A model generated the notes under the pieces. That model was not told the origin of the DNA. It worked only from the letters and a program-made list of their open reading frames with translations, and did no database searches. Below, piece by piece: positions 1 to 64,000 of a stretch of 64,000 nucleotides of DNA. Position 1 is the first letter of the stretch; each line of letters begins with the position of its first letter. Source of the stretch: an uncultured Bacteroidia bacterium (lineage in GTDB: Bacteria; Bacteroidota; Bacteroidia; Bacteroidales; F082). The stretch spans positions 29,554-93,553 of the forward strand of contig CACXQV010000012.1 in NCBI GenBank assembly GCA_902769875.1. Reading direction: 5' to 3'. Both the position numbers and the translations under genes were made by a program.

Positions 1-2
1 AC

Positions 3-3518
<3,516 letters not shown>

Positions 3519-3534
3519 CCCTGCTTGCCTAAAG

Positions 3535-5106
3535 TCATACATTCCTCTCGATGCAACAACTATGCTGCTTGGATTCCCGATTGTATGAGATTCCCACAAG
3601 AAGCAGATTGTCAGTATATTGCAAAATTTTGGCTGGATATTGCTTCCGCTTGATTTGCTCGATGGCTGTATCAACGGCCTTGTCATACTTCAATTCTATG
3701 ACGATGGCAGGCGAATCCACGTTCTTTCTTGGAATGAGCACCAAGTCAGCGAAGCCCTTGCCAGTGGCCAATTCGCGGTGGATGATGTAATCGTTTGAGG
3801 CATAATAATATGCAATGCTCAACACACAAGCCAATGAGTTCTCGTCGTTGTAGCTCAAAATACTGGTGTTCTCGTCGTGAGCGGCATCCACGCCACGGGC
3901 CACAGCCACTTCGTCGCCGCGAAGCGTGGCTTGGAGGAGTTGTTCCGAGGCGTTCAAGGCGTTCATCACGTGAGTCCAATTGCTGGCTTCCACGGCGTTG
4001 ACCATCTCGCCCGCCACTTCCTTGTTGGGAATGTAGCACTCATTCTTTTGCCAATTATATGAAAGGTAGCCCAAATGAATAAGCACGGTGAATACATCGT
4101 CTTTGCTACGAATGATAGACATATCGTTCTGGAACTTGGTGGGGTTGACCTTGCAGCGTTCTTCGGCGAGCATACTAATCACGGCATCCTTCAAGCCATC
4201 GTAGTTCATTGAGATATAGTGCGCCACGGCATCGTATGCACCTGTTGCGGCCCAAAAACTACGGCAACGACGACTTCGGAGTGCCTGCATCACCGAGTTA
4301 GGATTGAAGATTGACCGCTCGTCGCCAATCTGGTAGCCGTCGTACCATTTCTCCAATTCGTCAAAGTCCATACGATGCTTTTCGGCCAAGGCTTTTACCT
4401 CATCCTTTGTGAATCCGAAATAAGAGGCCATATCTACAGGCTCCACCATCGAATACTCGATGAAATTGTTCAACGCCGACTCGGTCTTGTATTTCTTGAT
4501 GGGCAAAATGCCCGTCATATAGACACCTGCAAACACTTGTGGCGAGTTGCTCCCCTTGAACATCCGACGCAGCCAGTTGACAAAATCGTCCATGACATGG
4601 GTGTCGGGCCTGAACTCGCGGCAGATGGCATCCCACTCGTCGATGATGAAGATGAACGGCTGTTGGGTGGAATCAGTAACGCGAATAAGGTAAGCCATCA
4701 AATCGTCATCGTCGATGACGGGAATGTCGGGAAACGCTTTATGGACATCGTCAATCAGCTCTTTTTGCACATGCTGCATGATGCTGTCGTCCTTGAAGCG
4801 CGTGGTGAAATTGGTCAGGTCGAGGAAAATGACAGGATACTTGTTCAGATGCTTCTCAAATGACGGGTCATTGGCTATTTCAAGACCGGCGAAAAGCGCC
4901 CTTGAATCGCACGATTGGTCATAATAGGCATTGAGCATCTTGGCCGCCAACGACTTGCCGAAACGACGACTACGCGACACACAGCTGAAACGACGCTCTG
5001 TAAAAAGCGTGCTGTTGACGATGGCAATCAAACCCGATTTGTCAACATATTCACCATTTATTACGCTCTGGAATCCAGCATTGCCAATGTTGATGTATGT
5101 TCCCAT
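3535..5106 (-). CDS. AAA-ATPase / PD-(D/E)XK nuclease-like protein (DUF1703 type)
   Basis: 523 residues with the two-part layout of a family that is very common and mobile in Bacteroidota. The N-terminal AAA-ATPase-like domain has the Walker A variant RRFGKS at 47-52 and a Walker B-like FIFIIDEWD near 150-158. The C-terminal part has the PD-(D/E)XK-like strand pair FADLVLIP ... IVIELKYD, resembling DUF1703. The start is supported by a -7 box (TACCTTTG) at 5132-5125, about 20 bases upstream. The biological role of the family is not established; proposals include nuclease or mobile-element functions. The family call is firm, the function unknown. Confidence 0.85.
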   Translation of the reverse strand: MGTYINIGNAGFQSVINGEYVDKSGLIAIVNSTLFTERRFSCVSRSRRFGKSLAAKMLNAYYDQSCDSRALFAGLEIANDPSFEKHLNKYPVIFLDLTNFTTRFKDDSIMQHVQKELIDDVHKAFPDIPVIDDDDLMAYLIRVTDSTQQPFIFIIDEWDAICREFRPDTHVMDDFVNWLRRMFKGSNSPQVFAGVYMTGILPIKKYKTESALNNFIEYSMVEPVDMASYFGFTKDEVKALAEKHRMDFDELEKWYDGYQIGDERSIFNPNSVMQALRSRRCRSFWAATGAYDAVAHYISMNYDGLKDAVISMLAEERCKVNPTKFQNDMSIIRSKDDVFTVLIHLGYLSYNWQKNECYIPNKEVAGEMVNAVEASNWTHVMNALNASEQLLQATLRGDEVAVARGVDAAHDENTSILSYNDENSLACVLSIAYYYASNDYIIHRELATGKGFADLVLIPRKNVDSPAIVIELKYDKAVDTAIEQIKRKQYPAKILQYTDNLLLVGISYNRESKQHSCCIERNV

Positions 5107-5124
5107 GACTTATTGATTTTGCCG

Positions 5125-5132
5125 CAAAGGTA
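5125..5132 (-). promoter_or_regulatory. -7 promoter box for the DUF1703-type gene
   Basis: TACCTTTG on the minus strand fits the Bacteroidota -7 consensus TAnnTTTG and lies about 20 bases before the start codon at 5106. Confidence 0.55.
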
Positions 5133-5215
5133 GCAATAATTCAACAACCGCCAAAAGCGCGGCATAAAAATGTCGGGCACGAAGGTCAAAACATCAATCG
5201 CAAAAGAGATAAAAA

Positions 5216-7039
5216 TCACTCCGCAAACATCCCGTCAATCAGCCCTTGGAAATGCTCGGCGATGATTTTGCGGCGCAGTTTCAGGCTGGGGGTGATTTCG
5301 CCCTCTTCGATGGTCCATTCGCGGTCGACCAACTCGAAACGCTTCACTTTCTCGTAGTCGCCAAAGAACTTGTTGTAACTGTCGACTTCCTTGCGGTAAC
5401 GGTCGCTAACTGCCTTAACCTTAATCATTTCCGCATTGGTGGTATAAGGAATGTGGTTCTCTTCGCACCAAGTCTTCAGGTTCTCGAAATTCGGCACAAT
5501 CAAAGCGGCGGCAAACTTCTGGTTTTCGCCCACAACCATAATGCTGCTGATGAGCGGCGACTCGGCAAAACGGTTTTCAATCAACGCAGGTGAGATGTAC
5601 TTGCCCATCGAGTCCTTGAAGATTTCCTTCATTCGACCCGTGATTTTCAGCAAGCCGTCCTCGTCAAACTCGCCGATGTCGCCGGTATGGAAATAGCCGT
5701 TTTCGTCGATGGCGATTTTGGTCTGTTCCTCGTCCTTGTAGTAGCCCTTCATCACGGGCGAGCCTTTCACAAGGATTTCGCCCGATTCAGGGTCAATCTT
5801 GATGTCGACGCTCCCGCAAGGCACGCCCACCGTTCCTGCCTTGATGATGCCCAAAGCCAAACTGTTGGTGGCAATCACCGGCGAGGTTTCCGTCAGGCCA
5901 TAACCTTCGATAATCGGGATGTTCATAGCGGCAAACAGACGTACCAATCGTGGCTGCAAACTGGCACCGCCCGAAATGATGAACTCCAAGCGACCGCCGA
6001 AAGCCTTCCTCACATCCTTGAAAACCAACCTATTGGCCCAATACAACTTGAACCGATAGGCACGATGGGGTTTCTTTTCCGTTTCGTCATAACGCTCCGC
6101 CAACTGGAAAGCCCAGTGGAAAATGCGTTTTTTCATTCCCTTCAACTTGTCTCCCTTGCGCATCACGCCGTTATACACCTTCTCGACGACGCGCGGCACG
6201 GTGGTGAAATGCTCCGGCTTGATGTCGGCAATGTCGCGCATGATGGTACCGAAGTTTTCCACATAATAGGTCGAATTGCCGAGATAGAGGTGGGTGTACA
6301 GCACAGAACGCTCATAAATGTGCGACAACGGCAAGAAACTCACCACTTTATGGGAACTTGGCACGGGGTAATGCGGACCATAATAGGCCACGCAACTCAT
6401 CAGGTTATAATGTGTCAGCATCACGCCTTTGGGGGTGCCAAGCGTGCCCGAAGTGTAGATGATAGTCGCCACATCCTCTGGCTCGACGTCATCTTTCCTG
6501 GCCTGCAAAGCGGCAAGGCTTTTCTTGTCGATTTTCACCGAAACCATCAGTCCGCGCAAGGTAAGTTGGCCTGTCACAGGATTGAAAACAAACACTTTAG
6601 GCTTGTTTTCCACCTTTTCGATGATGCCCTTGACCTTGTTCAACAGCAACGAGCCTTCCACAAATACAATCTTAGGCTCGGCGTGTTTGATGATATGCTC
6701 GTAGTCGCTTTGGCGCACCGTTGGATAAATCGGCACAAGGATGGCCCCGATTTGCTGGACGGCAAAGTCGACCATGTTCCACTGCGGGCAGTTGTTGGAA
6801 ATGACGGCCACCCGGTCGCCCTTGGCCACGCCCAAACCTATGAGTCCCTGGCTGATGACATCCGTCATTTTCACAAAGTCGCGACCGATGTATTTCTTCC
6901 ACTCACCCTCCACTTTGTTGGCAAACATCACCTTCTTCTTGCCGAATTTCTCCACAAATCGCGGCAGCAGGTCGAAAGTGCGGGGCGGAATGTCAGGAAA
7001 TGCCTGAACCGTTTTTCCTTTGATTGCGTATTTTTCCAT
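5216..7039 (-). CDS. long-chain acyl-CoA synthetase (AMP-binding)
   Basis: Activates long-chain fatty acids to acyl-CoA through an acyl-adenylate, at the inner face of the membrane. About 607 residues from the Met at 7039; the frame extends 14 codons upstream, but those codons cover a promoter-like stretch and add residues that do not belong to the family. The adenylate-forming motifs are present in order: YTSGTLGTPKG (phosphate loop) near residue 195, EGYGLTETSP near 380, and the hinge region FHTGDIGEFDEDGLLKITGR near 460. Length and motifs match FadD/long-chain ACS proteins of Bacteroidota, which often have several paralogs, so I give no gene symbol. It is divergent from the phosphopantetheinyl transferase, and the two share a short intergenic region. 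Confidence 0.9.
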   Translation of the reverse strand: MEKYAIKGKTVQAFPDIPPRTFDLLPRFVEKFGKKKVMFANKVEGEWKKYIGRDFVKMTDVISQGLIGLGVAKGDRVAVISNNCPQWNMVDFAVQQIGAILVPIYPTVRQSDYEHIIKHAEPKIVFVEGSLLLNKVKGIIEKVENKPKVFVFNPVTGQLTLRGLMVSVKIDKKSLAALQARKDDVEPEDVATIIYTSGTLGTPKGVMLTHYNLMSCVAYYGPHYPVPSSHKVVSFLPLSHIYERSVLYTHLYLGNSTYYVENFGTIMRDIADIKPEHFTTVPRVVEKVYNGVMRKGDKLKGMKKRIFHWAFQLAERYDETEKKPHRAYRFKLYWANRLVFKDVRKAFGGRLEFIISGGASLQPRLVRLFAAMNIPIIEGYGLTETSPVIATNSLALGIIKAGTVGVPCGSVDIKIDPESGEILVKGSPVMKGYYKDEEQTKIAIDENGYFHTGDIGEFDEDGLLKITGRMKEIFKDSMGKYISPALIENRFAESPLISSIMVVGENQKFAAALIVPNFENLKTWCEENHIPYTTNAEMIKVKAVSDRYRKEVDSYNKFFGDYEKVKRFELVDREWTIEEGEITPSLKLRRKIIAEHFQGLIDGMFAE

Positions 7040-7179
7040 ATTACTGAAAATCGGTGCGAAAATAGAAATTAATTTTCTCAATTCGTGCTTTTATCCAAAC
7101 GAGGGGGTATTTTGAAACCAAAATAGGAGATTTTTTCAACGAAATTGAAACGGAAGTGGCTCGTTTTTCCGAGAATGAC

Positions 7180-7187
7180 TAATTTTG
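7180..7187 (+). promoter_or_regulatory. -7 promoter box deciding the start of the PPTase gene
   Basis: TAATTTTG fits TAnnTTTG. It lies downstream of the ATG codons at 7145 and 7175, so those cannot be the start of a transcript made from this promoter. This favours the ATG at 7205. Confidence 0.55.
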
Positions 7188-7204
7188 CGCCCGATTCAAT
7201 TGCC

Positions 7205-7807
7205 ATGGTGACCATTTTCGACGATATGAGCCAAGTGACCGAAGCCGAGGTGCAGCGGATGCTGCCTTTGGTGGACGGGCAACGCCGCAAAGAGGCCTTG
7301 CGCTACAAACACCTTTTCGGGCAATTCGCCTGCCTGAAGTCGTGGCTGATGTTGCAAGAGCTGCTGAAACCATTGGGCATCAACGATATGGAATTCTGTT
7401 TCAACGAACACGGAAAGCCGTCCCTGAAGCATCATCCTGACATCCACTTCAACCTCAGCCATTGCAAAAACGGCATTGCCGTTGTCGTCGACTTTATTCC
7501 AGTAGGCATTGATATTGAGAGTTTTAGGAAAGACAATCTCTCCCTTGTGCGCAAGACGATGAACCCCACCGAGGCCGAATGGATTTACGCATCGAGCGAG
7601 CCTGTCGAGGTGTTCACGCAATATTGGACCAAAAAAGAAGCCGTAGTGAAACTGCGCGGGACGGGCATCATTGACGACCTGCATCGTGTGTTGGACGGCA
7701 AAGGCTACCGACTTGAAACACACCTCAGCCGCGAAAAACGCTATGCTTGGAGCGCGGCCTACCAAAAACAGGAACTGCGAAGCAAAGCCCCGCAGTTCCC
7801 AACCTAA
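7205..7807 (+). CDS. 4'-phosphopantetheinyl transferase, Sfp type
   Basis: Transfers the 4'-phosphopantetheine arm of CoA to a carrier-protein serine. 200 residues from the ATG at 7205, chosen because the -7 box at 7180-7187 lies after the two earlier ATGs. Family motifs read in order: GKPSL at 70-74, FNLSHC at 82-87, GIDIE at 101-105 (Mg2+-binding acidic residues) and WTKKEAVVKLRGTGI from 141. The size is close to Sfp/AcpT-like enzymes of Bacteroidota. No polyketide or NRPS genes are nearby, so it probably serves fatty-acid synthesis or a distant cluster. The next gene is convergent. Confidence 0.88.
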   Translation: MVTIFDDMSQVTEAEVQRMLPLVDGQRRKEALRYKHLFGQFACLKSWLMLQELLKPLGINDMEFCFNEHGKPSLKHHPDIHFNLSHCKNGIAVVVDFIPVGIDIESFRKDNLSLVRKTMNPTEAEWIYASSEPVEVFTQYWTKKEAVVKLRGTGIIDDLHRVLDGKGYRLETHLSREKRYAWSAAYQKQELRSKAPQFPT

Positions 7808-7828
7808 CCAATAAAAAAATTACTCTTT

Positions 7829-8764
7829 TCATGCAATGATGCGCGTGCCGCAAGCAGCATCGCCCAACTTGGTAGCCTCAGTGATGATGGCTTCGTGACC
7901 CGTGGCTTCCACGAACAGCACAGCAGCGCGAATCTTGGGAGCCATGCTGCCCTCAGTGAAATGGCCTTCAGCCAGATACTGCTTGGCCTCGGCCACGGTG
8001 ATGGTGTCCAAAGCCTTCTCGTTTTCCTTGCGGAAATTGATGTAGACCTTCGGCACGTCGGTGAGGATGTAGAACTCGTCGGCACCAATCTTGATGGCCG
8101 TCATAGCGGAAGCCAAGTCCTTGTCGATGACCGCCTCAACGCCCACATGCACGCCGTCCTTCTTGATGACGGGGATGCCGCCGCCGCCAACTGTGATGAC
8201 GATATTGCCTTCCTCGGCCAAACGTTTCACAAGGGCAACATTCTGAATGTCAATCGGTTTAGGAGAAGCCACAACCTTGCGCCAGCCCTTGCCTTTCGGG
8301 TCTTCCTTGTAGACGGCACCCGTTTCGGCGGCGTATTTTTCGGCCTGTTCCTTGGTGTAATACGGTCCAACCGGCTTGGTGGGATTCTTGAACATCGGGT
8401 CGTCTTTGTCGACGAGCACCTGCGTCACGAAAGTGACCACATTACGGTCGATGTTCTCTTTCACCATCACCTTTTCGAGGCCCATCTCAATCATATAGCC
8501 GATTTGGCCTTGGGTTTCGGCACCGCAAACATCCATCGGCATGGCGGGAATGCCTTCCTTTTCGCCAGCGGCATTCTGGAGCAACACATTGCCCACTTGG
8601 GGCCCGTTGCCGTGGCCGATGACCAAATTATAACCCTGTTTCAGGAACGGCAGCAGCGATTGGCATGTGTCGGCCACATTCTGCATCTGTTCCTGGCATG
8701 TTCCTTTCTGACCGCTTCTCAAAAGTGCGTTTCCGCCAAAAGCGATAACAGCCAATTTCTTCAT
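7829..8764 (-). CDS. arcC: carbamate kinase
   Basis: Catalyses reversible transfer of phosphate between carbamoyl phosphate and ADP, usually making ATP at the end of arginine, citrulline or allantoin breakdown. 311 residues, the usual length. It opens with the amino-acid-kinase motif AFGGNALL, followed by IGHGNGPQVGN near 50 and the TVGGGGIPV loop in the second half. It is 31 bases downstream of the small lipoprotein gene on the same strand, so the two may be co-transcribed from the promoter at 9177. No arginine deiminase or ornithine carbamoyltransferase gene is in the window. Confidence 0.92.
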   Translation of the reverse strand: MKKLAVIAFGGNALLRSGQKGTCQEQMQNVADTCQSLLPFLKQGYNLVIGHGNGPQVGNVLLQNAAGEKEGIPAMPMDVCGAETQGQIGYMIEMGLEKVMVKENIDRNVVTFVTQVLVDKDDPMFKNPTKPVGPYYTKEQAEKYAAETGAVYKEDPKGKGWRKVVASPKPIDIQNVALVKRLAEEGNIVITVGGGGIPVIKKDGVHVGVEAVIDKDLASAMTAIKIGADEFYILTDVPKVYINFRKENEKALDTITVAEAKQYLAEGHFTEGSMAPKIRAAVLFVEATGHEAIITEATKLGDAACGTRIIA

Positions 8765-8795
8765 AAATAACTGATTTATAATATTATGTAATAGA

Positions 8796-9143
8796 TTATT
8801 TCTTTTGGTATGTCACCGAATAGCCATCGGAGCCCACGACGAGTTTTTCCTTGTCGACGGAGATGATGTCCAAAGTGTCAGCAAACTCACTCGGCACCGA
8901 ACCATTAATGACGCCACTGATAATCAGTTTCTTGCCTTGCTGTTCCCAGTGCTTGTATTCGCGAAAGCCCGTGTTGATGGATTTCACCTCGCCATTTTCA
9001 AGAAAAGTGAAGCCCACCTCGCCCAAATAACTGCCTTCAACGGCGGGTTCAACCCAAGTACCGACCAATGATTCGTTGCCGCAAGAGGCCAAAAACAATC
9101 CCATCATTGATGCTAAAGCAATAGTAATCAAATGTTTGTTCAT
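8796..9143 (-). CDS. small lipoprotein, lipocalin-like
   Basis: 115 residues with a short signal peptide and the lipobox FLASC (Cys21), so it is predicted to be lipid-anchored. The mature part starts with a SLVGTW stretch followed by short predicted beta strands. This resembles the small lipocalin-like lipoproteins of Bacteroidota, in which LVGTW is a recurring start. The ligand is unknown. A -7 box (TACCTTTG) lies at 9177-9170. It is first in a likely two-gene unit with carbamate kinase, but that neighbourhood says little about its function. Confidence 0.7.
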   Translation of the reverse strand: MNKHLITIALASMMGLFLASCGNESLVGTWVEPAVEGSYLGEVGFTFLENGEVKSINTGFREYKHWEQQGKKLIISGVINGSVPSEFADTLDIISVDKEKLVVGSDGYSVTYQKK

Positions 9144-9169
9144 TTCTTTACCCTTTCATTTTGGAGCGG

Positions 9170-9177
9170 CAAAGGTA
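9170..9177 (-). promoter_or_regulatory. -7 promoter box for lipoprotein-arcC unit
   Basis: TACCTTTG on the minus strand matches TAnnTTTG and lies about 27 bases before the lipoprotein start at 9143. Confidence 0.55.
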
Positions 9178-9225
9178 GGAAAAAGATTCTTAAATAAAAC
9201 TATTTCAATGAATTATTTTTTTTCG

Positions 9226-9310
9226 CTTTGCATCATTGCGAGCAAAGCGAAGCAATCCAGACATCAAGCTTGTCGTCTGGACTGCTTCGTGCCTCGCAGT
9301 GACGCAAAGT
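9226..9310. repeat. intergenic palindrome (GCGAGCAAAGCGAAGCAATCC type)
   Basis: Two long arms (CATTGCGAGCAAAGCGAAGC and its near-complement GCTTCGTGCCTCGCAGTGAC) are separated by a short centre. The arms pair imperfectly over about 35 bases. It sits between two convergently placed 3'/5' ends, downstream of the BspA-like gene. Similar palindromes are scattered in many bacterial genomes and behave like non-autonomous repeats; here it may also act as a transcription end. Confidence 0.75.
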
Positions 9311-9320
9311 GTGTCATATA

Positions 9321-12300
9321 TCATTCAATGACCATCTTCTGCGTCCTGACATTTTCCATTTCAATCAACCGCAACACATACACACCTTTGGCCATTCCGC
9401 TAGTAGGGACACACTGCGTGTGTCCGCCACAAGAAACCACGACGCGCCCTTGCATATCCACAATTTGCAATGTGGCACCCGCTTCGGCTCCGATAATGAT
9501 GATGTTCCCGTTGCTGAAAAAGGCAAAAGTCGCATCGTCGTCGTCTGCGTTCCCGCTGACGGAAAACACCAAGCGGAAGCGGCTGGAGTAGTCGGTCGTC
9601 TTGGCGGTGAAAGTATAGGTTGGCGAAGTCAACAAATCCATATCCGCACCAGTAAGGTTGTCAATCAAGTGCAAGTAATCCAAATCCACGCCTTCTGGAT
9701 TGACACTGATGGTGTATTCGCCATTGCGCATTGCCTTGAAATTCAAGGGCAGTTCGCCTGTCTTTTCGGAAGTGATGATGGCGTAGTCCTTGCCGTCCAC
9801 TGGGATATAAACTTTAGCCGCATCGGTGCCTAAATCGAACTTTTCCAGGCGATTGCCATCCTTGAAATTGATGATGACATTGTCATATTCAGCGCCTTTG
9901 CTCATAGATTGTTGCGCCACGGTGATTTGCATCTGGTTAGGCTGCGAAGCGGACTCTGTTGGGTTCACTTTCGTGAAAGTCACGCTTCCATTCATCGCGT
10001 CGGCCTGCACCATCACGCCTTCGCAGGGACCGAGCGTCTTCATTCCCTCGGTGTAAGCCACCACGCTCCTCCCGCTAATGACAAAAGCAGGAAGGTCGAT
10101 AGTGGCGTTGCAAGCGAAGGGATTGCCCACAAGGTTGAAGCTCGTCAAGGTGCTTGCCTCGTGGCTCAGGTCGCCGATGGTCACATCCTCGTTGCTCGGT
10201 TGCAATTCACCTAGGAATTTGAGTGTCGTACCTTCATCGTTAGCGTAGAGATAGCCCATTTGCGGCTCGATGTCGAAGCCCGGATTTTGGCTGTTGCTGC
10301 TCATTTTGTGGTTTCTCCAGTAATGGTAAGGCTCGTCGTAATAATACAAGTCGTATTCGTTGGCGAGGAAGCCATTTTCAAGAGTAGGTTCAATGCTCGA
10401 AACCATTGGCGAAGCGATGAAATTCCAGCCGTTGTCGTTGGCCGTGTATGCCGCGATGTTTTTCTCCACCGTGGCCATCACGCCTGCGTTGTTATGGTAA
10501 AGTTGTCCACCGTCCTCGATAACCAAGCCTCCAATGGTGGCATTGGTCAAAGTGTCTGAAACCGTGAGGGTCTTGCCCGATTGCAAGGTAAGCGTTTGAC
10601 CTTCGGAAACGGTCAATGTAGTTACTTCGGCATCCACATCGAGGGTGCAGTTGGCATCAATGATGACTTCATCCTCTGCGCCCGGCAGTGCATTGCCGCA
10701 CCAGTTGGAGGGTTGGCTCCAGTTGCCAGTGGTGGTGAAGTGGAAGGACGGTTGGGTGAAGTTCGCCACAAGATTTCTATCACCTGTAACTATAAAAGTA
10801 TATTCTGCCTCAGTTGACACCACTTCGCCGTTTTCAGTCCAATTGACAAACTCATAGCCTTCGTTGGCTGTGGCTGTCAGTGTGCAGGTTTGGCCTTGTG
10901 AATAAGTCCCTACCCCGCTCACCGTTCCGCCTTCGGTGGGGTTGGCGGAGACTGAGACATTGAAAGTAGGGGCAGAAAATGGCACTTTTGCAACAAACAA
11001 TTGATTTTTCTTTGAAAGCATTGTACCTGTATATGCAGGGCTGCTAGGGTCGTAGTTTATGTCATTGTTATAGATATAAATGGCTTGAGTTTCATCTGAA
11101 TCGAATACATGGCAATTCATATTCGGCGAAGTATCATAACTTCCTGTTTTGTCATCCACTACAAGGACGACATTCGTGTTACCATCGTATGCAAAAGGAG
11201 TGTTAAAGGTAATGTAAGTCCAATCATTAGCTCGCATAGTTACACTGCCACTGAAAACCAAATTAGAAGCAGATACACTTTCCCAGTCAGCATTGCTATC
11301 GAACTTCTCCTTCTGAGTTGGCTTCATATAGATGTCGTAAATGCGGGTCTTCTCGGCACCGTCGTTGTAAAAGCCAATGACGGAAATATATCCGGCATCA
11401 CCAAGTTCATCGGTAGTATATATCTGTTGGGAAAACGCATATTTATAATAACTGCAACTGGGAAGATAATCACTTTTAGTGGTTTTAGTGATTATTATTT
11501 GGTTTTTCCGATTAGGAATTGAACGAGACATGTAGGCGGGACCGTTGGGATCGTAGTTTGGATCGCTTGGATCGATGTCTGTGAAACCATAATTGAAGAT
11601 GGCTTGCCTTTCATTAGTACTAAATGTGCGGCAACGTACCATAGGAGTTTGATTCCCCGTATTGTCATCCACTGCGAGGATTACATTAGTGTGCCCATCG
11701 TAATCAAAAGGAGTATTATCAAAAGGAGTATTAAAAGTGATAACCGTCCAATCATTGGCTTGCATGTATACATAGCCACTGAAAACCTTGTCATAGTCAG
11801 ACATGATTTCCCAGTCCGTAGTGTTGGAAAAGCAACTCTTCGTAGTGTATTTCAAATAAATGTCATACTTACGTTCAGCCTCAGCACCCTCATTATAAAA
11901 GGCTATACTGGAAATGAGTCCCGCATCACCGAGTTCTTCGGCAGTGTATATCTGCTCAGAAAATGAGTATTGGGAAGAACTGTGACTTGGAAGATAATTG
12001 TGTAGATATGTGGTGCCATTACATATTAATTGGGAATTTTCACCACCAATAACAAAGCTTTCGGAAAAGTTTGCCACCAAAGTACGGTTTCCGGTTACGG
12101 TGAAAGTGTATTGAGCATTGGTAGAGACCACGTTGCCGTTCTCCGTCCAGTAACCAAAACTATAGTAAAGATTGGGTATTGCCGTCAACACACAGAGCTC
12201 ACCACCATTATAATATCCTGTACCCGTAACCGTACCGCCTTCCGACGGATTGATTGTCACCGAGACCTCTCCCGGACACAAAGCCTTAATGGATGTGAAC

Positions 12301-14030
12301 CCGTTCCAGCCGTCAGCATTTTGATAGTCTTCCAAGGAACCGCAGGGAACATAAACGGGAATAGAAATGTCCACTCCGTGAAAGGCATCACTTCCCAATT
12401 CAGGAGGATTGACTGCCAAAACACTCATTGAGGTCAAGCCTGTACAACCATAAAATGCGGCATTACCTATCGAAGTCACTGAATTGGGAATCGCGATGGT
12501 GGTCAAACCTGTGCAATGATAAAACGCCAAATCACCAATGGAAGTCACGGAATTTGGGATGACTGTGTTCTTACAACCTACAACCAATAAGTTGGAACTG
12601 GTGTAAATAATGGCGTTGCAATTGTCACGGGAGTCATAAACACTATTCTCTGAATCTACAATAATTTGCCCCAAACCTGAGCAACCCGAAAACGCCGAAT
12701 TATCAATGGAAGTCACGGAATTGGGAATTGTGATGGAATTCAAGCTACGGCAATTATAAAACTCATGGCTGCCAATGGAAGTCAATCCAATAAAATATTG
12801 TAATTCGTTAAATGATGTGATTGAGGATTTGCCATTGAACACATTTTCCAAACTCGGCACAGCGGCAGCCTCGGCATAACTCAGTTCGTCATCATCATCG
12901 GTGTCCCATTTGCCCACACAGAGTGCTTTCACATAGGCATCGGCGAAGGTAATCAATTCGACGAAGTAGGTGAACTCGTTCCAACCGCCAGCATTTTGAT
13001 AGTCTTCCAAGGAACCGACGGGAATATAAACGGGGATGGATTTGTCCACTCCGTCAAAGGCATCACTTCCCAATGCAGGATGATTGTTTGCCCAAACAGT
13101 CATTGAGGTCAAGCCTGTGCAACCATAAAACGCGGCATTACCTATCGAAGTCACTGAATTGGGAATCTCGATGGACGTCAAGCCACTGCAACCATAAAAC
13201 GTCTCCTCACGAATGGAAGTCACTGAATTGGGAATCTCGACGGAGGTCAAACCTGTGCAACGATAAAACGCCGCATCACCAATGTAAGTCACTGAACTGG
13301 GAATCTCAATGGAGGTCAAACCTGTGCAATCTAAAAACGCCTCCATTTTAATGGAAGTCACGGAATTTGGAATTACCGTGTTTTTGCAGCCCGAAATTAA
13401 TTCACTTGTACTGCTGTTGATGATGGCATTGCAGTTGCCGCGAGAATCATAATACGCATTCCCCTCATCTACAATGATTTGCTCCAAGCCACTACAGCAA
13501 AACGGATTTATTCCAATGTCAGTCACAGTATTTGGAATTACAATTGATGTCAAGCTTGTGTAACCAAACGCAAAGTCATCAATGTAAGTCACAGAATTTG
13601 GAATCCCAATGGATGTCAAGCTATTGCAACAATAAAACGCCGATCTGCCAATGTGAGACACTGAATTGGGGATTTCGATAGAAGTCAAACTACTGCAACG
13701 AGAAAACGCCCATTCACCGATGGAAGTCACTGAATAATATACACCATCATATTGAACACTATCTGGCAAAATAATGTTCCCCATAGGCTTATCGAATCCA
13801 TCCCAACCATCATATCCATAAAACGAATCCATTACTGAGTGCAAATGACCTGGATAGGTTAACTCCACACTGCTGGTACCATTAAAATTATAATACAGCA
13901 TTTGTCCCGTAGAGCAACGTGCACTGAACCAAAAATACGCATACCCTTTCGTCATTCCCACCACATTCAGCAGCAGGATGAACAAGGCGGCACGCATCGC
14001 CTTTCCGAAATGTAACATTCTTTCTTTCAT
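9321..14030 (-). CDS. BspA-like leucine-rich-repeat surface protein with T9SS tail
   Basis: 1569 residues, predicted to be exported and attached at the cell surface by the type IX system. An N-terminal signal segment (about 1-32) is followed by many LRR_5/BspA repeats with the pattern NSVTSIGNAAFYGCTGLTSI in two blocks (about 90-360 and 420-610). Between the blocks is a short acidic stretch DTDDDDELSY. Next come an InlB-like beta repeat with EGGTVTGTGYY (about 635-690), two related domains beginning near 690 and 850 with YLPS.S and ELGDAG, a second InlB-like repeat near 1050-1110, and a beta-helix-like segment near 1130-1190. The final 75 residues look like a type A sorting domain (GRVVVSC ... 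GVYVLRL ... KMVIE). Such proteins are thought to bind host or neighbour surfaces; the ligand is unknown. The gene follows a long structured upstream region. Confidence 0.88.
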   Translation of the reverse strand: MKERMLHFGKAMRAALFILLLNVVGMTKGYAYFWFSARCSTGQMLYYNFNGTSSVELTYPGHLHSVMDSFYGYDGWDGFDKPMGNIILPDSVQYDGVYYSVTSIGEWAFSRCSSLTSIEIPNSVSHIGRSAFYCCNSLTSIGIPNSVTYIDDFAFGYTSLTSIVIPNTVTDIGINPFCCSGLEQIIVDEGNAYYDSRGNCNAIINSSTSELISGCKNTVIPNSVTSIKMEAFLDCTGLTSIEIPSSVTYIGDAAFYRCTGLTSVEIPNSVTSIREETFYGCSGLTSIEIPNSVTSIGNAAFYGCTGLTSMTVWANNHPALGSDAFDGVDKSIPVYIPVGSLEDYQNAGGWNEFTYFVELITFADAYVKALCVGKWDTDDDDELSYAEAAAVPSLENVFNGKSSITSFNELQYFIGLTSIGSHEFYNCRSLNSITIPNSVTSIDNSAFSGCSGLGQIIVDSENSVYDSRDNCNAIIYTSSNLLVVGCKNTVIPNSVTSIGDLAFYHCTGLTTIAIPNSVTSIGNAAFYGCTGLTSMSVLAVNPPELGSDAFHGVDISIPVYVPCGSLEDYQNADGWNGFTSIKALCPGEVSVTINPSEGGTVTGTGYYNGGELCVLTAIPNLYYSFGYWTENGNVVSTNAQYTFTVTGNRTLVANFSESFVIGGENSQLICNGTTYLHNYLPSHSSSQYSFSEQIYTAEELGDAGLISSIAFYNEGAEAERKYDIYLKYTTKSCFSNTTDWEIMSDYDKVFSGYVYMQANDWTVITFNTPFDNTPFDYDGHTNVILAVDDNTGNQTPMVRCRTFSTNERQAIFNYGFTDIDPSDPNYDPNGPAYMSRSIPNRKNQIIITKTTKSDYLPSCSYYKYAFSQQIYTTDELGDAGYISVIGFYNDGAEKTRIYDIYMKPTQKEKFDSNADWESVSASNLVFSGSVTMRANDWTYITFNTPFAYDGNTNVVLVVDDKTGSYDTSPNMNCHVFDSDETQAIYIYNNDINYDPSSPAYTGTMLSKKNQLFVAKVPFSAPTFNVSVSANPTEGGTVSGVGTYSQGQTCTLTATANEGYEFVNWTENGEVVSTEAEYTFIVTGDRNLVANFTQPSFHFTTTGNWSQPSNWCGNALPGAEDEVIIDANCTLDVDAEVTTLTVSEGQTLTLQSGKTLTVSDTLTNATIGGLVIEDGGQLYHNNAGVMATVEKNIAAYTANDNGWNFIASPMVSSIEPTLENGFLANEYDLYYYDEPYHYWRNHKMSSNSQNPGFDIEPQMGYLYANDEGTTLKFLGELQPSNEDVTIGDLSHEASTLTSFNLVGNPFACNATIDLPAFVISGRSVVAYTEGMKTLGPCEGVMVQADAMNGSVTFTKVNPTESASQPNQMQITVAQQSMSKGAEYDNVIINFKDGNRLEKFDLGTDAAKVYIPVDGKDYAIITSEKTGELPLNFKAMRNGEYTISVNPEGVDLDYLHLIDNLTGADMDLLTSPTYTFTAKTTDYSSRFRLVFSVSGNADDDDATFAFFSNGNIIIIGAEAGATLQIVDMQGRVVVSCGGHTQCVPTSGMAKGVYVLRLIEMENVRTQKMVIE

Positions 14031-14123
14031 TTGATTAATATTTTAAAGATTAGTGTTTTCTACTTCATTATTCTCCCGGGCGGGCAATAAAAAACGAAGG
14101 CTTTACTATTTTTCTCTTAGTTG

Positions 14124-14237
14124 GTTTTGGAGGCCTACCACAGCCTTGCACATTAACTAATAAGTAAAGCCCACGTGAAAACACGTGAGCATCGGCTTAT
14201 GAGCCTAATGTGCATTCAGGGTGGTAGTTTCCAAAAC
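14124..14237 (-). promoter_or_regulatory. nested stem-loop, candidate structured leader RNA of the BspA-like gene
   Basis: The outer arms GTTTTGGA..CTACCAC (14124-14141) and GTGGTAG..TCCAAAAC (14221-14237) pair over 15 bp with one small internal loop. Inside them GCACATTA (14148-14155) pairs with TAATGTGC (14206-14213), and CACGTG-AAAA-CACGTG (14172-14187) forms the tip. The stem order is clear; which strand is the RNA is not. The minus strand is favoured because it would be the leader of the gene at 14030. I could not match it to a known riboswitch. Confidence 0.5.
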
Positions 14238-14266
14238 ACAAGCTTCTAAGCTAACGCTTTTTCTTA

Positions 14267-14343
14267 ACTATGTCTCGGGTAGTTATTTGTTCATTGTCGG
14301 TGGTTTGGTGATACTTTGGGTTGTTTATCGGGGGCAAATTTAG
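14267..14343. repeat. copy 1 of a diverged duplicated intergenic block
   Basis: Contains TCATTGTCGGTGGT at 14291-14304 followed by GTGATACT and a GGGG run. The same order recurs at 15140-15220. The two copies bracket the 143-residue gene. Confidence 0.65.
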
Positions 14344-14384
14344 GGAATAATTTGTTTGTTTTGAAAGAAAAATAGAAAAAAGCC

Positions 14385-14392
14385 TATTTTTG
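14385..14392 (+). promoter_or_regulatory. -7 promoter box for the 143-residue gene
   Basis: TATTTTTG matches TAnnTTTG and lies 24 bases before the ATG at 14417, which supports that start over an upstream in-frame codon. Confidence 0.55.
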
Positions 14393-14416
14393 TGGCAAAA
14401 TAACAAAAACGTATTT

Positions 14417-14848
14417 ATGCCAAAGCAAAGCGCTAACAGAGTCAAGCTCAACAAGGAGTACAAAAATATTGGAAGAATCCCGAAATCTGCACTGCAAAAG
14501 ATTGGAGAATTTATGGAATTGCCGTCTGCGGTTCAGATTATTCGAGCCAATGCCGGAAACACCGTGAAACATAACCATCGTCATATAGACGAGCTCGAAA
14601 AGCAACTGAAAGAATTGGGCATAACCAAGGAAGGCTATGCGGAATTTGTTGCCAAAAACTTCAACCAGATTCGTTTGGGCAACAAGCCTTACTCACTTGT
14701 ATTGGCTGTTTTATTGGAAGACTCGAACCATATTGCTGCCGTTCACTTGCATTATGACAAGAACGAACAGTTTTGGTTGGTTACCACCGTCCATGCCATC
14801 AAACACAAGGACTTGGAAAAGATACCGCTTATATGGGAAAGAAAATAA
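14417..14848 (+). CDS. unrecognised 143-residue protein
   Basis: I do not recognise this protein with confidence. It is basic, soluble and has no signal peptide. Visible features are a His-rich patch (VKHNHRHIDEL) near residue 54, a middle segment predicted helical, and a C-terminal set of short strands with HIAAVHLHYD, FWLVTTVHAI and a final IPLIW. This order (His helix, then strands ending in a conserved hydrophobic strand) faintly recalls small BECR-fold RNases found as phage MuF tails or toxins, but that is a weak analogy. It has its own promoter, ends at a strong terminator, and is bracketed by two copies of a duplicated intergenic block. This setting suggests an accessory or mobile unit. 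Confidence 0.6.
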   Translation: MPKQSANRVKLNKEYKNIGRIPKSALQKIGEFMELPSAVQIIRANAGNTVKHNHRHIDELEKQLKELGITKEGYAEFVAKNFNQIRLGNKPYSLVLAVLLEDSNHIAAVHLHYDKNEQFWLVTTVHAIKHKDLEKIPLIWERK

Positions 14849-14874
14849 AAAAAGGGGCAAAAGCCCCCTTTTCT
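14847..14874. terminator. bidirectional intrinsic terminator
   Basis: GGGGC-AAAA-GCCCC hairpin flanked by A-run and T-run on the respective sides. It can end the 143-residue gene on the plus strand and the candidate small RNA at 14848-14968 on the minus strand. Confidence 0.8.
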
Positions 14875-14968
14875 TCTACAGTCGCCCATGCTGTAAGGCT
14901 GCTTGCCCAACCTGTCTATTAGCTGCCTCACGCACATCAAGGCAAGATGCGGAGGCCTGGGCATTAAG
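14848..14968 (-). ncRNA. candidate small structured RNA
   Basis: On the minus strand a -7 box TAATTTTG (14982-14975) is followed by about 120 bases without a credible reading frame. Nested pairs are present: TGCCCA/TGGGCA (14963-14958 with 14909-14904), GCCTC/GAGGC (14956-14952 with 14929-14925), and a hairpin TACAG/CTGTA near 14895-14877. The stretch ends at an intrinsic terminator with a T-run. Promoter, fold and terminator together suggest a real small RNA. No match to SRP RNA, 6S or tmRNA signatures could be made by eye. Confidence 0.5.
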
Positions 14969-15380
14969 ACAACGCAAAATTACACAAAATTTCTATTTCG
15001 CAAGGGAAATTTGAGAAATTTATCTACTTTTGCACCGATGAATCCCGCCAACCTCTGGCCTCTTGGTCAAGTTGGTGGGTATTGTTTTATAAAGCCTACC
15101 AACCCTCCCTCATGCACCCAATCTTACAATACTTCATATTACTTTGTCTTGGGAGATGCCATTCGCTCATTGTCGGTGGTATAGTGATACTCTTGTTTTG
15201 TTTGTCAGGGGAAAAATAGGAAGAAAAACGATTGCTTTTGAAAAGAAAACAACAAATCTTTTGTGAATCTTGTTTTTAAACACGAATGACCATAAATGTA
15301 TCACGAATTTTCCAGGAATTGTTTTTGGAAATTCATAGCCAATTCATGGAAATTAATGTTTGCAACGAACTTCTCCAGCA
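14849..15380. other. 530-base gene-free region with divergent promoter-like boxes
   Basis: It holds the terminator, the candidate minus-strand RNA and a plus-strand -7 box (TACTTTTG, 15024-15031). Downstream of that box are two mutually exclusive stems that share the GTTGGTGGG arm at 15070-15081. The second copy of the duplicated block (15140-15220) follows. A 48-codon frame from 15038 overlaps these stems and looks incidental. The stretch from 15220 to 15380 is AT-rich with nothing recognisable. Confidence 0.55.
15140..15220. repeat. copy 2 of the duplicated intergenic block
   Basis: Aligns with 14267-14343: TCATTGTCGGTGGT (15167-15180), then GTGATACT and a GGGG run. Substitutions and small indels show that the duplication is old. 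Confidence 0.65.
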
Positions 15381-18170
15381 CTACTCGGCGGATTGAGGGC
15401 TGGAAGATGTTCGACTCTTAACCCTATGCACCGCCCTTTCAATCTCGCCCAACCACAAAATCAGCGAGGTTCCGATGATGATGCGCACCCATTCGTCGAA
15501 AGGCAAAGGCACCACACTGAACATTTCACCGCCGAAAGTGATGATGAACACTTGGCCAAGGGCGATTATCAGTACCGTGAGGCCAAAGCCGCGCCTAATG
15601 TCCTTGTCGAACAAGTCCTTAAACGCCGAGTCCATAGTATGGTAGGCCTTGGCATTGAAGATGTTCCAGAACTGCATGAAGACAAAGATGGTGAACAGCA
15701 GCGAAAGTTCCTTGGGCGTAAACCGGCTTCCAACATGGTTGAAATTGAAATAATTGGCAAAATAATCGACGATGGAAAACTCAGCCAACGAGTCCACATG
15801 GCAATGCATGAAATATTGGATGAAGCCGAACAAAACCGCCACGAACAGCAGTCCCACTCCAAAGATGCGCCGCCCCATGTCCTTGGTGATGATGAATGCC
15901 GTGCGCGAGCGGGGCTTGTCCTTCAAAACGCTGTGGTCGGGAGGCAGCGAAGCCAAAGCCATGGCCGCAAAGGTGTCCATGATGAGGTTGATCCACAGCA
16001 TCTGGGTCACGGTAAGCGGCGAATCCGTACCCATCACCGCACCGAGCAAAACGATGAGGCAAGCCGCCACATTGATGGTCATTTGGAACAGGATAAAACG
16101 CTGGATGTTAAGGTATAGCGAGCGTCCCCACATTACGGCGCGGGCAATGCTCTTGAACGAGTTGTCGAGGATGGTGATGTCGCTGGCTTCCTTGGCCACC
16201 GAAGTGCCGTCGCCCATCGAGAGACCGATTTGCGCCCTGTTCAAGGCGGGTGCGTCGTTGGTGCCGTCGCCGGTGACGGCCACCACCTCGCCTTGCTCCT
16301 GCAACAGGCGCACGAGACGTTCCTTGTCGGAAGGACGTGCCCGCGACATAATTTTCAAGTCGCCGATGCGTTCCTTCAGCTCGTCATCGGTCAAGAGGTT
16401 GAATTGTTTTCCCGTAATCATCTGTCGTTCAACATCATCCTGTTCGGTCCACAATCCCACCTGCCGTCCGATTTCCTTGGCCGTTCCGGGTGTGTCGCCC
16501 GTCACAATCTTGATATGGATGCCCGCATTGAGGCAGTCTTGGATGGAGTCGGCCACGTCGTCACGAATCGGGTCGATGATGCCCACAATGCCGAGGAAGC
16601 ACAAGTCCTCAAGCTGCAACTTGCCTTTCTCAAACACATGCTCAACCTCGTCTTCGGTAAGATACCGATAGGCGAAGCCCAACGTGCGCATGGCCTTGCC
16701 CTGATACTCTTGCAATTTGTCCTCCACTCCCTTCTTCACCAACTGAACATCCACCTCATCGTCAGCCATTTTGGCCATGACGCAACGTTTCATGATGATT
16801 TCCGGCGCACCTTTCACATACAACAGATACTCGCTCGAAAATGGGGTCTTCACCACCGTAGCCATATACTTGTACTTGGTCGTGAAAGGCAATTGTTTGA
16901 CAATCTTAGTGTTATCGCGGATTCTGACGAAGTCAACGCTATGGTCGAAAAGCCAAAGCAACAAAGCGCCTTCGGTCGGATTGCCGACCACTTTCACCTT
17001 TTGCTTGTCGCTGTAATCCAAGAAAGCGGTGGAATTGATGGCAATGCCCTCCTTGATCAGCTTGCCCACTTCGGAATTGTCCAACAGGCCATTGCGCAAG
17101 CCGAAAAAGTAACTGTCGCCCAAGCTCATACGGTTTTTGGTCAAGGTGCCGGTTTTGTCGGAACAAATCACCGTGGCGGCCCCCATCGTTTCGCAAGCAT
17201 GCATTTTCCGAACCAAGTTGTTGGTTTCCAGCATCCTTTTCATACTCAAGGCCAAACTCAACGTAACGCTCATCGGCAAGCCTTCAGGCACGGCCACCAC
17301 AATCAGCGTGACCGCAATCATCAGAGTATTAAGCGTATAGCGGGCGAAATTCATCCAATCGAAGGGGCCATAGTCGGAATAAACGAAATACATCACCATT
17401 CGCAGCACCCCAATCAAGCCCGCGATGACATAACTGGCAATCGTGATGCCGTTTCCCAATCGGTCAAGTTGCTCATTCAGAGGCGTTTTCACTTTATTGT
17501 CGATTTGCGCCCCCTGAAACACCTTGCCCCATTCCGTGGCATCGCCGACCTTCTCGACCACAAACACGCCGTGGCCTTCCATCACCGAACTGCCGCGACA
17601 GATATAGTTGGAAGGGTAAGTGGCCTCGTGGTTGAAATCGGCTTCTTCCGTGGTCTTGCTGCACGAAGGCTCGCCCGTCAGGTCGGATTCGTTCACTCTC
17701 AGCGAGATGGCCTCCATCAAAACGCCATCGGCAGGCACCTCGTCGCCCGTTTCGATGACTACCGAATCGCCCACCACAACTTCCTTGCGTTCAATGCGTT
17801 GAATCAGGCCATCGCGAAAAACGGTCACCATTTTTTCATCCTCGGTCTGGTTCAAAATGTCGAATTTCTTGTTGGCGCTCACCTCAAAAAAGAAGCCCAC
17901 CGTGGTGGCCAACATCACCGCCACGAAAATGCCCAAAGGCTCCAAAAGCACAGACATTCCTTCTGCCCCGGTGAACAATTGATATAACGAAACCGCAACC
18001 GATAACAGCAATGCTATCAACAAGATACGGATTATCGGGTCGGAAAACTTTTCCAGAAACTGCTTCCAAAGCGGGTCTTTCTTGGGCGGGGTCAAAACAT
18101 TGTCGCCGTGTATGCGCCGGCTTTCCTCGACTTCCTCGTGGGTCAAACCATTCTTATAATCTCTCGCCAT
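15381..18170 (-). CDS. calcium-translocating P-type ATPase (PMCA type)
   Basis: About 929 residues from the Met at 18170. Earlier in-frame Mets lie upstream of the -7 box at 18228-18221 and are excluded. Inner-membrane cation pump that couples ATP hydrolysis to export, most likely of Ca2+. Motifs: LTGEP in the actuator domain (the usual TGES is TGEP here), VPEGLPM in the transmembrane segment before the phosphorylation site, CSDKTGTLTKN with the phosphorylated Asp, and VTGDGTNDAPAL in the hinge. At least eight hydrophobic segments are visible. PEGLP is typical of the P2A/P2B groups, so Ca2+ is favoured over Na+ or heavy metals; the substrate is inferred. It is divergent from the TerB-like gene. 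Confidence 0.9.
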   Translation of the reverse strand: MARDYKNGLTHEEVEESRRIHGDNVLTPPKKDPLWKQFLEKFSDPIIRILLIALLLSVAVSLYQLFTGAEGMSVLLEPLGIFVAVMLATTVGFFFEVSANKKFDILNQTEDEKMVTVFRDGLIQRIERKEVVVGDSVVIETGDEVPADGVLMEAISLRVNESDLTGEPSCSKTTEEADFNHEATYPSNYICRGSSVMEGHGVFVVEKVGDATEWGKVFQGAQIDNKVKTPLNEQLDRLGNGITIASYVIAGLIGVLRMVMYFVYSDYGPFDWMNFARYTLNTLMIAVTLIVVAVPEGLPMSVTLSLALSMKRMLETNNLVRKMHACETMGAATVICSDKTGTLTKNRMSLGDSYFFGLRNGLLDNSEVGKLIKEGIAINSTAFLDYSDKQKVKVVGNPTEGALLLWLFDHSVDFVRIRDNTKIVKQLPFTTKYKYMATVVKTPFSSEYLLYVKGAPEIIMKRCVMAKMADDEVDVQLVKKGVEDKLQEYQGKAMRTLGFAYRYLTEDEVEHVFEKGKLQLEDLCFLGIVGIIDPIRDDVADSIQDCLNAGIHIKIVTGDTPGTAKEIGRQVGLWTEQDDVERQMITGKQFNLLTDDELKERIGDLKIMSRARPSDKERLVRLLQEQGEVVAVTGDGTNDAPALNRAQIGLSMGDGTSVAKEASDITILDNSFKSIARAVMWGRSLYLNIQRFILFQMTINVAACLIVLLGAVMGTDSPLTVTQMLWINLIMDTFAAMALASLPPDHSVLKDKPRSRTAFIITKDMGRRIFGVGLLFVAVLFGFIQYFMHCHVDSLAEFSIVDYFANYFNFNHVGSRFTPKELSLLFTIFVFMQFWNIFNAKAYHTMDSAFKDLFDKDIRRGFGLTVLIIALGQVFIITFGGEMFSVVPLPFDEWVRIIIGTSLILWLGEIERAVHRVKSRTSSSPQSAE

Positions 18171-18194
18171 TTTTGTTCGTATTGAATTAAACCG

Positions 18195-18202
18195 TAATTT
18201 TG
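18195..18202 (+). promoter_or_regulatory. -7 promoter box for the TerB-like gene
   Basis: TAATTTTG matches TAnnTTTG and precedes the TerB-like gene by about 90 bases. Confidence 0.5.
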
Positions 18203-18220
18203 CCATTGAAAAAAACACGG

Positions 18221-18228
18221 CAAAAATA
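18221..18228 (-). promoter_or_regulatory. -7 promoter box for the P-type ATPase
   Basis: TATTTTTG on the minus strand, about 50 bases before the Met at 18170. It overlaps the divergent unit, so the two transcripts share a stretch of template. Confidence 0.5.
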
Positions 18229-18270
18229 CAACCTCTCGCCAAAATGGAAAGAGGTTGCAAGGTTACAACC
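18229..18270 (+). promoter_or_regulatory. overlapping hairpins in the leader of the TerB-like gene
   Basis: CAACCTCT (18229-18236) pairs with AGAGGTTG (18250-18257). GGTTG (18253-18257) can instead pair with CAACC (18266-18270). The first hairpin would hide the in-frame ATG at 18244, which is one reason to prefer the ATG at 18292. Confidence 0.35.
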
Positions 18271-18291
18271 CAAATTATATTATGTAAAACA

Positions 18292-19683
18292 ATGAAATTC
18301 AGCGAACAACACAAGACGGCATTAGCCAAGGTTTTGTCAGATTTGGTGCAATGCGACGGCATCGTCAACCAAGGCGAAATAGATTATCTGCAAAGGGCTT
18401 ACGAAGTGTTTGGCATCACCCTCACCAGCAGGCAGAAAGCCACGCGCATCAGCCTTTCTGTCGCTGTGACCACCTTGCGCACCCTCGGACAAATCGAAAA
18501 ATCGGCCATCTTGTGGGTGTTCCAGCGGATTTCTTTGTCAGACAACACCTTGGACGCCAGCGAGAAGCTCCTCCTGACCGCCCTGCTCCTCTCCATCGGC
18601 ATCGACTTGCCCCAAACCCGTGGCATCAACGCCAAATTCGTTTCCATCTCCAACCTCAACTTCGAAATCCACAATGCCGTGCTTTATGTGGAAGCCGACT
18701 ACGACGCACAAGTCAACGAAAGCATCGAGCGCGACTACGAAGCCATCTGCAAATTGCTTCGCAAGTCGCATCGCGAGTTCTTCTATTTGCCCCACGTCAT
18801 CCGCGACCTCGAAAGCAAGAAGCCGACCTTCCGCAACACGCTCAGCTACATTGAGCCCACCCTCACCGCCGACCAACTCGACCACATAGACCACAACCTC
18901 TCGGAACTCAGCAGCGTTTTCCTCTCCAAAGAGATATTCCTCAACTACCTGAACGCCAACGGATTGAAAATCAACAAACCATCGTTTTTGATGAAAATCG
19001 GGAATATGAGGCCCGGAGTGAGCCAAGACTTCCTCATCATTGAAACCACCGACCAGCCCCTGCGCACCTTGAAACGCATTGCAAGGCTGTACTCGCACAT
19101 CCCGAAAATCCACCCCGTGCTCACCGATGCCAAGGAGAAGCAACTCGTCAGGAAAATGGCCTTGAAGGCCGACCGGCAGCCCAAGGACGAGCTCAACTAC
19201 ACCGGCCTGCACAAAATCATCCTCGACACTTTGTTGAAATACAACGCCAACCGCGAGCTGAGCCGGCTCTACATCACCAAACGAGCCGAAATCTTCCTGA
19301 CCGACCGCAACAACACCGAGGTGAAGATGCCCGCGCTATGCAGGGCCTTGTATGTGTTTTTCCTCCTCCACCCCGACGGCGTGTTGCTCAGCCACCTCAA
19401 CGACCACAAAGAGGAGCTGTACAGAATCTACCGCCAGGCCTCAGTCTACAGCGATGACGACCTGCTACGCAAAGCCATCGACAACCTCACCAACTTCGTT
19501 GGAGCCACGATGAACGCCAACCTCTCACGCATCCGCAAGGCCTTCCGCGACCTCATCAGCGACGAGGCAGCCATCTACCTCATCAAAGGCGAAAAAGGTG
19601 GACGAAAAATCATCCACCTCGACCGCAGCCTCGTGGTCTTTGAAGATGTCAAGGCGTTTGATACGAACTATTTTGCCAAATAA
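18292..19683 (+). CDS. TerB-like domain protein
   Basis: 463 residues from the ATG at 18292. The first 110 residues have a TerB-like helical pattern: ALAKVLSDLVQCDGIVNQGE, a conserved Asp and Glu, then a second helix pair with SLSDNTLDASEKLLLTALL. TerB domains occur in tellurite-resistance proteins and in membrane-associated stress or phage-response systems. The central part has no motif I recognise. The last 60 residues (LSRIRKAFRDL ... GGRKIIHLD) could be a winged-helix unit. No other ter genes are nearby. Its 3' end overlaps the end of the convergent specificity-subunit gene by about 16 bases. Confidence 0.65.
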   Translation: MKFSEQHKTALAKVLSDLVQCDGIVNQGEIDYLQRAYEVFGITLTSRQKATRISLSVAVTTLRTLGQIEKSAILWVFQRISLSDNTLDASEKLLLTALLLSIGIDLPQTRGINAKFVSISNLNFEIHNAVLYVEADYDAQVNESIERDYEAICKLLRKSHREFFYLPHVIRDLESKKPTFRNTLSYIEPTLTADQLDHIDHNLSELSSVFLSKEIFLNYLNANGLKINKPSFLMKIGNMRPGVSQDFLIIETTDQPLRTLKRIARLYSHIPKIHPVLTDAKEKQLVRKMALKADRQPKDELNYTGLHKIILDTLLKYNANRELSRLYITKRAEIFLTDRNNTEVKMPALCRALYVFFLLHPDGVLLSHLNDHKEELYRIYRQASVYSDDDLLRKAIDNLTNFVGATMNANLSRIRKAFRDLISDEAAIYLIKGEKGGRKIIHLDRSLVVFEDVKAFDTNYFAK

Positions 19684-20267
19684 TCCAAATATCGCCGCTG
19701 CATATCATATTCCAACCGTTTCATATATGCCGACATAAAGGCATAATCGGGTTCGCCAGAAATGGTAACGGGAAGGAGTATTTGTTGGCGTTTCATTCTT
19801 TCGCCATTGAATTTATACCCGTATTCAAATTTGCTTTTTTGCTGTAAAATTGCTTGTTTCACAAAAAGATAGGCATATTTATCATCTTTGTAATGCTTGA
19901 AATGGAGACGTTTCACATCATCTGAAAAAATGGCTTCGTAAGGATGATAGAAACTATGGACCACACTACCGTTGTAATTGACACCCAATACATTACTATC
20001 GAGAGAATTGTTTGTATTGCCCACAAATGCAGTTACCCCATTGTTGGAATCAGAAGCACCGACAAAAGGTCGGTTTCCAACAACCATATTATCTTTGGTT
20101 AATCGCACACTTGATTTGATGTCAAATACCTCATTCATAAAAAACGCTTTCCATTTCTTTCCATCAATAGATACTTTTTCGGGCTCTTGACTCGGCATTG
20201 CACTTGTCAAATAGTCCTTATGCCGTTTCAATAATATCTGCTCCACATTGTGCATATAGGCTTCCAT
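19668..20267 (-). CDS. type IIB R-M specificity subunit, C-terminal half (frameshifted)
   Basis: 199 residues forming the second target-recognition half of a BcgI-like specificity subunit. The domain starts KWKAFFMNEVFDI, repeats the pattern seen at the start of the other half, and ends GEPDYAFMSAYMKRLEY in parallel with NEPV.AFMEAYMHNVEQ at the junction. It overlaps the upstream half in a different frame. One base missing from the run at 20274-20277 separates them; restoring it would give one protein of about 348 residues. The first codons (MEAYMHNVEQ) are really the linker helix of the intact protein, so independent translation is doubtful. AT-rich relative to the neighbours. Confidence 0.8.
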   Translation of the reverse strand: MEAYMHNVEQILLKRHKDYLTSAMPSQEPEKVSIDGKKWKAFFMNEVFDIKSSVRLTKDNMVVGNRPFVGASDSNNGVTAFVGNTNNSLDSNVLGVNYNGSVVHSFYHPYEAIFSDDVKRLHFKHYKDDKYAYLFVKQAILQQKSKFEYGYKFNGERMKRQQILLPVTISGEPDYAFMSAYMKRLEYDMQRRYLDYLAK

Positions 20268-20713
20268 AAAGGCAAAACAGGTTCGTTCTTTTCATTTGTT
20301 GGAAGCATAATTCTAAGCCTTTTTAGTCTCCCCAATGTAGCACCGTTTCCTCCCCAATTAAACTTCCTCATTTGTATCTTTAACAAAGGAATTATGAATA
20401 ATGCCACATATTTATTCAATTTGATGGATGAAAGAACTTGGATATTTTGCCCGGTATAAAAAGGAACAAGTTGATAAAAAACAGATTGTGTATCCAAGCC
20501 TATTGTAATGACATTTCCTTCATCAATCTGATAGTTGTTTTGATTACCAACAAACATTTCCCAACCATTATTTGTATCAGTTCGCGTAATATAAGGTATA
20601 ATTCCTGATATGCCATTCAACCTACATTTATCAATACTACTACTCGTAGCATTAAGGGTGAACACATCAGTCAGGAAAAACGCTTTCCATTTCAACTCAT
20701 CCAACCTTTTCAT
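20228..20713 (-). CDS. type IIB R-M specificity subunit, N-terminal half (frameshifted)
   Basis: 161 residues; the first target-recognition domain (LKWKAFFLTDVFTL, ... ATLGRLKRLRIMLPT). The start ATG overlaps the stop of the methyltransferase/nuclease gene by four bases (ATGA), as expected for a coupled operon. After NEKNEPV the frame slips: four T's (minus strand) stand where five would restore FAFMEAYMH and join the second half. The last 12 residues are therefore out-of-frame sequence. In BcgI-type systems the specificity protein selects the DNA sequence and is needed for both cutting and methylation. A half subunit might still dimerise, as some half-S proteins do, but this is inference. 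Confidence 0.8.
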   Translation of the reverse strand: MKRLDELKWKAFFLTDVFTLNATSSSIDKCRLNGISGIIPYITRTDTNNGWEMFVGNQNNYQIDEGNVITIGLDTQSVFYQLVPFYTGQNIQVLSSIKLNKYVALFIIPLLKIQMRKFNWGGNGATLGRLKRLRIMLPTNEKNEPVLPLWKPICTMWSRYY

Positions 20714-22659
20714 ACTTCCTCCTTTCTAAACAAATAGCCCCTTCCGTGTGCAATCATCGAAAACTCAAACGAAAGATAATCAGCCATTGTACGTTCAAAG
20801 TCTTCTTCGGTTGGTATGGCCTCATTGAAATAATAGAATGAGTGCAGCCATTCGTCACCAGCCTCCACTGTGCTTTGCACCATAAAATTATTGGAAGCAG
20901 GCCTGTTGTGCCTCCAGCAGTCAATCAGCAAACGATGCCGCTCGTCAGCTCTTTCGGTCGGCAACAACCCGATATGTGGAAACACCACATAGCCGTCGTC
21001 CTTGAAGTCAATGAACTTCGAGTATTTTCGTTCTGGATGAGGCTGATGGGCTGTGAAAACGGCAATTACAGGATTGGTCCCCACTCCATAGAACGTCTGG
21101 GGATTAAGCGTAATCACTCCTTCAAGAGTATGATGTTCAAGGATATACGCTTTGTCCAACTTGTCCATTCTGCTTTTACCGACCATAGTGCTTTGCGGCA
21201 CAATCACGGCACAACGCGCACCCTCGGCAAGCGAATCAAGCAAATGGACAATGAATTTCAGTTCACTCAAATGCTCCGTAGCCTTGTTTTTCGCTTGCGA
21301 ATAAGGAGGATTCATCATACCCACGGTGCAACAGTATTGTTGAAGCACCATAGAGGATTGTGCCAAGAAATCATCGCAAATCAAATTGCTTTTGCCATCG
21401 CCCCGAAGTATCATATTGGTTGTGGCGATTGAAAACATATCATCGCGAAGTTCAAAACCAAAAAGATTGTTTTTGCGAATAGACTTTCTCAATTCGTCCC
21501 TTTGCTTTGGCGACAGTTTTCCCATCTCACATTGTTCGTCAATTTGGTTCAGCATATTGCTAAGGGCTGCTATAAGGAAACCACCTGTTCCACAAGTTGG
21601 GTCAAGTATTTTGTCGGATGGCTTAATTTCAACCAATTCACAGAACAACTCGGTAATGTGTTTCGGAGTAAGAACCACGCCCAATGACTGGCCGTCACCA
21701 CCACTATAACTGATAAACTCACCATAAAAGCGGCCCAACACATCCTCGGGATGATTGTTGCGAATGGCGGTTAGCACATTCGAGTCGAGGTATTCTGCAA
21801 AATAGCGAAGTGGCGTTTTGCCCAAACGAGCGTTTACGGCACTCAAAATCGGGCGGTTTTTCACGATGCGGAATTGGTCAAGCACTTGGTCTTTTTTCAC
21901 TTGTGGCTGCACTTGCACCTGCGTGAGATAGTCCGATAAGTAACGCATCACTTTGTCGCCGTCGGTCGTTCCGTTCTCTTGGCTTCCAATCAGCATTTCG
22001 GTGTGGAATCCCGTGTTGGCCAAAGCCAAAAGCAAGGCTGAAACCACAAGGGGCTTTTCCGTGTCGCCTAAATTGCCATAATTGCGCAAATCCTCGTGGA
22101 GTGCGGCTGCGCGACTAATGATTTGTTCCAACTCAACCTGCTCGACCGGCTTGCTGTTCAAGACTTTTTTCCCGTAGTAAGCATTGATGCGCTCTTTCGA
22201 GAACTCGGTAAAGTCTTGAACTTTAGGCAACAACATAATCATCTTAGGCGAAACAAAAATGGGTCGAATAACCATCCTTCCTCGCTCTGTCCCCGAACAA
22301 CCAAAAGCAAAGACCTTCTTGAAGCGCGTGTTTTCAACGATGTGTCGTGCATAGAAGACTGCGCCATTTTCGGCATAGTCAGTAACGCTGCTGCGGTCCA
22401 TCAAAAGCGTTTTCGGAGAATTGGGGTCAACGTATTTCACCTGCTTTGTGGGGTCTGCCTTGTCTTCAATCACAATAAGGTACTCTCCCGACACAGCGAC
22501 AAACTCGGGAAATCCCTGTTTGCCTGTGCCGCGTTTTGATGCGGTTTTCAACGCTTCCTCCACTTCCTTGATTTTGCTCCCGTTGAAAGTGAAGTCAAGC
22601 CCCGCCTCCCCAAGCAAAGAGGCTATGATGAAATCTGTCTGTTTCTCATAATTTGTCAT
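20710..22659 (-). CDS. BcgI-like type IIB restriction-modification A subunit (nuclease plus N6-adenine methyltransferase)
   Basis: 649 residues from the ATG at 22659; an in-frame ATG at 22740 lies inside a strong RNA stem and adds non-family residues. The N-terminal nuclease-like part has GFPEFVAVSGEYLIVIEDKA, a PE..ExK-type PD-(D/E)XK site. The N6-adenine methyltransferase core follows, with DPTCGTGGFL (SAM binding) near residue 355 and NPPYSQ (catalytic) near 445. Fusion of nuclease and methyltransferase with a separate specificity gene right behind matches BcgI (A about 637, B about 341 residues), which cuts on both sides of its site. No separate HsdR gene is present, which argues against a classical type I system. 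Confidence 0.85.
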   Translation of the reverse strand: MTNYEKQTDFIIASLLGEAGLDFTFNGSKIKEVEEALKTASKRGTGKQGFPEFVAVSGEYLIVIEDKADPTKQVKYVDPNSPKTLLMDRSSVTDYAENGAVFYARHIVENTRFKKVFAFGCSGTERGRMVIRPIFVSPKMIMLLPKVQDFTEFSKERINAYYGKKVLNSKPVEQVELEQIISRAAALHEDLRNYGNLGDTEKPLVVSALLLALANTGFHTEMLIGSQENGTTDGDKVMRYLSDYLTQVQVQPQVKKDQVLDQFRIVKNRPILSAVNARLGKTPLRYFAEYLDSNVLTAIRNNHPEDVLGRFYGEFISYSGGDGQSLGVVLTPKHITELFCELVEIKPSDKILDPTCGTGGFLIAALSNMLNQIDEQCEMGKLSPKQRDELRKSIRKNNLFGFELRDDMFSIATTNMILRGDGKSNLICDDFLAQSSMVLQQYCCTVGMMNPPYSQAKNKATEHLSELKFIVHLLDSLAEGARCAVIVPQSTMVGKSRMDKLDKAYILEHHTLEGVITLNPQTFYGVGTNPVIAVFTAHQPHPERKYSKFIDFKDDGYVVFPHIGLLPTERADERHRLLIDCWRHNRPASNNFMVQSTVEAGDEWLHSFYYFNEAIPTEEDFERTMADYLSFEFSMIAHGRGYLFRKEEV

Positions 22660-22739
22660 CAAGATTGGTTTTAGGGCGTTCACCAATTCCCTAAAACCTT
22701 TCAGACCAAGCAAAACGAAACGCGGACGAAACTTATCCA

Positions 22740-22846
22740 CATTCCGGGTGCTTGGCCTTACCCACTTTCACAGATAAGCTCGCCCGCATTATATGCAGGC
22801 TCGCTCTACTTTTGTGAAAGTTCCATTGCGGCCAAGCTTTGGAATG
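22740..22846 (-). promoter_or_regulatory. four-stem nested hairpin upstream of the R-M operon
   Basis: Nested pairs from the outside in: CATTCC/GGAATG (22740-22745 with 22841-22846), GCTTGGCC/GGCCAAGC (22750-22757 with 22830-22837), ACTTTCACA/TGTGAAAGT (22764-22772 with 22813-22821), GCCCGCAT/ATGCAGGC (22782-22789 with 22793-22800). The only imperfect pair is G-U on the minus strand and A-C on the plus strand, so the RNA, if there is one, is on the minus strand and leads into the R-M genes. It could be a regulatory leader or a MITE-like palindrome. Confidence 0.6.
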
Positions 22847-22980
22847 ATTTCAGAATAGCGGCAAACGCTATGGTTTATAATATGTTAGTTAAATTCTATC
22901 TTTGATCATCAATACAATTTTGTTGGTTAAATGGTGTATAAATAGGGTTAATTTCGGGTCAGTGAAAGACACTCATTCCA

Positions 22981-23754
22981 TCAAGCCTGTTGCCCTTCAA
23001 GCAGGAACGTGACATCCGAATTCGGGTCAATCTCGACGGCTTCCTTGCCGTAGCGCATAATGACCATCTTCTTGCCGCCTTTCAGCATCATCTTGCCATC
23101 GTTTACCCAAAGTGCCGAGGCCTCGCGCAGGCCGACCACGGTCACATTCTGATTCACGGCAAGATACTCGTTGATACGGTCTTGGCGCGTCTCGCCGCCG
23201 TGCTTGATCATCTTGTCGATTTCGGGGTGCGGGTCAAGATAGTGCGGGTTGATTTGGAACGGCACCAAATTGAGGCAATTGAACGAAGCGGGCTGCACAA
23301 TCGGCATGTCGTTGGTGGTGCAAAGCGTGGGGCAAGCCACATTCGAGCCTGCGCTCCAGCCCATGTAAGGCACGCCGGCAAGGGCGCGGTTGCGGATGGC
23401 CTCCATCAGGCCGTAGCGGTGCATTTCGGCCACCAAGTGGAAGGTGTTGCCGCCGCCCACCACGATGCAGTCGGCCTCGTTGACGGCCTTCACCTTGTCG
23501 TCGAAATGATGGACGGAAGTGAAGTTCTCCAAGCCGAACTTGGTGCGGAAAACGTTCCTCACCTTCGACTCGTAGGCATCGTAACTCTGAGGATACACCA
23601 TCCCGCCGATGTTCACGCCCGCGAAAGGCACGAAAACGATGCGGCTATCCTTATTAATATGGTTCTGCAAGCAGAAAAGCTCGATTTGGGTCGAAGCCCA
23701 AGCCAAATAATTCTCACCGAAATTGGTCGAATTGCTGATCAGTAATAATCTCAT
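22981..23754 (-). CDS. pepE: dipeptidase E (Asp-specific peptidase E)
   Basis: Cytoplasmic serine peptidase that cleaves N-terminal Asp-Xaa dipeptides. 257 residues from the Met at 23754, chosen because the -7 box TATCTTTG at 23789-23782 lies between it and the earlier in-frame start. The nucleophile elbow GWSAGSN is present near residue 122, preceded by VVGGGNTFHLV. A glutamine-amidotransferase-like fold and length agree with PepE (about 230-260). It stands alone between the R-M operon and the divergent tRNA unit. Confidence 0.9.
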   Translation of the reverse strand: MRLLLISNSTNFGENYLAWASTQIELFCLQNHINKDSRIVFVPFAGVNIGGMVYPQSYDAYESKVRNVFRTKFGLENFTSVHHFDDKVKAVNEADCIVVGGGNTFHLVAEMHRYGLMEAIRNRALAGVPYMGWSAGSNVACPTLCTTNDMPIVQPASFNCLNLVPFQINPHYLDPHPEIDKMIKHGGETRQDRINEYLAVNQNVTVVGLREASALWVNDGKMMLKGGKKMVIMRYGKEAVEIDPNSDVTFLLEGQQA

Positions 23755-23781
23755 GACGTAATAATTTTGAAAAAGATGGCG

Positions 23782-23789
23782 CAAAGATA
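23782..23789 (-). promoter_or_regulatory. -7 promoter box for pepE
   Basis: TATCTTTG on the minus strand, about 28 bases before the start codon at 23754. Confidence 0.55.
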
Positions 23790-23926
23790 GCAAAAAAGCG
23801 ATTGCAACAGCAAAAACAAACGAAAATCGACTTGCCTATGTAAAAATTATTTATTTGAATATCAATCATTTGAAACAGAAAATAAATTTTTTCCTGAATT
23901 TTTGCTTGCGTGAAAGAAAAAAGCTG

Positions 23927-23934
23927 TACTTTTG
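23927..23934 (+). promoter_or_regulatory. -7 promoter box of the tRNA-like unit
   Basis: TACTTTTG on the plus strand, 18 bases before the tRNA-Arg-like sequence. Confidence 0.5.
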
Positions 23935-23951
23935 CAGTGTCAAAAACGACT

Positions 23952-24021
23952 GGACTAGTAGCTCAATTGGATAGAGTCCCTGACTACGGATCAGGCGGTT
24001 GTGGGTTCGACTCCTAGGTCG
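23952..24021 (+). tRNA. tRNA-Arg (ACG) with a defective T arm
   Basis: The D arm (GCTC/GAGT), an anticodon arm CCTGA-CTACGGA-TCAGG (anticodon ACG) and the 5' T-stem strand with loop TTCGACT are all clear. The acceptor strands GGACTAG and CTAGGTC pair at 6 of 7 positions if the 3' strand follows the T loop almost directly. About four bases of the 3' T-stem strand are then missing. Function is doubtful; an intact copy is expected elsewhere because ACG-Arg is essential. Confidence 0.5.
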
Positions 24022-24067
24022 TAAGTTTCTCACACTTAAAACAGCGGTTCGATTCCGCTATGGGCTA
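24022..24067 (+). pseudogene. 3' half of a second tRNA
   Basis: An anticodon arm TAAGT-TTCTCAC-ACTTA (anticodon reading CTC), a short variable region and a perfect T arm AGCGG-TTCGATT-CCGCT are followed by the 3' acceptor strand ATGGGCT. No matching 5' acceptor strand or D arm precedes it, so it is a fragment joined directly to the tRNA-Arg-like sequence. Confidence 0.55.
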
Positions 24068-24074
24068 CAAAATC

Positions 24075-24109
24075 AAACCCTAATCGAGACTTTTCGGTTA
24101 GGGTTTTTT
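24075..24109 (+). terminator. intrinsic terminator after the tRNA-like unit
   Basis: AACCCTAA/TTAGGGTT stem followed by TTTTTT. The same AACCCTAA stem closes the tRNA-Leu unit at 45989-46024. Confidence 0.8.
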
Positions 24110-24112
24110 CTA

Positions 24113-25171
24113 ATGACCGACGCGACCCGAAATATGACCCGTCACCATCCGCCCCTCGTGCCCGTCTCGCTTGGGATTGTGGCCGTGGGCATCGTGCTTT
24201 TTGCCTTGAACTTGCGCTATGGCTCGGTTTCCATCCCGTGGAAGGAGTTTTGGGAAGCCGTTTTCGGCGGCGACGCATCGACCTACCGCGCCATCATCCT
24301 CGACTACCGCCTGCCGCAAGCCATCACTGCACTTTTGGCGGGCATAGGGCTTTCAGTTTCAGGCCTTTTGATGCAGACCCTGTTCCGCAATCCCTTGGCC
24401 GACCCGTCGCTATTGGGCATCAGTAGCGGTTCGAGCCTTGGGGTGGCTTTGGTTGTGTTGTTGGGCACTGCTACGGGACTGTCGGTCAGCACTTTGGCTC
24501 TATGGTCCACATTTGGCGTCACCGTGGCGGCGTTTTTGGGTGCTTTTGCGGTGCTTTTGCTCATCCTTGCACTGAGTTCGAGACTCAGGAGCATGGTCAG
24601 CCTCGTGCTGGTGGGCATCATGATTGCCTACATCGCGAGTTCGGTCACCGACATTCTGAAGTTCTTCAGCCAAAAGGAAGGGCTTCATTCCTTCGTCATT
24701 TGGGGCTTGGGCAGTTTCTCCAACGTGAGCAAGGCACAACTGCCGTTTTTCGCAGCCACGGTAATTTTAGGTGTAGTTGCCTCGTTCCTGTTATTCAAGA
24801 CCTTGAACCTCTTGCTGTTGGGCGAGCGTTATGCCGAAAACCTTGGCGTGAACATCAAGCGGAGCAGTATGCTCATCATCTTGGTTTCGGGCTTCCTGAC
24901 GGCCATCATCACGGCGTTTTGCGGGCCTATCGCCTTTTTGGGATTGGCCGTGCCGCATATCGCGCGTTTCCTGTTCCGCAGCAGCGACCACAAACTGCTC
25001 ATCCCAGCCACGGCTTTCCTCGGAATGGACTTGGCATTGTTCTGCAACCTCATCGCGCGACTGCCCTCGTTTGAAGGCAACCTGCCCATCAACTCTGTCA
25101 CGGCATTGATTGGTGCGCCTATCGTGCTGTGGGTTATCTTCCACCGTCAACGATTCAGTCAAGGACAATAG
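24113..25171 (+). CDS. FecCD-family ABC transporter permease (iron-siderophore/cobalamin/heme)
   Basis: 352 residues from the ATG at 24113; earlier in-frame starts lie inside the tRNA fragment. Multi-spanning inner-membrane protein with about ten hydrophobic segments, the family motifs LADPSLLGISSGSSLG and FCGPIAFLGLAVPHIAR, and a C-terminal stretch VTALIGAPIVLW. These are characteristic of BtuC/FecD/FhuB permeases that pass metal chelates or cobalamin from a periplasmic binding protein. Its ATPase partner follows after a 166-base palindromic spacer. No binding protein or TonB receptor gene is in the window, so the substrate cannot be named. The start codon lies only four bases after the terminator of the tRNA-like unit, which is unusual and implies another promoter or read-through. 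Confidence 0.9.
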   Translation: MTDATRNMTRHHPPLVPVSLGIVAVGIVLFALNLRYGSVSIPWKEFWEAVFGGDASTYRAIILDYRLPQAITALLAGIGLSVSGLLMQTLFRNPLADPSLLGISSGSSLGVALVVLLGTATGLSVSTLALWSTFGVTVAAFLGAFAVLLLILALSSRLRSMVSLVLVGIMIAYIASSVTDILKFFSQKEGLHSFVIWGLGSFSNVSKAQLPFFAATVILGVVASFLLFKTLNLLLLGERYAENLGVNIKRSSMLIILVSGFLTAIITAFCGPIAFLGLAVPHIARFLFRSSDHKLLIPATAFLGMDLALFCNLIARLPSFEGNLPINSVTALIGAPIVLWVIFHRQRFSQGQ

Positions 25172-25185
25172 ATTATGAAAAGGAG

Positions 25186-25324
25186 CTACGAATTTTACGA
25201 ATGGAACGAATTGAATTTTGCGACTAAAGTCGCGAATTTCTACGAATTTGGCTCATTCGTACCCATTCGGACGCTTGCGTCCCAAATTCTTTATCAAATT
25301 CGTATAATTCGTGTAATTCGTAGT
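25186..25324. repeat. palindromic intergenic repeat (CTACGAATT ... AATTCGTAG)
   Basis: Terminal arms CTACGAATTTTACGAAT and ATTCGTGTAATTCGTAG are inverted. Inside are two perfect small hairpins (GCGACTAAAGTCGC and GGACGCTTGCGTCC). It looks like a MITE-like insert between two genes of one transport operon. Confidence 0.7.
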
Positions 25325-25337
25325 TAAAGAGACCATT

Positions 25338-26093
25338 ATGAGCGAAGTCCTCCAAACAAATCATCTGTCCATCGGCTACAAAGGCCAGGCCTTGATGCCC
25401 GAAATCAACGTAAGCCTCAATGAAGGCGACATCGTGGCCTTGGCAGGTCCCAACGGGTCGGGCAAGACGACGCTGTTCAAGACGCTGTCGGCCAGCATCA
25501 AACCCGTCGGCGGCGAGGTCAAGTTGTTTGGAAAAGACTTGCGCGACTACTCCCCCACCGAGCGCAGTTCATTGTTCAGCCTCGTGCTGACCGAGAAGCC
25601 CGACGACCTGTTTTTGAAGGTTTTCGACATCGTGGCCGCCGGTCGCTATCCCCACCTCGGCCTCTTGGCCAAACTGAAAGCCGACGACGAACAAATCATC
25701 TACGACAGCTTAGAAACCGTCGGCATCGGCCATTTGGTCAACCGCAATTTCGTTTCCCTCAGCGACGGCGAGCAACAGAAAGTGATGATTGCCAAAGCCT
25801 TGGTGCAGGACACGCCTCTCATCTTTATGGACGAGCCAGCAGCCTTCCTCGACTATCCGAGCAAGATCGAGTTGGTACACATTATGCACAAACTCTCGCG
25901 CGAGAAAAAGAAAACCATCCTCTTCAGCAGCCACGACCTTGACCTCTTGCTCCGCCACGCCGATGTGATGTGGGTCGTCGCGCCCCAGCAGCCTTTGCGC
26001 CAGGGCACGCCGAAAGAGCTTGTCGACCAAGGGATTATTGATGAATATTTCAAGCCGATTGTGGCGAAAGAAGAATTCTACTGGATGAGGTAA
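25338..26093 (+). CDS. ABC transporter ATP-binding protein (FecE/BtuD type)
   Basis: 251 residues. Walker A GPNGSGKTT near 35-43, signature LSDGEQQKVMIAKAL near 136 (LSGGQ variant), Walker B LIFMDEPAAFLD near 157, and the switch His in SSHDLDLL. The order and length fit the nucleotide-binding subunit of iron-chelate or cobalamin importers, working with the permease at 24113. Its last 12 codons (KPIVAKEEFYWMR) are repeated almost exactly at 26936-26977, just before the PH-like gene, showing that DNA was inserted right after this gene. Confidence 0.9.
   Translation: MSEVLQTNHLSIGYKGQALMPEINVSLNEGDIVALAGPNGSGKTTLFKTLSASIKPVGGEVKLFGKDLRDYSPTERSSLFSLVLTEKPDDLFLKVFDIVAAGRYPHLGLLAKLKADDEQIIYDSLETVGIGHLVNRNFVSLSDGEQQKVMIAKALVQDTPLIFMDEPAAFLDYPSKIELVHIMHKLSREKKKTILFSSHDLDLLLRHADVMWVVAPQQPLRQGTPKELVDQGIIDEYFKPIVAKEEFYWMR
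26053..26090 (+). repeat. left copy of a 38-base direct repeat
   Basis: The 3' end of the ABC ATPase gene (from AAGCCGATTGTGGCGAAAGA). Its partner is at 26936-26973; the two differ at only a few bases. Confidence 0.85.
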
Positions 26094-26111
26094 TTCTACC
26101 TTATTTTTATG

Positions 26112-26119
26112 TAATTTTG
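26112..26119 (+). promoter_or_regulatory. -7 promoter box for the SGNH hydrolase
   Basis: TAATTTTG, 17 bases before the ATG at 26137. It lies inside the inserted segment, so the hydrolase brought its own promoter. Confidence 0.55.
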
Positions 26120-26136
26120 CACCAAACTATCATCCT

Positions 26137-26814
26137 ATGCGTAAAACAACCCTTATCATCATCTTAATAGCCATGTGGTTTTCAGGTTATGCACAAAAAG
26201 ACTGGTTCGGCTTCAACCGTTACAAGGCCGACAACGACAGTATCATTGCCAGCGGCAAGTTCCCCGACGTCGTGTTTATGGGCAACTCCATCACCGACAA
26301 CTGGGCCTCTTTCCATCCCGAGTTCTTCAGCGAGAACAACTTCTGCGGCAGGGGCATCGGGGGACAGACTTCAGCGCAGATGCTGGTGCGCTTCACCGCT
26401 GATGTCATCGACCTGCATCCCAAGGCCGTGGTCATCATGGCAGGCACCAACGACGTGGCGCACAACGACTATTGGGTGGCTCCAGAAAAGGTGGTCGACA
26501 ACATCGTCGCCATGTGTGACCTGGCCCGCGCCCATGACATCGTGCCCATCATCAGTTCCATACCGCCTTGCTCGAAATTCCCATGGAGGGAGGAGATTTT
26601 GAACCCTGGGCAGACCATCGTCGAAATCAACGACAACCTGAGAGCCTACGCCGAAGCCAATGGCATCGTCTATGTAGACTATCATTCCGCCCTCGCCGAC
26701 GAGCACCTTGGATTGCCATCCTCGCTGAGCGAAGACGGCTGCCATCCTAAGCCCGACACCTATTTTGTCATGGAGGAGATGGTATTAGAGGCGATACGCA
26801 TTGCGTTAAGATAA
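26137..26814 (+). CDS. SGNH/GDSL-family esterase, exported
   Basis: 225 residues with an N-terminal signal peptide (about 1-19, ending SGYAQ). SGNH blocks are visible: FMGNSITDNW (block I; the nucleophile Ser is in GNSIT), GIGGQTSAQ (block II Gly), MAGTNDVAHND (block III Asn), and DGCHPK near the end (Asp-x-x-His). It resembles Bacteroidota acylhydrolases related to platelet-activating-factor acetylhydrolase that deacetylate or de-esterify glycans; the substrate is unknown. It sits between two copies of the 3' end of the ABC ATPase gene and therefore entered an older operon. Confidence 0.88.
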   Translation: MRKTTLIIILIAMWFSGYAQKDWFGFNRYKADNDSIIASGKFPDVVFMGNSITDNWASFHPEFFSENNFCGRGIGGQTSAQMLVRFTADVIDLHPKAVVIMAGTNDVAHNDYWVAPEKVVDNIVAMCDLARAHDIVPIISSIPPCSKFPWREEILNPGQTIVEINDNLRAYAEANGIVYVDYHSALADEHLGLPSSLSEDGCHPKPDTYFVMEEMVLEAIRIALR

Positions 26815-26935
26815 GAATTGTAGGAGACTTCTAAAATTCAAGCAAAAGAAAACTCCTACGGAGTACAACTCGTTGAATTATTGTGTTTTGTTATTTGTAG
26901 GAAGCTCCTACGGAGCAAATTTTATAAGCTCCCTA
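26815..26935. repeat. intergenic stretch with CTCCTACGGAG palindromes
   Basis: Two short palindromes, ACTCCTACGGAGT (26852-26864) and GCTCCTACGGAGC (26904-26916), sit in otherwise AT-rich DNA. They are part of the segment between the direct repeats. Confidence 0.6.
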
Positions 26936-26977
26936 AAGCCGATTGTGGCGAAAGAAGAATTCTATTGGTTGAAATGA
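26936..26977 (+). pseudogene. remnant 3' end of a FecE-type ATPase gene
   Basis: Reads KPIVAKEEFYWLK then TGA in the same phase as the ATPase gene. The TGA overlaps the ATG of the PH-like gene (ATGA at 26974-26977). This is the expected end of the original operon and shows that the ATPase and PH-like genes were once adjacent. Confidence 0.8.
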
Positions 26978-27471
26978 AAGACAACACAACAAAAATCACC
27001 TCAGCATTCCCGATGAGCCCGCTGATTGTCATCATCACAACGCTCTACAACTTGCTGATTTTGTCGATGGTTTATAATGCATTTCGGAGCTCTGTTATTG
27101 TTTTGGAAATCATATCATTAGTCTTTCTGACAAGCCCTTCATTCTTCATCCCATTACGTCTGGTCGTCACCGAAAAAAGCCTAAGAATCTGGCGGCCCAT
27201 CGGCAAAGTGGACATACCACTTGAGGACATCAAATCGTGCACCATCATTGAAGACAGCCGCAGCATCTTCGACAAAACCATCCGCACTTGCGGCAGCGGC
27301 GGATTGTATGGCTTCATCGGCCATTTCAAGCACGACAACTACGGGAAAATGAGGATGTTCGTCACGCATACCCAACAATGCTTCCTCATCCGAATGAAAG
27401 ACGGGCGGAGTTTTGTCGTCAGTTCGCCGAAGCGGGAGGAGATTGTGGAGTTTATTAACGGCAGACTATAA
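26974..27471 (+). CDS. membrane protein with bacterial PH-like domain
   Basis: 165 residues from the ATG at 26974. Two hydrophobic segments (about 12-35 and 40-60) are followed by a soluble part with LVVTEKSLRIWRPIGKVDIPLEDIKS, a bPH-like beta pattern seen in small membrane proteins, and a final GRSFVVSSPKREEIVEFI. A role is not known. It originally overlapped the end of the FecE-type ATPase gene by four bases, so it may have belonged to the transport operon before the insertion. Expression may now depend on read-through from the SGNH gene. Confidence 0.65.
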   Translation: MKDNTTKITSAFPMSPLIVIITTLYNLLILSMVYNAFRSSVIVLEIISLVFLTSPSFFIPLRLVVTEKSLRIWRPIGKVDIPLEDIKSCTIIEDSRSIFDKTIRTCGSGGLYGFIGHFKHDNYGKMRMFVTHTQQCFLIRMKDGRSFVVSSPKREEIVEFINGRL

Positions 27472-27550
27472 ACAAATGGTATCGAGGAGCCAAAAGTATC
27501 GCTTGATGATTCCGGAACTCACAAACCAAACCGCTTTCAGAATAAAACAC

Positions 27551-27892
27551 TCAGTCCAATCCATTCTTCCTCATCAAACGACGAAGTTCTTTATCACTGA
27601 CATTGTCTTTTTCCGATTTGTCGTAGATGGTCAGAAGGGTGATGTTTGCGTCATTGATTTCAATTAATACCGTATGAGTTATCACTCTTGCCCCTCCACT
27701 TTTTCCCTTGCCCTTTGAGGCAATGGAAAAACGAACTTTACGGAGATGTTTACCCAGTTCCTTTCCTATCAAAGGATTGGTTCTCAAATCGTCAAGAAAA
27801 GAAGCGTAGTCTTCCTTGATTGAAGCGTATTTCTTTGCAAGATGCTTCAATTCAATCCTAAAATCGGGAGTAACGGTAATCCTACAATTCAT
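27551..27892 (-). CDS. RelE/YafQ-like toxin
   Basis: 113 residues with the RelE/ParE-superfamily layout: N-terminal helix pair (FRIELKHLAKKY), NPLIGKELGKHLRKVRFSI, a beta hairpin ending ITHTVLIEINDANITLLTIYDKSE. Such toxins cleave mRNA at the ribosome or block gyrase. Its start overlaps the end of the small upstream gene by 11 bases, the usual antitoxin-toxin arrangement. It is about 20 residues longer than compact RelE proteins because of a basic insert (SKGKGKSGGAR). Confidence 0.82.
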   Translation of the reverse strand: MNCRITVTPDFRIELKHLAKKYASIKEDYASFLDDLRTNPLIGKELGKHLRKVRFSIASKGKGKSGGARVITHTVLIEINDANITLLTIYDKSEKDNVSDKELRRLMRKNGLD

Positions 27893-28106
27893 TGAGCAAC
27901 TCTTCCGCGTCTATGCCTTTGAGTTTCCCTTCCTGCATTTGACGGAACTGCTTGAAGGCATGATCAATTTTTTCAAGTGTCTTTTCTTTCCCATAGGCAG
28001 GCGCAGTAACGATAGTCGCTTCCTCCATCGACCAGCCCATCCTTGCCATCACTTTCTTGAAAAATCCCAAATCAGAATTTGGAATGTTGATTGTTACCGC
28101 AATCAT
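27882..28106 (-). CDS. antitoxin of the RelE-type pair
   Basis: 74 residues. An N-terminal strand (MIAVTINIPNSD) and helix (FFKKVMARMGWSMEE) could form a ribbon-helix-helix or Phd-like DNA-binding unit, and the acidic C-terminal helix (IDHAFKQFRQMQEG) would wrap the toxin. It is first in the two-gene unit, with a -7 box TAACTTTG at 28144-28137 and an AAGGAGA ribosome-binding site before the start. It would repress its own promoter, as most type II antitoxins do (inference from position). Confidence 0.8.
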   Translation of the reverse strand: MIAVTINIPNSDLGFFKKVMARMGWSMEEATIVTAPAYGKEKTLEKIDHAFKQFRQMQEGKLKGIDAEELLNEL

Positions 28107-28136
28107 TTCAATGTCTCCTTATTATTATTTCGAGCG

Positions 28137-28144
28137 CAAAGTTA
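28137..28144 (-). promoter_or_regulatory. -7 promoter box of the toxin-antitoxin pair
   Basis: TAACTTTG on the minus strand, about 30 bases before the antitoxin start; back to back with the typA promoter. Confidence 0.55.
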
Positions 28145-28175
28145 CAACAAATATCCAAACAAAGCGATTTTTTTG

Positions 28176-28183
28176 TAATTTTG
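28176..28183 (+). promoter_or_regulatory. -7 promoter box of typA
   Basis: TAATTTTG, 33 bases before the ATG at 28216. It rules out in-frame starts upstream. Confidence 0.6.
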
Positions 28184-28215
28184 CACCTTCAAATATCAAA
28201 GCAATTTTTACTAAA

Positions 28216-30030
28216 ATGCAGAATATCAGAAATATAGCTATCATCGCCCACGTTGACCACGGCAAGACCACCCTCGTGGACCGTATCCTTTACCAATCAC
28301 AACTGTTCAAGGAGTCGGACGAGGCTCCGGGGCAACTCATCCTCGACAACAACGACCTTGAGCGCGAGCGCGGCATCACCATCCTTTCGAAGAATGTGTC
28401 GGTGCGCTACAAGGACGTGAAAATCAACATCATCGACACTCCAGGCCACGCCGACTTCGGTGGCGAGGTGGAGCGCGTCCTGAACATGGCCGACGGCGTT
28501 CTGCTGTTGGTCGATGCCTTCGAAGGCCCCATGCCGCAGACCCGTTTCGTGCTGCAAAAGGCCATCGAATTAGGTTTGAAGCCCATCGTCGTCATCAACA
28601 AGGTGGACAAGCCCAACTGCCGTCCCGATGAGGTGCAAGAGGCCGTCTTCGACCTGATGTTCAACCTCGGCGCGACCGAAGACCAATTGGACTTCCCCAC
28701 CGTTTATGGCTCGTCGAAGCAAGGCTGGATGTCGGACGACTGGAATCACGTCACCGACAACGTTTCCTACCTTTTGGATGTCATCATCGACACCATTCCG
28801 CCCGCGAAGTTCGAGGAAGGCACGCCGCAAATGCTGATCACTTCGTTGGATTACAGCTCGTATGTGGGCCGTATCGCCGTGGGCCGACTGAAACGCGGCA
28901 CCTTGCAGGCCGGACAAAACGTCTCGTTGGTGAAGCGCGACGGCTCCGTCACCCGGTCCACCATCAAGGAGCTTTACACCTTTGAAGGATTGGGCAAGGA
29001 ACGCACCAAGAAACCCGTCGAGGCGGGCGACATCATCGCACTGATGGGCATCGACGACTTCGAGATTGGCGACACCGTGGCCGATTACGAGAACCCTGAA
29101 GCCCTGCCGCCCATCCATGTCGATGAGCCTACGATGAGCATGCTGTTCACCATCAACAACTCGCCGTTCTTCGGCAAGGAAGGCAAATATGTGACCTCAC
29201 GCCACCTTCGCGAGCGTTTATATAAGGAGACCGAAAAGAACCTCGCCCTGAAAGTGGAAGACACCGATTCGCCTGATTCATTGATGGTTTACGGTCGCGG
29301 CATTTTGCACCTCAGCATCCTTGTTGAGACGATGCGCCGCGAAGGCTATGAGCTTCAACTCGGACAGCCCAAAGTCATCATCAAAGACATCGACGACGTG
29401 AAGTGCGAGCCTTTCGAAGTGCTCACCGTTTTGGTGCCGGAGGACTTCGCTGGTCGCGTCATCGAGCAGGTCAGCGCCCGCAAGGGCGAAATGACCCAAA
29501 TGGAGCCCAAGGGCGACCGCATGTGCCTCGATTTCGACATCCCTTCGCGCGGACTTATCGGCTTGAGAAACACGCTATTGACCGTCACCGAGGGCGAAGC
29601 CATTGTGTCGCACCGCTTCAAGGACTACGAGCCTTGGAAGGGCGAAATGCCAACGCGCAACGTAGGTGCCCTGATTTCGATGGAAACCGGCCAGGCCATC
29701 CCCTACGCCATCTGGAAACTGCAAGACCGTGGCACCTTCTTCGTCAACCCGAATGAGGACGTCTATGCCGGAGAGGTCATCGGCGAGAACACGCGCAGCA
29801 ACGACATCGTCATCAACGTGTGCAAGACCAAGCACTTGACCAACGTGCGCGCCTCCGGCAGCGACGAGGCCATCCGCCTCATCCCGCCAGTGCGTTTCTC
29901 GTTGGAGGAATACATGGAATACATCCGCGACGACGAGTATCTTGAGGTCACGCCCAAGAGCCTGCGCCTGCGCAAAATCATCCTCGACGAGTTGGAGCGC
30001 AAACGCGCTTCGCGCCGTGGCGAGGAATAA
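28216..30030 (+). CDS. typA: ribosome-associated GTPase TypA/BipA
   Basis: 604 residues from the ATG at 28216 ([17 protein letters not shown]). Translational GTPase that binds the ribosome at the EF-G site and affects large-subunit assembly, cold growth and stress. G motifs are AHVDHGKTT (G1), RGITI (G2), [11 protein letters not shown] (G3), NKVDK (G4) and the G5 region GSSKQGW. Domains II, III, V and the BipA-specific C-terminal domain follow ([31 protein letters not shown]), ending in a basic tail. Length and order are normal. Confidence 0.96.
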
Positions 30031-30090
30031 AAGAATTGTTTTTTACACGAATTAAGTAACTGTTCAAAATTAAACTGCAATATCTTTTGA

Positions 30091-30165
30091 CTTCGGGACA
30101 CGGGACTTCGAGACCTCGGGACAAGCAAATTCCTCGTAGTCTCGCAGTCCCGTAGTCTCGTGTCC
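30091..30165. repeat. intergenic palindrome (GGGACTTCGAGAC / GTCTCGTAGTCCC type)
   Basis: Multiple GGGAC and GTCCC/GTCTCG words are arranged in opposite orientation around a short AT centre. REP-like or MITE-like. Confidence 0.65.
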
Positions 30166-30270
30166 AATATGTAAACTAAATTTGCTCATCTACTGACCAT
30201 AAATTTTACACGAATTATCAGAAATGATTTTTGAAAATTCATGTTTAATACCAATGAAGATTTTTTTCCT

Positions 30271-30298
30271 AAAGTCGGGCTGCATGTCCGACTTTTTT
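30271..30298 (+). terminator. intrinsic terminator
   Basis: AAAGTCGG/CCGACTTT-type stem with a TTTTTT tail. It may also end transcripts coming from typA. Confidence 0.75.
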
Positions 30299-30393
30299 CG
30301 TATTATTGCAAATTTGAAACCCAATAGGATTCCTACCTTTCACGGATTCCTAAATTGTTATTTAAATATTTGGAAATTAAAAAGTTACATACA

Positions 30394-30984
30394 ATGTCAA
30401 AAATCAAGAGAACCCTTATCGTCCTGTTTGTGGCCTTGGGACTTTCGTCCTGCGAAGTGCTGACCCAAGTGGCGCAGATGGCCAATTTCGCCAACTGCAC
30501 CTTCAATTTCGATAGCGTCAACCAAATCCAGATGCTCGGCGTCAACTTGAGTAAGGGTATGTCGAGAAGCGACCTCAACGCCGCCCAACTGCTTTCGTTG
30601 GCCAACGCCATCATGAACAAGCAGCTGCCCGTGACCTTCAACGTGAACGTGAAAGTCGACAATCCCAACTCCATCGCCGCCTCGATGGCCAAGATGGATT
30701 ACATATTGAGCCTCAACGGAAAACAAGTGGTCAGCACCACAATGAACCAAAGCGTCAACGTTCCTGCCAAGTCGAGCAACGTCGTCAGCATCCCCATCAC
30801 AACCGACTTGTTCCAGCTCTTCAGTGGCGAGTCGACAGATGCCATCGTCAACCTCGCATTCAAGTTGGCTGGCGCAAGCAGCAATCCCGTCGACGTGGGC
30901 CTGAAGATGAAGCCTTACATCAGCATCAACAACCATCAACTTGCCTACCCCGACTACATTACGATGAACAAAGTGTTGAACTGA
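30394..30984 (+). CDS. LEA type 2-like lipoprotein
   Basis: 196 residues from the ATG at 30394 (MSKIKRTLIV). The signal peptide ends at the lipobox LSSC (Cys20). The mature part has alternating strands: LPVTFNVNVKVDNPNSI, ... YILSLNGKQVVSTTMNQSVNVPA, ... VVSIPITTDLFQLF. This is the pattern of the WHy/LEA14-like domain. LEA-type lipoproteins of Bacteroidota are poorly studied and are thought to act in the periplasm. It is separated from the next gene by only 20 bases, so the three genes up to 32717 may form one unit. Confidence 0.75.
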   Translation: MSKIKRTLIVLFVALGLSSCEVLTQVAQMANFANCTFNFDSVNQIQMLGVNLSKGMSRSDLNAAQLLSLANAIMNKQLPVTFNVNVKVDNPNSIAASMAKMDYILSLNGKQVVSTTMNQSVNVPAKSSNVVSIPITTDLFQLFSGESTDAIVNLAFKLAGASSNPVDVGLKMKPYISINNHQLAYPDYITMNKVLN

Positions 30985-31004
30985 CCTCCCGAAAGCAAAA
31001 AGAA

Positions 31005-31808
31005 ATGGATTTAAAGGAAAAACGTTATAGCATTGACCCCGGAAAGGGGAAAAAGATGGACGGCTGCCCCTACTCCAACTTCGAGGACGGGCACGATGTT
31101 GAAGAGTTCATCATTCCGCCGAAAGGCTATGTATTCAGTGGTTTCAGGTTCGACCCCGACGCGAGCAACCAAATCTACGACGGCAAACTTTACGCAATCT
31201 ACACGAAGGAACCTCTCAAAATCAGGCTGAAATCGAACCTTTGGAAACTGATTTTGGCCCTGATCATCATCCTCGTGATAGGCTTGGTCATTTTGTTGGC
31301 CACCAGCATTTTCAAGAAGCCCGTAACCGACAGGCCCGTTGAAAAGGAAGCCAAGCCAAAGACCGAAATCAGGAAAAAAGAGAAGAAAAAGAAAGACAAG
31401 GCCGCCAAGCAAACCACTTTGGCTGAAGCCGCCAAGCCTGCCGAAGAAGCCCCCGCCCAACCCGAAGCGACCGAAAAAGCGGTGGAGCAGCCCAAAAACA
31501 CAGAGGCCAATATCAGCCAAAACACTGAAACACAGCCTCAAAAACCCGCCGCTAACGACCCCGATGCAATGTTCAAGCAAAAGTTTTGGGAGTTTGTACA
31601 CCAAAAGACGCCCTCAATGGATACCTACACCGAACTTTACAACGAATACAGGTCAAAAGTGAGCGGCGAAGAGTTTGATTATTTGAGATTTACGATATTG
31701 AAGGATTACGCCTCGTTCAAGGTTTGGCTCGAAAAGCTAAGGGCAATCCCTGACAAACAATTGCAATCCATCAACACCATCGATGCATTGAAAAACAAAG
31801 TCGGCTAA
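31005..31808 (+). CDS. single-pass membrane protein, paralog 1
   Basis: 267 residues. The N-terminal domain (1-75: SIDPGKGKKMDG, FIIPPKGYVFSGFRFDP, YDGKLYAIYTKEP) resembles a single InlB/Flg_new-type beta repeat. One transmembrane segment lies at about 83-105 (LWKLILALIIILVIGLVILL). A Lys/Glu/Ala/Pro-rich linker (110-185) is followed by a C-terminal globular part starting FKQKFWEFVHQKTPSMDTYTEL. There is no signal peptide, so the N-terminal domain is probably cytoplasmic and the C-terminal one periplasmic. It shares its whole architecture with the next gene. The function is unknown. Confidence 0.7.
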   Translation: MDLKEKRYSIDPGKGKKMDGCPYSNFEDGHDVEEFIIPPKGYVFSGFRFDPDASNQIYDGKLYAIYTKEPLKIRLKSNLWKLILALIIILVIGLVILLATSIFKKPVTDRPVEKEAKPKTEIRKKEKKKKDKAAKQTTLAEAAKPAEEAPAQPEATEKAVEQPKNTEANISQNTETQPQKPAANDPDAMFKQKFWEFVHQKTPSMDTYTELYNEYRSKVSGEEFDYLRFTILKDYASFKVWLEKLRAIPDKQLQSINTIDALKNKVG

Positions 31809-31814
31809 AGAATC

Positions 31815-32717
31815 ATGGACGAGCAAAACACACCCAAAACCTATTATCTCGATCCTGGAAAAGGCACAAAAACAGCCGAATGCCCTCACTATTCCAATTT
31901 TCTGGATGGCCGCGACATTCCCAGTTCTTTCATCATACCGCCAAAAGGCCATGTTTTGGTTGGGTTCGATTTCGAGCCGTTTGGGACTGGCAAATATGAC
32001 GGAAAAATCGTTGCCCGATTCGAGAAAATCGGGTTTGGCGAAAGATTGAGGCAGAACATTTGGCGTTATTTGGCCAGTGTTGCCATCATCGTCCTCATCG
32101 GGATGATTCTATACACCGTTTTCAATCGTCCCGACCAAGAATCGGTATTGGCTGAAAACGAAAACATTACGATTGAAAACAATGATTTCGAGGAGGAAGT
32201 ATCCGTTACTTCCTATCCCGAAGTGGTCGTCATTCCCGAAGATGCTTTGGAAACCTCTGCTGACACCATAGACGCACTTGATGCAGTTGCCGAAGAAAGC
32301 GTCATCGAAAAAGGCATTGGAGAGAAAGCCGCAGAAGAAATCGTCCAAGAAGGACCTTCGAGCCAAACGTCTCCTAAGGAAAGCGTCGTTGAGGAAAAAC
32401 CCGCCGAGAAATCCATCACCGACACCGTTCCGCAACTTTCCGACAAGGAACTCAAGGCATTAAAAGCCCAATTCGACAAAGAATTCTGGGACTTGATCCA
32501 CCAAAAGGACAAACGAATGACCTCTTACGGCAAATTGTTCAGGAAATACAATGGGCAATTCAAGTCAAAGGAATTCAGATACCTCACAATGACCATTTTG
32601 AGAAGCGCATCCAACTTTAACACTTGGAGTGCCAACCTCAACCGAATCCCCACCGACGAAATCAGAAACATAAGAACCATCGACGACTTGAAGAACAAAC
32701 TTGAAGAATACAAATAA
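31815..32717 (+). CDS. single-pass membrane protein, paralog 2
   Basis: 300 residues, starting seven bases after the stop of paralog 1. Same plan: an N-terminal beta domain with YLDPGKGTKTAECPHYSNF and FIIPPKGHVLVGFDF, a transmembrane segment near 88-107, an acidic linker rich in Glu/Val/Ser (Lys-rich in paralog 1), and a C-terminal domain FDKEFWDLIHQKDKRMTSYG. Both ends are conserved between the two, while the linkers differ in charge. The pair probably arose by tandem duplication and may form a hetero-oligomer. I do not recognise the family. Confidence 0.7.
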   Translation: MDEQNTPKTYYLDPGKGTKTAECPHYSNFLDGRDIPSSFIIPPKGHVLVGFDFEPFGTGKYDGKIVARFEKIGFGERLRQNIWRYLASVAIIVLIGMILYTVFNRPDQESVLAENENITIENNDFEEEVSVTSYPEVVVIPEDALETSADTIDALDAVAEESVIEKGIGEKAAEEIVQEGPSSQTSPKESVVEEKPAEKSITDTVPQLSDKELKALKAQFDKEFWDLIHQKDKRMTSYGKLFRKYNGQFKSKEFRYLTMTILRSASNFNTWSANLNRIPTDEIRNIRTIDDLKNKLEEYK

Positions 32718-32751
32718 ACGAAGCAATCATAATCTTAATTAAATCAACAAC

Positions 32752-35507
<2,756 letters not shown>

Positions 35508-35523
<16 letters not shown>

Positions 35524-35618
35524 AGAGCGACGTTCAGGACAAATACTTCCCGCACGTCACCCGCATCGACGATGCCTATGGCGACAGGAATCTGGTTTGC
35601 AAGTTTTCTGCTGAATAA
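35508..35618 (+). pseudogene. gcvP: out-of-frame 3' tail of gcvP
   Basis: Reading from 35508 gives [20 protein letters not shown] and continues [16 protein letters not shown]-stop, which is the conserved end of P-proteins. It is contiguous with the main frame except for a two-base insertion. Confidence 0.85.
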
Positions 35619-35658
35619 GGATTTGTTTCACGCAGAAATCGCAGAATACGCAGAATTT

Positions 35659-35692
35659 GTAGAGATGGTGCATGCACCGTCTCTACTTTTTT
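35659..35692 (+). terminator. palindrome acting as gcvP terminator
   Basis: A 28-base near-perfect palindrome (GTAGAGATGGTGCATGCACC and on to 35686) is followed by TTTTTT. The same palindrome recurs at 36752-36779. Confidence 0.7.
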
Positions 35693-35720
35693 GTTGGATT
35701 TCGTCAAAAAAATTGATGGA

Positions 35721-35975
35721 TTATTTCTCGTAATAGCCTTTCTTGCTATATTGAGTCCAGCGGATATACATCTCCTGATAATAATCCTTGATAATCTCTG
35801 AAATCTTGGCAATTTCGCGATCATTAAGTACACCACGGCTCTGTAAGACCGAATCGCCGTTACTTTTAACGAAGAACTTGGCAGAGCCGCCCTCAGTAAG
35901 TTTTTTGTCGCTGGCATGCACATGCATACATTCCACTACGCAGAACGAAGTAAAATACAAATAATAACCCGCCAC
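35721..35975 (-). CDS. DUF4160-like protein
   Basis: 84 residues from a GTG start just behind the stop of the upstream gene. The pattern GYYLYF ... MHVHASD ... GSAKFFVKSN, then a helix LNDREIAKISEIIKDYYQEM and a terminal RWTQYSKKG, fits the DUF4160 family. DUF4160 genes usually stand next to DUF2442 genes and are suspected toxin-antitoxin pairs, without firm proof. The partner here is the gene at 36290-35991. The frame has a stop directly upstream, so the GTG is the only reasonable start. Confidence 0.65.
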   Translation of the reverse strand: MAGYYLYFTSFCVVECMHVHASDKKLTEGGSAKFFVKSNGDSVLQSRGVLNDREIAKISEIIKDYYQEMYIRWTQYSKKGYYEK

Positions 35976-35990
35976 CTTGTAGTCTTGATA

Positions 35991-36290
35991 TCAAGCATAA
36001 GCTACACGCACGGTTTTAATCGGTTTCAGAAAAGCAGCGGGGTCGATATATAACCCGGCAAGTATGGGTTTGAGGTCTATATACTCCTCCTCTGGTTCGG
36101 CACTATGGCTATACTTGGCCAGCACTACCAGATAACCATCATCCCACTTCACGACATCCACATAGTGTTCGAGACTGTAAGGAGCCTTAAAACGGATATG
36201 ATAGCCTCCGAAGTTGAAAGCCGTAAAGCCATCACCACTACTGAGAACAGCCTCGCTCTCATTGGTTTCCATATTGTTACGCTCTGCCAT
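35991..36290 (-). CDS. DUF2442-like protein
   Basis: 99 residues; an N-terminal Ser/Glu-rich stretch, then VVKWDDGYLVVLAKY, EEEYIDLKPILAGLYIDPAAFLKPIKTVRVAYA. The W-D-G-Y and PIL.G.Y..P..F...VRV pattern matches DUF2442, the usual partner of DUF4160. A second Met at residue 7 is an alternative start. A -7 box lies at 36365-36358, about 70 bases upstream. The two-gene unit is bracketed by copies of one palindrome (35659-35686 and 36752-36779). Confidence 0.65.
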   Translation of the reverse strand: MAERNNMETNESEAVLSSGDGFTAFNFGGYHIRFKAPYSLEHYVDVVKWDDGYLVVLAKYSHSAEPEEEYIDLKPILAGLYIDPAAFLKPIKTVRVAYA

Positions 36291-36357
36291 TTGTTTTTCT
36301 ATTCGGGTACAAACCTTAGATTTGCAGCGTGATTGTCTGCACGCAGGATTGCGAGCG

Positions 36358-36365
36358 CAAAAATA
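36358..36365 (-). promoter_or_regulatory. -7 promoter box before the DUF2442-like gene
   Basis: TATTTTTG on the minus strand, 68 bases before the start at 36290. Confidence 0.5.
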
Positions 36366-36418
36366 GTAAATTTGCAGTTACTGACAGTAAGTTATGATTA
36401 AAATACAGACAAATAAAC

Positions 36419-36465
36419 CGAGTGTTTAACCCAGAACAATGGGGCTATGCGGTGAACAACACTCG
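36419..36465 (-). ncRNA. stem-loop transcript downstream of the repeat-array promoter
   Basis: CGAGTGTT (36465-36458) pairs with AACACTCG (36426-36419). Inside, AGCCC can pair with GGGTT. It follows the promoter at 36498-36491 by about 25 bases on the minus strand. It could be a leader or a small RNA; no terminator is clear. Confidence 0.4.
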
Positions 36466-36490
36466 CAAATCTTTCACTGTTTATAGCGCG

Positions 36491-36498
36491 CAAAAATA
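36491..36498 (-). promoter_or_regulatory. -7 promoter box at the end of the 32-bp array
   Basis: TATTTTTG on the minus strand directly adjoins the last, degenerate repeat unit. Confidence 0.5.
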
Positions 36499-36501
36499 CA
36501 C

Positions 36502-36650
36502 TTTTCTGAACGAAAAAACAACAAATCTCACGTTTTTCTGAACGAAAAAACAACAAATTCCCCGTTTTTCTGAACGAAAATTCAGCATTCCAATCCGTTT
36601 TTCTGAACGAATATTCTGTAATTCAACCCGTTTTTCTGAACGAATAATTA
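36502..36650 (-). repeat. tandem array, five units of TTCGTTCAGAAAAACG, 32-33 bp period
   Basis: Cores begin at 36502, 36534, 36566, 36599 and 36632 (plus-strand coordinates of TTTTCTGAACGAA). About 16 bases are conserved and the rest vary. The array ends at the promoter box 36498-36491. Confidence 0.85.
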
Positions 36651-36751
36651 TATTCAACAAATTGAATAACAGTAATTTGATAAAAAATTCATTTAATATT
36701 ATCCGTCAACATTTTTGGTTCAAGAAGAATATGCGCAGAATTGTAGAATCT

Positions 36752-36779
36752 GTAGAGACGGTGCATGCACCGTCTCTAC
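36752..36779. repeat. second copy of the 28-base palindrome
   Basis: Starts GTAGAGACGGTGCATGCACC; perfect palindrome. It is preceded by CGCAGAATT in the same orientation as at 35640-35658, so the flanks are direct repeats. Confidence 0.85.
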
Positions 36780-36909
36780 CCATACATTGATAAATCTTTT
36801 GGCAATGCTCCAGCCCAGGAGTTTCTTCCCTTGGCCAAATCCATCAGCATATCGCTCCGCGACGACGTTGCCCATGCAAGTGAAATCCTTTTCACAGGTC
36901 CATACGTTT

Positions 36910-37143
36910 TCAACGCTCCACCTCTATTTCGTAATTCTCAAAAACAATCACTTCGCCAGCGGTGATCTTCGCCCGCTTTCGGTATTCCACTTCGCCGTTG
37001 CGGAGCACCATGCCCGCCGTGACCACCTCTTGGGCCTCGGCGCCTGAATACACCAAGTCGCAGGCCTTGAGCAACGAAATCAAAGGGATGAAATCCTCGT
37101 CTTCGCGAAGGGTGAAGACGATTCTATTGAGTTTTCTTGCCAT
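36910..37143 (-). CDS. S4-domain RNA-binding protein
   Basis: 77 residues with one S4 domain: IPLISLLKACDLVYSGAEAQ, EVVTAGMVLRNGEVEYRKR, KITAGEVIVFENYEIEVE. Such small proteins (YbcJ/RqcP-like) bind structured RNA, often rRNA or tRNA on the ribosome. The specific target is not evident. Its start overlaps the end of the PopT-like gene upstream by 20 bases, so the two are co-transcribed. Confidence 0.85.
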   Translation of the reverse strand: MARKLNRIVFTLREDEDFIPLISLLKACDLVYSGAEAQEVVTAGMVLRNGEVEYRKRAKITAGEVIVFENYEIEVER

Positions 37144-38089
37144 ATCTTTGGGGTTTTGGATTTTGCAAACGTTCAGCTTGTTTTTTCGCCGTATGCCTGC
37201 CCATCAGCTCCAGCACATAAACGGAAACCGCCCCCATCGCCACCATGACCAGTGCCATGAGCAGTTCGGAGTTCCACTGTGGAAGATGGAAAACGAAATC
37301 CAGCATGTCGGCGGCAGGCTCCTTCCAAGGATACACCACGGGCAGACTGCCTAACATAAAGCCCGCAAGCACCGAAAGCGTCGAGTCGCGGTAATCGCGC
37401 ATAAGCCACGAAAGCAGATAAGAGAACGAGACGATGCTCACTATCGCGCCCAAGGCGAAAGGAAACAGAATCTTTGCGCCCTGAAGGAACGTGGAGGCTC
37501 TGGTCAGGGCGGGAATCGCCTCAGTGACAATCAGTTCGTAATTTCCCATCAGAAGCATGAGGTGCGACCCCGACACCCCCGGCACCACCATTCCCGTAGC
37601 CCCGACAATGCCGCAAAGGAAAAGATAGAGGAAACTGTCGTTGGAATAAGGATTGGACTTGATGGACAGCAAGAAAGACACAAGGAAACCCGCCATGACA
37701 AGCAGTATGTTCTTGATGTTCACCTTCTCGATGCGCTTCATCACATACACCACCGAGGCAATGATGAGGCCTATGAAGAACGACCAAGTGTAGACCTCGT
37801 AGGATTTGAGCGTCTGTTTCACGAAGATAGCCGTCAGCACCATACCTAAAACCACTCCCGTGAAAAGGGTAATGAAGAACTTGAAATCGGTGCGGCGGGC
37901 AAACTCAGAGGCTTGTCCCATTCGAAGATACTTGAAATTCTTGGGATTCAGCGACTTGATGGAATTGACAAAGCGTTCGAACACGCCCAAGACGAGCGAA
38001 ATCGTTCCGCTTGATATGGGAAACACGTTGACCGCCCCCATGATCATGCCTTTGATGAACACTTTTAACGATAGCCACAACTTCAGCAT
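37124..38089 (-). CDS. DUF368/PopT-family polyprenyl-phosphate translocase
   Basis: 321 residues with about eight to ten hydrophobic segments and the family hallmarks KGMIMGAVNVFPISSGT near the start and VVPGVSGSHLMLLMGNY in the middle. DUF368 (PopT) proteins have been reported to recycle undecaprenyl phosphate across the inner membrane for cell-envelope synthesis; that assignment is taken from family knowledge. In many genomes the first motif reads GVSGGT; here it is PISSGT, a small variation. The S4 gene follows with overlap. Confidence 0.88.
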   Translation of the reverse strand: MLKLWLSLKVFIKGMIMGAVNVFPISSGTISLVLGVFERFVNSIKSLNPKNFKYLRMGQASEFARRTDFKFFITLFTGVVLGMVLTAIFVKQTLKSYEVYTWSFFIGLIIASVVYVMKRIEKVNIKNILLVMAGFLVSFLLSIKSNPYSNDSFLYLFLCGIVGATGMVVPGVSGSHLMLLMGNYELIVTEAIPALTRASTFLQGAKILFPFALGAIVSIVSFSYLLSWLMRDYRDSTLSVLAGFMLGSLPVVYPWKEPAADMLDFVFHLPQWNSELLMALVMVAMGAVSVYVLELMGRHTAKKQAERLQNPKPQRYGKKTQ

Positions 38090-38296
38090 AGACTCATTTT
38101 GCTAACATAGCGCAAAATTACAACAAATATTGTTTCCAAGCCCAATATTTCCGTTTCCCTTTTCAAAATCGTTTTTTACGGCAACCGACGAAGGCACGCA
38201 TCCAATCCCCTGCATCGCGTCAAGGCCTTGTGCGCAACTTGGATGACAAAAATTTCTTTATATGGCAAATATATCACATTCAAAAACAAAAATCCT

Positions 38297-38304
38297 TACC
38301 TTTG
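38297..38304 (+). promoter_or_regulatory. -7 promoter box of the DUF47-PiT-DUF47 unit
   Basis: TACCTTTG, 27 bases before the ATG at 38331; it excludes earlier in-frame starts. Confidence 0.6.
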
Positions 38305-38330
38305 CCCCAAAATTCAAACCCATTCCGACA

Positions 38331-38981
38331 ATGGCACTGAACAACCTTTTCACAAGGGGCGGAAACCGCGACAAGCACTTCTTCCCCACCTATTTGCAGC
38401 AGGCCGAGACCGCCCAAGTGGCCGCCAAATACCTCAAGGAACTCGTCAAAAGCGACGACAACGAGGAACGCAAGCTGCTCACCCGAATGATCAAGAAACA
38501 AGAAACGACCGGCGACGAGCTGCTGCGCGAGTTCTACATCGAGCTCAACGAAGCCTTCGTCACGCCCTTCGACCGCGAAGACATGAACGCCCTCGCAATG
38601 GACTTGGACAGGTTCCTCGACTTCATCAACCACTCGGCCAAGACCATCCTGATGTACAACCCCAAGAAAATCGACAAGCAAATCAAGGAAATCATCGACA
38701 ACATCCACGAGGACGCCAACATCATCCTGCAAGTCTTCGGTCTGATTGACGACATCGGCAAGAACCATCAGCAAATCAGCGAATTGTGCCAAAAAGTGAC
38801 CTTGGTCGAACACGCCGTCGACGACATTTACGGCGATTACATCTCCTACCTCTTCACCAACGAGCAAGACGAGATTGAATTGCTGAAATACAAGGAGATA
38901 GCCCAAGTGGTGGAAGACACCACCGACCGCGCCAAGGACGTTACCACCACCGTTAAAAGCCTTTTAATAAAAGAATCGTGA
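38331..38981 (+). CDS. DUF47 (PhoU-like) protein, copy 1
   Basis: 216 residues, all helical, with the PhoU-like repeats ELVKSDDNEERKLLTRMIKK ... GDELLREFYIELNEAFVTPF and DREDMNALAMDLDRFLDFIN. DUF47 proteins bind metal and act as accessory factors or regulators of PiT phosphate transporters. The stop overlaps the start of the transporter by one base. The related gene at 40054 has the same length (216) and motif order, so the transporter is flanked by two paralogs that could form a heteromer. Confidence 0.88.
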   Translation: MALNNLFTRGGNRDKHFFPTYLQQAETAQVAAKYLKELVKSDDNEERKLLTRMIKKQETTGDELLREFYIELNEAFVTPFDREDMNALAMDLDRFLDFINHSAKTILMYNPKKIDKQIKEIIDNIHEDANIILQVFGLIDDIGKNHQQISELCQKVTLVEHAVDDIYGDYISYLFTNEQDEIELLKYKEIAQVVEDTTDRAKDVTTTVKSLLIKES

Positions 38982-40048
38982 TGAACCTCCTGACCATTGC
39001 CATCGTCCTTTCCATCCTGTTGGCCTTCGTCTTCACCTTCCTCAACGGAATGAACGATGCCGCCAACTCGATTTCGACCATCATTGCGACCAAGGTGATG
39101 ACCCCGGTGCAGGCCATCCTTTGGGCTTCGTTTTGGGAGTTTACGGCCTTCATCGTCATCAGGCTCATCCTCAACCAGCAGTTTGCCGTGGGCAACACCA
39201 TGGCCAACTTCGCCGACCAAAACGTCATCGACCCATACCTTATTCTCTCCGCCCTCGTCGGGGCTGCCATTTGGGTGGCCATCTGCACCAAAAGCGGCAT
39301 GCCCATTTCCACCTCACACGCCCTCATCGGAGGCATCATCGGGGCGGCGTGGTTCGTCAACGGGAGTGCGGTGCTGCACATGAAGCCTATCCTCATCACT
39401 TTGGCATTCATCGTACTGTCGCCGTTGATTGGACTGTTCCTCGGCTTCTTCTTGGAGTGTATCTTCCTGAAAATCTTCAAGAACCAGCCACGAAAACGGG
39501 TCGACAAGACCTTCAAGGTGTTGCAGCACTTCTCGACGGCGGCCTTCTGCATCGGCCACGGCTCCAACGACGCGCCCAAAACCATGGGCATCATCGCCGT
39601 GCTGATGGCCAGCGTATTCACCACGCAAGGCGTCACCCCTGAGATGAAGAACTTCATCGCCAACTTTTACGACAGCAGCCAGTCTTTCCATATCCCCGAC
39701 ACGCTTGCCGTCATCTGCTACATCATCATGTCGTTGGGCATCCTGATTGGCGGCAAGAACGTCATCAAGACCATGGGCGGCGGCTTGGCGAAAATCACCC
39801 CGGTGCGTGGTTTCTCCGCCGAGTTTGCCGGCGCCACCACCTTGATAGCCACCTCGTTTATGGGCATTCCCGTCAGCACGACGCACACCATCACGGGCGG
39901 TGTCATCGGCGTGGGCCTCACCGACGGGATGAAGTCGGTGAAATGGGTCACGGCCAAGCGCATCATCCTTTCGTGGGTGCTCACCATCCCCGTACCGCTT
40001 GCCATCGCGGGCGTGCTTAACTTGTTGTTCCACCTCTTACCCATCTGA
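38981..40048 (+). CDS. PiT-family inorganic phosphate transporter
   Basis: 355 residues with about ten hydrophobic segments. Signature repeats are FTFLNGMNDAANSISTIIAT near the N-terminus and IGHGSNDAPKTMGIIAVLMA in the second half, plus the STSHALIGGIIGA and VSTTHTITGGVIGVG pairs. Low-affinity metal-phosphate symporter in the inner membrane. Start at ATG 38981, overlapping the DUF47 stop. A second DUF47 gene follows five bases after its stop. Confidence 0.93.
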   Translation: MNLLTIAIVLSILLAFVFTFLNGMNDAANSISTIIATKVMTPVQAILWASFWEFTAFIVIRLILNQQFAVGNTMANFADQNVIDPYLILSALVGAAIWVAICTKSGMPISTSHALIGGIIGAAWFVNGSAVLHMKPILITLAFIVLSPLIGLFLGFFLECIFLKIFKNQPRKRVDKTFKVLQHFSTAAFCIGHGSNDAPKTMGIIAVLMASVFTTQGVTPEMKNFIANFYDSSQSFHIPDTLAVICYIIMSLGILIGGKNVIKTMGGGLAKITPVRGFSAEFAGATTLIATSFMGIPVSTTHTITGGVIGVGLTDGMKSVKWVTAKRIILSWVLTIPVPLAIAGVLNLLFHLLPI

Positions 40049-40053
40049 ACGCC

Positions 40054-40704
40054 ATGAGTCTCAACAGTTTCTTCCAGTTTTTCGTCCCCAAGGAGAAGAA
40101 ATTCTACCCGCTCTACCAAAAGCAGGCCGAATACACCGAGAAAGCCTCCAAATTGCTGAGGCAGATGCTTTTGGAGACCGACCTCAACCAATTGGAAAAC
40201 CTGAAAAAGGAAATCAAGGCCTGCGAAACGGGTGGCGACGAGGTGCTGCGCGACTTCTACAGCCAGCTTTTCAACGCCGTGCTCACCCCCTTCGACCGTG
40301 AAGAAGTACACGAACTGGCCGAGATGATGGACACGTTCCTCGACCACATCGACGACTCGGCCAACATCGTCCTCACCCGACGCTTCCTCGCCGTGGACGA
40401 AGACCTTACCACGATGGCTGACAACATCGTGTTTGCAGCAGAAAACCTCAGCCTCATCTTCGTCGACCTTCCTGACATCGACAACATAAAAGGCAAGGAA
40501 ATCGTACGCCTCTGCCACGAAATCAAGAACCTGGAAAACGAAAACGACGTGCTTTACGGCAGCTATATCAGCAAATTGTTCCAACAAGACTACAGCCTCA
40601 CCGAAATCATCAAGCGAAAAGACTTGGTGCAAGTGCTCGAAAACACGACCAATTCGGTGAAATACGTAGCAGACAAAATCAGGAGTATCATTAGCAAAAT
40701 GTAA
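40054..40704 (+). CDS. DUF47 (PhoU-like) protein, copy 2
   Basis: 216 residues, paralog of the gene at 38331 (ACETGGDEVLRDFYSQLFNA, VLTPFDREEVHELAEMMD). It is the last gene of the three-gene unit. Low-complexity repeats start directly behind its stop codon. Same expected role as copy 1: partner or regulator of the PiT transporter. Confidence 0.87.
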   Translation: MSLNSFFQFFVPKEKKFYPLYQKQAEYTEKASKLLRQMLLETDLNQLENLKKEIKACETGGDEVLRDFYSQLFNAVLTPFDREEVHELAEMMDTFLDHIDDSANIVLTRRFLAVDEDLTTMADNIVFAAENLSLIFVDLPDIDNIKGKEIVRLCHEIKNLENENDVLYGSYISKLFQQDYSLTEIIKRKDLVQVLENTTNSVKYVADKIRSIISKM

Positions 40705-40928
40705 TTGGCTATTGGCTGTTGGCTGTTGGCTATTGGCTATTGGCTGTTGGCCGTTGGCCATTGACCGTTGGCTCAACTGACTGACCAAACAACAGCAACG
40801 ACGACTGCAACAACGACAGCAACAACGACGACAACAACAACGACGACAGCAACAACGACAGCAACAACGACGACAACATCGACAACAGAAACGACGACAG
40901 CAACAACAAAAACAACAACACAACAACG
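40705..40928. repeat. two adjoining microsatellite-like tracts
   Basis: 40705-40775 repeats TTGGCTATTGGCTGT-like words. 40787-40928 is a run of AAC/GAC triplets (ACAACGACGACAACAACAAC and so on). No coding function is supported; the frames give poly-Thr or poly-Leu. The tract ends a few bases before the NAPRTase start. Confidence 0.85.
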
Positions 40929-40930
40929 AT

Positions 40931-42124
40931 ATGCGACAAATCATCAACAGCTTGTTAGACAACGACCTATACACATTCAGCGTGTGCTATGCCTACCTCC
41001 AGAAATTTCCCCGCGCCATCGGGCAATACACCTTCGTGGACCGCAACAACACGGTTTATCCCGACGGGTTCGCGGCGAAGCTGAAGGAGCAATTCGACAG
41101 CTACGCCAACCTCAGAATCACCGATGAGGAGGTGCGTTTCATGAAGCGCAAATGCTACTACTTCCCGCTGTGGTTCTTCACCTTCCTGAGAGGCTTTCAC
41201 ATGAGGCCCTCCGAGGTGGAGGTGAGCCAAGACGAGGAAGGCCACTTGCACATCAGCGTCACGGGGCTGCTGTGGCGAACCGTGTTTTGGGAAATGCCCA
41301 TCTTGGCCACCGTGTCGGAGATGATGCACGAGCTGAAAGGCGAATTCGAGCACTACGACGCCGAGAAGGAATACAAGAAATCATACGCCAAGGCCATCCG
41401 CCTGATCGGCAACGGCGTCAAGTTCAGCGACTTCGGCACGCGCCGCCGTTTCTCCTTCGCGCATCAGGACATGGTCATCCGCAGCTTCATCGACGCGCAA
41501 AAGCAGTTCACCAAGACCTGTTTCGTGGGCACGTCGAATGTGCTCTTGGCCATGAAATACGACCTCACCCCCATCGGCACGATGAGCCACCAGTTCATTG
41601 AGACCTGCTCGCTCTATGGCTACAACGAAGCCAACTACTTGGCGATGGACTATTGGCAGGATGTGTATGCCGGCAGCTTGGGCGTGTTCCTCTACGACAC
41701 CTATACCCGCAAAGCCTTCTTCCAAAACTTCACCACCCTGCACGCCAAACTGTTTGACGGATTGCGCGTGGACAGCGGCAACAACTACGAGGCACTCGAG
41801 GAAATCATAGGGAAATACAAGGAACTCGGCGTGGACCCCGCCCAAAAGTCCATCATCTTCAGCAACGGACTGAACGTGGACGAAGCCTTGGCCATCCACG
41901 AGGCCGTGAACGACAGGATGCAAGACTCCTACGGCATAGGCACACACCTGACCTGCGACATCGACAACGTGAAGGCGATGAACATCGTGGTGAAACTCAC
42001 CGCCGCCAAAATCACCGAAAAGAGAAACTGGAAAAAGGTGGTCAAGCTGAGCGACGACCTCGGCAAATACACCGGCGACCCGGAGGAAATAGAGATTTGC
42101 AAGAAAACTTTGGAAATTGACTAA
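40931..42124 (+). CDS. pncB: nicotinate phosphoribosyltransferase
   Basis: 397 residues. Makes nicotinate mononucleotide from nicotinate and PRPP in NAD salvage. Family features: an N-terminal LLDNDLYTFSVCYAYL, FSDFGTRRRFSFAHQD (the His-containing region phosphorylated in PncB enzymes), VGTSNVLLAMKYDLTPIGTM, and GLRVDSGNNYEALEEI. Length and order match bacterial PncB. The promoter region consists of triplet repeats, which is odd for a housekeeping gene. Confidence 0.93.
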   Translation: MRQIINSLLDNDLYTFSVCYAYLQKFPRAIGQYTFVDRNNTVYPDGFAAKLKEQFDSYANLRITDEEVRFMKRKCYYFPLWFFTFLRGFHMRPSEVEVSQDEEGHLHISVTGLLWRTVFWEMPILATVSEMMHELKGEFEHYDAEKEYKKSYAKAIRLIGNGVKFSDFGTRRRFSFAHQDMVIRSFIDAQKQFTKTCFVGTSNVLLAMKYDLTPIGTMSHQFIETCSLYGYNEANYLAMDYWQDVYAGSLGVFLYDTYTRKAFFQNFTTLHAKLFDGLRVDSGNNYEALEEIIGKYKELGVDPAQKSIIFSNGLNVDEALAIHEAVNDRMQDSYGIGTHLTCDIDNVKAMNIVVKLTAAKITEKRNWKKVVKLSDDLGKYTGDPEEIEICKKTLEID

Positions 42125-42125
42125 T

Positions 42126-42311
42126 GGGGATTTTATTATCAAGAATTTGAGAATTAGAGAATTTTTGTTGTGTTGATTGTATGAATTATAGCGAAATCGA
42201 AGATTCAACGTAGTTAAGGGGATTTTTAATTATCAAGAATTTGAGAATTAGAGAATTTTTGTTGTGTTGATTGTATGAATTAAAGCGAAATCGATGATTT
42301 CAACGTAATTG
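42126..42311. repeat. tandem duplication of a 92-base intergenic unit
   Basis: Units 42126-42217 and 42218-42311 both begin GGGGATTTT, contain ATCAAGAATTTGAGAATTAG and end near CAACGTA.TT. Few differences, so the duplication is recent. No gene inside. Confidence 0.85.
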
Positions 42312-42357
42312 ATTTGAGACAAAATTGCAGACAATTTTAGAAGCACAATAGAGAACC

Positions 42358-42813
42358 ATGACCACAAGGATTTTGTTTGTATGCCACGGCAACATCTGCC
42401 GCAGCCCGATGGCCGAGTTTGTGATGAAACGCCTCGTGGAGGAAGCCGGGCTTTCTGACAGGTTCGAAATAGCCTCAGCCGCCACCTCGACCGAGGAAAC
42501 AGGCAACCCCGTCTATCCCCCGGCGCGGCAGAAGCTGGCCGAACATGGCATTGCTTGCCAAGGCAAGACCGCCCGACAGATAACCCGCGACGACTACCGC
42601 CACTACGACCTCATCATCGCCATGGACCGCAACAACCTGCGCAACCTGCGGCGGATGTTGGGCGAGGACACCCAGCACAAAATAAGCCTGCTGATGGACT
42701 ACACCCAGCGCCCGGGCGACGTGGCCGACCCTTGGTACACCGGCGACTTCGAGGCCACTTGGAGAGATGTCGTGGAAGGCTGCCATGGCATATTGAACGC
42801 CTGCGGTTTGTGA
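42358..42813 (+). CDS. low-molecular-weight protein-tyrosine phosphatase
   Basis: 151 residues. The catalytic P-loop CHGNICRSP lies at residues 9-17, with the general-acid loop DPWYTGDFEATW near 122. In bacteria such enzymes often act on tyrosine kinases that control capsule export, but no BY-kinase is adjacent here; the polysaccharide block starts 15 kb away. All catalytic residues are present. It ends 340 bases before the STAND ATPase gene. Confidence 0.92.
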   Translation: MTTRILFVCHGNICRSPMAEFVMKRLVEEAGLSDRFEIASAATSTEETGNPVYPPARQKLAEHGIACQGKTARQITRDDYRHYDLIIAMDRNNLRNLRRMLGEDTQHKISLLMDYTQRPGDVADPWYTGDFEATWRDVVEGCHGILNACGL

Positions 42814-43152
42814 AACCCATTTGTTCGTTTTCGGTTACAACAATTTCTTCAATTCCAAATAAGCCGCCCACTCCTTCTCGCTCAACTGTTCTTTCAACCA
42901 TTCCCCAAAATCTTTCTCTATATTGGCTTCTTGATAGCAAGTGGCAAGACCTTGAAAACAATCTATTGTATAGAGATGGTTCTTGATTTTGAGGTATAAT
43001 AGACAAAAATGATTGGTGAAGTATAATGTAAATCACTGACAGCAAATCGCATAAAAGCGATTAATGGCTGTTAGATGAAAGCGTTTTCATCTAACTGCTT
43101 TTTTATACTAAGAAATAGAAGAGAAAGATGCCCCAAATATGGCTTTTTGGCT
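42814..43152. other. intergenic region with a gene remnant
   Basis: It contains the 3' remnant of a TPR-protein gene at 42835-42960. The rest holds a short palindrome-like stretch near 43050-43100 (AAAGCGATTAATGGC and neighbours) and nothing else I can name. Confidence 0.5.
42835..42960 (-). pseudogene. C-terminal remnant of an NLR/TPR-type protein
   Basis: The minus frame ending at the TAA at 42837-42835 reads FQGLATCYQEANIEKDFGEW and continues LKEQLSEKEWAAYLELKKLL. This parallels NFTNCYYKANMGEKIDEWVK near the end of the STAND ATPase encoded next door. It has no start or upstream TPRs, so it is a leftover of a related gene or of the original end of the neighbour. Confidence 0.6.
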
Positions 43153-45699
43153 TCAATGACGAGGGCCTCCTGAATTGCGCCTACCTGATGAGCGTTTATG
43201 AGAAGAATTTTTGCGAGATTTAGCAGCAGAAGAACAACTACCTCTGATTCTTCTCGATTCAAACAAAACTTCAATCAATTCCATACTATACCTCCTTTCC
43301 TTATCATTCAAATGGATTTTCACCCATTCATCGATTTTTTCCCCCATGTTTGCTTTATAATAACAATTGGTAAAGTTTTCTAAATACAGCTTTGCATCAC
43401 GATGTTTTATACCTCTATTTAGCCAAATATTCAATGCTCTAAAATAATAATCTACTGCTTTGTTATAATCTCCCATGTCTTCATATAAAACCGCAATGTT
43501 ATTGTATGTCGTGGCCGTGTAAGGATGGTCCTTGCCCAGCTTGGACTCTCTTATTTCCATGGCATTTTTGTGATACTCCAAAGCCTTGTCATAGTTGCCT
43601 ATGGCTCTATAAACATTTGCAATATTGTTGTATGTTATTGCAGTTAAAGGATGTTCCTTGCCCAACTTGGACTCTCTTATTCTCCGTGACTTTACGTAAT
43701 ACTCCAACGCCATATTGTAGCAACACATGTCTTCGTACACCGTAGCAAGATTGTTGTAGGTCGTGGCTGTATCTGGATGTTCCTTGCCCAACTTGGACTC
43801 TTTTATTTTCAGTGACTTTTCATAATAATCCAAAGCCTTGTTATAGTCGCCCATGGCTTCGTATATTCCAGCAACATTGTTGTAGGTCGTGGCAGTTGAG
43901 AGATGGTCTTTACCCAACTTGGACTCTCTTATTTCTAATGCCTTCTCAAAACACATCAATGCTTTGTCATAATCGCCCATATTTTTATACACCAAAGCGA
44001 TGTTGTTGTAGGTCGTGGCCGTGTAGGGATGGTCCTTGCCCAACTTGGACTCAAATATTTCCAATGCCTTCCCGTAATACTCCAAAGCCTTGTCGTAGTC
44101 TCCCATATCATCATAGGCATATCCTATATTATGCAAAACTGAAGCCAAAGTCTCCGTTTCTTCTTGCGCAACCGCACTGATTACAGACTCGGCAATATCT
44201 ATCCTTCGTTGTAAAAACAGATAACCGTCATCAATACCGAATGAAGCCTCTGAAAAATACTCCAAAATCTTATCTATAATTCCTTCGGGCGCAATGGCTT
44301 TCTTGTGGCCTTGCGCGTCGTCTGCGAAATCGAAACGGACAATCGCCCTCACCAAAGGATGCATCGAAAAGGCTTGCTTGCCCTCGTCATACGACAGCCA
44401 ACCGTCTTGTATCAACTCGTCCAAATCTTTGTTTTCAAAGCCAAACCATTGCCCTATTTCCTCAAGGGAGCACTCGCAATTCGCAGGCAGCACGGCAAAA
44501 CCGTTCAGCACTTTCTTGTCGGTATCCGAGCGTTTCTGTATATCGAACAAGCATCTCAAATGCCATTCAATGGTCGCATTGCCGTCATGGTGTTCCGTGC
44601 CAAACCTTCTCGCAACATCAAATCCTTCCTTAATCGTCTCATAATAAGACGCAAGGTTTTCCCGTTTCGCGCCCTTGGCCAACAGTTCGATGGTAAAAGT
44701 ATGGTAATGGGCCAATGCAACGATTTTGCCCACCCATTCAGGGTCGGCTTCGCTTCCATAATAATGGTTGAACACCGCTATGCAATCGTCCTTGTCCAAT
44801 GCTTTCAGCTCATATCGGAAATAGGGGCGCAAATCCTCCTTCAATCTCGAAGTCAGCAATATGGCCGTGTTTTCCCATCCCGTCAAATTTCGCAAATCCT
44901 CGTCGCATAATGGGTGTTGGTCGGTGTCATCGTCCACATTGTCAATGATGAACAGTTTCGTTTTCCCATCGTTGTGCAAATCGTTCATCATTGCTTCCCA
45001 AGGGTCTTTCCTGTCCCGATAATCCTCAATGCGATACAAGAAACTTTGCCTCAAACTTCCTTTATAGCCAATCCAAGCCACCTCATCAAACCGGTCCCTG
45101 TAGTTATGGAACAAGAGTTGGGCCAATTTGGTCTTGCCAATGCCCCCCAAGCCCGAAAGCATAACGTGCTTATTTTCGGAAAGCATCTCCCATAGTCCGT
45201 CCAAGTCTTTCTCACGGCCAATGACGGTGGAAGAGTCGGCCCACGCGGGAACGGAAGTCAAATAACGGATATTATCATCTATGTTTCGTTTCAATTCTTT
45301 AATCTTGTCTTCCAATCTACGTATTTCCTTCTCATTCTTCTCATTTGATTTCTTGACACTATAATTCAACTGCAAGATTTGCAAATATGCCCAAGTGTTG
45401 GCATCCTTTTCCAACTCTGTTTTGAACTGGTCCAAGAGTTTTTTGTCAAACAGGTTTGTCGAAGGAATTGAAGCATCGGGCGAATCCACCATCCAAACCA
45501 AGGCATCAATAACATCTTTTTGTTGTATGGCTACCTTGTCTTTCCAGATTTCATTGCCACGCGCCACCTTATCCAAGGCATCACCCAAAGCCTGTTCCAC
45601 TTTTTCTTCGAGCGACTTGGTAGGAAGAAGTTTTTGCAAAGCATTTGACGCGGCTTCTCCTGCAAGAAACTTCACTATTTCTAAAGCAATCTTTTCCAT
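43153..45699 (-). CDS. NLR-like STAND ATPase with tetratricopeptide repeats
   Basis: 848 residues. The N-terminal 1-150 is helical with a coiled-coil stretch (EKEIRRLEDKIKELKRNI), of no family I can name. The NB-ARC-like ATPase has GLGGIGKT at 183-190, LFIIDNVDD near 249 and an ILLTSR sensor. A winged-helix region near 410-470 is followed by six 42-residue TPRs (about 515-770) with the kinesin-light-chain-like unit YNNIA.VYE.MGDYDKALEYY. A basic Ser/Arg-rich tail of about 45 residues (GSCSSAAKSRKNSSHKRSSG) is unlike the family. Bacterial NB-ARC/NACHT STAND proteins include antiphage sensors; here that role is inference. The gene is AT-richer than its neighbours and has a paralogous remnant just downstream. 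Confidence 0.82.
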   Translation of the reverse strand: MEKIALEIVKFLAGEAASNALQKLLPTKSLEEKVEQALGDALDKVARGNEIWKDKVAIQQKDVIDALVWMVDSPDASIPSTNLFDKKLLDQFKTELEKDANTWAYLQILQLNYSVKKSNEKNEKEIRRLEDKIKELKRNIDDNIRYLTSVPAWADSSTVIGREKDLDGLWEMLSENKHVMLSGLGGIGKTKLAQLLFHNYRDRFDEVAWIGYKGSLRQSFLYRIEDYRDRKDPWEAMMNDLHNDGKTKLFIIDNVDDDTDQHPLCDEDLRNLTGWENTAILLTSRLKEDLRPYFRYELKALDKDDCIAVFNHYYGSEADPEWVGKIVALAHYHTFTIELLAKGAKRENLASYYETIKEGFDVARRFGTEHHDGNATIEWHLRCLFDIQKRSDTDKKVLNGFAVLPANCECSLEEIGQWFGFENKDLDELIQDGWLSYDEGKQAFSMHPLVRAIVRFDFADDAQGHKKAIAPEGIIDKILEYFSEASFGIDDGYLFLQRRIDIAESVISAVAQEETETLASVLHNIGYAYDDMGDYDKALEYYGKALEIFESKLGKDHPYTATTYNNIALVYKNMGDYDKALMCFEKALEIRESKLGKDHLSTATTYNNVAGIYEAMGDYNKALDYYEKSLKIKESKLGKEHPDTATTYNNLATVYEDMCCYNMALEYYVKSRRIRESKLGKEHPLTAITYNNIANVYRAIGNYDKALEYHKNAMEIRESKLGKDHPYTATTYNNIAVLYEDMGDYNKAVDYYFRALNIWLNRGIKHRDAKLYLENFTNCYYKANMGEKIDEWVKIHLNDKERRYSMELIEVLFESRRIRGSCSSAAKSRKNSSHKRSSGRRNSGGPRH

Positions 45700-45854
45700 A
45701 TCCTAAACCGATTTTCGACTTGCAAAGATACAAGTCTCACTCTTGAAACACAAAAAAATCGCCAAAAATTACGGTGATTCCGTCAAATTACGCCAAAAAC
45801 GGATGGCTCAAGATCAAAATATAACTGATTTTCCCTGTCTCAAGGTATGGTGTC

Positions 45855-45943
45855 ACACAGATTCCACGGATTCCACTGATTTTCTGCATATAGCAGCCGC
45901 TCGCCATTGGCGAGCAATATCTGTGTAATCAGTGAAATCCGTG
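45855..45943. repeat. intergenic palindrome (CACGGATT.CACTGATT type)
   Basis: CACGGATTCCACTGATT (45864-45880) and AATCAGTGAAATCCGTG (45927-45943) are inverted. The outer CACAGAT/ATCTGTG and an inner GCTCGCC/GGCGAGC hairpin complete the structure. This is a widespread Bacteroidota-type repeat. Confidence 0.7.
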
Positions 45944-45988
45944 AGACCTGAAAAACAGTCTTTTGACATACTATAGCGAAACGGATAA

Positions 45989-46024
45989 AGAAAAACCCTA
46001 ACTGACTGATAATCAATTAGGGTT
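45989..46024 (-). terminator. terminator of the tRNA-Leu unit
   Basis: Minus-strand AACCCTAA/TTAGGGTT stem followed by TTTTTC. Same stem as the terminator at 24075. Confidence 0.8.
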
Positions 46025-46037
46025 ACTTGTTTTGCCG

Positions 46038-46119
46038 TGCCCCGAACAGGAGTCGAACCTGCACACCTCTCGATATACGCACCTGAAACGTACGCGTCTA
46101 CCAATTCCGCCATCGGGGC
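46038..46119 (-). tRNA. tRNA-Leu (CAG)
   Basis: Acceptor GCCCCGA/TCGGGGC, D arm with GGAATTGGTAGACGC, anticodon arm TACGT-TTCAGGT-GCGTA (anticodon CAG), long class II variable arm, T arm CAGG-TTCGACT-CCTG. CCA is not encoded. Confidence 0.95.
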
Positions 46120-46129
46120 TTGGAATGAG

Positions 46130-46213
46130 TGCCCAGGACAAGAGTCGAACTTGCATGCCGTAATCGGCACCACCCCCTCAAAGTGGCGTGTCTACCAATT
46201 TCACCACCTGGGC
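46130..46213 (-). tRNA. tRNA-Leu (GAG)
   Basis: Acceptor GCCCAGG/CCTGGGC, anticodon arm CCACT-TTGAGGG-GGTGG (anticodon GAG), long variable arm with TGCCG/CGGCA, T arm CAAG-TTCGACT-CTTG. It lies upstream of tRNA-Leu (CAG) in the same unit. Confidence 0.95.
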
Positions 46214-46307
46214 TTGAAATCGGCTGCAAAGATACAGCTTTTTTCAATGCCGCAACACTTTTTCAGAAAAATTTTGTCATTTTTTTTCATTGCATTACTT
46301 AATTTCC

Positions 46308-46315
46308 TATTTTTG
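46308..46315 (+). promoter_or_regulatory. -7 promoter box of the DUF4301 gene
   Basis: TATTTTTG, 24 bases before the start at 46339. Confidence 0.55.
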
Positions 46316-46338
46316 AAGCGTATAAAAAAAACCTAATT

Positions 46339-47853
46339 ATGATGTTTACAGAAAAAGACCTTCAACAGCTTTCGGAACGGAACATCTCCGAAAACCAAGT
46401 GATACAGCAAGTTGCGCAGCTGAAGCGCGGCACGAAATACGTTCAGCTCTTGCGTCCCGCCACCCTTGGCGATGGCATCATGCCCGTCGACGAGGAACTG
46501 AAAAACAAGATGACCGCCGTTTTTGAGACCGACAAGGAGTATTACCAATTCACGAAATTCGTCCCCGCCTCGGGTGCAGCCTCGCGCATGTTCAAGGACT
46601 TGTTCGCCTTCATCGAGAGCGGAACGGACACCAAGTTCACCGACATCTTCTTCGCCCACATCCACAGCTTCGCCTTCTTCGACGACCTCGATGCCGCCGC
46701 GAAGCGCATTTTTGGCAACGATGTGGACGCCCTGCTGCAACAAGGCCGCAAGGTGGACGTGGTGAAGGCCCTGCTCCTCGACGAGGGCTTGGCTTACGGC
46801 AAACTGCCCAAGGCCTTGCTCAAATTCCATCGTTACGAGGGCTTCAACCGCTTGGCCTTCGAAGAACACTTGGTGGAAGCCGCCCGCTATGCCACCGATG
46901 CCGACAACGAAGCCAAGCTGCACTTCACCGTCTCGCCCGAACACGAGGAACCCTTCAAGGCTGCCGTCAACGCACTGAAAGACAGTTATGAGGAAAAATA
47001 CCGCGTGAGCTACGACATCAGCTATTCGTGCCAAAAGCCCTCAACCGACACCGTGGCCATCGATGCCGACGGCAACCTGTTCCGCGAGGCCAACGGCAAG
47101 ATCCTGTTCCGTCCGGGCGGTCACGGCGCACTCATCGAGAACCTGAACGACTTGGCGCAGGAAATCGTATTCATCAAGAACATCGACAACATCGTGCCCG
47201 AGACCAAGGCCGAAACGACCATCATATATAAAAAGGTGTTGGCGGGTCTGCTGCTCCAGTTGCAACAAAAGACCTTTGAATACCTCGAACTGCTCGACAG
47301 CGGTTTCGTCATCAAGGAAGAACTGGAGGAAATCACCCGTTTTGCCAAGGAGTCGCTGATGATTGACATTCCCGACTTCGTGAAAGAATACAACGAATTC
47401 GAGAAAATCGATTATCTGTACAACAAGCTCAACCGCCCGATGCGCGTGTGCGGAATGGTGAAGAACGAAGGCGAGCCCGGCGGAGGCCCCTTCTGGGTGA
47501 AAAACGACGACGACGAGGTGTCGCTGCAAATCATCGAGTCATCGCAAATCAACCACGGCGACCCGAGCCAGGAAGCCATCTTCCGAGGCTCGACCCACTT
47601 CAACCCTGTCGACTTGGTGTGCGGCTGCTGGAACTACAAGGGCGAGGCCTTCAACCTGACCGATTATGTTGACGCCAACACGGGCTTCGTATCCAACAAG
47701 TCGAAAGACGGGCGCGAGCTGAAAGCCCTTGAGCTGCCCGGCCTCTGGAACGGCGCAATGGCCGACTGGATCACCATCTTCGTCGAAGTGCCCATTGAGA
47801 CCTTCAACCCCGTGAAGACGGTGAACGACTTGCTGAAGCCGATGCACAATTGA
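46339..47853 (+). CDS. DUF4301 family protein
   Basis: 504 residues, soluble. It carries the family's KFVPASGAASRMFKDLF motif near residue 75, GKLPKALLKFHRY near 155, FRPGGHGALIENLNDL near 260, and RPMRVCGMVKNEGEPGGGPF near 365. The GAASRMFK and GGHGALI segments recall sugar-nucleotide binding loops, but no reaction is established. DUF4301 is nearly restricted to Bacteroidota, which supports the assignment of the window. It is convergent with the DUF456 gene. A second ATG one codon downstream (46342) is equally possible. Confidence 0.85.
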   Translation: MMFTEKDLQQLSERNISENQVIQQVAQLKRGTKYVQLLRPATLGDGIMPVDEELKNKMTAVFETDKEYYQFTKFVPASGAASRMFKDLFAFIESGTDTKFTDIFFAHIHSFAFFDDLDAAAKRIFGNDVDALLQQGRKVDVVKALLLDEGLAYGKLPKALLKFHRYEGFNRLAFEEHLVEAARYATDADNEAKLHFTVSPEHEEPFKAAVNALKDSYEEKYRVSYDISYSCQKPSTDTVAIDADGNLFREANGKILFRPGGHGALIENLNDLAQEIVFIKNIDNIVPETKAETTIIYKKVLAGLLLQLQQKTFEYLELLDSGFVIKEELEEITRFAKESLMIDIPDFVKEYNEFEKIDYLYNKLNRPMRVCGMVKNEGEPGGGPFWVKNDDDEVSLQIIESSQINHGDPSQEAIFRGSTHFNPVDLVCGCWNYKGEAFNLTDYVDANTGFVSNKSKDGRELKALELPGLWNGAMADWITIFVEVPIETFNPVKTVNDLLKPMHN

Positions 47854-47864
47854 AGGAACCTGAA

Positions 47865-48365
47865 TCAGAGCAATCCGATCAAGTCCCTCGCTACGAAGAA
47901 GATACACGCACAGGCATAAACGACCTTTATGCCTGTGCCCAAAAGGAACCCGACGAAAGAGCCAAAGGCCGAGCGCCAAGCCAAATGGTCGTCGGTGCCT
48001 GCCGATTTTTCGCCGAGATAAGCCCCGATGAACGGTCCCAACAATATGGCAATGAATCCGATAGGGAAAAACAAGGTGACGAAAAGCCCTGCGAACAAGC
48101 CTATCGTGCTGCCTCTGACACCAGCCTTGCTGCCACCGAATTTTTTCGTCCCCCACACGGGAACGACATAATCCAATGCAAAGACCGCCGCCCCTATGAG
48201 GCCCATCAGCACCAAAAATCCAGTGGAATAATTCACGCCGTCGACAAACGACAACGCCAACAAGGCCAAAAAGCTGAACGGCGTTCCCGCAATGCCCGGC
48301 ACCACGGCACCCACTAACCCAACGAGGGCAAGGAGAATGGTCGCAACAATAAGTACATACATCAT
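47865..48365 (-). CDS. DUF456 small membrane protein
   Basis: 166 residues with about five hydrophobic segments and the Gly-rich loops VGLVGAVVPGIAGTPFSF and PFIGAYLGEKSAG. These loops and the final FGSFVGFLLGTGIKVVYACA are those of DUF456. Function unknown; the repeated small-residue helices recall channel-like proteins. Convergent with DUF4301 and divergent from the outer-membrane protein gene at 48453. Confidence 0.82.
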   Translation of the reverse strand: MMYVLIVATILLALVGLVGAVVPGIAGTPFSFLALLALSFVDGVNYSTGFLVLMGLIGAAVFALDYVVPVWGTKKFGGSKAGVRGSTIGLFAGLFVTLFFPIGFIAILLGPFIGAYLGEKSAGTDDHLAWRSAFGSFVGFLLGTGIKVVYACACIFFVARDLIGLL

Positions 48366-48424
48366 ATCTGTAGGTTTTGACTGCGAAAATAGGAAATTAT
48401 TTTGTTTTTTAGAGAAATCAGCCT

Positions 48425-48432
48425 TAAATTTG
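48425..48432 (+). promoter_or_regulatory. -7 promoter box of the outer-membrane protein pair
   Basis: TAAATTTG, 21 bases before the ATG at 48453. Confidence 0.55.
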
Positions 48433-48452
48433 CCCCATCAAACCATAATCTC

Positions 48453-49277
48453 ATGAAGAAATTTCTACTCCTTTTCTCCATAATTCTCACAACCTCAACG
48501 CTTTTCGCCTACGACTTCATCCATCCTTTGGGAGGTCGTGCGGCAGCTATGGGAAGCTCTTCGGTGGCCTCGCAAGGCCTATGGGCAATGCAAAACAACC
48601 CTGCCGGCATAGCCAACCTCGAAAGAATCAACCTCGGCCTTTATTACGAAAACCGTTGGCAAATGCCTGAGATGGCCTACAAGTGCGGAGCCTTCGCCCT
48701 TCCTACCCAATTCGGATGCTTAGGGCTGAGTTTCAACCAGTTCGGTTCGTCGAAATACAACGAAAACAAGATAGGCCTCGCCTACGCCAAGGATTTTGGC
48801 CGCTACCTGCAAATCGGGCTGCAACTCGATTATCTCCTGCTGAAAATCGGCAACGACTACGGCACCTTCAGCGCCGTCACTTTTGAGTTGGGCATCCAAT
48901 CGCAAATCACCGACAAGCTCACTTTGGGTACCTATATCTTCAACCCCGTCAATTTCAGCTTCGGGCAAACCCTGAACCACGAGAGAATCCCCATCGTGAT
49001 GCGTTTCGGCTTGGCCTACAAGTTCACGAAAGACTTCATCGGGCAATGCGAAATCGAGAAAGACACTGAGCGCGAAGGGGTTAGCCTACGCGGAGGCTTG
49101 GAATACGAGGCCTTCAAACATTTCTTCATTCGCGCCGGCGTGCAAACCAACCCTGGCATTCTGAGCTTCGGCCTCGGCTATTCCATCAGCTTCGCGCAAA
49201 TCAACGTGGCGGCACAACTGCACAACCTTTTGGGGTCTTCAATTCAGATTGGTATGATTTTCAGCATCGGAAAGTGA
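48453..49277 (+). CDS. PorV/PorQ-like outer-membrane beta-barrel
   Basis: 274 residues with a signal peptide (about 1-18, ending LFAY). The mature protein starts DFIHPLGGRAAAMGSSSVAS, then NNPAGIANL, the signature seen at the start of PorV/PorQ/FadL-like barrels. The remainder is short amphipathic strands (FGRYLQIGLQLDYLLLKIG) ending ... QIGMIFSIGK. PorV and PorQ work in type IX secretion, but this one is shorter than PorV and I cannot place it within that system. Only one base separates it from the next gene; the two are surely co-transcribed. Confidence 0.72.
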   Translation: MKKFLLLFSIILTTSTLFAYDFIHPLGGRAAAMGSSSVASQGLWAMQNNPAGIANLERINLGLYYENRWQMPEMAYKCGAFALPTQFGCLGLSFNQFGSSKYNENKIGLAYAKDFGRYLQIGLQLDYLLLKIGNDYGTFSAVTFELGIQSQITDKLTLGTYIFNPVNFSFGQTLNHERIPIVMRFGLAYKFTKDFIGQCEIEKDTEREGVSLRGGLEYEAFKHFFIRAGVQTNPGILSFGLGYSISFAQINVAAQLHNLLGSSIQIGMIFSIGK

Positions 49278-49278
49278 T

Positions 49279-51447
49279 ATGAAACGGCTGGTTTTCATCA
49301 TATTGTCCCTATTCATCGCCTCCATCGCGAAGGCGCAAATCGCCATTGACACACTCAGCACTGAAGCCTTGAACGAACTACTCATCGAACAAATTGAACG
49401 CTTGGCCGAAGATGGCGAAGAAGATGTTGATTATGAAGAACTTTTGGAGAATTACATCTTCTTCAGCGAAAACCCCATCAACATCAACAGCGACGAGGTG
49501 ATGCAATTGGTGGAACTGCGCCTGCTCAACGTATTCCAATATGAGGCTATGCAACAATATCGCCGCTTGTTTGGCGACTTCCTCTTTTTTGAGGAGCTGG
49601 AGATGGTGGACGGCTTCGACGAACAGACAATGGCCATCATCCGGCCAATGGTTTGCATTGCGAAAGACGATGGCAAAGACATGATAACCCTCAAAAAAAT
49701 GGCGCGTTACGGCAAGCATCAGCTTTTGGGACGCTACGAGCAAATCCTTGAACGACAGCAGGGTTACGCCCCTATCGACGATTCATCGCTGTTGGCCAAA
49801 CCCAACTCTCGCTATTTGGGAAGTCCGCAAAAATACCAATTGAGATACACCTATAATTACAGGAACAAGATTCGTGCGGCATTCGTTTTGGAAAAGGACG
49901 CGGGCGAATTGTTTTTCACCGACAAGGTCAGCGACACGATTCAGGCTTTGTTGGGCAAAAACTATCGGAAAGGCTTTGATTTTGTCGGTTTCCACCTCTA
50001 CGCCAAAGACTTGGGCATAGTGAAAGCCGCCGTTTTGGGCGATTACCAATTGGCTTTCGGTCAAGGGCTTACAATGTGGTCGGGATTGAGTTTCGGCAAG
50101 GCTGGCGCGGGCAGCAGCGTGATGAAACAAGGGCGTGGCATCACACCAAAAGGCTCTGCCAGCGAATACGGTTTTCTGCGCGGCGCGGCGGTCACCCTTG
50201 GCGGCGGCCCGTTTCGCGGCACGGTGTTTTACTCCAACCGCTGGATTGACGCCAACGTCAGCGTTTTTGACACCATTGACAATGAGGCAGAATTCGTCAG
50301 CAGCCTGCAAGAGACTGGCTATCACCGCACTATCGGTGAGTTGCAAGACCGTCACGCCATACGGCAACAGGTTGTTGGCGGACATTTGGGCTATGCAGTC
50401 GCCCATTTCGAGGTCGGCTATACCGCTCACCACACTTGGCTCAACGCACCTTTGCAACTCAAGCCAAGCCATTACAACCAATTCTATTTCCAAGGTCAAC
50501 GCCTCACCAATCAAGGTGTTGATTTTAAGTATGTTAAAGGAAAATATGCGGTTTTTGGCGAAGTCGCGATGAGTATGAACTTTGACAGCACGGCCCTTCG
50601 ACAGGATCAGGGGCCGTTAGCTTTTGCTGGATTATTCGGCTTCACCGTCAAACCCGCTGGTTATCTGAATTTTACCCTTATGTATCGCGACTTTGGCAGA
50701 GCCTACCAAAACCTATTCAGCAATGCCTTTGGCGAAGGCAGCCGCAACCAAGGACAGCGAGGAATGTACCTCAGTGTGGAGGCCGCACCTGCACCCTATT
50801 GGCACATCCTCGCCTACGCCGACCAGTTCCAATTCACTTGGCTGACCTCGCAAGTCAACGCGCCGAGTCGTGGCCACGACTATTATTTGCGCATCAGCCA
50901 CAGTTTCAATCGCCGAACCCACGCTTATCTGCAATTCCGTTCCAAGACCAAAATGAAAAACTCCACCGACGGTTTTGTGTTTAGCCACTACCCCATTTTC
51001 TACACCAAAAACGCCGTCCGTTTCAACATCAACTATCAGATTGGCAGCGACTTCCATTTCTGCAACAAAGCCGAATACGCCCATTACCACAACGACGACG
51101 GCACCAACGAACACGGCTATTTCCTTTGTCAGGACATAGCCTATAAGCCTGAGGACAAGCCCTTTAGCCTCACCTTCCGCTACGCCATCTTCGATGCCAA
51201 GGACTACAACGCCCGCATCTATGCCTACGAAAGCGATGTGTTGTATTCGTTCAGCGTGCCAGCCCTTTACGGCAAAGGAATGAGGGTGTATCTCTTGGGT
51301 AAAGTAAAGTTATTCAACGCCTTAACCCTTTACGCCCGCATAGGCCGCACCATCTACAGCGACCGGGACCAAATCGGCAGCGGCCTGACACTGATTGAAA
51401 GAAACCATAAGACAGACTTGAAGGTGGAGGCGGTGTGGAAATTGTAA
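49279..51447 (+). CDS. outer-membrane protein with N-terminal helix-hairpin-helix repeats
   Basis: 722 residues; signal peptide about 1-19 (ending IAKAQ). Residues about 45-135 hold helix-hairpin-helix units (NPININSDEVMQLVELRLLN, FFEELEMVDGFDEQTMAIIR), like ComEA-type proteins. From 140 to the end the sequence is amphipathic strands of a large beta barrel (LGSPQKYQLRYTYNYRNKIR, ... RIGRTIYSDRDQIGSGLTL). Such HhH-barrel proteins are conserved in Bacteroidota and of unknown role; DNA binding or uptake is only a guess from the HhH part. Operon with the smaller barrel protein upstream. Confidence 0.75.
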   Translation: MKRLVFIILSLFIASIAKAQIAIDTLSTEALNELLIEQIERLAEDGEEDVDYEELLENYIFFSENPININSDEVMQLVELRLLNVFQYEAMQQYRRLFGDFLFFEELEMVDGFDEQTMAIIRPMVCIAKDDGKDMITLKKMARYGKHQLLGRYEQILERQQGYAPIDDSSLLAKPNSRYLGSPQKYQLRYTYNYRNKIRAAFVLEKDAGELFFTDKVSDTIQALLGKNYRKGFDFVGFHLYAKDLGIVKAAVLGDYQLAFGQGLTMWSGLSFGKAGAGSSVMKQGRGITPKGSASEYGFLRGAAVTLGGGPFRGTVFYSNRWIDANVSVFDTIDNEAEFVSSLQETGYHRTIGELQDRHAIRQQVVGGHLGYAVAHFEVGYTAHHTWLNAPLQLKPSHYNQFYFQGQRLTNQGVDFKYVKGKYAVFGEVAMSMNFDSTALRQDQGPLAFAGLFGFTVKPAGYLNFTLMYRDFGRAYQNLFSNAFGEGSRNQGQRGMYLSVEAAPAPYWHILAYADQFQFTWLTSQVNAPSRGHDYYLRISHSFNRRTHAYLQFRSKTKMKNSTDGFVFSHYPIFYTKNAVRFNINYQIGSDFHFCNKAEYAHYHNDDGTNEHGYFLCQDIAYKPEDKPFSLTFRYAIFDAKDYNARIYAYESDVLYSFSVPALYGKGMRVYLLGKVKLFNALTLYARIGRTIYSDRDQIGSGLTLIERNHKTDLKVEAVWKL

Positions 51448-51464
51448 GGTAAAGGAAGCATAAA

Positions 51465-52751
51465 TCAATCTTCCCGTTCCCCAAGCATCCATTCGTAGGC
51501 AGGAATGATTTTTATGGTCTTTCCCTCTTTTAGTAGTGTATCACGCTGGAAATCAGTAATTAAAAACAACTTGTCACACCGAGTTTCCCGCGAAGTCGTC
51601 AGCAGCCCCCTAACTTCTCTATTGAAAGTTTTCTCCGAACTGATGTCGTAACTCACTTGATAGACTTCAATCACTTTGTTTCCCTTACAAACCACAAAAT
51701 CAGCCTCATAGCCGTTGCTATTCTTGTAATAATAGATGTCTTGCTCCAAAGGACGGTTGCGGCGAAGCAACTCGATGTAAACCAAAGACTCCAAACGAAA
51801 TCCCAAATTCTCACCCGAAAAAGCATCCTCGCGGCCATCCATCAAGGCCACATCAATCGGGTAGACTTTCTTGTCGTACAACCTGTTTTTGCTTTTGGTG
51901 GAATATCTTCGCAATTCCACAAGAAGATAGGCCTCCATCAAATAATTGATGTAATTGTCAACCGTATGGCTCGACTTGATTTTCAACAAATTAGCCAAAT
52001 CCTTCGACACTATTGTAGCTGGGGCAATGTTCAACAGATGCTGTGCCAATTGCTCAAAAGCGCGGCTATACTTGATTTTGTGCCGTTGTTCAATATCACG
52101 CTTCAAGATGTTTTCAACCAATGTATTGACATAGCCCGTCTTGTTTTTCCTATGAAGCAGTTCGGGAAAACCACCCTGCTTGAGGTATTGGTCGAAAGCA
52201 TCCCGCCTAAACGCCTCATTTTTGGTCGTCAATGTGGTCGCATCAACATTTTTGGCTGTGCAAAAATCCCTGAACGAGAACGGATACAACTCTATTTCAT
52301 CGTGCCGCCCTGTCAAATGGGTAGCCAATTCTCCACTAAGCAAATTGGCATTTGAGCCAGTAATGATGATGTGCATCTTCGTCCTCAGCAACCGATTCAC
52401 GAAAAGATACCAGCCTTTTATGTTCTGAATCTCATCGATAAACAAGTACTTGAAATCGCCATAGATTTTGTAAAGCACCTCCAACATCGGATTGAGGTCT
52501 TCTGTCTTCAACGCTTCCAAACGCTCGTCATCGAAATTGACGTAAGCGAATTTCACTTTTCGTGAACGCAACATACTGTAACACAATGTCGATTTCCCAG
52601 AACGACGAACACCGATAACGCATTGAGCCATAGTGCTTTCAAGGTCTATCTGATTTTCTTCCTTACGAGAACACAGACGAGCCGAAGCCATATCCAACAG
52701 TTCTTGATGCTGCTCCGTTACCACTTCCTCAAGGATTCTTTTCTCTATCAT
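51465..52751 (-). CDS. ATP-binding protein, AAA plus DUF4143
   Basis: 428 residues. Walker A GVRRSGKST near 48-56, Walker B YLFIDEIQNI near 107, a GSNANLLSGELATHLTGR sensor region, and a C-terminal DUF4143 part whose YEADFVVCKGNKVIEVYQVS looks like a PD-(D/E)XK-type strand pair. The family is numerous and mobile in Bacteroidota; its role is not known. The gene is preceded by a -7 box at 52777-52770 and a 12-unit 32-bp repeat array. A short open frame through the array stops four bases before its ATG, so coupled translation is possible. Confidence 0.85.
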   Translation of the reverse strand: MIEKRILEEVVTEQHQELLDMASARLCSRKEENQIDLESTMAQCVIGVRRSGKSTLCYSMLRSRKVKFAYVNFDDERLEALKTEDLNPMLEVLYKIYGDFKYLFIDEIQNIKGWYLFVNRLLRTKMHIIITGSNANLLSGELATHLTGRHDEIELYPFSFRDFCTAKNVDATTLTTKNEAFRRDAFDQYLKQGGFPELLHRKNKTGYVNTLVENILKRDIEQRHKIKYSRAFEQLAQHLLNIAPATIVSKDLANLLKIKSSHTVDNYINYLMEAYLLVELRRYSTKSKNRLYDKKVYPIDVALMDGREDAFSGENLGFRLESLVYIELLRRNRPLEQDIYYYKNSNGYEADFVVCKGNKVIEVYQVSYDISSEKTFNREVRGLLTTSRETRCDKLFLITDFQRDTLLKEGKTIKIIPAYEWMLGERED

Positions 52752-52769
52752 AGCTTAATAATTTCGCCA

Positions 52770-52777
52770 CAAAAGTA
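52770..52777 (-). promoter_or_regulatory. -7 promoter box adjoining the 12-unit array
   Basis: TACTTTTG on the minus strand, 18 bases before the ATPase start; the nearest repeat unit begins 19 bases upstream of it. Confidence 0.5.
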
Positions 52778-52795
52778 CAAAATATCCCAATACAA

Positions 52796-53172
52796 ACTGC
52801 AATGCTGCGTACATTTTTGGCTTCCGAACTGCAATGCTGCGTACATTTTTAGCCTTCAAACTGCAATGCTGCGTACATTTTCGACTTCCAAACTGCAATA
52901 TTGCGTACATTTTCGGCTTCCAAACTGCAATGCTGCGTACATTTTCGACTTCCAAACTGCAATATTGCGTACATTTTCGGCTTCCGAACTGCAATGCTGC
53001 GTACATTTTTGGCTTTCAAACTGCAATGCTGCGTACATTTTTGGCTTCCGAACTGCAATGCTGCGTACATTTTTAGCCTTCAAACTGCAATGTTGCGTAC
53101 ATTTTCGACTTCCAAACTGCAATGCTGCGTACATTTTCAGCCTTCAAACTGCAATGCTGCGTACATTATCAC
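52796..53172 (-). repeat. tandem array of 12 units, exact 32-bp period
   Basis: Units begin every 32 bases (52796, 52828, 52860 ... 53148) with ACTGCAATGCTGCGTACATT on the plus strand; the remaining 12 bases vary among about six versions. Frames on both strands stay open through it by composition. It overlaps the last codons of the CotH gene. Confidence 0.95.
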
Positions 53173-54794
53173 TCCACTACCACCCTATTCATCTGCTGTT
53201 TCGAGGCAACATTAATCAATAAGGTGTAAATGCCATTGGAAAACTCTTGCATCGGGATGACCAAAGTCTGAGTTGAAACAACGTTGGAATAAACCAACCG
53301 TCCAGTCATATCGTAAAGCCTAACGGAGGCTTCGCAAGACTCCTTAAATTGGATGTTGATACGGTCCTTGGTTGGATTCGGGAACACTTCAACAAATTGG
53401 TTTTCAATATTTTCCTCAACATCCCAAGTTCCACACGCGGCATTGATTTCGCCATCGAGATAGTTGAAACGGTCGTCGAGCCAACTGCGGATATAGCTCA
53501 ACTGGCTTTCGTCAACAGAAAATCCTGGCCAAGCCTCCGATTCGCGCTCATAGGCTCGCATTTCAACCAATTCATCATACTGATTTTGAATCATTTCCAT
53601 AATATGGCTCGTGTTCAAGATCGTATTGCGCAAGGCATTGTAACGTGTTCTGGCCGAGGCCACGAAACCAGCTTCGGAACAATCGTTCGTCAGGCGGTCG
53701 AAAAAGCCGTTGCTCATCAGCCCAGCGGTGTTGTAGGTAAGGTTGCCATCGGTGTCCAAGCCCCAAATGGCGTCCAAGTCCCAAGGCAGGTAAAAATAAG
53801 TTCCCGACTTCTTGTAACGCGCCAAAAACAAGTTGCGTCCCATATTGTCCATCGCCATCAACGAATTGACAAACAAGTAGTAATCAATGGCATTGGCTTT
53901 GTCAAACTGGGCCGCATATTGGGCAAAGAAGGCATTGTTCGAGGCGTTCATCACAAAATTGGTGAAGCTGTAAAGATGATTCCAATTGATGGCCGTGTCG
54001 GTTTCATTGGGATAAACCCACTCATAGTTATCCCAAGTGTCCAACGTGTTGTCATAATCGGGCAGGCTCTCGAATGTAGGGGCTCCCGGGCCATTGCCTT
54101 TATAGAGCAAGCCTCGAAGCTCTCCATTGTATTTTTTCAGTCCAAGCTGCTTGCGGTCCATACGCTCAGTAAGGGCATAAACACCTACATACGAGTCGTT
54201 TATGAACACATCTGCATATTTCATACGAATGCCAGACAAGGCATCGGGCTCGCTTTCGGCGTATGGCAATTGGAACATTTCCATCCAAAGCTCGTTGGCC
54301 ACCTTGTCGCGGAGGCGCAAAGGCTGGACCCACATCGCCTCAAGGTTCCAATCGTCGTCGCTGCGCAAACCGAGGAAGGTCGTGTCGGCCATCACTGTGC
54401 CCGTCTCATCGGCCCAAAGCTCAACACGATACGACTTTTTGTCGTATTGCTGCGATGAGGTTCCGCGAATCTTAAACCCAGCGTGCATCGTAATGACATT
54501 GCCATCAGCATCGGCCACCGTGATGGTGCCGTGCACAGCAGGCGAGTTGACGATGGGGCCATCCGTGGCAATCGTAATCAGCGGCAATTCGCTCCTGTAA
54601 TAGGAATAAGCCTCTCCCCTCACTTCGATAGTGTTTTTGAAAGGTTTGCATCCTTCGGGAAGTCGGCCTGTGGCCACAACAATCCCCTTCTCGTGGTCGA
54701 TGCCATACTGTCCTTCCATTCGGGTTTCCTGTGCCATAGCAAAAGAGAACGTCAGCAACAATGATAGCGCGTTCAAAACAAGTTTTAGTTTCAT
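53169..54794 (-). CDS. CotH-kinase-domain surface protein with T9SS tail
   Basis: 541 residues from the Met at 54794, with a signal peptide to about residue 22 (ending FAMAQ). A short beta domain (GTITVADADGNVITMHAGFK) is followed by the CotH kinase-like core: IRGTSSQQYDKKSYRVEL, WNLEAMWVQPLRLRDKVANE, GVYALTERMDRKQLGLKKYN, and the active-site-like YLPWDLDAIWGLD. The final 75 residues form a type A sorting domain (VFPNPTKDRINIQF ... GIYTLLINV). CotH proteins phosphorylate proteins in Bacillus spores; the substrate at a Bacteroidota surface is unknown. The last codons run into the 32-bp array. Confidence 0.88.
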   Translation of the reverse strand: MKLKLVLNALSLLLTFSFAMAQETRMEGQYGIDHEKGIVVATGRLPEGCKPFKNTIEVRGEAYSYYRSELPLITIATDGPIVNSPAVHGTITVADADGNVITMHAGFKIRGTSSQQYDKKSYRVELWADETGTVMADTTFLGLRSDDDWNLEAMWVQPLRLRDKVANELWMEMFQLPYAESEPDALSGIRMKYADVFINDSYVGVYALTERMDRKQLGLKKYNGELRGLLYKGNGPGAPTFESLPDYDNTLDTWDNYEWVYPNETDTAINWNHLYSFTNFVMNASNNAFFAQYAAQFDKANAIDYYLFVNSLMAMDNMGRNLFLARYKKSGTYFYLPWDLDAIWGLDTDGNLTYNTAGLMSNGFFDRLTNDCSEAGFVASARTRYNALRNTILNTSHIMEMIQNQYDELVEMRAYERESEAWPGFSVDESQLSYIRSWLDDRFNYLDGEINAACGTWDVEENIENQFVEVFPNPTKDRINIQFKESCEASVRLYDMTGRLVYSNVVSTQTLVIPMQEFSNGIYTLLINVASKQQMNRVVVE

Positions 54795-54817
54795 AAAAAG
54801 CTCTATTTGGTTTGTTT

Positions 54818-57034
54818 TCAATCGATTCTTACCACTTCCATAATGCCCTCGATGGCTTTAATCTTCGACATCAGTTGCTCCAAAGCCATCACATCGGCGA
54901 TTTGCAGCACGATTCGCCCATCGAAATAGCCCTCTTTGTCGGAGTTGAACAGGATGTTTTTCATATTGACTTCCATGTCATCAGAGATGATTTTGGTGAT
55001 TTTGCCCAACAAGCCCAGCACATCGTGGCCATAGATGCGGATGGTGGCTTGCGAAACATTGCTCTCCATCCCGTTCCATTTCACATTGATGATGCGATAG
55101 CCATAACGCTGTTGCAAGCCCTTGGCATTGGGGCAGTTGGTGCGATGGATGCTGATGGTACCTTCGTTGGTGACGAAGCCAAACACATGGTCGCCGGGAA
55201 TGGGATTGCAGCATTTGGCCAGTTTGTAGGTCACGTTGTCGATGTCCTCGCCTATGGAAAGGCTCTCTTCGGCATCGGTCGCCATATCTTTTTTTGTTGC
55301 CTCAATCAGCTCTGGCACAAGGCGTTCTTGCTTTTCGGCATTCACGCCGAATTTCGAAGTCAGGAAGCGTTTCACATCGGCAATGTCGATTTTCCCGGTA
55401 GAAATCTGATGGTAGAGCTGTAGCGAGTTTTCGAGTCTAAACTCCTTCACCAGCATATCGACCACCATTTCCGAGAAGGGCAGCTTCCAATTCTTCAGGC
55501 GTCGTTGCAGCATTCCCTTACCCATCTCCGACTCTTTCAGTTCCTGTTCCTTCAGGTAACGCCTGATTTTGTTTTTGGCCTTCTCGGTGACCACCACATT
55601 GAGCCAGTCGGCGCGCGGCGACTGTTTTTTGCTCGTGATGATTTCCACCTTGTCGCCGTTGGTCAGCTCATGGCGAATCGGCACCATGCGCCCGTTGACG
55701 CGCGCCCCGTTGCAGGTTTCGCCCACGCGGGTATGCACCTCGTATGCAAAATCGAGCACCGTGGAGCCGATGGGCAGCTGTTTCAAGTCGCCCTCTGGCG
55801 TGAAAATGAATATCTTGTCGGACTTGTAGATTTTCTTGTAAGAGTTTTCGAACGACACCAAGCCTGGGTTTTCCAACACCTCGCGGACGTTCAACAGCCA
55901 TTCTTCCGAGGTTTCCTTCTCACCTTTATATAAATAGTGCGCCGCCTGCCCTGTTTCAGCGATCTCGTCCATGCGGGTGGTACGGATCTGCACCTCGAAC
56001 CACATCTTGTCGTCGTATTTCACCGTCGTGTGAAGCGACTCATAGCCAGAGGCTTTAGGTTTCGTTATCCAGTCGCGGAGGCGTTCAGGCATTGGATCGA
56101 AGAGGTTGGTGATGGCCGAATACACGCTCCAACAGCATTCCTGCTCGTCTTTCAGCGCACAGCGAATGATGACGCGGGCCGCCATCAGGTCATAAACCTC
56201 CTCGAAAGGCACGTTTTGCGCCCGCATCTTGGCGTAAATCGAAGGAATCGACTTCATCCGCCACTTCACCGTGTAGAAATACTTGTGCTTGCCGTTCTTC
56301 TTGGTACGTTCCAGTTCAGCGTCGATGCTCGCCGAAATGCGCGAAATGAAGTCATCCGCCGTTTGTTTGCGGGCCTCGTGAGTGGCTTCAATCTTGGCTT
56401 CAATCTCATGGAATATCGCCGGATTCTCGTAGAGCATCAGCTTTTCCTCAAGCTCGGCTTTCAGCTTGTAAAGCCCAAGACGGTGAACTATCGGAATATA
56501 GATGTACTTGATTTCGTGGAAGTATTTCGCGAGGCGGTCAGGAACCACATCGTGTTGGTTGCGGACGTCATACACACGATGCACAATTTTCAGCAGCACC
56601 GAGCGCATGTCGTCGACCAAGGAGAGGAACATCACTTGGAAATTGTCGGAATTGTAGGCCACTTTCTCGGTGTCCAACTTGGAGAGTTGGCTGAAATCTT
56701 CGAGCACGATGGCCACAGTCCTACCGAATTGCTCCTGCAAATCCTTGATGCTCACTTCCTTTTTATAGTCGATGCCGTGAAGAAAGGCGGCGACCACGGA
56801 AATGTAGCCCAAACCCACCTCCACAACGGCAATGCGTGCCATGTCAATCAAGTGAAACATATAGGCCTTGCCCGAAAGCAGATAACGCCCGTCGTATTTC
56901 TCCAAACAATACCGGTAAGCCTTGTCGATCAATGCCAAATGCTCCGGCGCGTTGACCGAAGGGCTGATGTCGGCCAGCATCGACTCGTAGGCCTGTTGTA
57001 TCTTTAATATTTCAATTGAGGAATAGCCTTCCAT
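54818..57034 (-). CDS. Rel/SpoT homolog with synthetase domain, hydrolase site lost
   Basis: 738 residues in the full RSH order: HD-like domain (about 25-190), synthetase (about 220-370), TGS (IFIFTPEGDLKQLPIGSTVL), a helical region, and a C-terminal ACT domain. The hydrolase motif HDxxED reads HGIDYKKE, and the later ADR motif reads VHR, so hydrolysis of (p)ppGpp should be lost. The synthetase keeps RMKS..SIYAKM, RLRDWITKPKASGYESLHTT and FEVQIRTTRMDEIAETGQAA. It is therefore a RelA-like, synthesis-only alarmone enzyme; a bifunctional partner must be elsewhere. It is just upstream of CotH on the same strand, probably by chance. Confidence 0.9.
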   Translation of the reverse strand: MEGYSSIEILKIQQAYESMLADISPSVNAPEHLALIDKAYRYCLEKYDGRYLLSGKAYMFHLIDMARIAVVEVGLGYISVVAAFLHGIDYKKEVSIKDLQEQFGRTVAIVLEDFSQLSKLDTEKVAYNSDNFQVMFLSLVDDMRSVLLKIVHRVYDVRNQHDVVPDRLAKYFHEIKYIYIPIVHRLGLYKLKAELEEKLMLYENPAIFHEIEAKIEATHEARKQTADDFISRISASIDAELERTKKNGKHKYFYTVKWRMKSIPSIYAKMRAQNVPFEEVYDLMAARVIIRCALKDEQECCWSVYSAITNLFDPMPERLRDWITKPKASGYESLHTTVKYDDKMWFEVQIRTTRMDEIAETGQAAHYLYKGEKETSEEWLLNVREVLENPGLVSFENSYKKIYKSDKIFIFTPEGDLKQLPIGSTVLDFAYEVHTRVGETCNGARVNGRMVPIRHELTNGDKVEIITSKKQSPRADWLNVVVTEKAKNKIRRYLKEQELKESEMGKGMLQRRLKNWKLPFSEMVVDMLVKEFRLENSLQLYHQISTGKIDIADVKRFLTSKFGVNAEKQERLVPELIEATKKDMATDAEESLSIGEDIDNVTYKLAKCCNPIPGDHVFGFVTNEGTISIHRTNCPNAKGLQQRYGYRIINVKWNGMESNVSQATIRIYGHDVLGLLGKITKIISDDMEVNMKNILFNSDKEGYFDGRIVLQIADVMALEQLMSKIKAIEGIMEVVRID

Positions 57035-57152
57035 TGGTTATGACGCGAGACTTATTGACGCGAGACACGAAGATTCAAGGCACAAGGAAAAACGCCTTGT
57101 GAATTGTAGTCCAGCATCTTATGTCGAAAAAACAATTATTCATTTAATCAAT

Positions 57153-57428
57153 CTAATCCACGATTTTGACCGTCAGTTGATGGGCGAGCAAGATGTCGTA
57201 ATAGGGTTTGAGCTCCTCGAAACTGCCGTGCATCACCGCGCATTTGCCTTTGTAATGCGTAATCCAAGCACAAGTCTCGGCCTGTTCGCGGGTGTGGTGG
57301 CACACCTTCATCAAAGTCTCTATGACATACTCAAAAGTATTCACATCGTCGTTGATGAGCAGCAAACTCTTCTCATTTTCAACGAGTTCCTCTTCCAAAA
57401 CATCAATATCTTCTTGTTCCTTGATCAT
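57153..57428 (-). CDS. clpS: ATP-dependent Clp protease adaptor ClpS
   Basis: 91 residues. Delivers N-degron substrates to ClpAP. The core fold has LLLINDDVNTFEYVIETLMK, the acidic pocket for the destabilising N-terminal residue (NDD), HHTREQAETCAWITHYKGKC, and AVMHGSFEELKPYYDIL. The length is normal for Bacteroidota ClpS. It is not next to clpA, as is usual in this phylum. Confidence 0.93.
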   Translation of the reverse strand: MIKEQEDIDVLEEELVENEKSLLLINDDVNTFEYVIETLMKVCHHTREQAETCAWITHYKGKCAVMHGSFEELKPYYDILLAHQLTVKIVD

Positions 57429-57511
57429 CGTGTTAGGTCAAAAATCGGGGTGTAAAAATACAGATAATTTCTGAAATGAAGGTGGGAAACCCATCGAAAA
57501 CATTTTTTTCA

Positions 57512-57519
57512 TACTTTTG
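57512..57519 (+). promoter_or_regulatory. -7 promoter box of the flippase gene
   Basis: TACTTTTG, 34 bases before the ATG at 57553; it excludes the in-frame codon at 57517. Confidence 0.55.
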
Positions 57520-57552
57520 CCCGTCGATTATTTTGGATTTTCACCGAATACA

Positions 57553-59043
57553 ATGCAGAACCGCTTCGTAAAGAATATCATTTTTCTCCTGTTTCTCAAC
57601 CTGTTGGTGAAGCCGTTCTGGATTCTCGGCATCGACCGCGAGGTGCAGAACCTGATTGGCGACGCTTCCTACGGCACCTACCAAGCCCTGCTCAACTTCT
57701 CCTACCTATTTTATATATTGCTCGACCTCGGCATCACCAACTTCAACAGCCGCAACATCGCGCAAGACCCGAAAAACCTCTCCAAGCATTTCGGCGGCCT
57801 CACCGAAATCAAGTTGCTTCTGGGGCTGCTCTACGCCGTCGTCGTATTCATTGTAGGCTATTTCCTTGGCTACAACGAAGGCCTGAAACTCAAGCTGTTG
57901 TTTTGGTGCGGTCTCAACCAAATCCTGCTCTCCTTCATCCTCTTTCTCAGGTCGAACATACAAGGATTGCTGCTTTTCAAGCACGACAGCATCCTTTCCG
58001 TCTTCGACCGCGTGTTGGCCATCGTCGTGATGAGCCTCGTGCTGTGGAGCGGTTGGTTCCCGAAAGAGAAATTCAACGTCATTTGGTTCCTGCAAGCCCA
58101 AACCTTGGCCTACATCGTCACTCTCGTTTTCGCGTTGACCATCGTATTGCGGCACACCGAGAACCTTAGTTTCAAGCTCAACTTCCGGTTTTTCAAGGAA
58201 ATACTTCGACAAAGCCTGCCTTTCGCCTTGCTTGTGCTGCTGATGAGCGTCTATAGCCGCATCGAGCCCGTCCTTTTGGAAAGGCTCTTGGACGACAAAG
58301 GTGTGCAAGCCGGCATCTATAGCCGCGCCTACCGCCTCTTCGATGCGGGCAACAACATTTCCAACTTGTTCGCCATCATGCTGTTGCCCATGTTTGCCGC
58401 CACGCTGAAAAACAAATTGGAACTGAACAACTTGGTCAAGACCTCGTTCAATGTGATCGTGGCAATGGCGGGCATCGTTCTCGTGATGTGCGTCTTCTAC
58501 CGCCACGAAATCATGCAGTTGATGTATAACCCCGAACAGTCCGAAACCGAAGCCGCTTACCTCATACGACTTGGACAATATGCCAACGTATTTCCTCTGT
58601 TGATGGGCAGTTTCTTCTGTCTTTCAACAACATACGTTTTCGGCACATTGCTTACTGCCAACGGCAGCCTCAAGCAACTCAACCTTGTGGCGGCGGCAGG
58701 TGTGGTCATCAATATCTTGCTGAATCTTATGGTGATACCGCAATTCAAGGCGGTAGGTGCGGCCTGCACCAGCCTCTGTGTGCAAACCGTCACGGCTTTC
58801 CTGCAATATTGGCTTGCAAAGCGCATCTTGAAGTTGGAAATAGGCGGGCGTTATTGGCTCCACATCGTCGTTTTCATTGCCACGGTAGTTATGGTCACTT
58901 TCCTCGTGAAACGCTTGAGCCTCAATTGGATGCTTGGTTTCGGCATTGCATTTGCCGTGAACTGCGGGATGGTTTTCCTCACCCGCCTGCTCAGCCTCAA
59001 GGAAATCGTTGCGCTCGTCCTGCCCAAGGAAAAAAAGGCTTAA
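57553..59043 (+). CDS. polysaccharide flippase (Wzx/MOP type)
   Basis: 496 residues with about 12-14 hydrophobic segments. The N-terminal half matches the PST/Wzx layout (GDASYGTYQALLNFSYLFYI, LLDLGITNFNSRNIAQ). It would move a lipid-linked oligosaccharide across the inner membrane. First gene of the exopolysaccharide block; the Wzz-like genes and a ligase/polymerase follow on the same strand, though with their own promoter at 59080. Confidence 0.85.
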   Translation: MQNRFVKNIIFLLFLNLLVKPFWILGIDREVQNLIGDASYGTYQALLNFSYLFYILLDLGITNFNSRNIAQDPKNLSKHFGGLTEIKLLLGLLYAVVVFIVGYFLGYNEGLKLKLLFWCGLNQILLSFILFLRSNIQGLLLFKHDSILSVFDRVLAIVVMSLVLWSGWFPKEKFNVIWFLQAQTLAYIVTLVFALTIVLRHTENLSFKLNFRFFKEILRQSLPFALLVLLMSVYSRIEPVLLERLLDDKGVQAGIYSRAYRLFDAGNNISNLFAIMLLPMFAATLKNKLELNNLVKTSFNVIVAMAGIVLVMCVFYRHEIMQLMYNPEQSETEAAYLIRLGQYANVFPLLMGSFFCLSTTYVFGTLLTANGSLKQLNLVAAAGVVINILLNLMVIPQFKAVGAACTSLCVQTVTAFLQYWLAKRILKLEIGGRYWLHIVVFIATVVMVTFLVKRLSLNWMLGFGIAFAVNCGMVFLTRLLSLKEIVALVLPKEKKA

Positions 59044-59079
59044 TTTGACTTTTTTCATTGCCAATTGAGCGAAAATCCC

Positions 59080-59087
59080 TATTTTTG
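59080..59087 (+). promoter_or_regulatory. -7 promoter box of the Wzz-like operon
   Basis: TATTTTTG, 23 bases before the ATG at 59110. Confidence 0.55.
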
Positions 59088-59109
59088 ACGACTTATTTCA
59101 AACATAAAT

Positions 59110-60183
59110 ATGGAAGAGCAAAAACATAACACCTACAGTTCCAAATACTTATGCAGACTTTTGGTGGATTATAGGAAGCCCATCCTCATTATTCTTGCGA
59201 TGGCTGCGCTCTGCGCCATCATCTTCAGCTCACCTTACTTCATCACTCCGCTCTACAAATCGACGGTCGTCATCTATCCCACTTCCAGCAATTCCACCTC
59301 CAAAGTGTTGATTAGCACCACTTACCAATCGGAAAAAGACATCCTGAACTTCGGAGAAGATGAACAAACCGAGCAAATGCTTCAGGTGCTCAACTCAAAC
59401 CGCGTCCGCGACAAAGTGATCAGCCGCTTCAACCTGATGGACCACTATAACATCAAGGCGAACAGCAAATACCCTATCACGCGACTCAACAAACTCTACG
59501 ACAGCCGCATCAAGTTCCAACGCACAGAATACAACGCCGTGAAAATCACCGTTATGGACTCTGACCCGGCACTTTCGGCCCAAATGGCCAACGACATCGC
59601 AGAGATTTTCGACAGCACGATGAACCTCATCCAAAAGGAAGTGGCCGTGAAAGCCTTCCAACTCGTTGAAGAAGAATACAATAGCCTATGCAACGAGATG
59701 CATCAACTGGAGGACTCGCTCAACACCTTGCGCAAGCTCGGCGTATTCGACTACGAATCGCAAGTTGAGATGCTCAGCAGGCAATTAGCCGTCGAACTCG
59801 GCAAAGGCAACCAACAAGGAATCAACAACATACAAGAGCAATTGGACATTTTGGCCGAATACGGCGGCGCGTCATACGCCATCAATGAGCGTTTGGACAA
59901 CGACCGTCTGCAACTCTCGTTGGTCAAGTCGAAATACGAGGAAGCCAAGATGGATGCCACGCAATACGTCCCCCGCAAGTTCGTCGTCACATCGGCCTTC
60001 CAAGCCGAACGCAAGAGCTATCCAGTGCGCTGGCTTATTGTGGTCGTCACCGTCATGAGCACATTGCTGTTGCTCATCTTCTGCATCGTTTTCTACGATC
60101 GCTCGAAGGGCTTTTTTCGGAAAGAGGCCGAAACGGGTTCGGCCAAAACGGCTCAAGCCAAATCCCAAAAAGGAGGCAAATAA
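59110..60183 (+). CDS. Wzz-like chain-length protein, copy 1
   Basis: 357 residues with a transmembrane segment near 19-40 (PILIILAMAALCAIIFSS), a periplasmic part with SPYFITPLYKSTVVIYPT and a long helical middle (VAVKAFQLVEEEYNSLCNEM), and a second transmembrane segment near 310-335 (PVRWLIVVVTVMSTLLLLIF) followed by a short basic tail. This is the polysaccharide co-polymerase topology without a kinase domain. It sets chain length of a surface polysaccharide. The gene at 60224 is a paralog, 40 bases downstream. Confidence 0.82.
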   Translation: MEEQKHNTYSSKYLCRLLVDYRKPILIILAMAALCAIIFSSPYFITPLYKSTVVIYPTSSNSTSKVLISTTYQSEKDILNFGEDEQTEQMLQVLNSNRVRDKVISRFNLMDHYNIKANSKYPITRLNKLYDSRIKFQRTEYNAVKITVMDSDPALSAQMANDIAEIFDSTMNLIQKEVAVKAFQLVEEEYNSLCNEMHQLEDSLNTLRKLGVFDYESQVEMLSRQLAVELGKGNQQGINNIQEQLDILAEYGGASYAINERLDNDRLQLSLVKSKYEEAKMDATQYVPRKFVVTSAFQAERKSYPVRWLIVVVTVMSTLLLLIFCIVFYDRSKGFFRKEAETGSAKTAQAKSQKGGK

Positions 60184-60223
60184 AGCATTAAATATCAATA
60201 TATTGAAAACAACAAACAACACA

Positions 60224-61159
60224 ATGGATAACAATTTCAACAACCTCTCGTTAGTGCAACTCATTCTGAAATGGAAATGGCACATCATGATCATCACCGT
60301 GGCAGCAGCCCTCTGTGGTGCCATTTTCTCAAGCTCAACGTTCATCACGCCACTCTACAAGTCGGAGGCCGTGGCCTATCCTGCCAACATTAGCCCCTAT
60401 TCCGACGAGAGCGAGACCGAACAAATGCTGCAAATCATCAATTCCCAGTCGATTGCGGATTCCATCATCGAAAAATACGACCTCTGGACCGACTACAAAA
60501 TCGACAAGAACTACAAGTTCGCCAAGACCTACATGATTAACGAGTACCGCAGCAAAATCAAAATCAGCAAGACCCCTTACGAGGCCGTCAGCATCACCGT
60601 GATGGACAAAGACCCCGATGTGGCTTGCAACATCGCCAAAGACATCCTCAACTTCTACGACAAGAAAGTGCATTTTCTTCACACGCAAAAAGTTGGCGAA
60701 GTGGTGGAGATGTATGAGAGACAATTGCGGGAAAAGCAGCACAACATCGACTCGCTGAAAAAACGCTACACGGAAATCAGCACCACATACGGCATAACCG
60801 ACATTTCGAGCCAATCGCGCGAAACGACCAAGAGCATCTTGAGCGGCTCCTCGAAGGCCTCCGAAATGCAAGCCAACATCGAACAATACGGAGCCGAAAT
60901 CCACGACCTGCACACCAAGATTGCCGCAGAAGGCAACACTTATGTCGCCACCAAATTGGATTACGAAAAGGAACTCCGCTTTTTCCATTCGGAACTCACT
61001 TATTCCAACATCATCACCGAGCCCTTCCCCGCCGACAAGAAAGCGTTCCCGGTGCGTTGGGTCGTGGTCGCATTGAGCGCGTTGGGGGCCTTGCTGCTTT
61101 CCATCGTCGTCATCTTCATCATCGAGAACAGGAAACGTTTCGTTGCTGAAAACAAATAA
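60224..61159 (+). CDS. Wzz-like chain-length protein, copy 2
   Basis: 311 residues from the ATG at 60224. Same topology as copy 1: first membrane segment near 17-37 with SSSTFITPLYKSEAVAYPAN behind it, helical centre, second segment near 283-303 (FPVRWVVVALSALGALLLSI). Shared words with copy 1 (TEQMLQ, EYRSKIK../DSRIKF, FPVRW) show duplication. Two co-polymerases may work as a hetero-oligomer or on two polysaccharides. Confidence 0.82.
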   Translation: MDNNFNNLSLVQLILKWKWHIMIITVAAALCGAIFSSSTFITPLYKSEAVAYPANISPYSDESETEQMLQIINSQSIADSIIEKYDLWTDYKIDKNYKFAKTYMINEYRSKIKISKTPYEAVSITVMDKDPDVACNIAKDILNFYDKKVHFLHTQKVGEVVEMYERQLREKQHNIDSLKKRYTEISTTYGITDISSQSRETTKSILSGSSKASEMQANIEQYGAEIHDLHTKIAAEGNTYVATKLDYEKELRFFHSELTYSNIITEPFPADKKAFPVRWVVVALSALGALLLSIVVIFIIENRKRFVAENK

Positions 61160-61162
61160 GTT

Positions 61163-62608
61163 GTGGAGAAAAAAGCGAAAATAGCGTGGCTCTACCTCAT
61201 TGCTGCCCTTTTTGTGGCCGTGGGTCTGTTCCTCGTGGTGAAGAAGAACTCCTACTTCTTCTTTGCCCTGCCCGTGGTGTTGGGGGTGCTATTGCTTTAC
61301 ATCTTCTCGCTCGATAAAGTATTGTTGCTCACGGCTTTCACCGTTCCGCTCTCGGTCAACCTGAAAGCTATGGACGCTGGGCTGGCCATCTCACTGCCCG
61401 CCGAGCCTCTGTTGATGGGCATCATGGTGCTTTTCATAGCCAAAATGCTCTACGACGGGCAATACGACCGACGCATCTCACGCCATCCCATCGCCATTGT
61501 TGTCTATTGCATGTTTGCATGGATGCTCGTCACCACCATCACGAGCGAGATGCCCGTTGTATCCCTCAAATTCTTGGTGTCGAGGCTATGGTTCGTCATT
61601 CCGGCGTTCTTCCTGTGCGCCATGCTTTTCAAGAATCCGAAAAACATCCATCGGTTCGTCTGGTTTTACATCGCTGCACTTTGCATCGTGTGCGTCTACA
61701 CCATCATCCACCACGCCCAATACGGCTTCGACGGCGACTCGGCCCACTGGGTGATGACGCCTTTCTATAACGACCACACGGCATACGGCGCGGCTTTGGC
61801 CATCTACCTGATCATGGCCCTCACCTATGCCTTTCTGCCCAACATCAAACGGGGCAGAAAGCTATTAATAATATGTGTGGTCATCCTCCTCAGCGTTGCG
61901 TTGACGCTCTCCAACTGCCGTGCGGCTTGGCTGAGCATGATTGCCTCATTGGGTGTCTTGATTTGCGTCCTGCTCCGCATCAGATTCAGCTGGATTGCCG
62001 CAACCGCCGTCATTTTGGTGGGCTTGTTCCTCACCTTCCAAAACCAAATCATCGACGCATTGGAGAAGAACAACCAAGACGCTTCGGGCGACCTTGTGGA
62101 AAACATACAATCCATCACCAACATCTCCACCGACGCTTCCAATTTGGAGCGCATCAACCGGTGGCAGTCAGCTTTCAGGCTGTTCAACGAGCGACCCGTA
62201 TTTGGCTGGGGGCCCGGCACTTACCAGTTTGTTTACGCCCCTTACCAAATGTCGAAGGAGAAGACCATCATCAGCACCAACGCCGGCGACGGCGGCAATG
62301 CCCACTCCGAGTATTTCGGGCCTTTGGCCGAGCAAGGTTTGGTGGGCTCCCTGTTGGTTGTCGTGCTTGTTGTCGTGACAGTCTATTGCGGCATCAAAAC
62401 CTATTTGCGCTGCAAGAACAAAACGGCCAAATTGCTCGCTTTGGGAGCCACTTTGGCCTTCTTCGGCTATTTCACCCATGGCTTCCTCAACAACTTCTTG
62501 GACACCGACAAATTAGCCATCCCCGTGTGGAGCCTCGCCGCCTTGATTGCAGCGATTGATGTGTTTTATGCTGACAAAGAGGATTTCAATTCTGGGATTA
62601 GCAAATGA
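61163..62608 (+). CDS. O-antigen ligase / Wzy-type polymerase family membrane protein
   Basis: 481 residues from a GTG start four bases after the upstream gene. About 11-12 hydrophobic segments and a large periplasmic loop with the Wzy_C-type motif RPVFGWGPGTYQFVYAPYQM and NAHSEYFGPLAEQGLVGSLL. The HSEY..LAEQG pattern is typical of WaaL/Wzy-family proteins. Whether it polymerises repeat units or ligates them cannot be decided from the sequence; a position after Wzx and Wzz suggests polymerase. The stop overlaps the next start by four bases (ATGA). Confidence 0.82.
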   Translation: MEKKAKIAWLYLIAALFVAVGLFLVVKKNSYFFFALPVVLGVLLLYIFSLDKVLLLTAFTVPLSVNLKAMDAGLAISLPAEPLLMGIMVLFIAKMLYDGQYDRRISRHPIAIVVYCMFAWMLVTTITSEMPVVSLKFLVSRLWFVIPAFFLCAMLFKNPKNIHRFVWFYIAALCIVCVYTIIHHAQYGFDGDSAHWVMTPFYNDHTAYGAALAIYLIMALTYAFLPNIKRGRKLLIICVVILLSVALTLSNCRAAWLSMIASLGVLICVLLRIRFSWIAATAVILVGLFLTFQNQIIDALEKNNQDASGDLVENIQSITNISTDASNLERINRWQSAFRLFNERPVFGWGPGTYQFVYAPYQMSKEKTIISTNAGDGGNAHSEYFGPLAEQGLVGSLLVVVLVVVTVYCGIKTYLRCKNKTAKLLALGATLAFFGYFTHGFLNNFLDTDKLAIPVWSLAALIAAIDVFYADKEDFNSGISK

Positions 62609-63921
62609 AACCATACTTTCAAAGGATTTGGTTGACCTTGTTTTTCTTGCTCTTAGTGCTTTCATCTCATACAACCAAAGCGCAAACAGGTGTGTCATTT
62701 TCCGCACAAGGTGGGTTCTATGACAACAGCTTTTATCTTTCACTGTCCTGTCCACAAGGATTAACCATTCATTACACCCTGAATGGAAACGAGCCGACTT
62801 GTTTTGATAAAGTTTACGAACAACCCTTACTTCTCAACGAACAACTATATTCAAAATCAAACATTTACACCATACAAACTTGTCCCGATTCAATATGGTT
62901 TGTTCCTGAAGAAATAAAAAAATGTATCGTCATCCGCGCTGCCGCCTTCGATGAGAACGGCAACAGAATTGGCTTTATAAACACCAATTCCTATTTCATC
63001 AGATCAATTGAATCCTATCATACGAATCTGCCAATTGTTTCGCTCTGCGCCGATTCCACCGCACTGTTCGGCTTTGAAGAAGGTATCTATTTGCAAGCTG
63101 GAGCCCACAACAACTGTTTTCAGCATGGTAGAGAATGGGAAAGGCTCTGCAATATAGAATTTTATGAGTCCGACAACAGGGGCATCAACCAATTAGCCGG
63201 ACTCCGTATGCACGGATGCATTTCAAGAGAGGGCAATCAAAAAGGAATGAAAATCTACGCTCGAAAAGAATATGGCCAAAAACGTTTTTGCCATAAATTC
63301 TTCAAGGACAATAATGTCCTAAGTTTTAAGAACTTGGTGTTTAAACCTATGAGGAATGGATTAATTAGCGATCATATCTGTACACAAATTGCCCAATCAC
63401 TCAATTTTGAGACACCACAATCGCGCCCAGTTGTTGTTTTCCTGAATGGAGAATATTGGGGTCTGTATTTCCTAAAAGAACGACCCAATGAACGCTATAT
63501 TGCCGATCATTATGGACTCAACAAAGAAAACATCAATATCATCGAATCATGGTCAGGAGTTCCAAGTTGTGGAAACAATGAGAATTTCATTAAAATGATG
63601 CGATGGTTTTTGCGTGCCAATCTTTCCAATGAAGAAGAATACGAACAAGCCAAACAATTAATTGACATAGAGTGCTTTATCGATTATTATTGTTTCCAAT
63701 TGTTTACTGCCAATAGCGACTGGCCAAACAACAACATGCGTTGCTGGCAGGCTAACGATGGAAAATGGAGATGGATTTTCTTCGATGGAGATTGCACAAT
63801 GACTGATTATCCCAATATGTTGGCAAGTACGTTATATAACAAAGAAAACAAAAACGCTTCCACGTTGGTGTTTACAAAACTATTTGGAAATGAGAATTTT
63901 AGGTCTAATGGACAAATGTAA
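62605..63921 (+). CDS. CotH-kinase-like exported protein, truncated at 3' end
   Basis: 438 residues; signal peptide to about 27 (ending TTKAQ). A chitobiase/Fn3-like domain with LTIHYTLNGNEPTC (about 30-130) is followed by the CotH-like core: LAGLRMHGCISREGNQKGMK, FLNGEYWGLYFLKERPNERY and WRWIFFDGDCTMTDY. The family sequence stops at FGNENFR; the last residues SNGQM come from a 21-base sequence repeated 41 bases further on. The normal protein would continue with the rest of the CotH domain and probably a T9SS tail. AT-richer than the polysaccharide genes before it. Confidence 0.82.
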   Translation: MKPYFQRIWLTLFFLLLVLSSHTTKAQTGVSFSAQGGFYDNSFYLSLSCPQGLTIHYTLNGNEPTCFDKVYEQPLLLNEQLYSKSNIYTIQTCPDSIWFVPEEIKKCIVIRAAAFDENGNRIGFINTNSYFIRSIESYHTNLPIVSLCADSTALFGFEEGIYLQAGAHNNCFQHGREWERLCNIEFYESDNRGINQLAGLRMHGCISREGNQKGMKIYARKEYGQKRFCHKFFKDNNVLSFKNLVFKPMRNGLISDHICTQIAQSLNFETPQSRPVVVFLNGEYWGLYFLKERPNERYIADHYGLNKENINIIESWSGVPSCGNNENFIKMMRWFLRANLSNEEEYEQAKQLIDIECFIDYYCFQLFTANSDWPNNNMRCWQANDGKWRWIFFDGDCTMTDYPNMLASTLYNKENKNASTLVFTKLFGNENFRSNGQM

Positions 63922-64000
63922 GGCTGTTTTTGAGACGTATCCCCATTAATGGACAAATGTAAGGCTGAGAATTTTCGTGGTTTTGTCATAGGTGCGGAGA
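63906..64000. mobile_element. probable edge of an insertion element
   Basis: TAATGGACAAATGTAAGGCTG occurs at 63906-63926 and 63947-63967, exactly where the CotH reading frame loses its homology. The sequence behind the second copy runs out of the window. A GTAAGGCTG start could fit an IS66-type end, but there is no transposase in view. Confidence 0.4.

Follow-up and report, generated by a model that had tools for sequence, protein, structure and literature searches.

The present analysis identified private, helically phased, operator-like repeat arrays at the promoters of single-gene PDC-S01 cassettes, which are real, widespread and, in the accessible part of the literature searched, undescribed. 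As far as the available text of its description goes, PDC-S01 is a computed phage-defence candidate that combines an AAA ATPase with a PD-(D/E)XK domain (PMC12988326); the accessible portions of a rumen study list it as the most frequent individual locus in rumen genomes (PMC13356809), and both sources, in the parts available, place it among the commonest candidate defence genes of bacteria and archaea (PMC12988326, PMC13356809). A fusion of an archaeal AAA+ ATPase with HTH and RecB nuclease domains has likewise been tabled as likely defence, according to the accessible section of that work (PMC4158269). The available text of the two PDC-S01 papers (PMC12988326, PMC13356809) makes no mention of upstream arrays, the terms "direct repeat" and "tandem repeat" have no occurrence in the accessible main text of PMC12988326, and no report pairing DUF4143 with tandem repeats was found in the literature as far as accessible, subscription journals and preprints aside. 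Neither a description of DUF4143 arrays nor a tested mechanism for PDC-S01 came up in the accessible text of the open literature searched.

A phased promoter array gives a handle on the control of PDC-S01 and predicts which DNA each ATPase should bind, and the many natural copies amount to a large set of paired protein and site sequences from which a recognition code could be read. Besides, the cassettes may carry their own control and accumulate in one genome without cross-talk: the source genome (G000) holds 53 DUF4143 matches, 45 of them above the Pfam cut-off.

The window array and its ATPase gene

The window, that is, the whole stretch of 64,000 nucleotides analysed here, carries at 52796..53167 on the minus strand an array of 12 units, each consisting of a 20-bp core and a 12-bp spacer. 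The cores (ACTGCAATGCTGCGTACATT) start at 52796, 52828 and so on to 53148 and every interval is exactly 32 bp, which confirms the perfect register described in an earlier, sequence-only reading of this DNA; nine cores are exact, two carry two changes and one carries a single change. The variable 12-base spacers of that reading were also found (n = 11), in seven recurring versions rather than about six. TRF called the array at 52793-53167 with a period of 32, 11.7 copies and a score of 568. When up to three mismatches were allowed, the core had 12 matches in the 3.5-Mb draft genome, all inside this array, and the reversed control pattern had none in the same scan. The order on the minus strand is array, 18 bases (counted to the first core, instead of the 19 given before), a TACTTTTG box at 52770..52777, 19-26 nt before the ATG, and the ATPase start codon at 52751. 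This box fits TAnnTTTG, which we take to be the consensus of the Bacteroidota -7 promoter element. The outer end of the array directly adjoins the stop codon of a CotH gene. Going by this layout, we read the array as putative phased, operator-like sites upstream of the ATPase promoter. A CRISPR array, in which repeats alternate with unique spacers of about 26-72 bp and are accompanied by cas genes, was rejected, as the spacers here measure 12 bp and recur, and the neighbours are the CotH gene and a gene of 722 aa.

The ATPase gene (51465..52751, minus strand) encodes 428 aa and is a PADLOC PDC-S01 candidate: Pfam finds AAA_14 and DUF4143 and no further domain, and the PADLOC profile PDLC04787 (PDC-S01) matches residues 33-425 with an E-value of 1.5e-96. 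The DUF4143 ATPase family presumably corresponds to COG1373. NCBIfam profiles gave no match to the protein, and no sequence relative was found in the PDB at E 0.01. An AlphaFold2 model built from 45 aligned relatives (pLDDT 90.6) suggests the domain order AAA, helical lid, winged helix and PD-(D/E)XK-like. The AAA P-loop domain (residues 37-165; 52257..52643) was delimited from Pfam, model and family alignment, the predicted winged-helix DNA-binding domain (residues 229-282; 51906..52067), which forms the first half of DUF4143, from the secondary structure of the model, and the predicted PD-(D/E)XK-like domain (residues 294-425; 51477..51872) from model and alignment, all on the minus strand. 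The top Foldseek entry was the P. abyssi ATPase 2qen, followed by Dark, DnaA, ORC and MalT and, lower down, a STAND defence protein, with low TM-scores throughout (2qen 0.42 and MalT 0.29, normalised by the query).

Among 178 family members examined, the Walker A and B residues are conserved in every aligning member, E321 is kept in 177, D351 in 174 and E or Q at position 365 in 177, and lysine at 367 occurs in 89. The window protein has E321, D351 and Q365 and carries serine at the position of the motif lysine (S367), so that the residues of an active PD-(D/E)XK nuclease are incomplete and nuclease activity is doubtful. As to the residues that might read the DNA, the stretch around 171-182, at the start of the lid, varies more than the recognition helix in one subfamily (seven proteins), and so do the lid stretch (~171-182) and the C-terminal tail in another (nine proteins). 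The recognition helix is thus not supported as the hypervariable part in these two subfamilies.

Arrays upstream of DUF4143 genes

The proposed tie between a regulatory-type array and DUF4143 genes is supported by comparisons within the source genome and among distant homologues, in both of which arrays of similar period are clearly present upstream of other family members. In the source genome, TRF (period 18-40, score at least 60, from 250 bp upstream to 20 bp inside the gene, gene fragments included) detected arrays at 31 of 52 testable DUF4143 genes, leaving 21 without one at this threshold, versus 11 of 248 control ORFs, which were taken from 400 kb of sampled genome and one of whose positives (L106) is itself a family member. 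Autocorrelation over 160 bp upstream, with nulls set for each gene set (12.8 for DUF4143, 10.4 for PDDEXK_9 and 10.5 for controls), placed 35 of 48 DUF4143 genes above the 1% null, of which 31 had a lag of 22, 23, 32 or 33, as compared with 32 of 248 controls, whose lags were scattered. A scan of GTDB genomes returned 80 loci, ranging from 99%-identical relatives to archaea, Paceibacterota, Omnitrophota and Alphaproteobacteria. Among its distant homologues, archaea included (71 members, L174 onwards), direct repeats at lags 22, 23 or 31-33 were found in 25 versus 3 of 225 other genes from the loci which that scan returned (Fisher P 1e-14), and a direct repeat or a palindrome in 40 versus 15 (P 4e-18).

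Taken over the 270 members with 150 bp of upstream sequence (276 were collected), 114 had significant repeats, 103 of them at lag 22, 23, 31, 32 or 33. Rates were high in G000 (38/58) and G119 (25/36), counts that are not independent since the copies of these two genomes partly belong to the same lineages; the GTDB set gave 33/79. They were low in relatives (6/24), the phylum sample (3/27) and the handle set (5/23), whose loci are the best-scoring DUF4143 matches of their respective searches, and in G135 (3/15) and G138 (1/8). G119 and G174 are apparently a single genome. Where no array was detected (163 members), promoter palindromes exceeded the 95% null in 47% of cases, versus 6% of the 248 controls, and there was a weak lag signal in which 33 and 32 were the only strongly enriched values (z 11 and 7.8). 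Of note, a viral copy (L424) shows short repeated upstream cores by eye that TRF missed, so that the detection rates are probably lower bounds.

DUF1703 genes had been named beside DUF4143 genes for a survey of upstream repeats; the PDDEXK_9 (DUF1703) domain of the window lies at 3568-3813. As a second carrier these genes are not supported: two of 15 testable PDDEXK_9 genes, from 26 matches in the source genome, exceed the null, at lags 22 and 60. At least seven of the 26 matches lie within ~450 bases of a contig end (C70, C61, C14, C100, C27, C6, C62), which suggests that the PDDEXK_9 family, too, may be repeated or mobile.

The family is rare in viruses, with two viral-contig loci in one pattern scan and 19 of 50,697 phage records. 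The exact 19-mer of the window core had no match in viral contigs, and the core as a viral target was rejected on that ground. None of four distant plasmid copies of DUF4143 genes, examined out of 302 matching records, had an array of period 22, 23, 32 or 33; one plasmid, pCALNI01 (L439), carries a different type of repeat, GAACGTT-like and 7 bp long, upstream of a DUF4143-type ATP-binding gene. The longest array seen precedes a DUF4143 gene and has at least 23 units of 33 bp (L014, 2-768; G000:C6); it reaches the edge of the examined stretch and may be longer. A 33-bp array of 2.5 units (L091, 11347-11429) sits between divergent large genes not called as DUF4143, one of which begins, by eye, like a metallophosphoesterase.

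Most of the 14 arrays that were laid out unit by unit consist of a conserved core and a spacer that is freer in sequence and fixed in length. In the window array, the mean major-base frequency is 0.976 in the core versus 0.853 in the spacer, the core block having been chosen as the best block for this contrast; L012 and L021 show little of it. To judge from the unit sequences, this pattern is what putative helically phased binding sites would look like, with 22 or 23 bp corresponding to two turns and 32 or 33 bp to three. Several archaeal units are palindromic (e.g. ATTTGGTCTGACAGACCAAAT, repeated at 33 bp in L217). In G000, G119, the relatives and the phylum sample together, a TAnnTTTG box precedes the ATG by 17-40 nt in 48 of 70 array genes, against an expectation of 4%. 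For 28 of these 48, fewer than 20 bp separate the end of the array from the -7 box downstream of it, or array and box overlap, so that the -33 region is covered; for 12, the array stops more than 30 bp upstream of the box.

As a rule, each gene has private units, and these diverge along with the protein. In a search of 1.0 Mb of G000 sequence, overlapping loci counted, 33 units of the source genome were each confined to the array they came from, the one exception being a pair of paralogues that are 78% identical. When the units of 95 arrays were compared in pairs, those belonging to proteins less than 40% identical were about as similar as shuffled sequences, and similarity reached 0.70 at 70-85% protein identity (eight pairs) and 0.91 above 85% (18 pairs). 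A group with 23-bp units and proteins 60-70% identical has the period in common and different cores.

Unit number varies between relatives, all of them compared in draft genomes, where long arrays may be mis-sized: the window array has 11.7 copies and three 99%-identical orthologues with the same unit have 3.8, 3.9 and 3.7. In a 60%-identical group (L171-L173), a related unit is present in 5.6, 3.6 and 7.5 copies, and L168-L170 (66% identical) have about three units by eye that TRF missed. A comparable array was present on both sides in nine of 22 reciprocal pairs between G000 and G119. Five of the nine differ by about whole units (11.7/3.8, 3.7/2.7, 2.8/3.8, 3.8/2.8, 3.7/4.7), one by 2.5 units (9.0/6.5) and three hardly at all, and the gene-proximal end is fixed within one base in eight. 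In some other pairs an array was called on one side only, e.g. four units in L019 and none in L318.

Gain, loss and apparent exchange of the cassette

Array and gene behave as one cassette, gained and lost together. In the window, the cassette of gene, promoter and array spans 51457..53168, its gene-side boundary being approximate, and is present or absent between two convergent neighbours. When 60 congeners were searched with the neighbouring 722-aa gene, 30 loci were examined, 23 of which (own genome aside) had at least 70% identity. Seven of them (L385, L388, L391, L392, L394, L396, L398) show an empty site with neither gene nor array, where the flanking stop codons lie a few to ~20 bases apart, and two (L386, L389) are occupied. 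As to the others, a CotH-like match lies at a distance of ~1 kb in two, and the remaining 12 have neither CotH nor ATPase within the up to 1.5 kb of sequence available. No target-site duplication was seen by eye at the cassette ends. Just behind the 722-aa gene, palindromes of the AGACGCAAAATTTTGCGTCT type occur in L389, L393, L395, L399 and L400.

The window ATPase gene is 98.5% identical to the G119 copy at the same site, between a CotH gene at 75% and a gene on the other side at 87%; the L389 allele (82% at the amino acid level) shows no such identity island. Across eleven G000/G119 pairs, identity between the DUF4143 genes is 0.848-0.988, and at least 0.962 in nine pairs, versus a median of 0.867 for their neighbours (n = 41, neighbours without a reciprocal hit left out; P 1e-4), a comparison that leans towards conserved DUF4143 copies because the eleven, part of 17 reciprocal pairs of at least 85% amino acid identity, were chosen as close reciprocal hits.

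Gene and array also appear to move jointly between genomes. Five other genomes hold copies of a second cassette (L037) that align with it at 65-80%: with three of them, the alignment runs from just before the array to the stop codon, with L428 it starts 34 bp inside the array, and with L437 it ends 13 bp short. None of the five has a flank in common with L037, and L426 and L427 share some further flank with each other. In a sixth genome, G168 (L431), the two L037 flanks lie 42 bp apart, and 3.7 kb including the cassette are absent. In a third case (L380/L381), the alignment spans the gene and its upstream region, short pieces aside.

A further array in the window, at 36502..36655 on the minus strand (about 4.5 copies of CTGAACGAA units), had been regarded as of the same kind. 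Its units are indeed unrelated to those at 52796, as stated then, and a promoter-like box lies beside it on the minus strand (by eye), but it has neither a DUF4143 nor a DUF1703 gene next to it. The exact 16-mer of its unit occurs elsewhere in G000 only at C76, where a 161-aa DUF4143 C-terminal remnant follows an array of this type (L042, 2917-3402); array units make up the start of the remnant frame, as would result from a deletion that joined the array to the end of the gene. The 16-mer was also found in eight of 59 other genomes of the genus. In six of them (L442, L444, L446, L448, L449, L450), it lies in a 3-kb locus with a DUF4143-family frame, which in L446 is a full AAA_14 + DUF4143 protein, and the loci of L443 and L445 hold no DUF4143-family frame. 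On this sequence pattern, the array at 36502 is best read as a probable orphan of a lost cassette of the same DUF4143 system.

Possible modes of action and known parallels

We consider it fairly likely that the array is a set of phased operators by which the downstream ATPase controls its own gene, most likely through repression that phage infection relieves. Specifically, we infer that the encoded protein is the binder, that it oligomerises on DNA, that its binding represses and that infection is the trigger. Several ATPase molecules would sit on the cores along the same side of the helix, with the AAA domain as their probable means of oligomerising, and the fixed spacing of two or three turns would keep the bound proteins in register with each other and with the promoter; the bound ATPase would then control its own gene, most likely by repressing it, until phage infection relieves the repression. 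The winged helix of the model and the fold matches to DnaA, ORC, MalT and STAND proteins were counted for this operator reading. With binding as predicted from the sequence, repression seems likelier than activation because arrays overlap the -33 region and because palindromes lie, by eye, over -10- or -35-like elements in two plasmid copies. A Thermus thermophilus DUF4143 gene, TT_P0211, rose 6.6-fold when plasmid and Argonaute were both present and showed no change above 4-fold without Argonaute, as given in the accessible part of that study (PMC4406477), a rise that provides one outside hint of inducibility.

In a variant that we hold to be unlikely, the ATPase would bind the array and switch its own gene on, so that a trigger amplifies the defence protein. 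MalT, which acts on its targets as an activator, is among the fold matches (8bob), and the 12 of 48 arrays ending more than 30 bp upstream of the box suit activation from upstream; on the other hand, the 28 of 48 that come within 20 bp of the -7 box or overlie it suit repression, as do the palindromes of the two plasmid copies. Rather improbable, too, is that the array is DNA held or cut by the ATPase-nuclease, serving exclusion, homing or allele replacement instead of transcription. Such a role would fit the position of the array at one end of the cassette in the cases compared, the near-identity of the window gene to its G119 partner between diverged neighbours (98.5% versus 75% and 87%), the persistence of the arrays at 36502 and C76 without an intact gene, and a unit number that varies while the gene-proximal end is fixed. 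Yet a promoter would form the 5' end of the cassette anyway, and the promoter-proximal geometry, the palindromes of array-less members and S367 are simpler to explain by operators.

Both roles could be joined in a private address and store, a speculative idea to which we attach low probability: the resting ATPase would form a helical oligomer on its own sites, silencing the gene and holding the effector inactive until infection releases it; unit number would set store and threshold, private units would let dozens of paralogues coexist, and the address would govern cassette exclusion or replacement. If true, this would explain the identity islands and the orphan arrays.

Three further explanations fare much worse than the operator reading. 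It is very unlikely that A-tracts phased at ~11 bp act as curved DNA or as an UP-like element and stimulate the promoter with no specific binder involved. Although the periods are multiples of ~11 bp and several units are rich in A-tracts (by eye), neither the window unit nor those of 23 bp form A-tract arrays (by eye), and gene-specific cores with freer spacers, together with their divergence along with the protein, would be left unexplained. A neutral minisatellite arising from slippage, which would fit the differing unit numbers of relatives, is refuted by the matched controls and has next to no probability given the association with one gene family across phyla and archaea, the restricted periods, the conservation of cores while spacers drift and the gene-proximal end fixed in eight of nine pairs. 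Hardly any credence is due to translation coupling or a small peptide encoded by the repeats: the short frame noted before the ATPase exists (ORF 52755-53006), its stop ending three rather than four bases before the ATG, but each of the three minus-strand frames once described as open holds stop codons inside the window array, periods of 22, 23 and 32 shift the frame, unit number varies, and the promoter box between array and gene makes this ORF unlikely to be on the ATPase gene's own transcript.

Plasmid iterons are helically phased direct repeats of ~22 bp that lie next to the gene of their binder, a winged-helix initiator, and the present arrays resemble them in repeat length, phasing and a predicted winged-helix protein next door. 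They differ in their position at a promoter, in belonging to a 93-kb contig where the neighbours are ordinary, and in accompanying an ATPase with a PD-(D/E)XK-like domain; an iteron replication origin was rejected, as Pfam finds AAA_14 and DUF4143 only and no sign of a replication function is seen. With MalT, STAND proteins and 2qen, the modelled protein would share, judging by weak fold matches, a P-loop ATPase followed by helical and winged-helix parts, from which it differs in the additional C-terminal PD-(D/E)XK-like domain, and the TM-scores are low. The nearest parallel for the control logic, by analogy and as far as the available text of its description goes, may be RptR, a first-gene product that binds palindrome-containing direct repeats in a defence-island promoter and needs no more than two of them to repress (PMC12255303). 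Repeats at the promoter are common to both, with the ATPase as the probable binder here. In the accessible account, RptR is a 9-kDa repressor in its own right and acts on three 9-bp repeats, whereas the present cassette has no small dedicated repressor as its first gene and consists of a single gene for a 428-aa ATPase, the effector itself being the proposed binder of repeats that are 22-33 bp long, number up to at least 23 units and are private to each gene.
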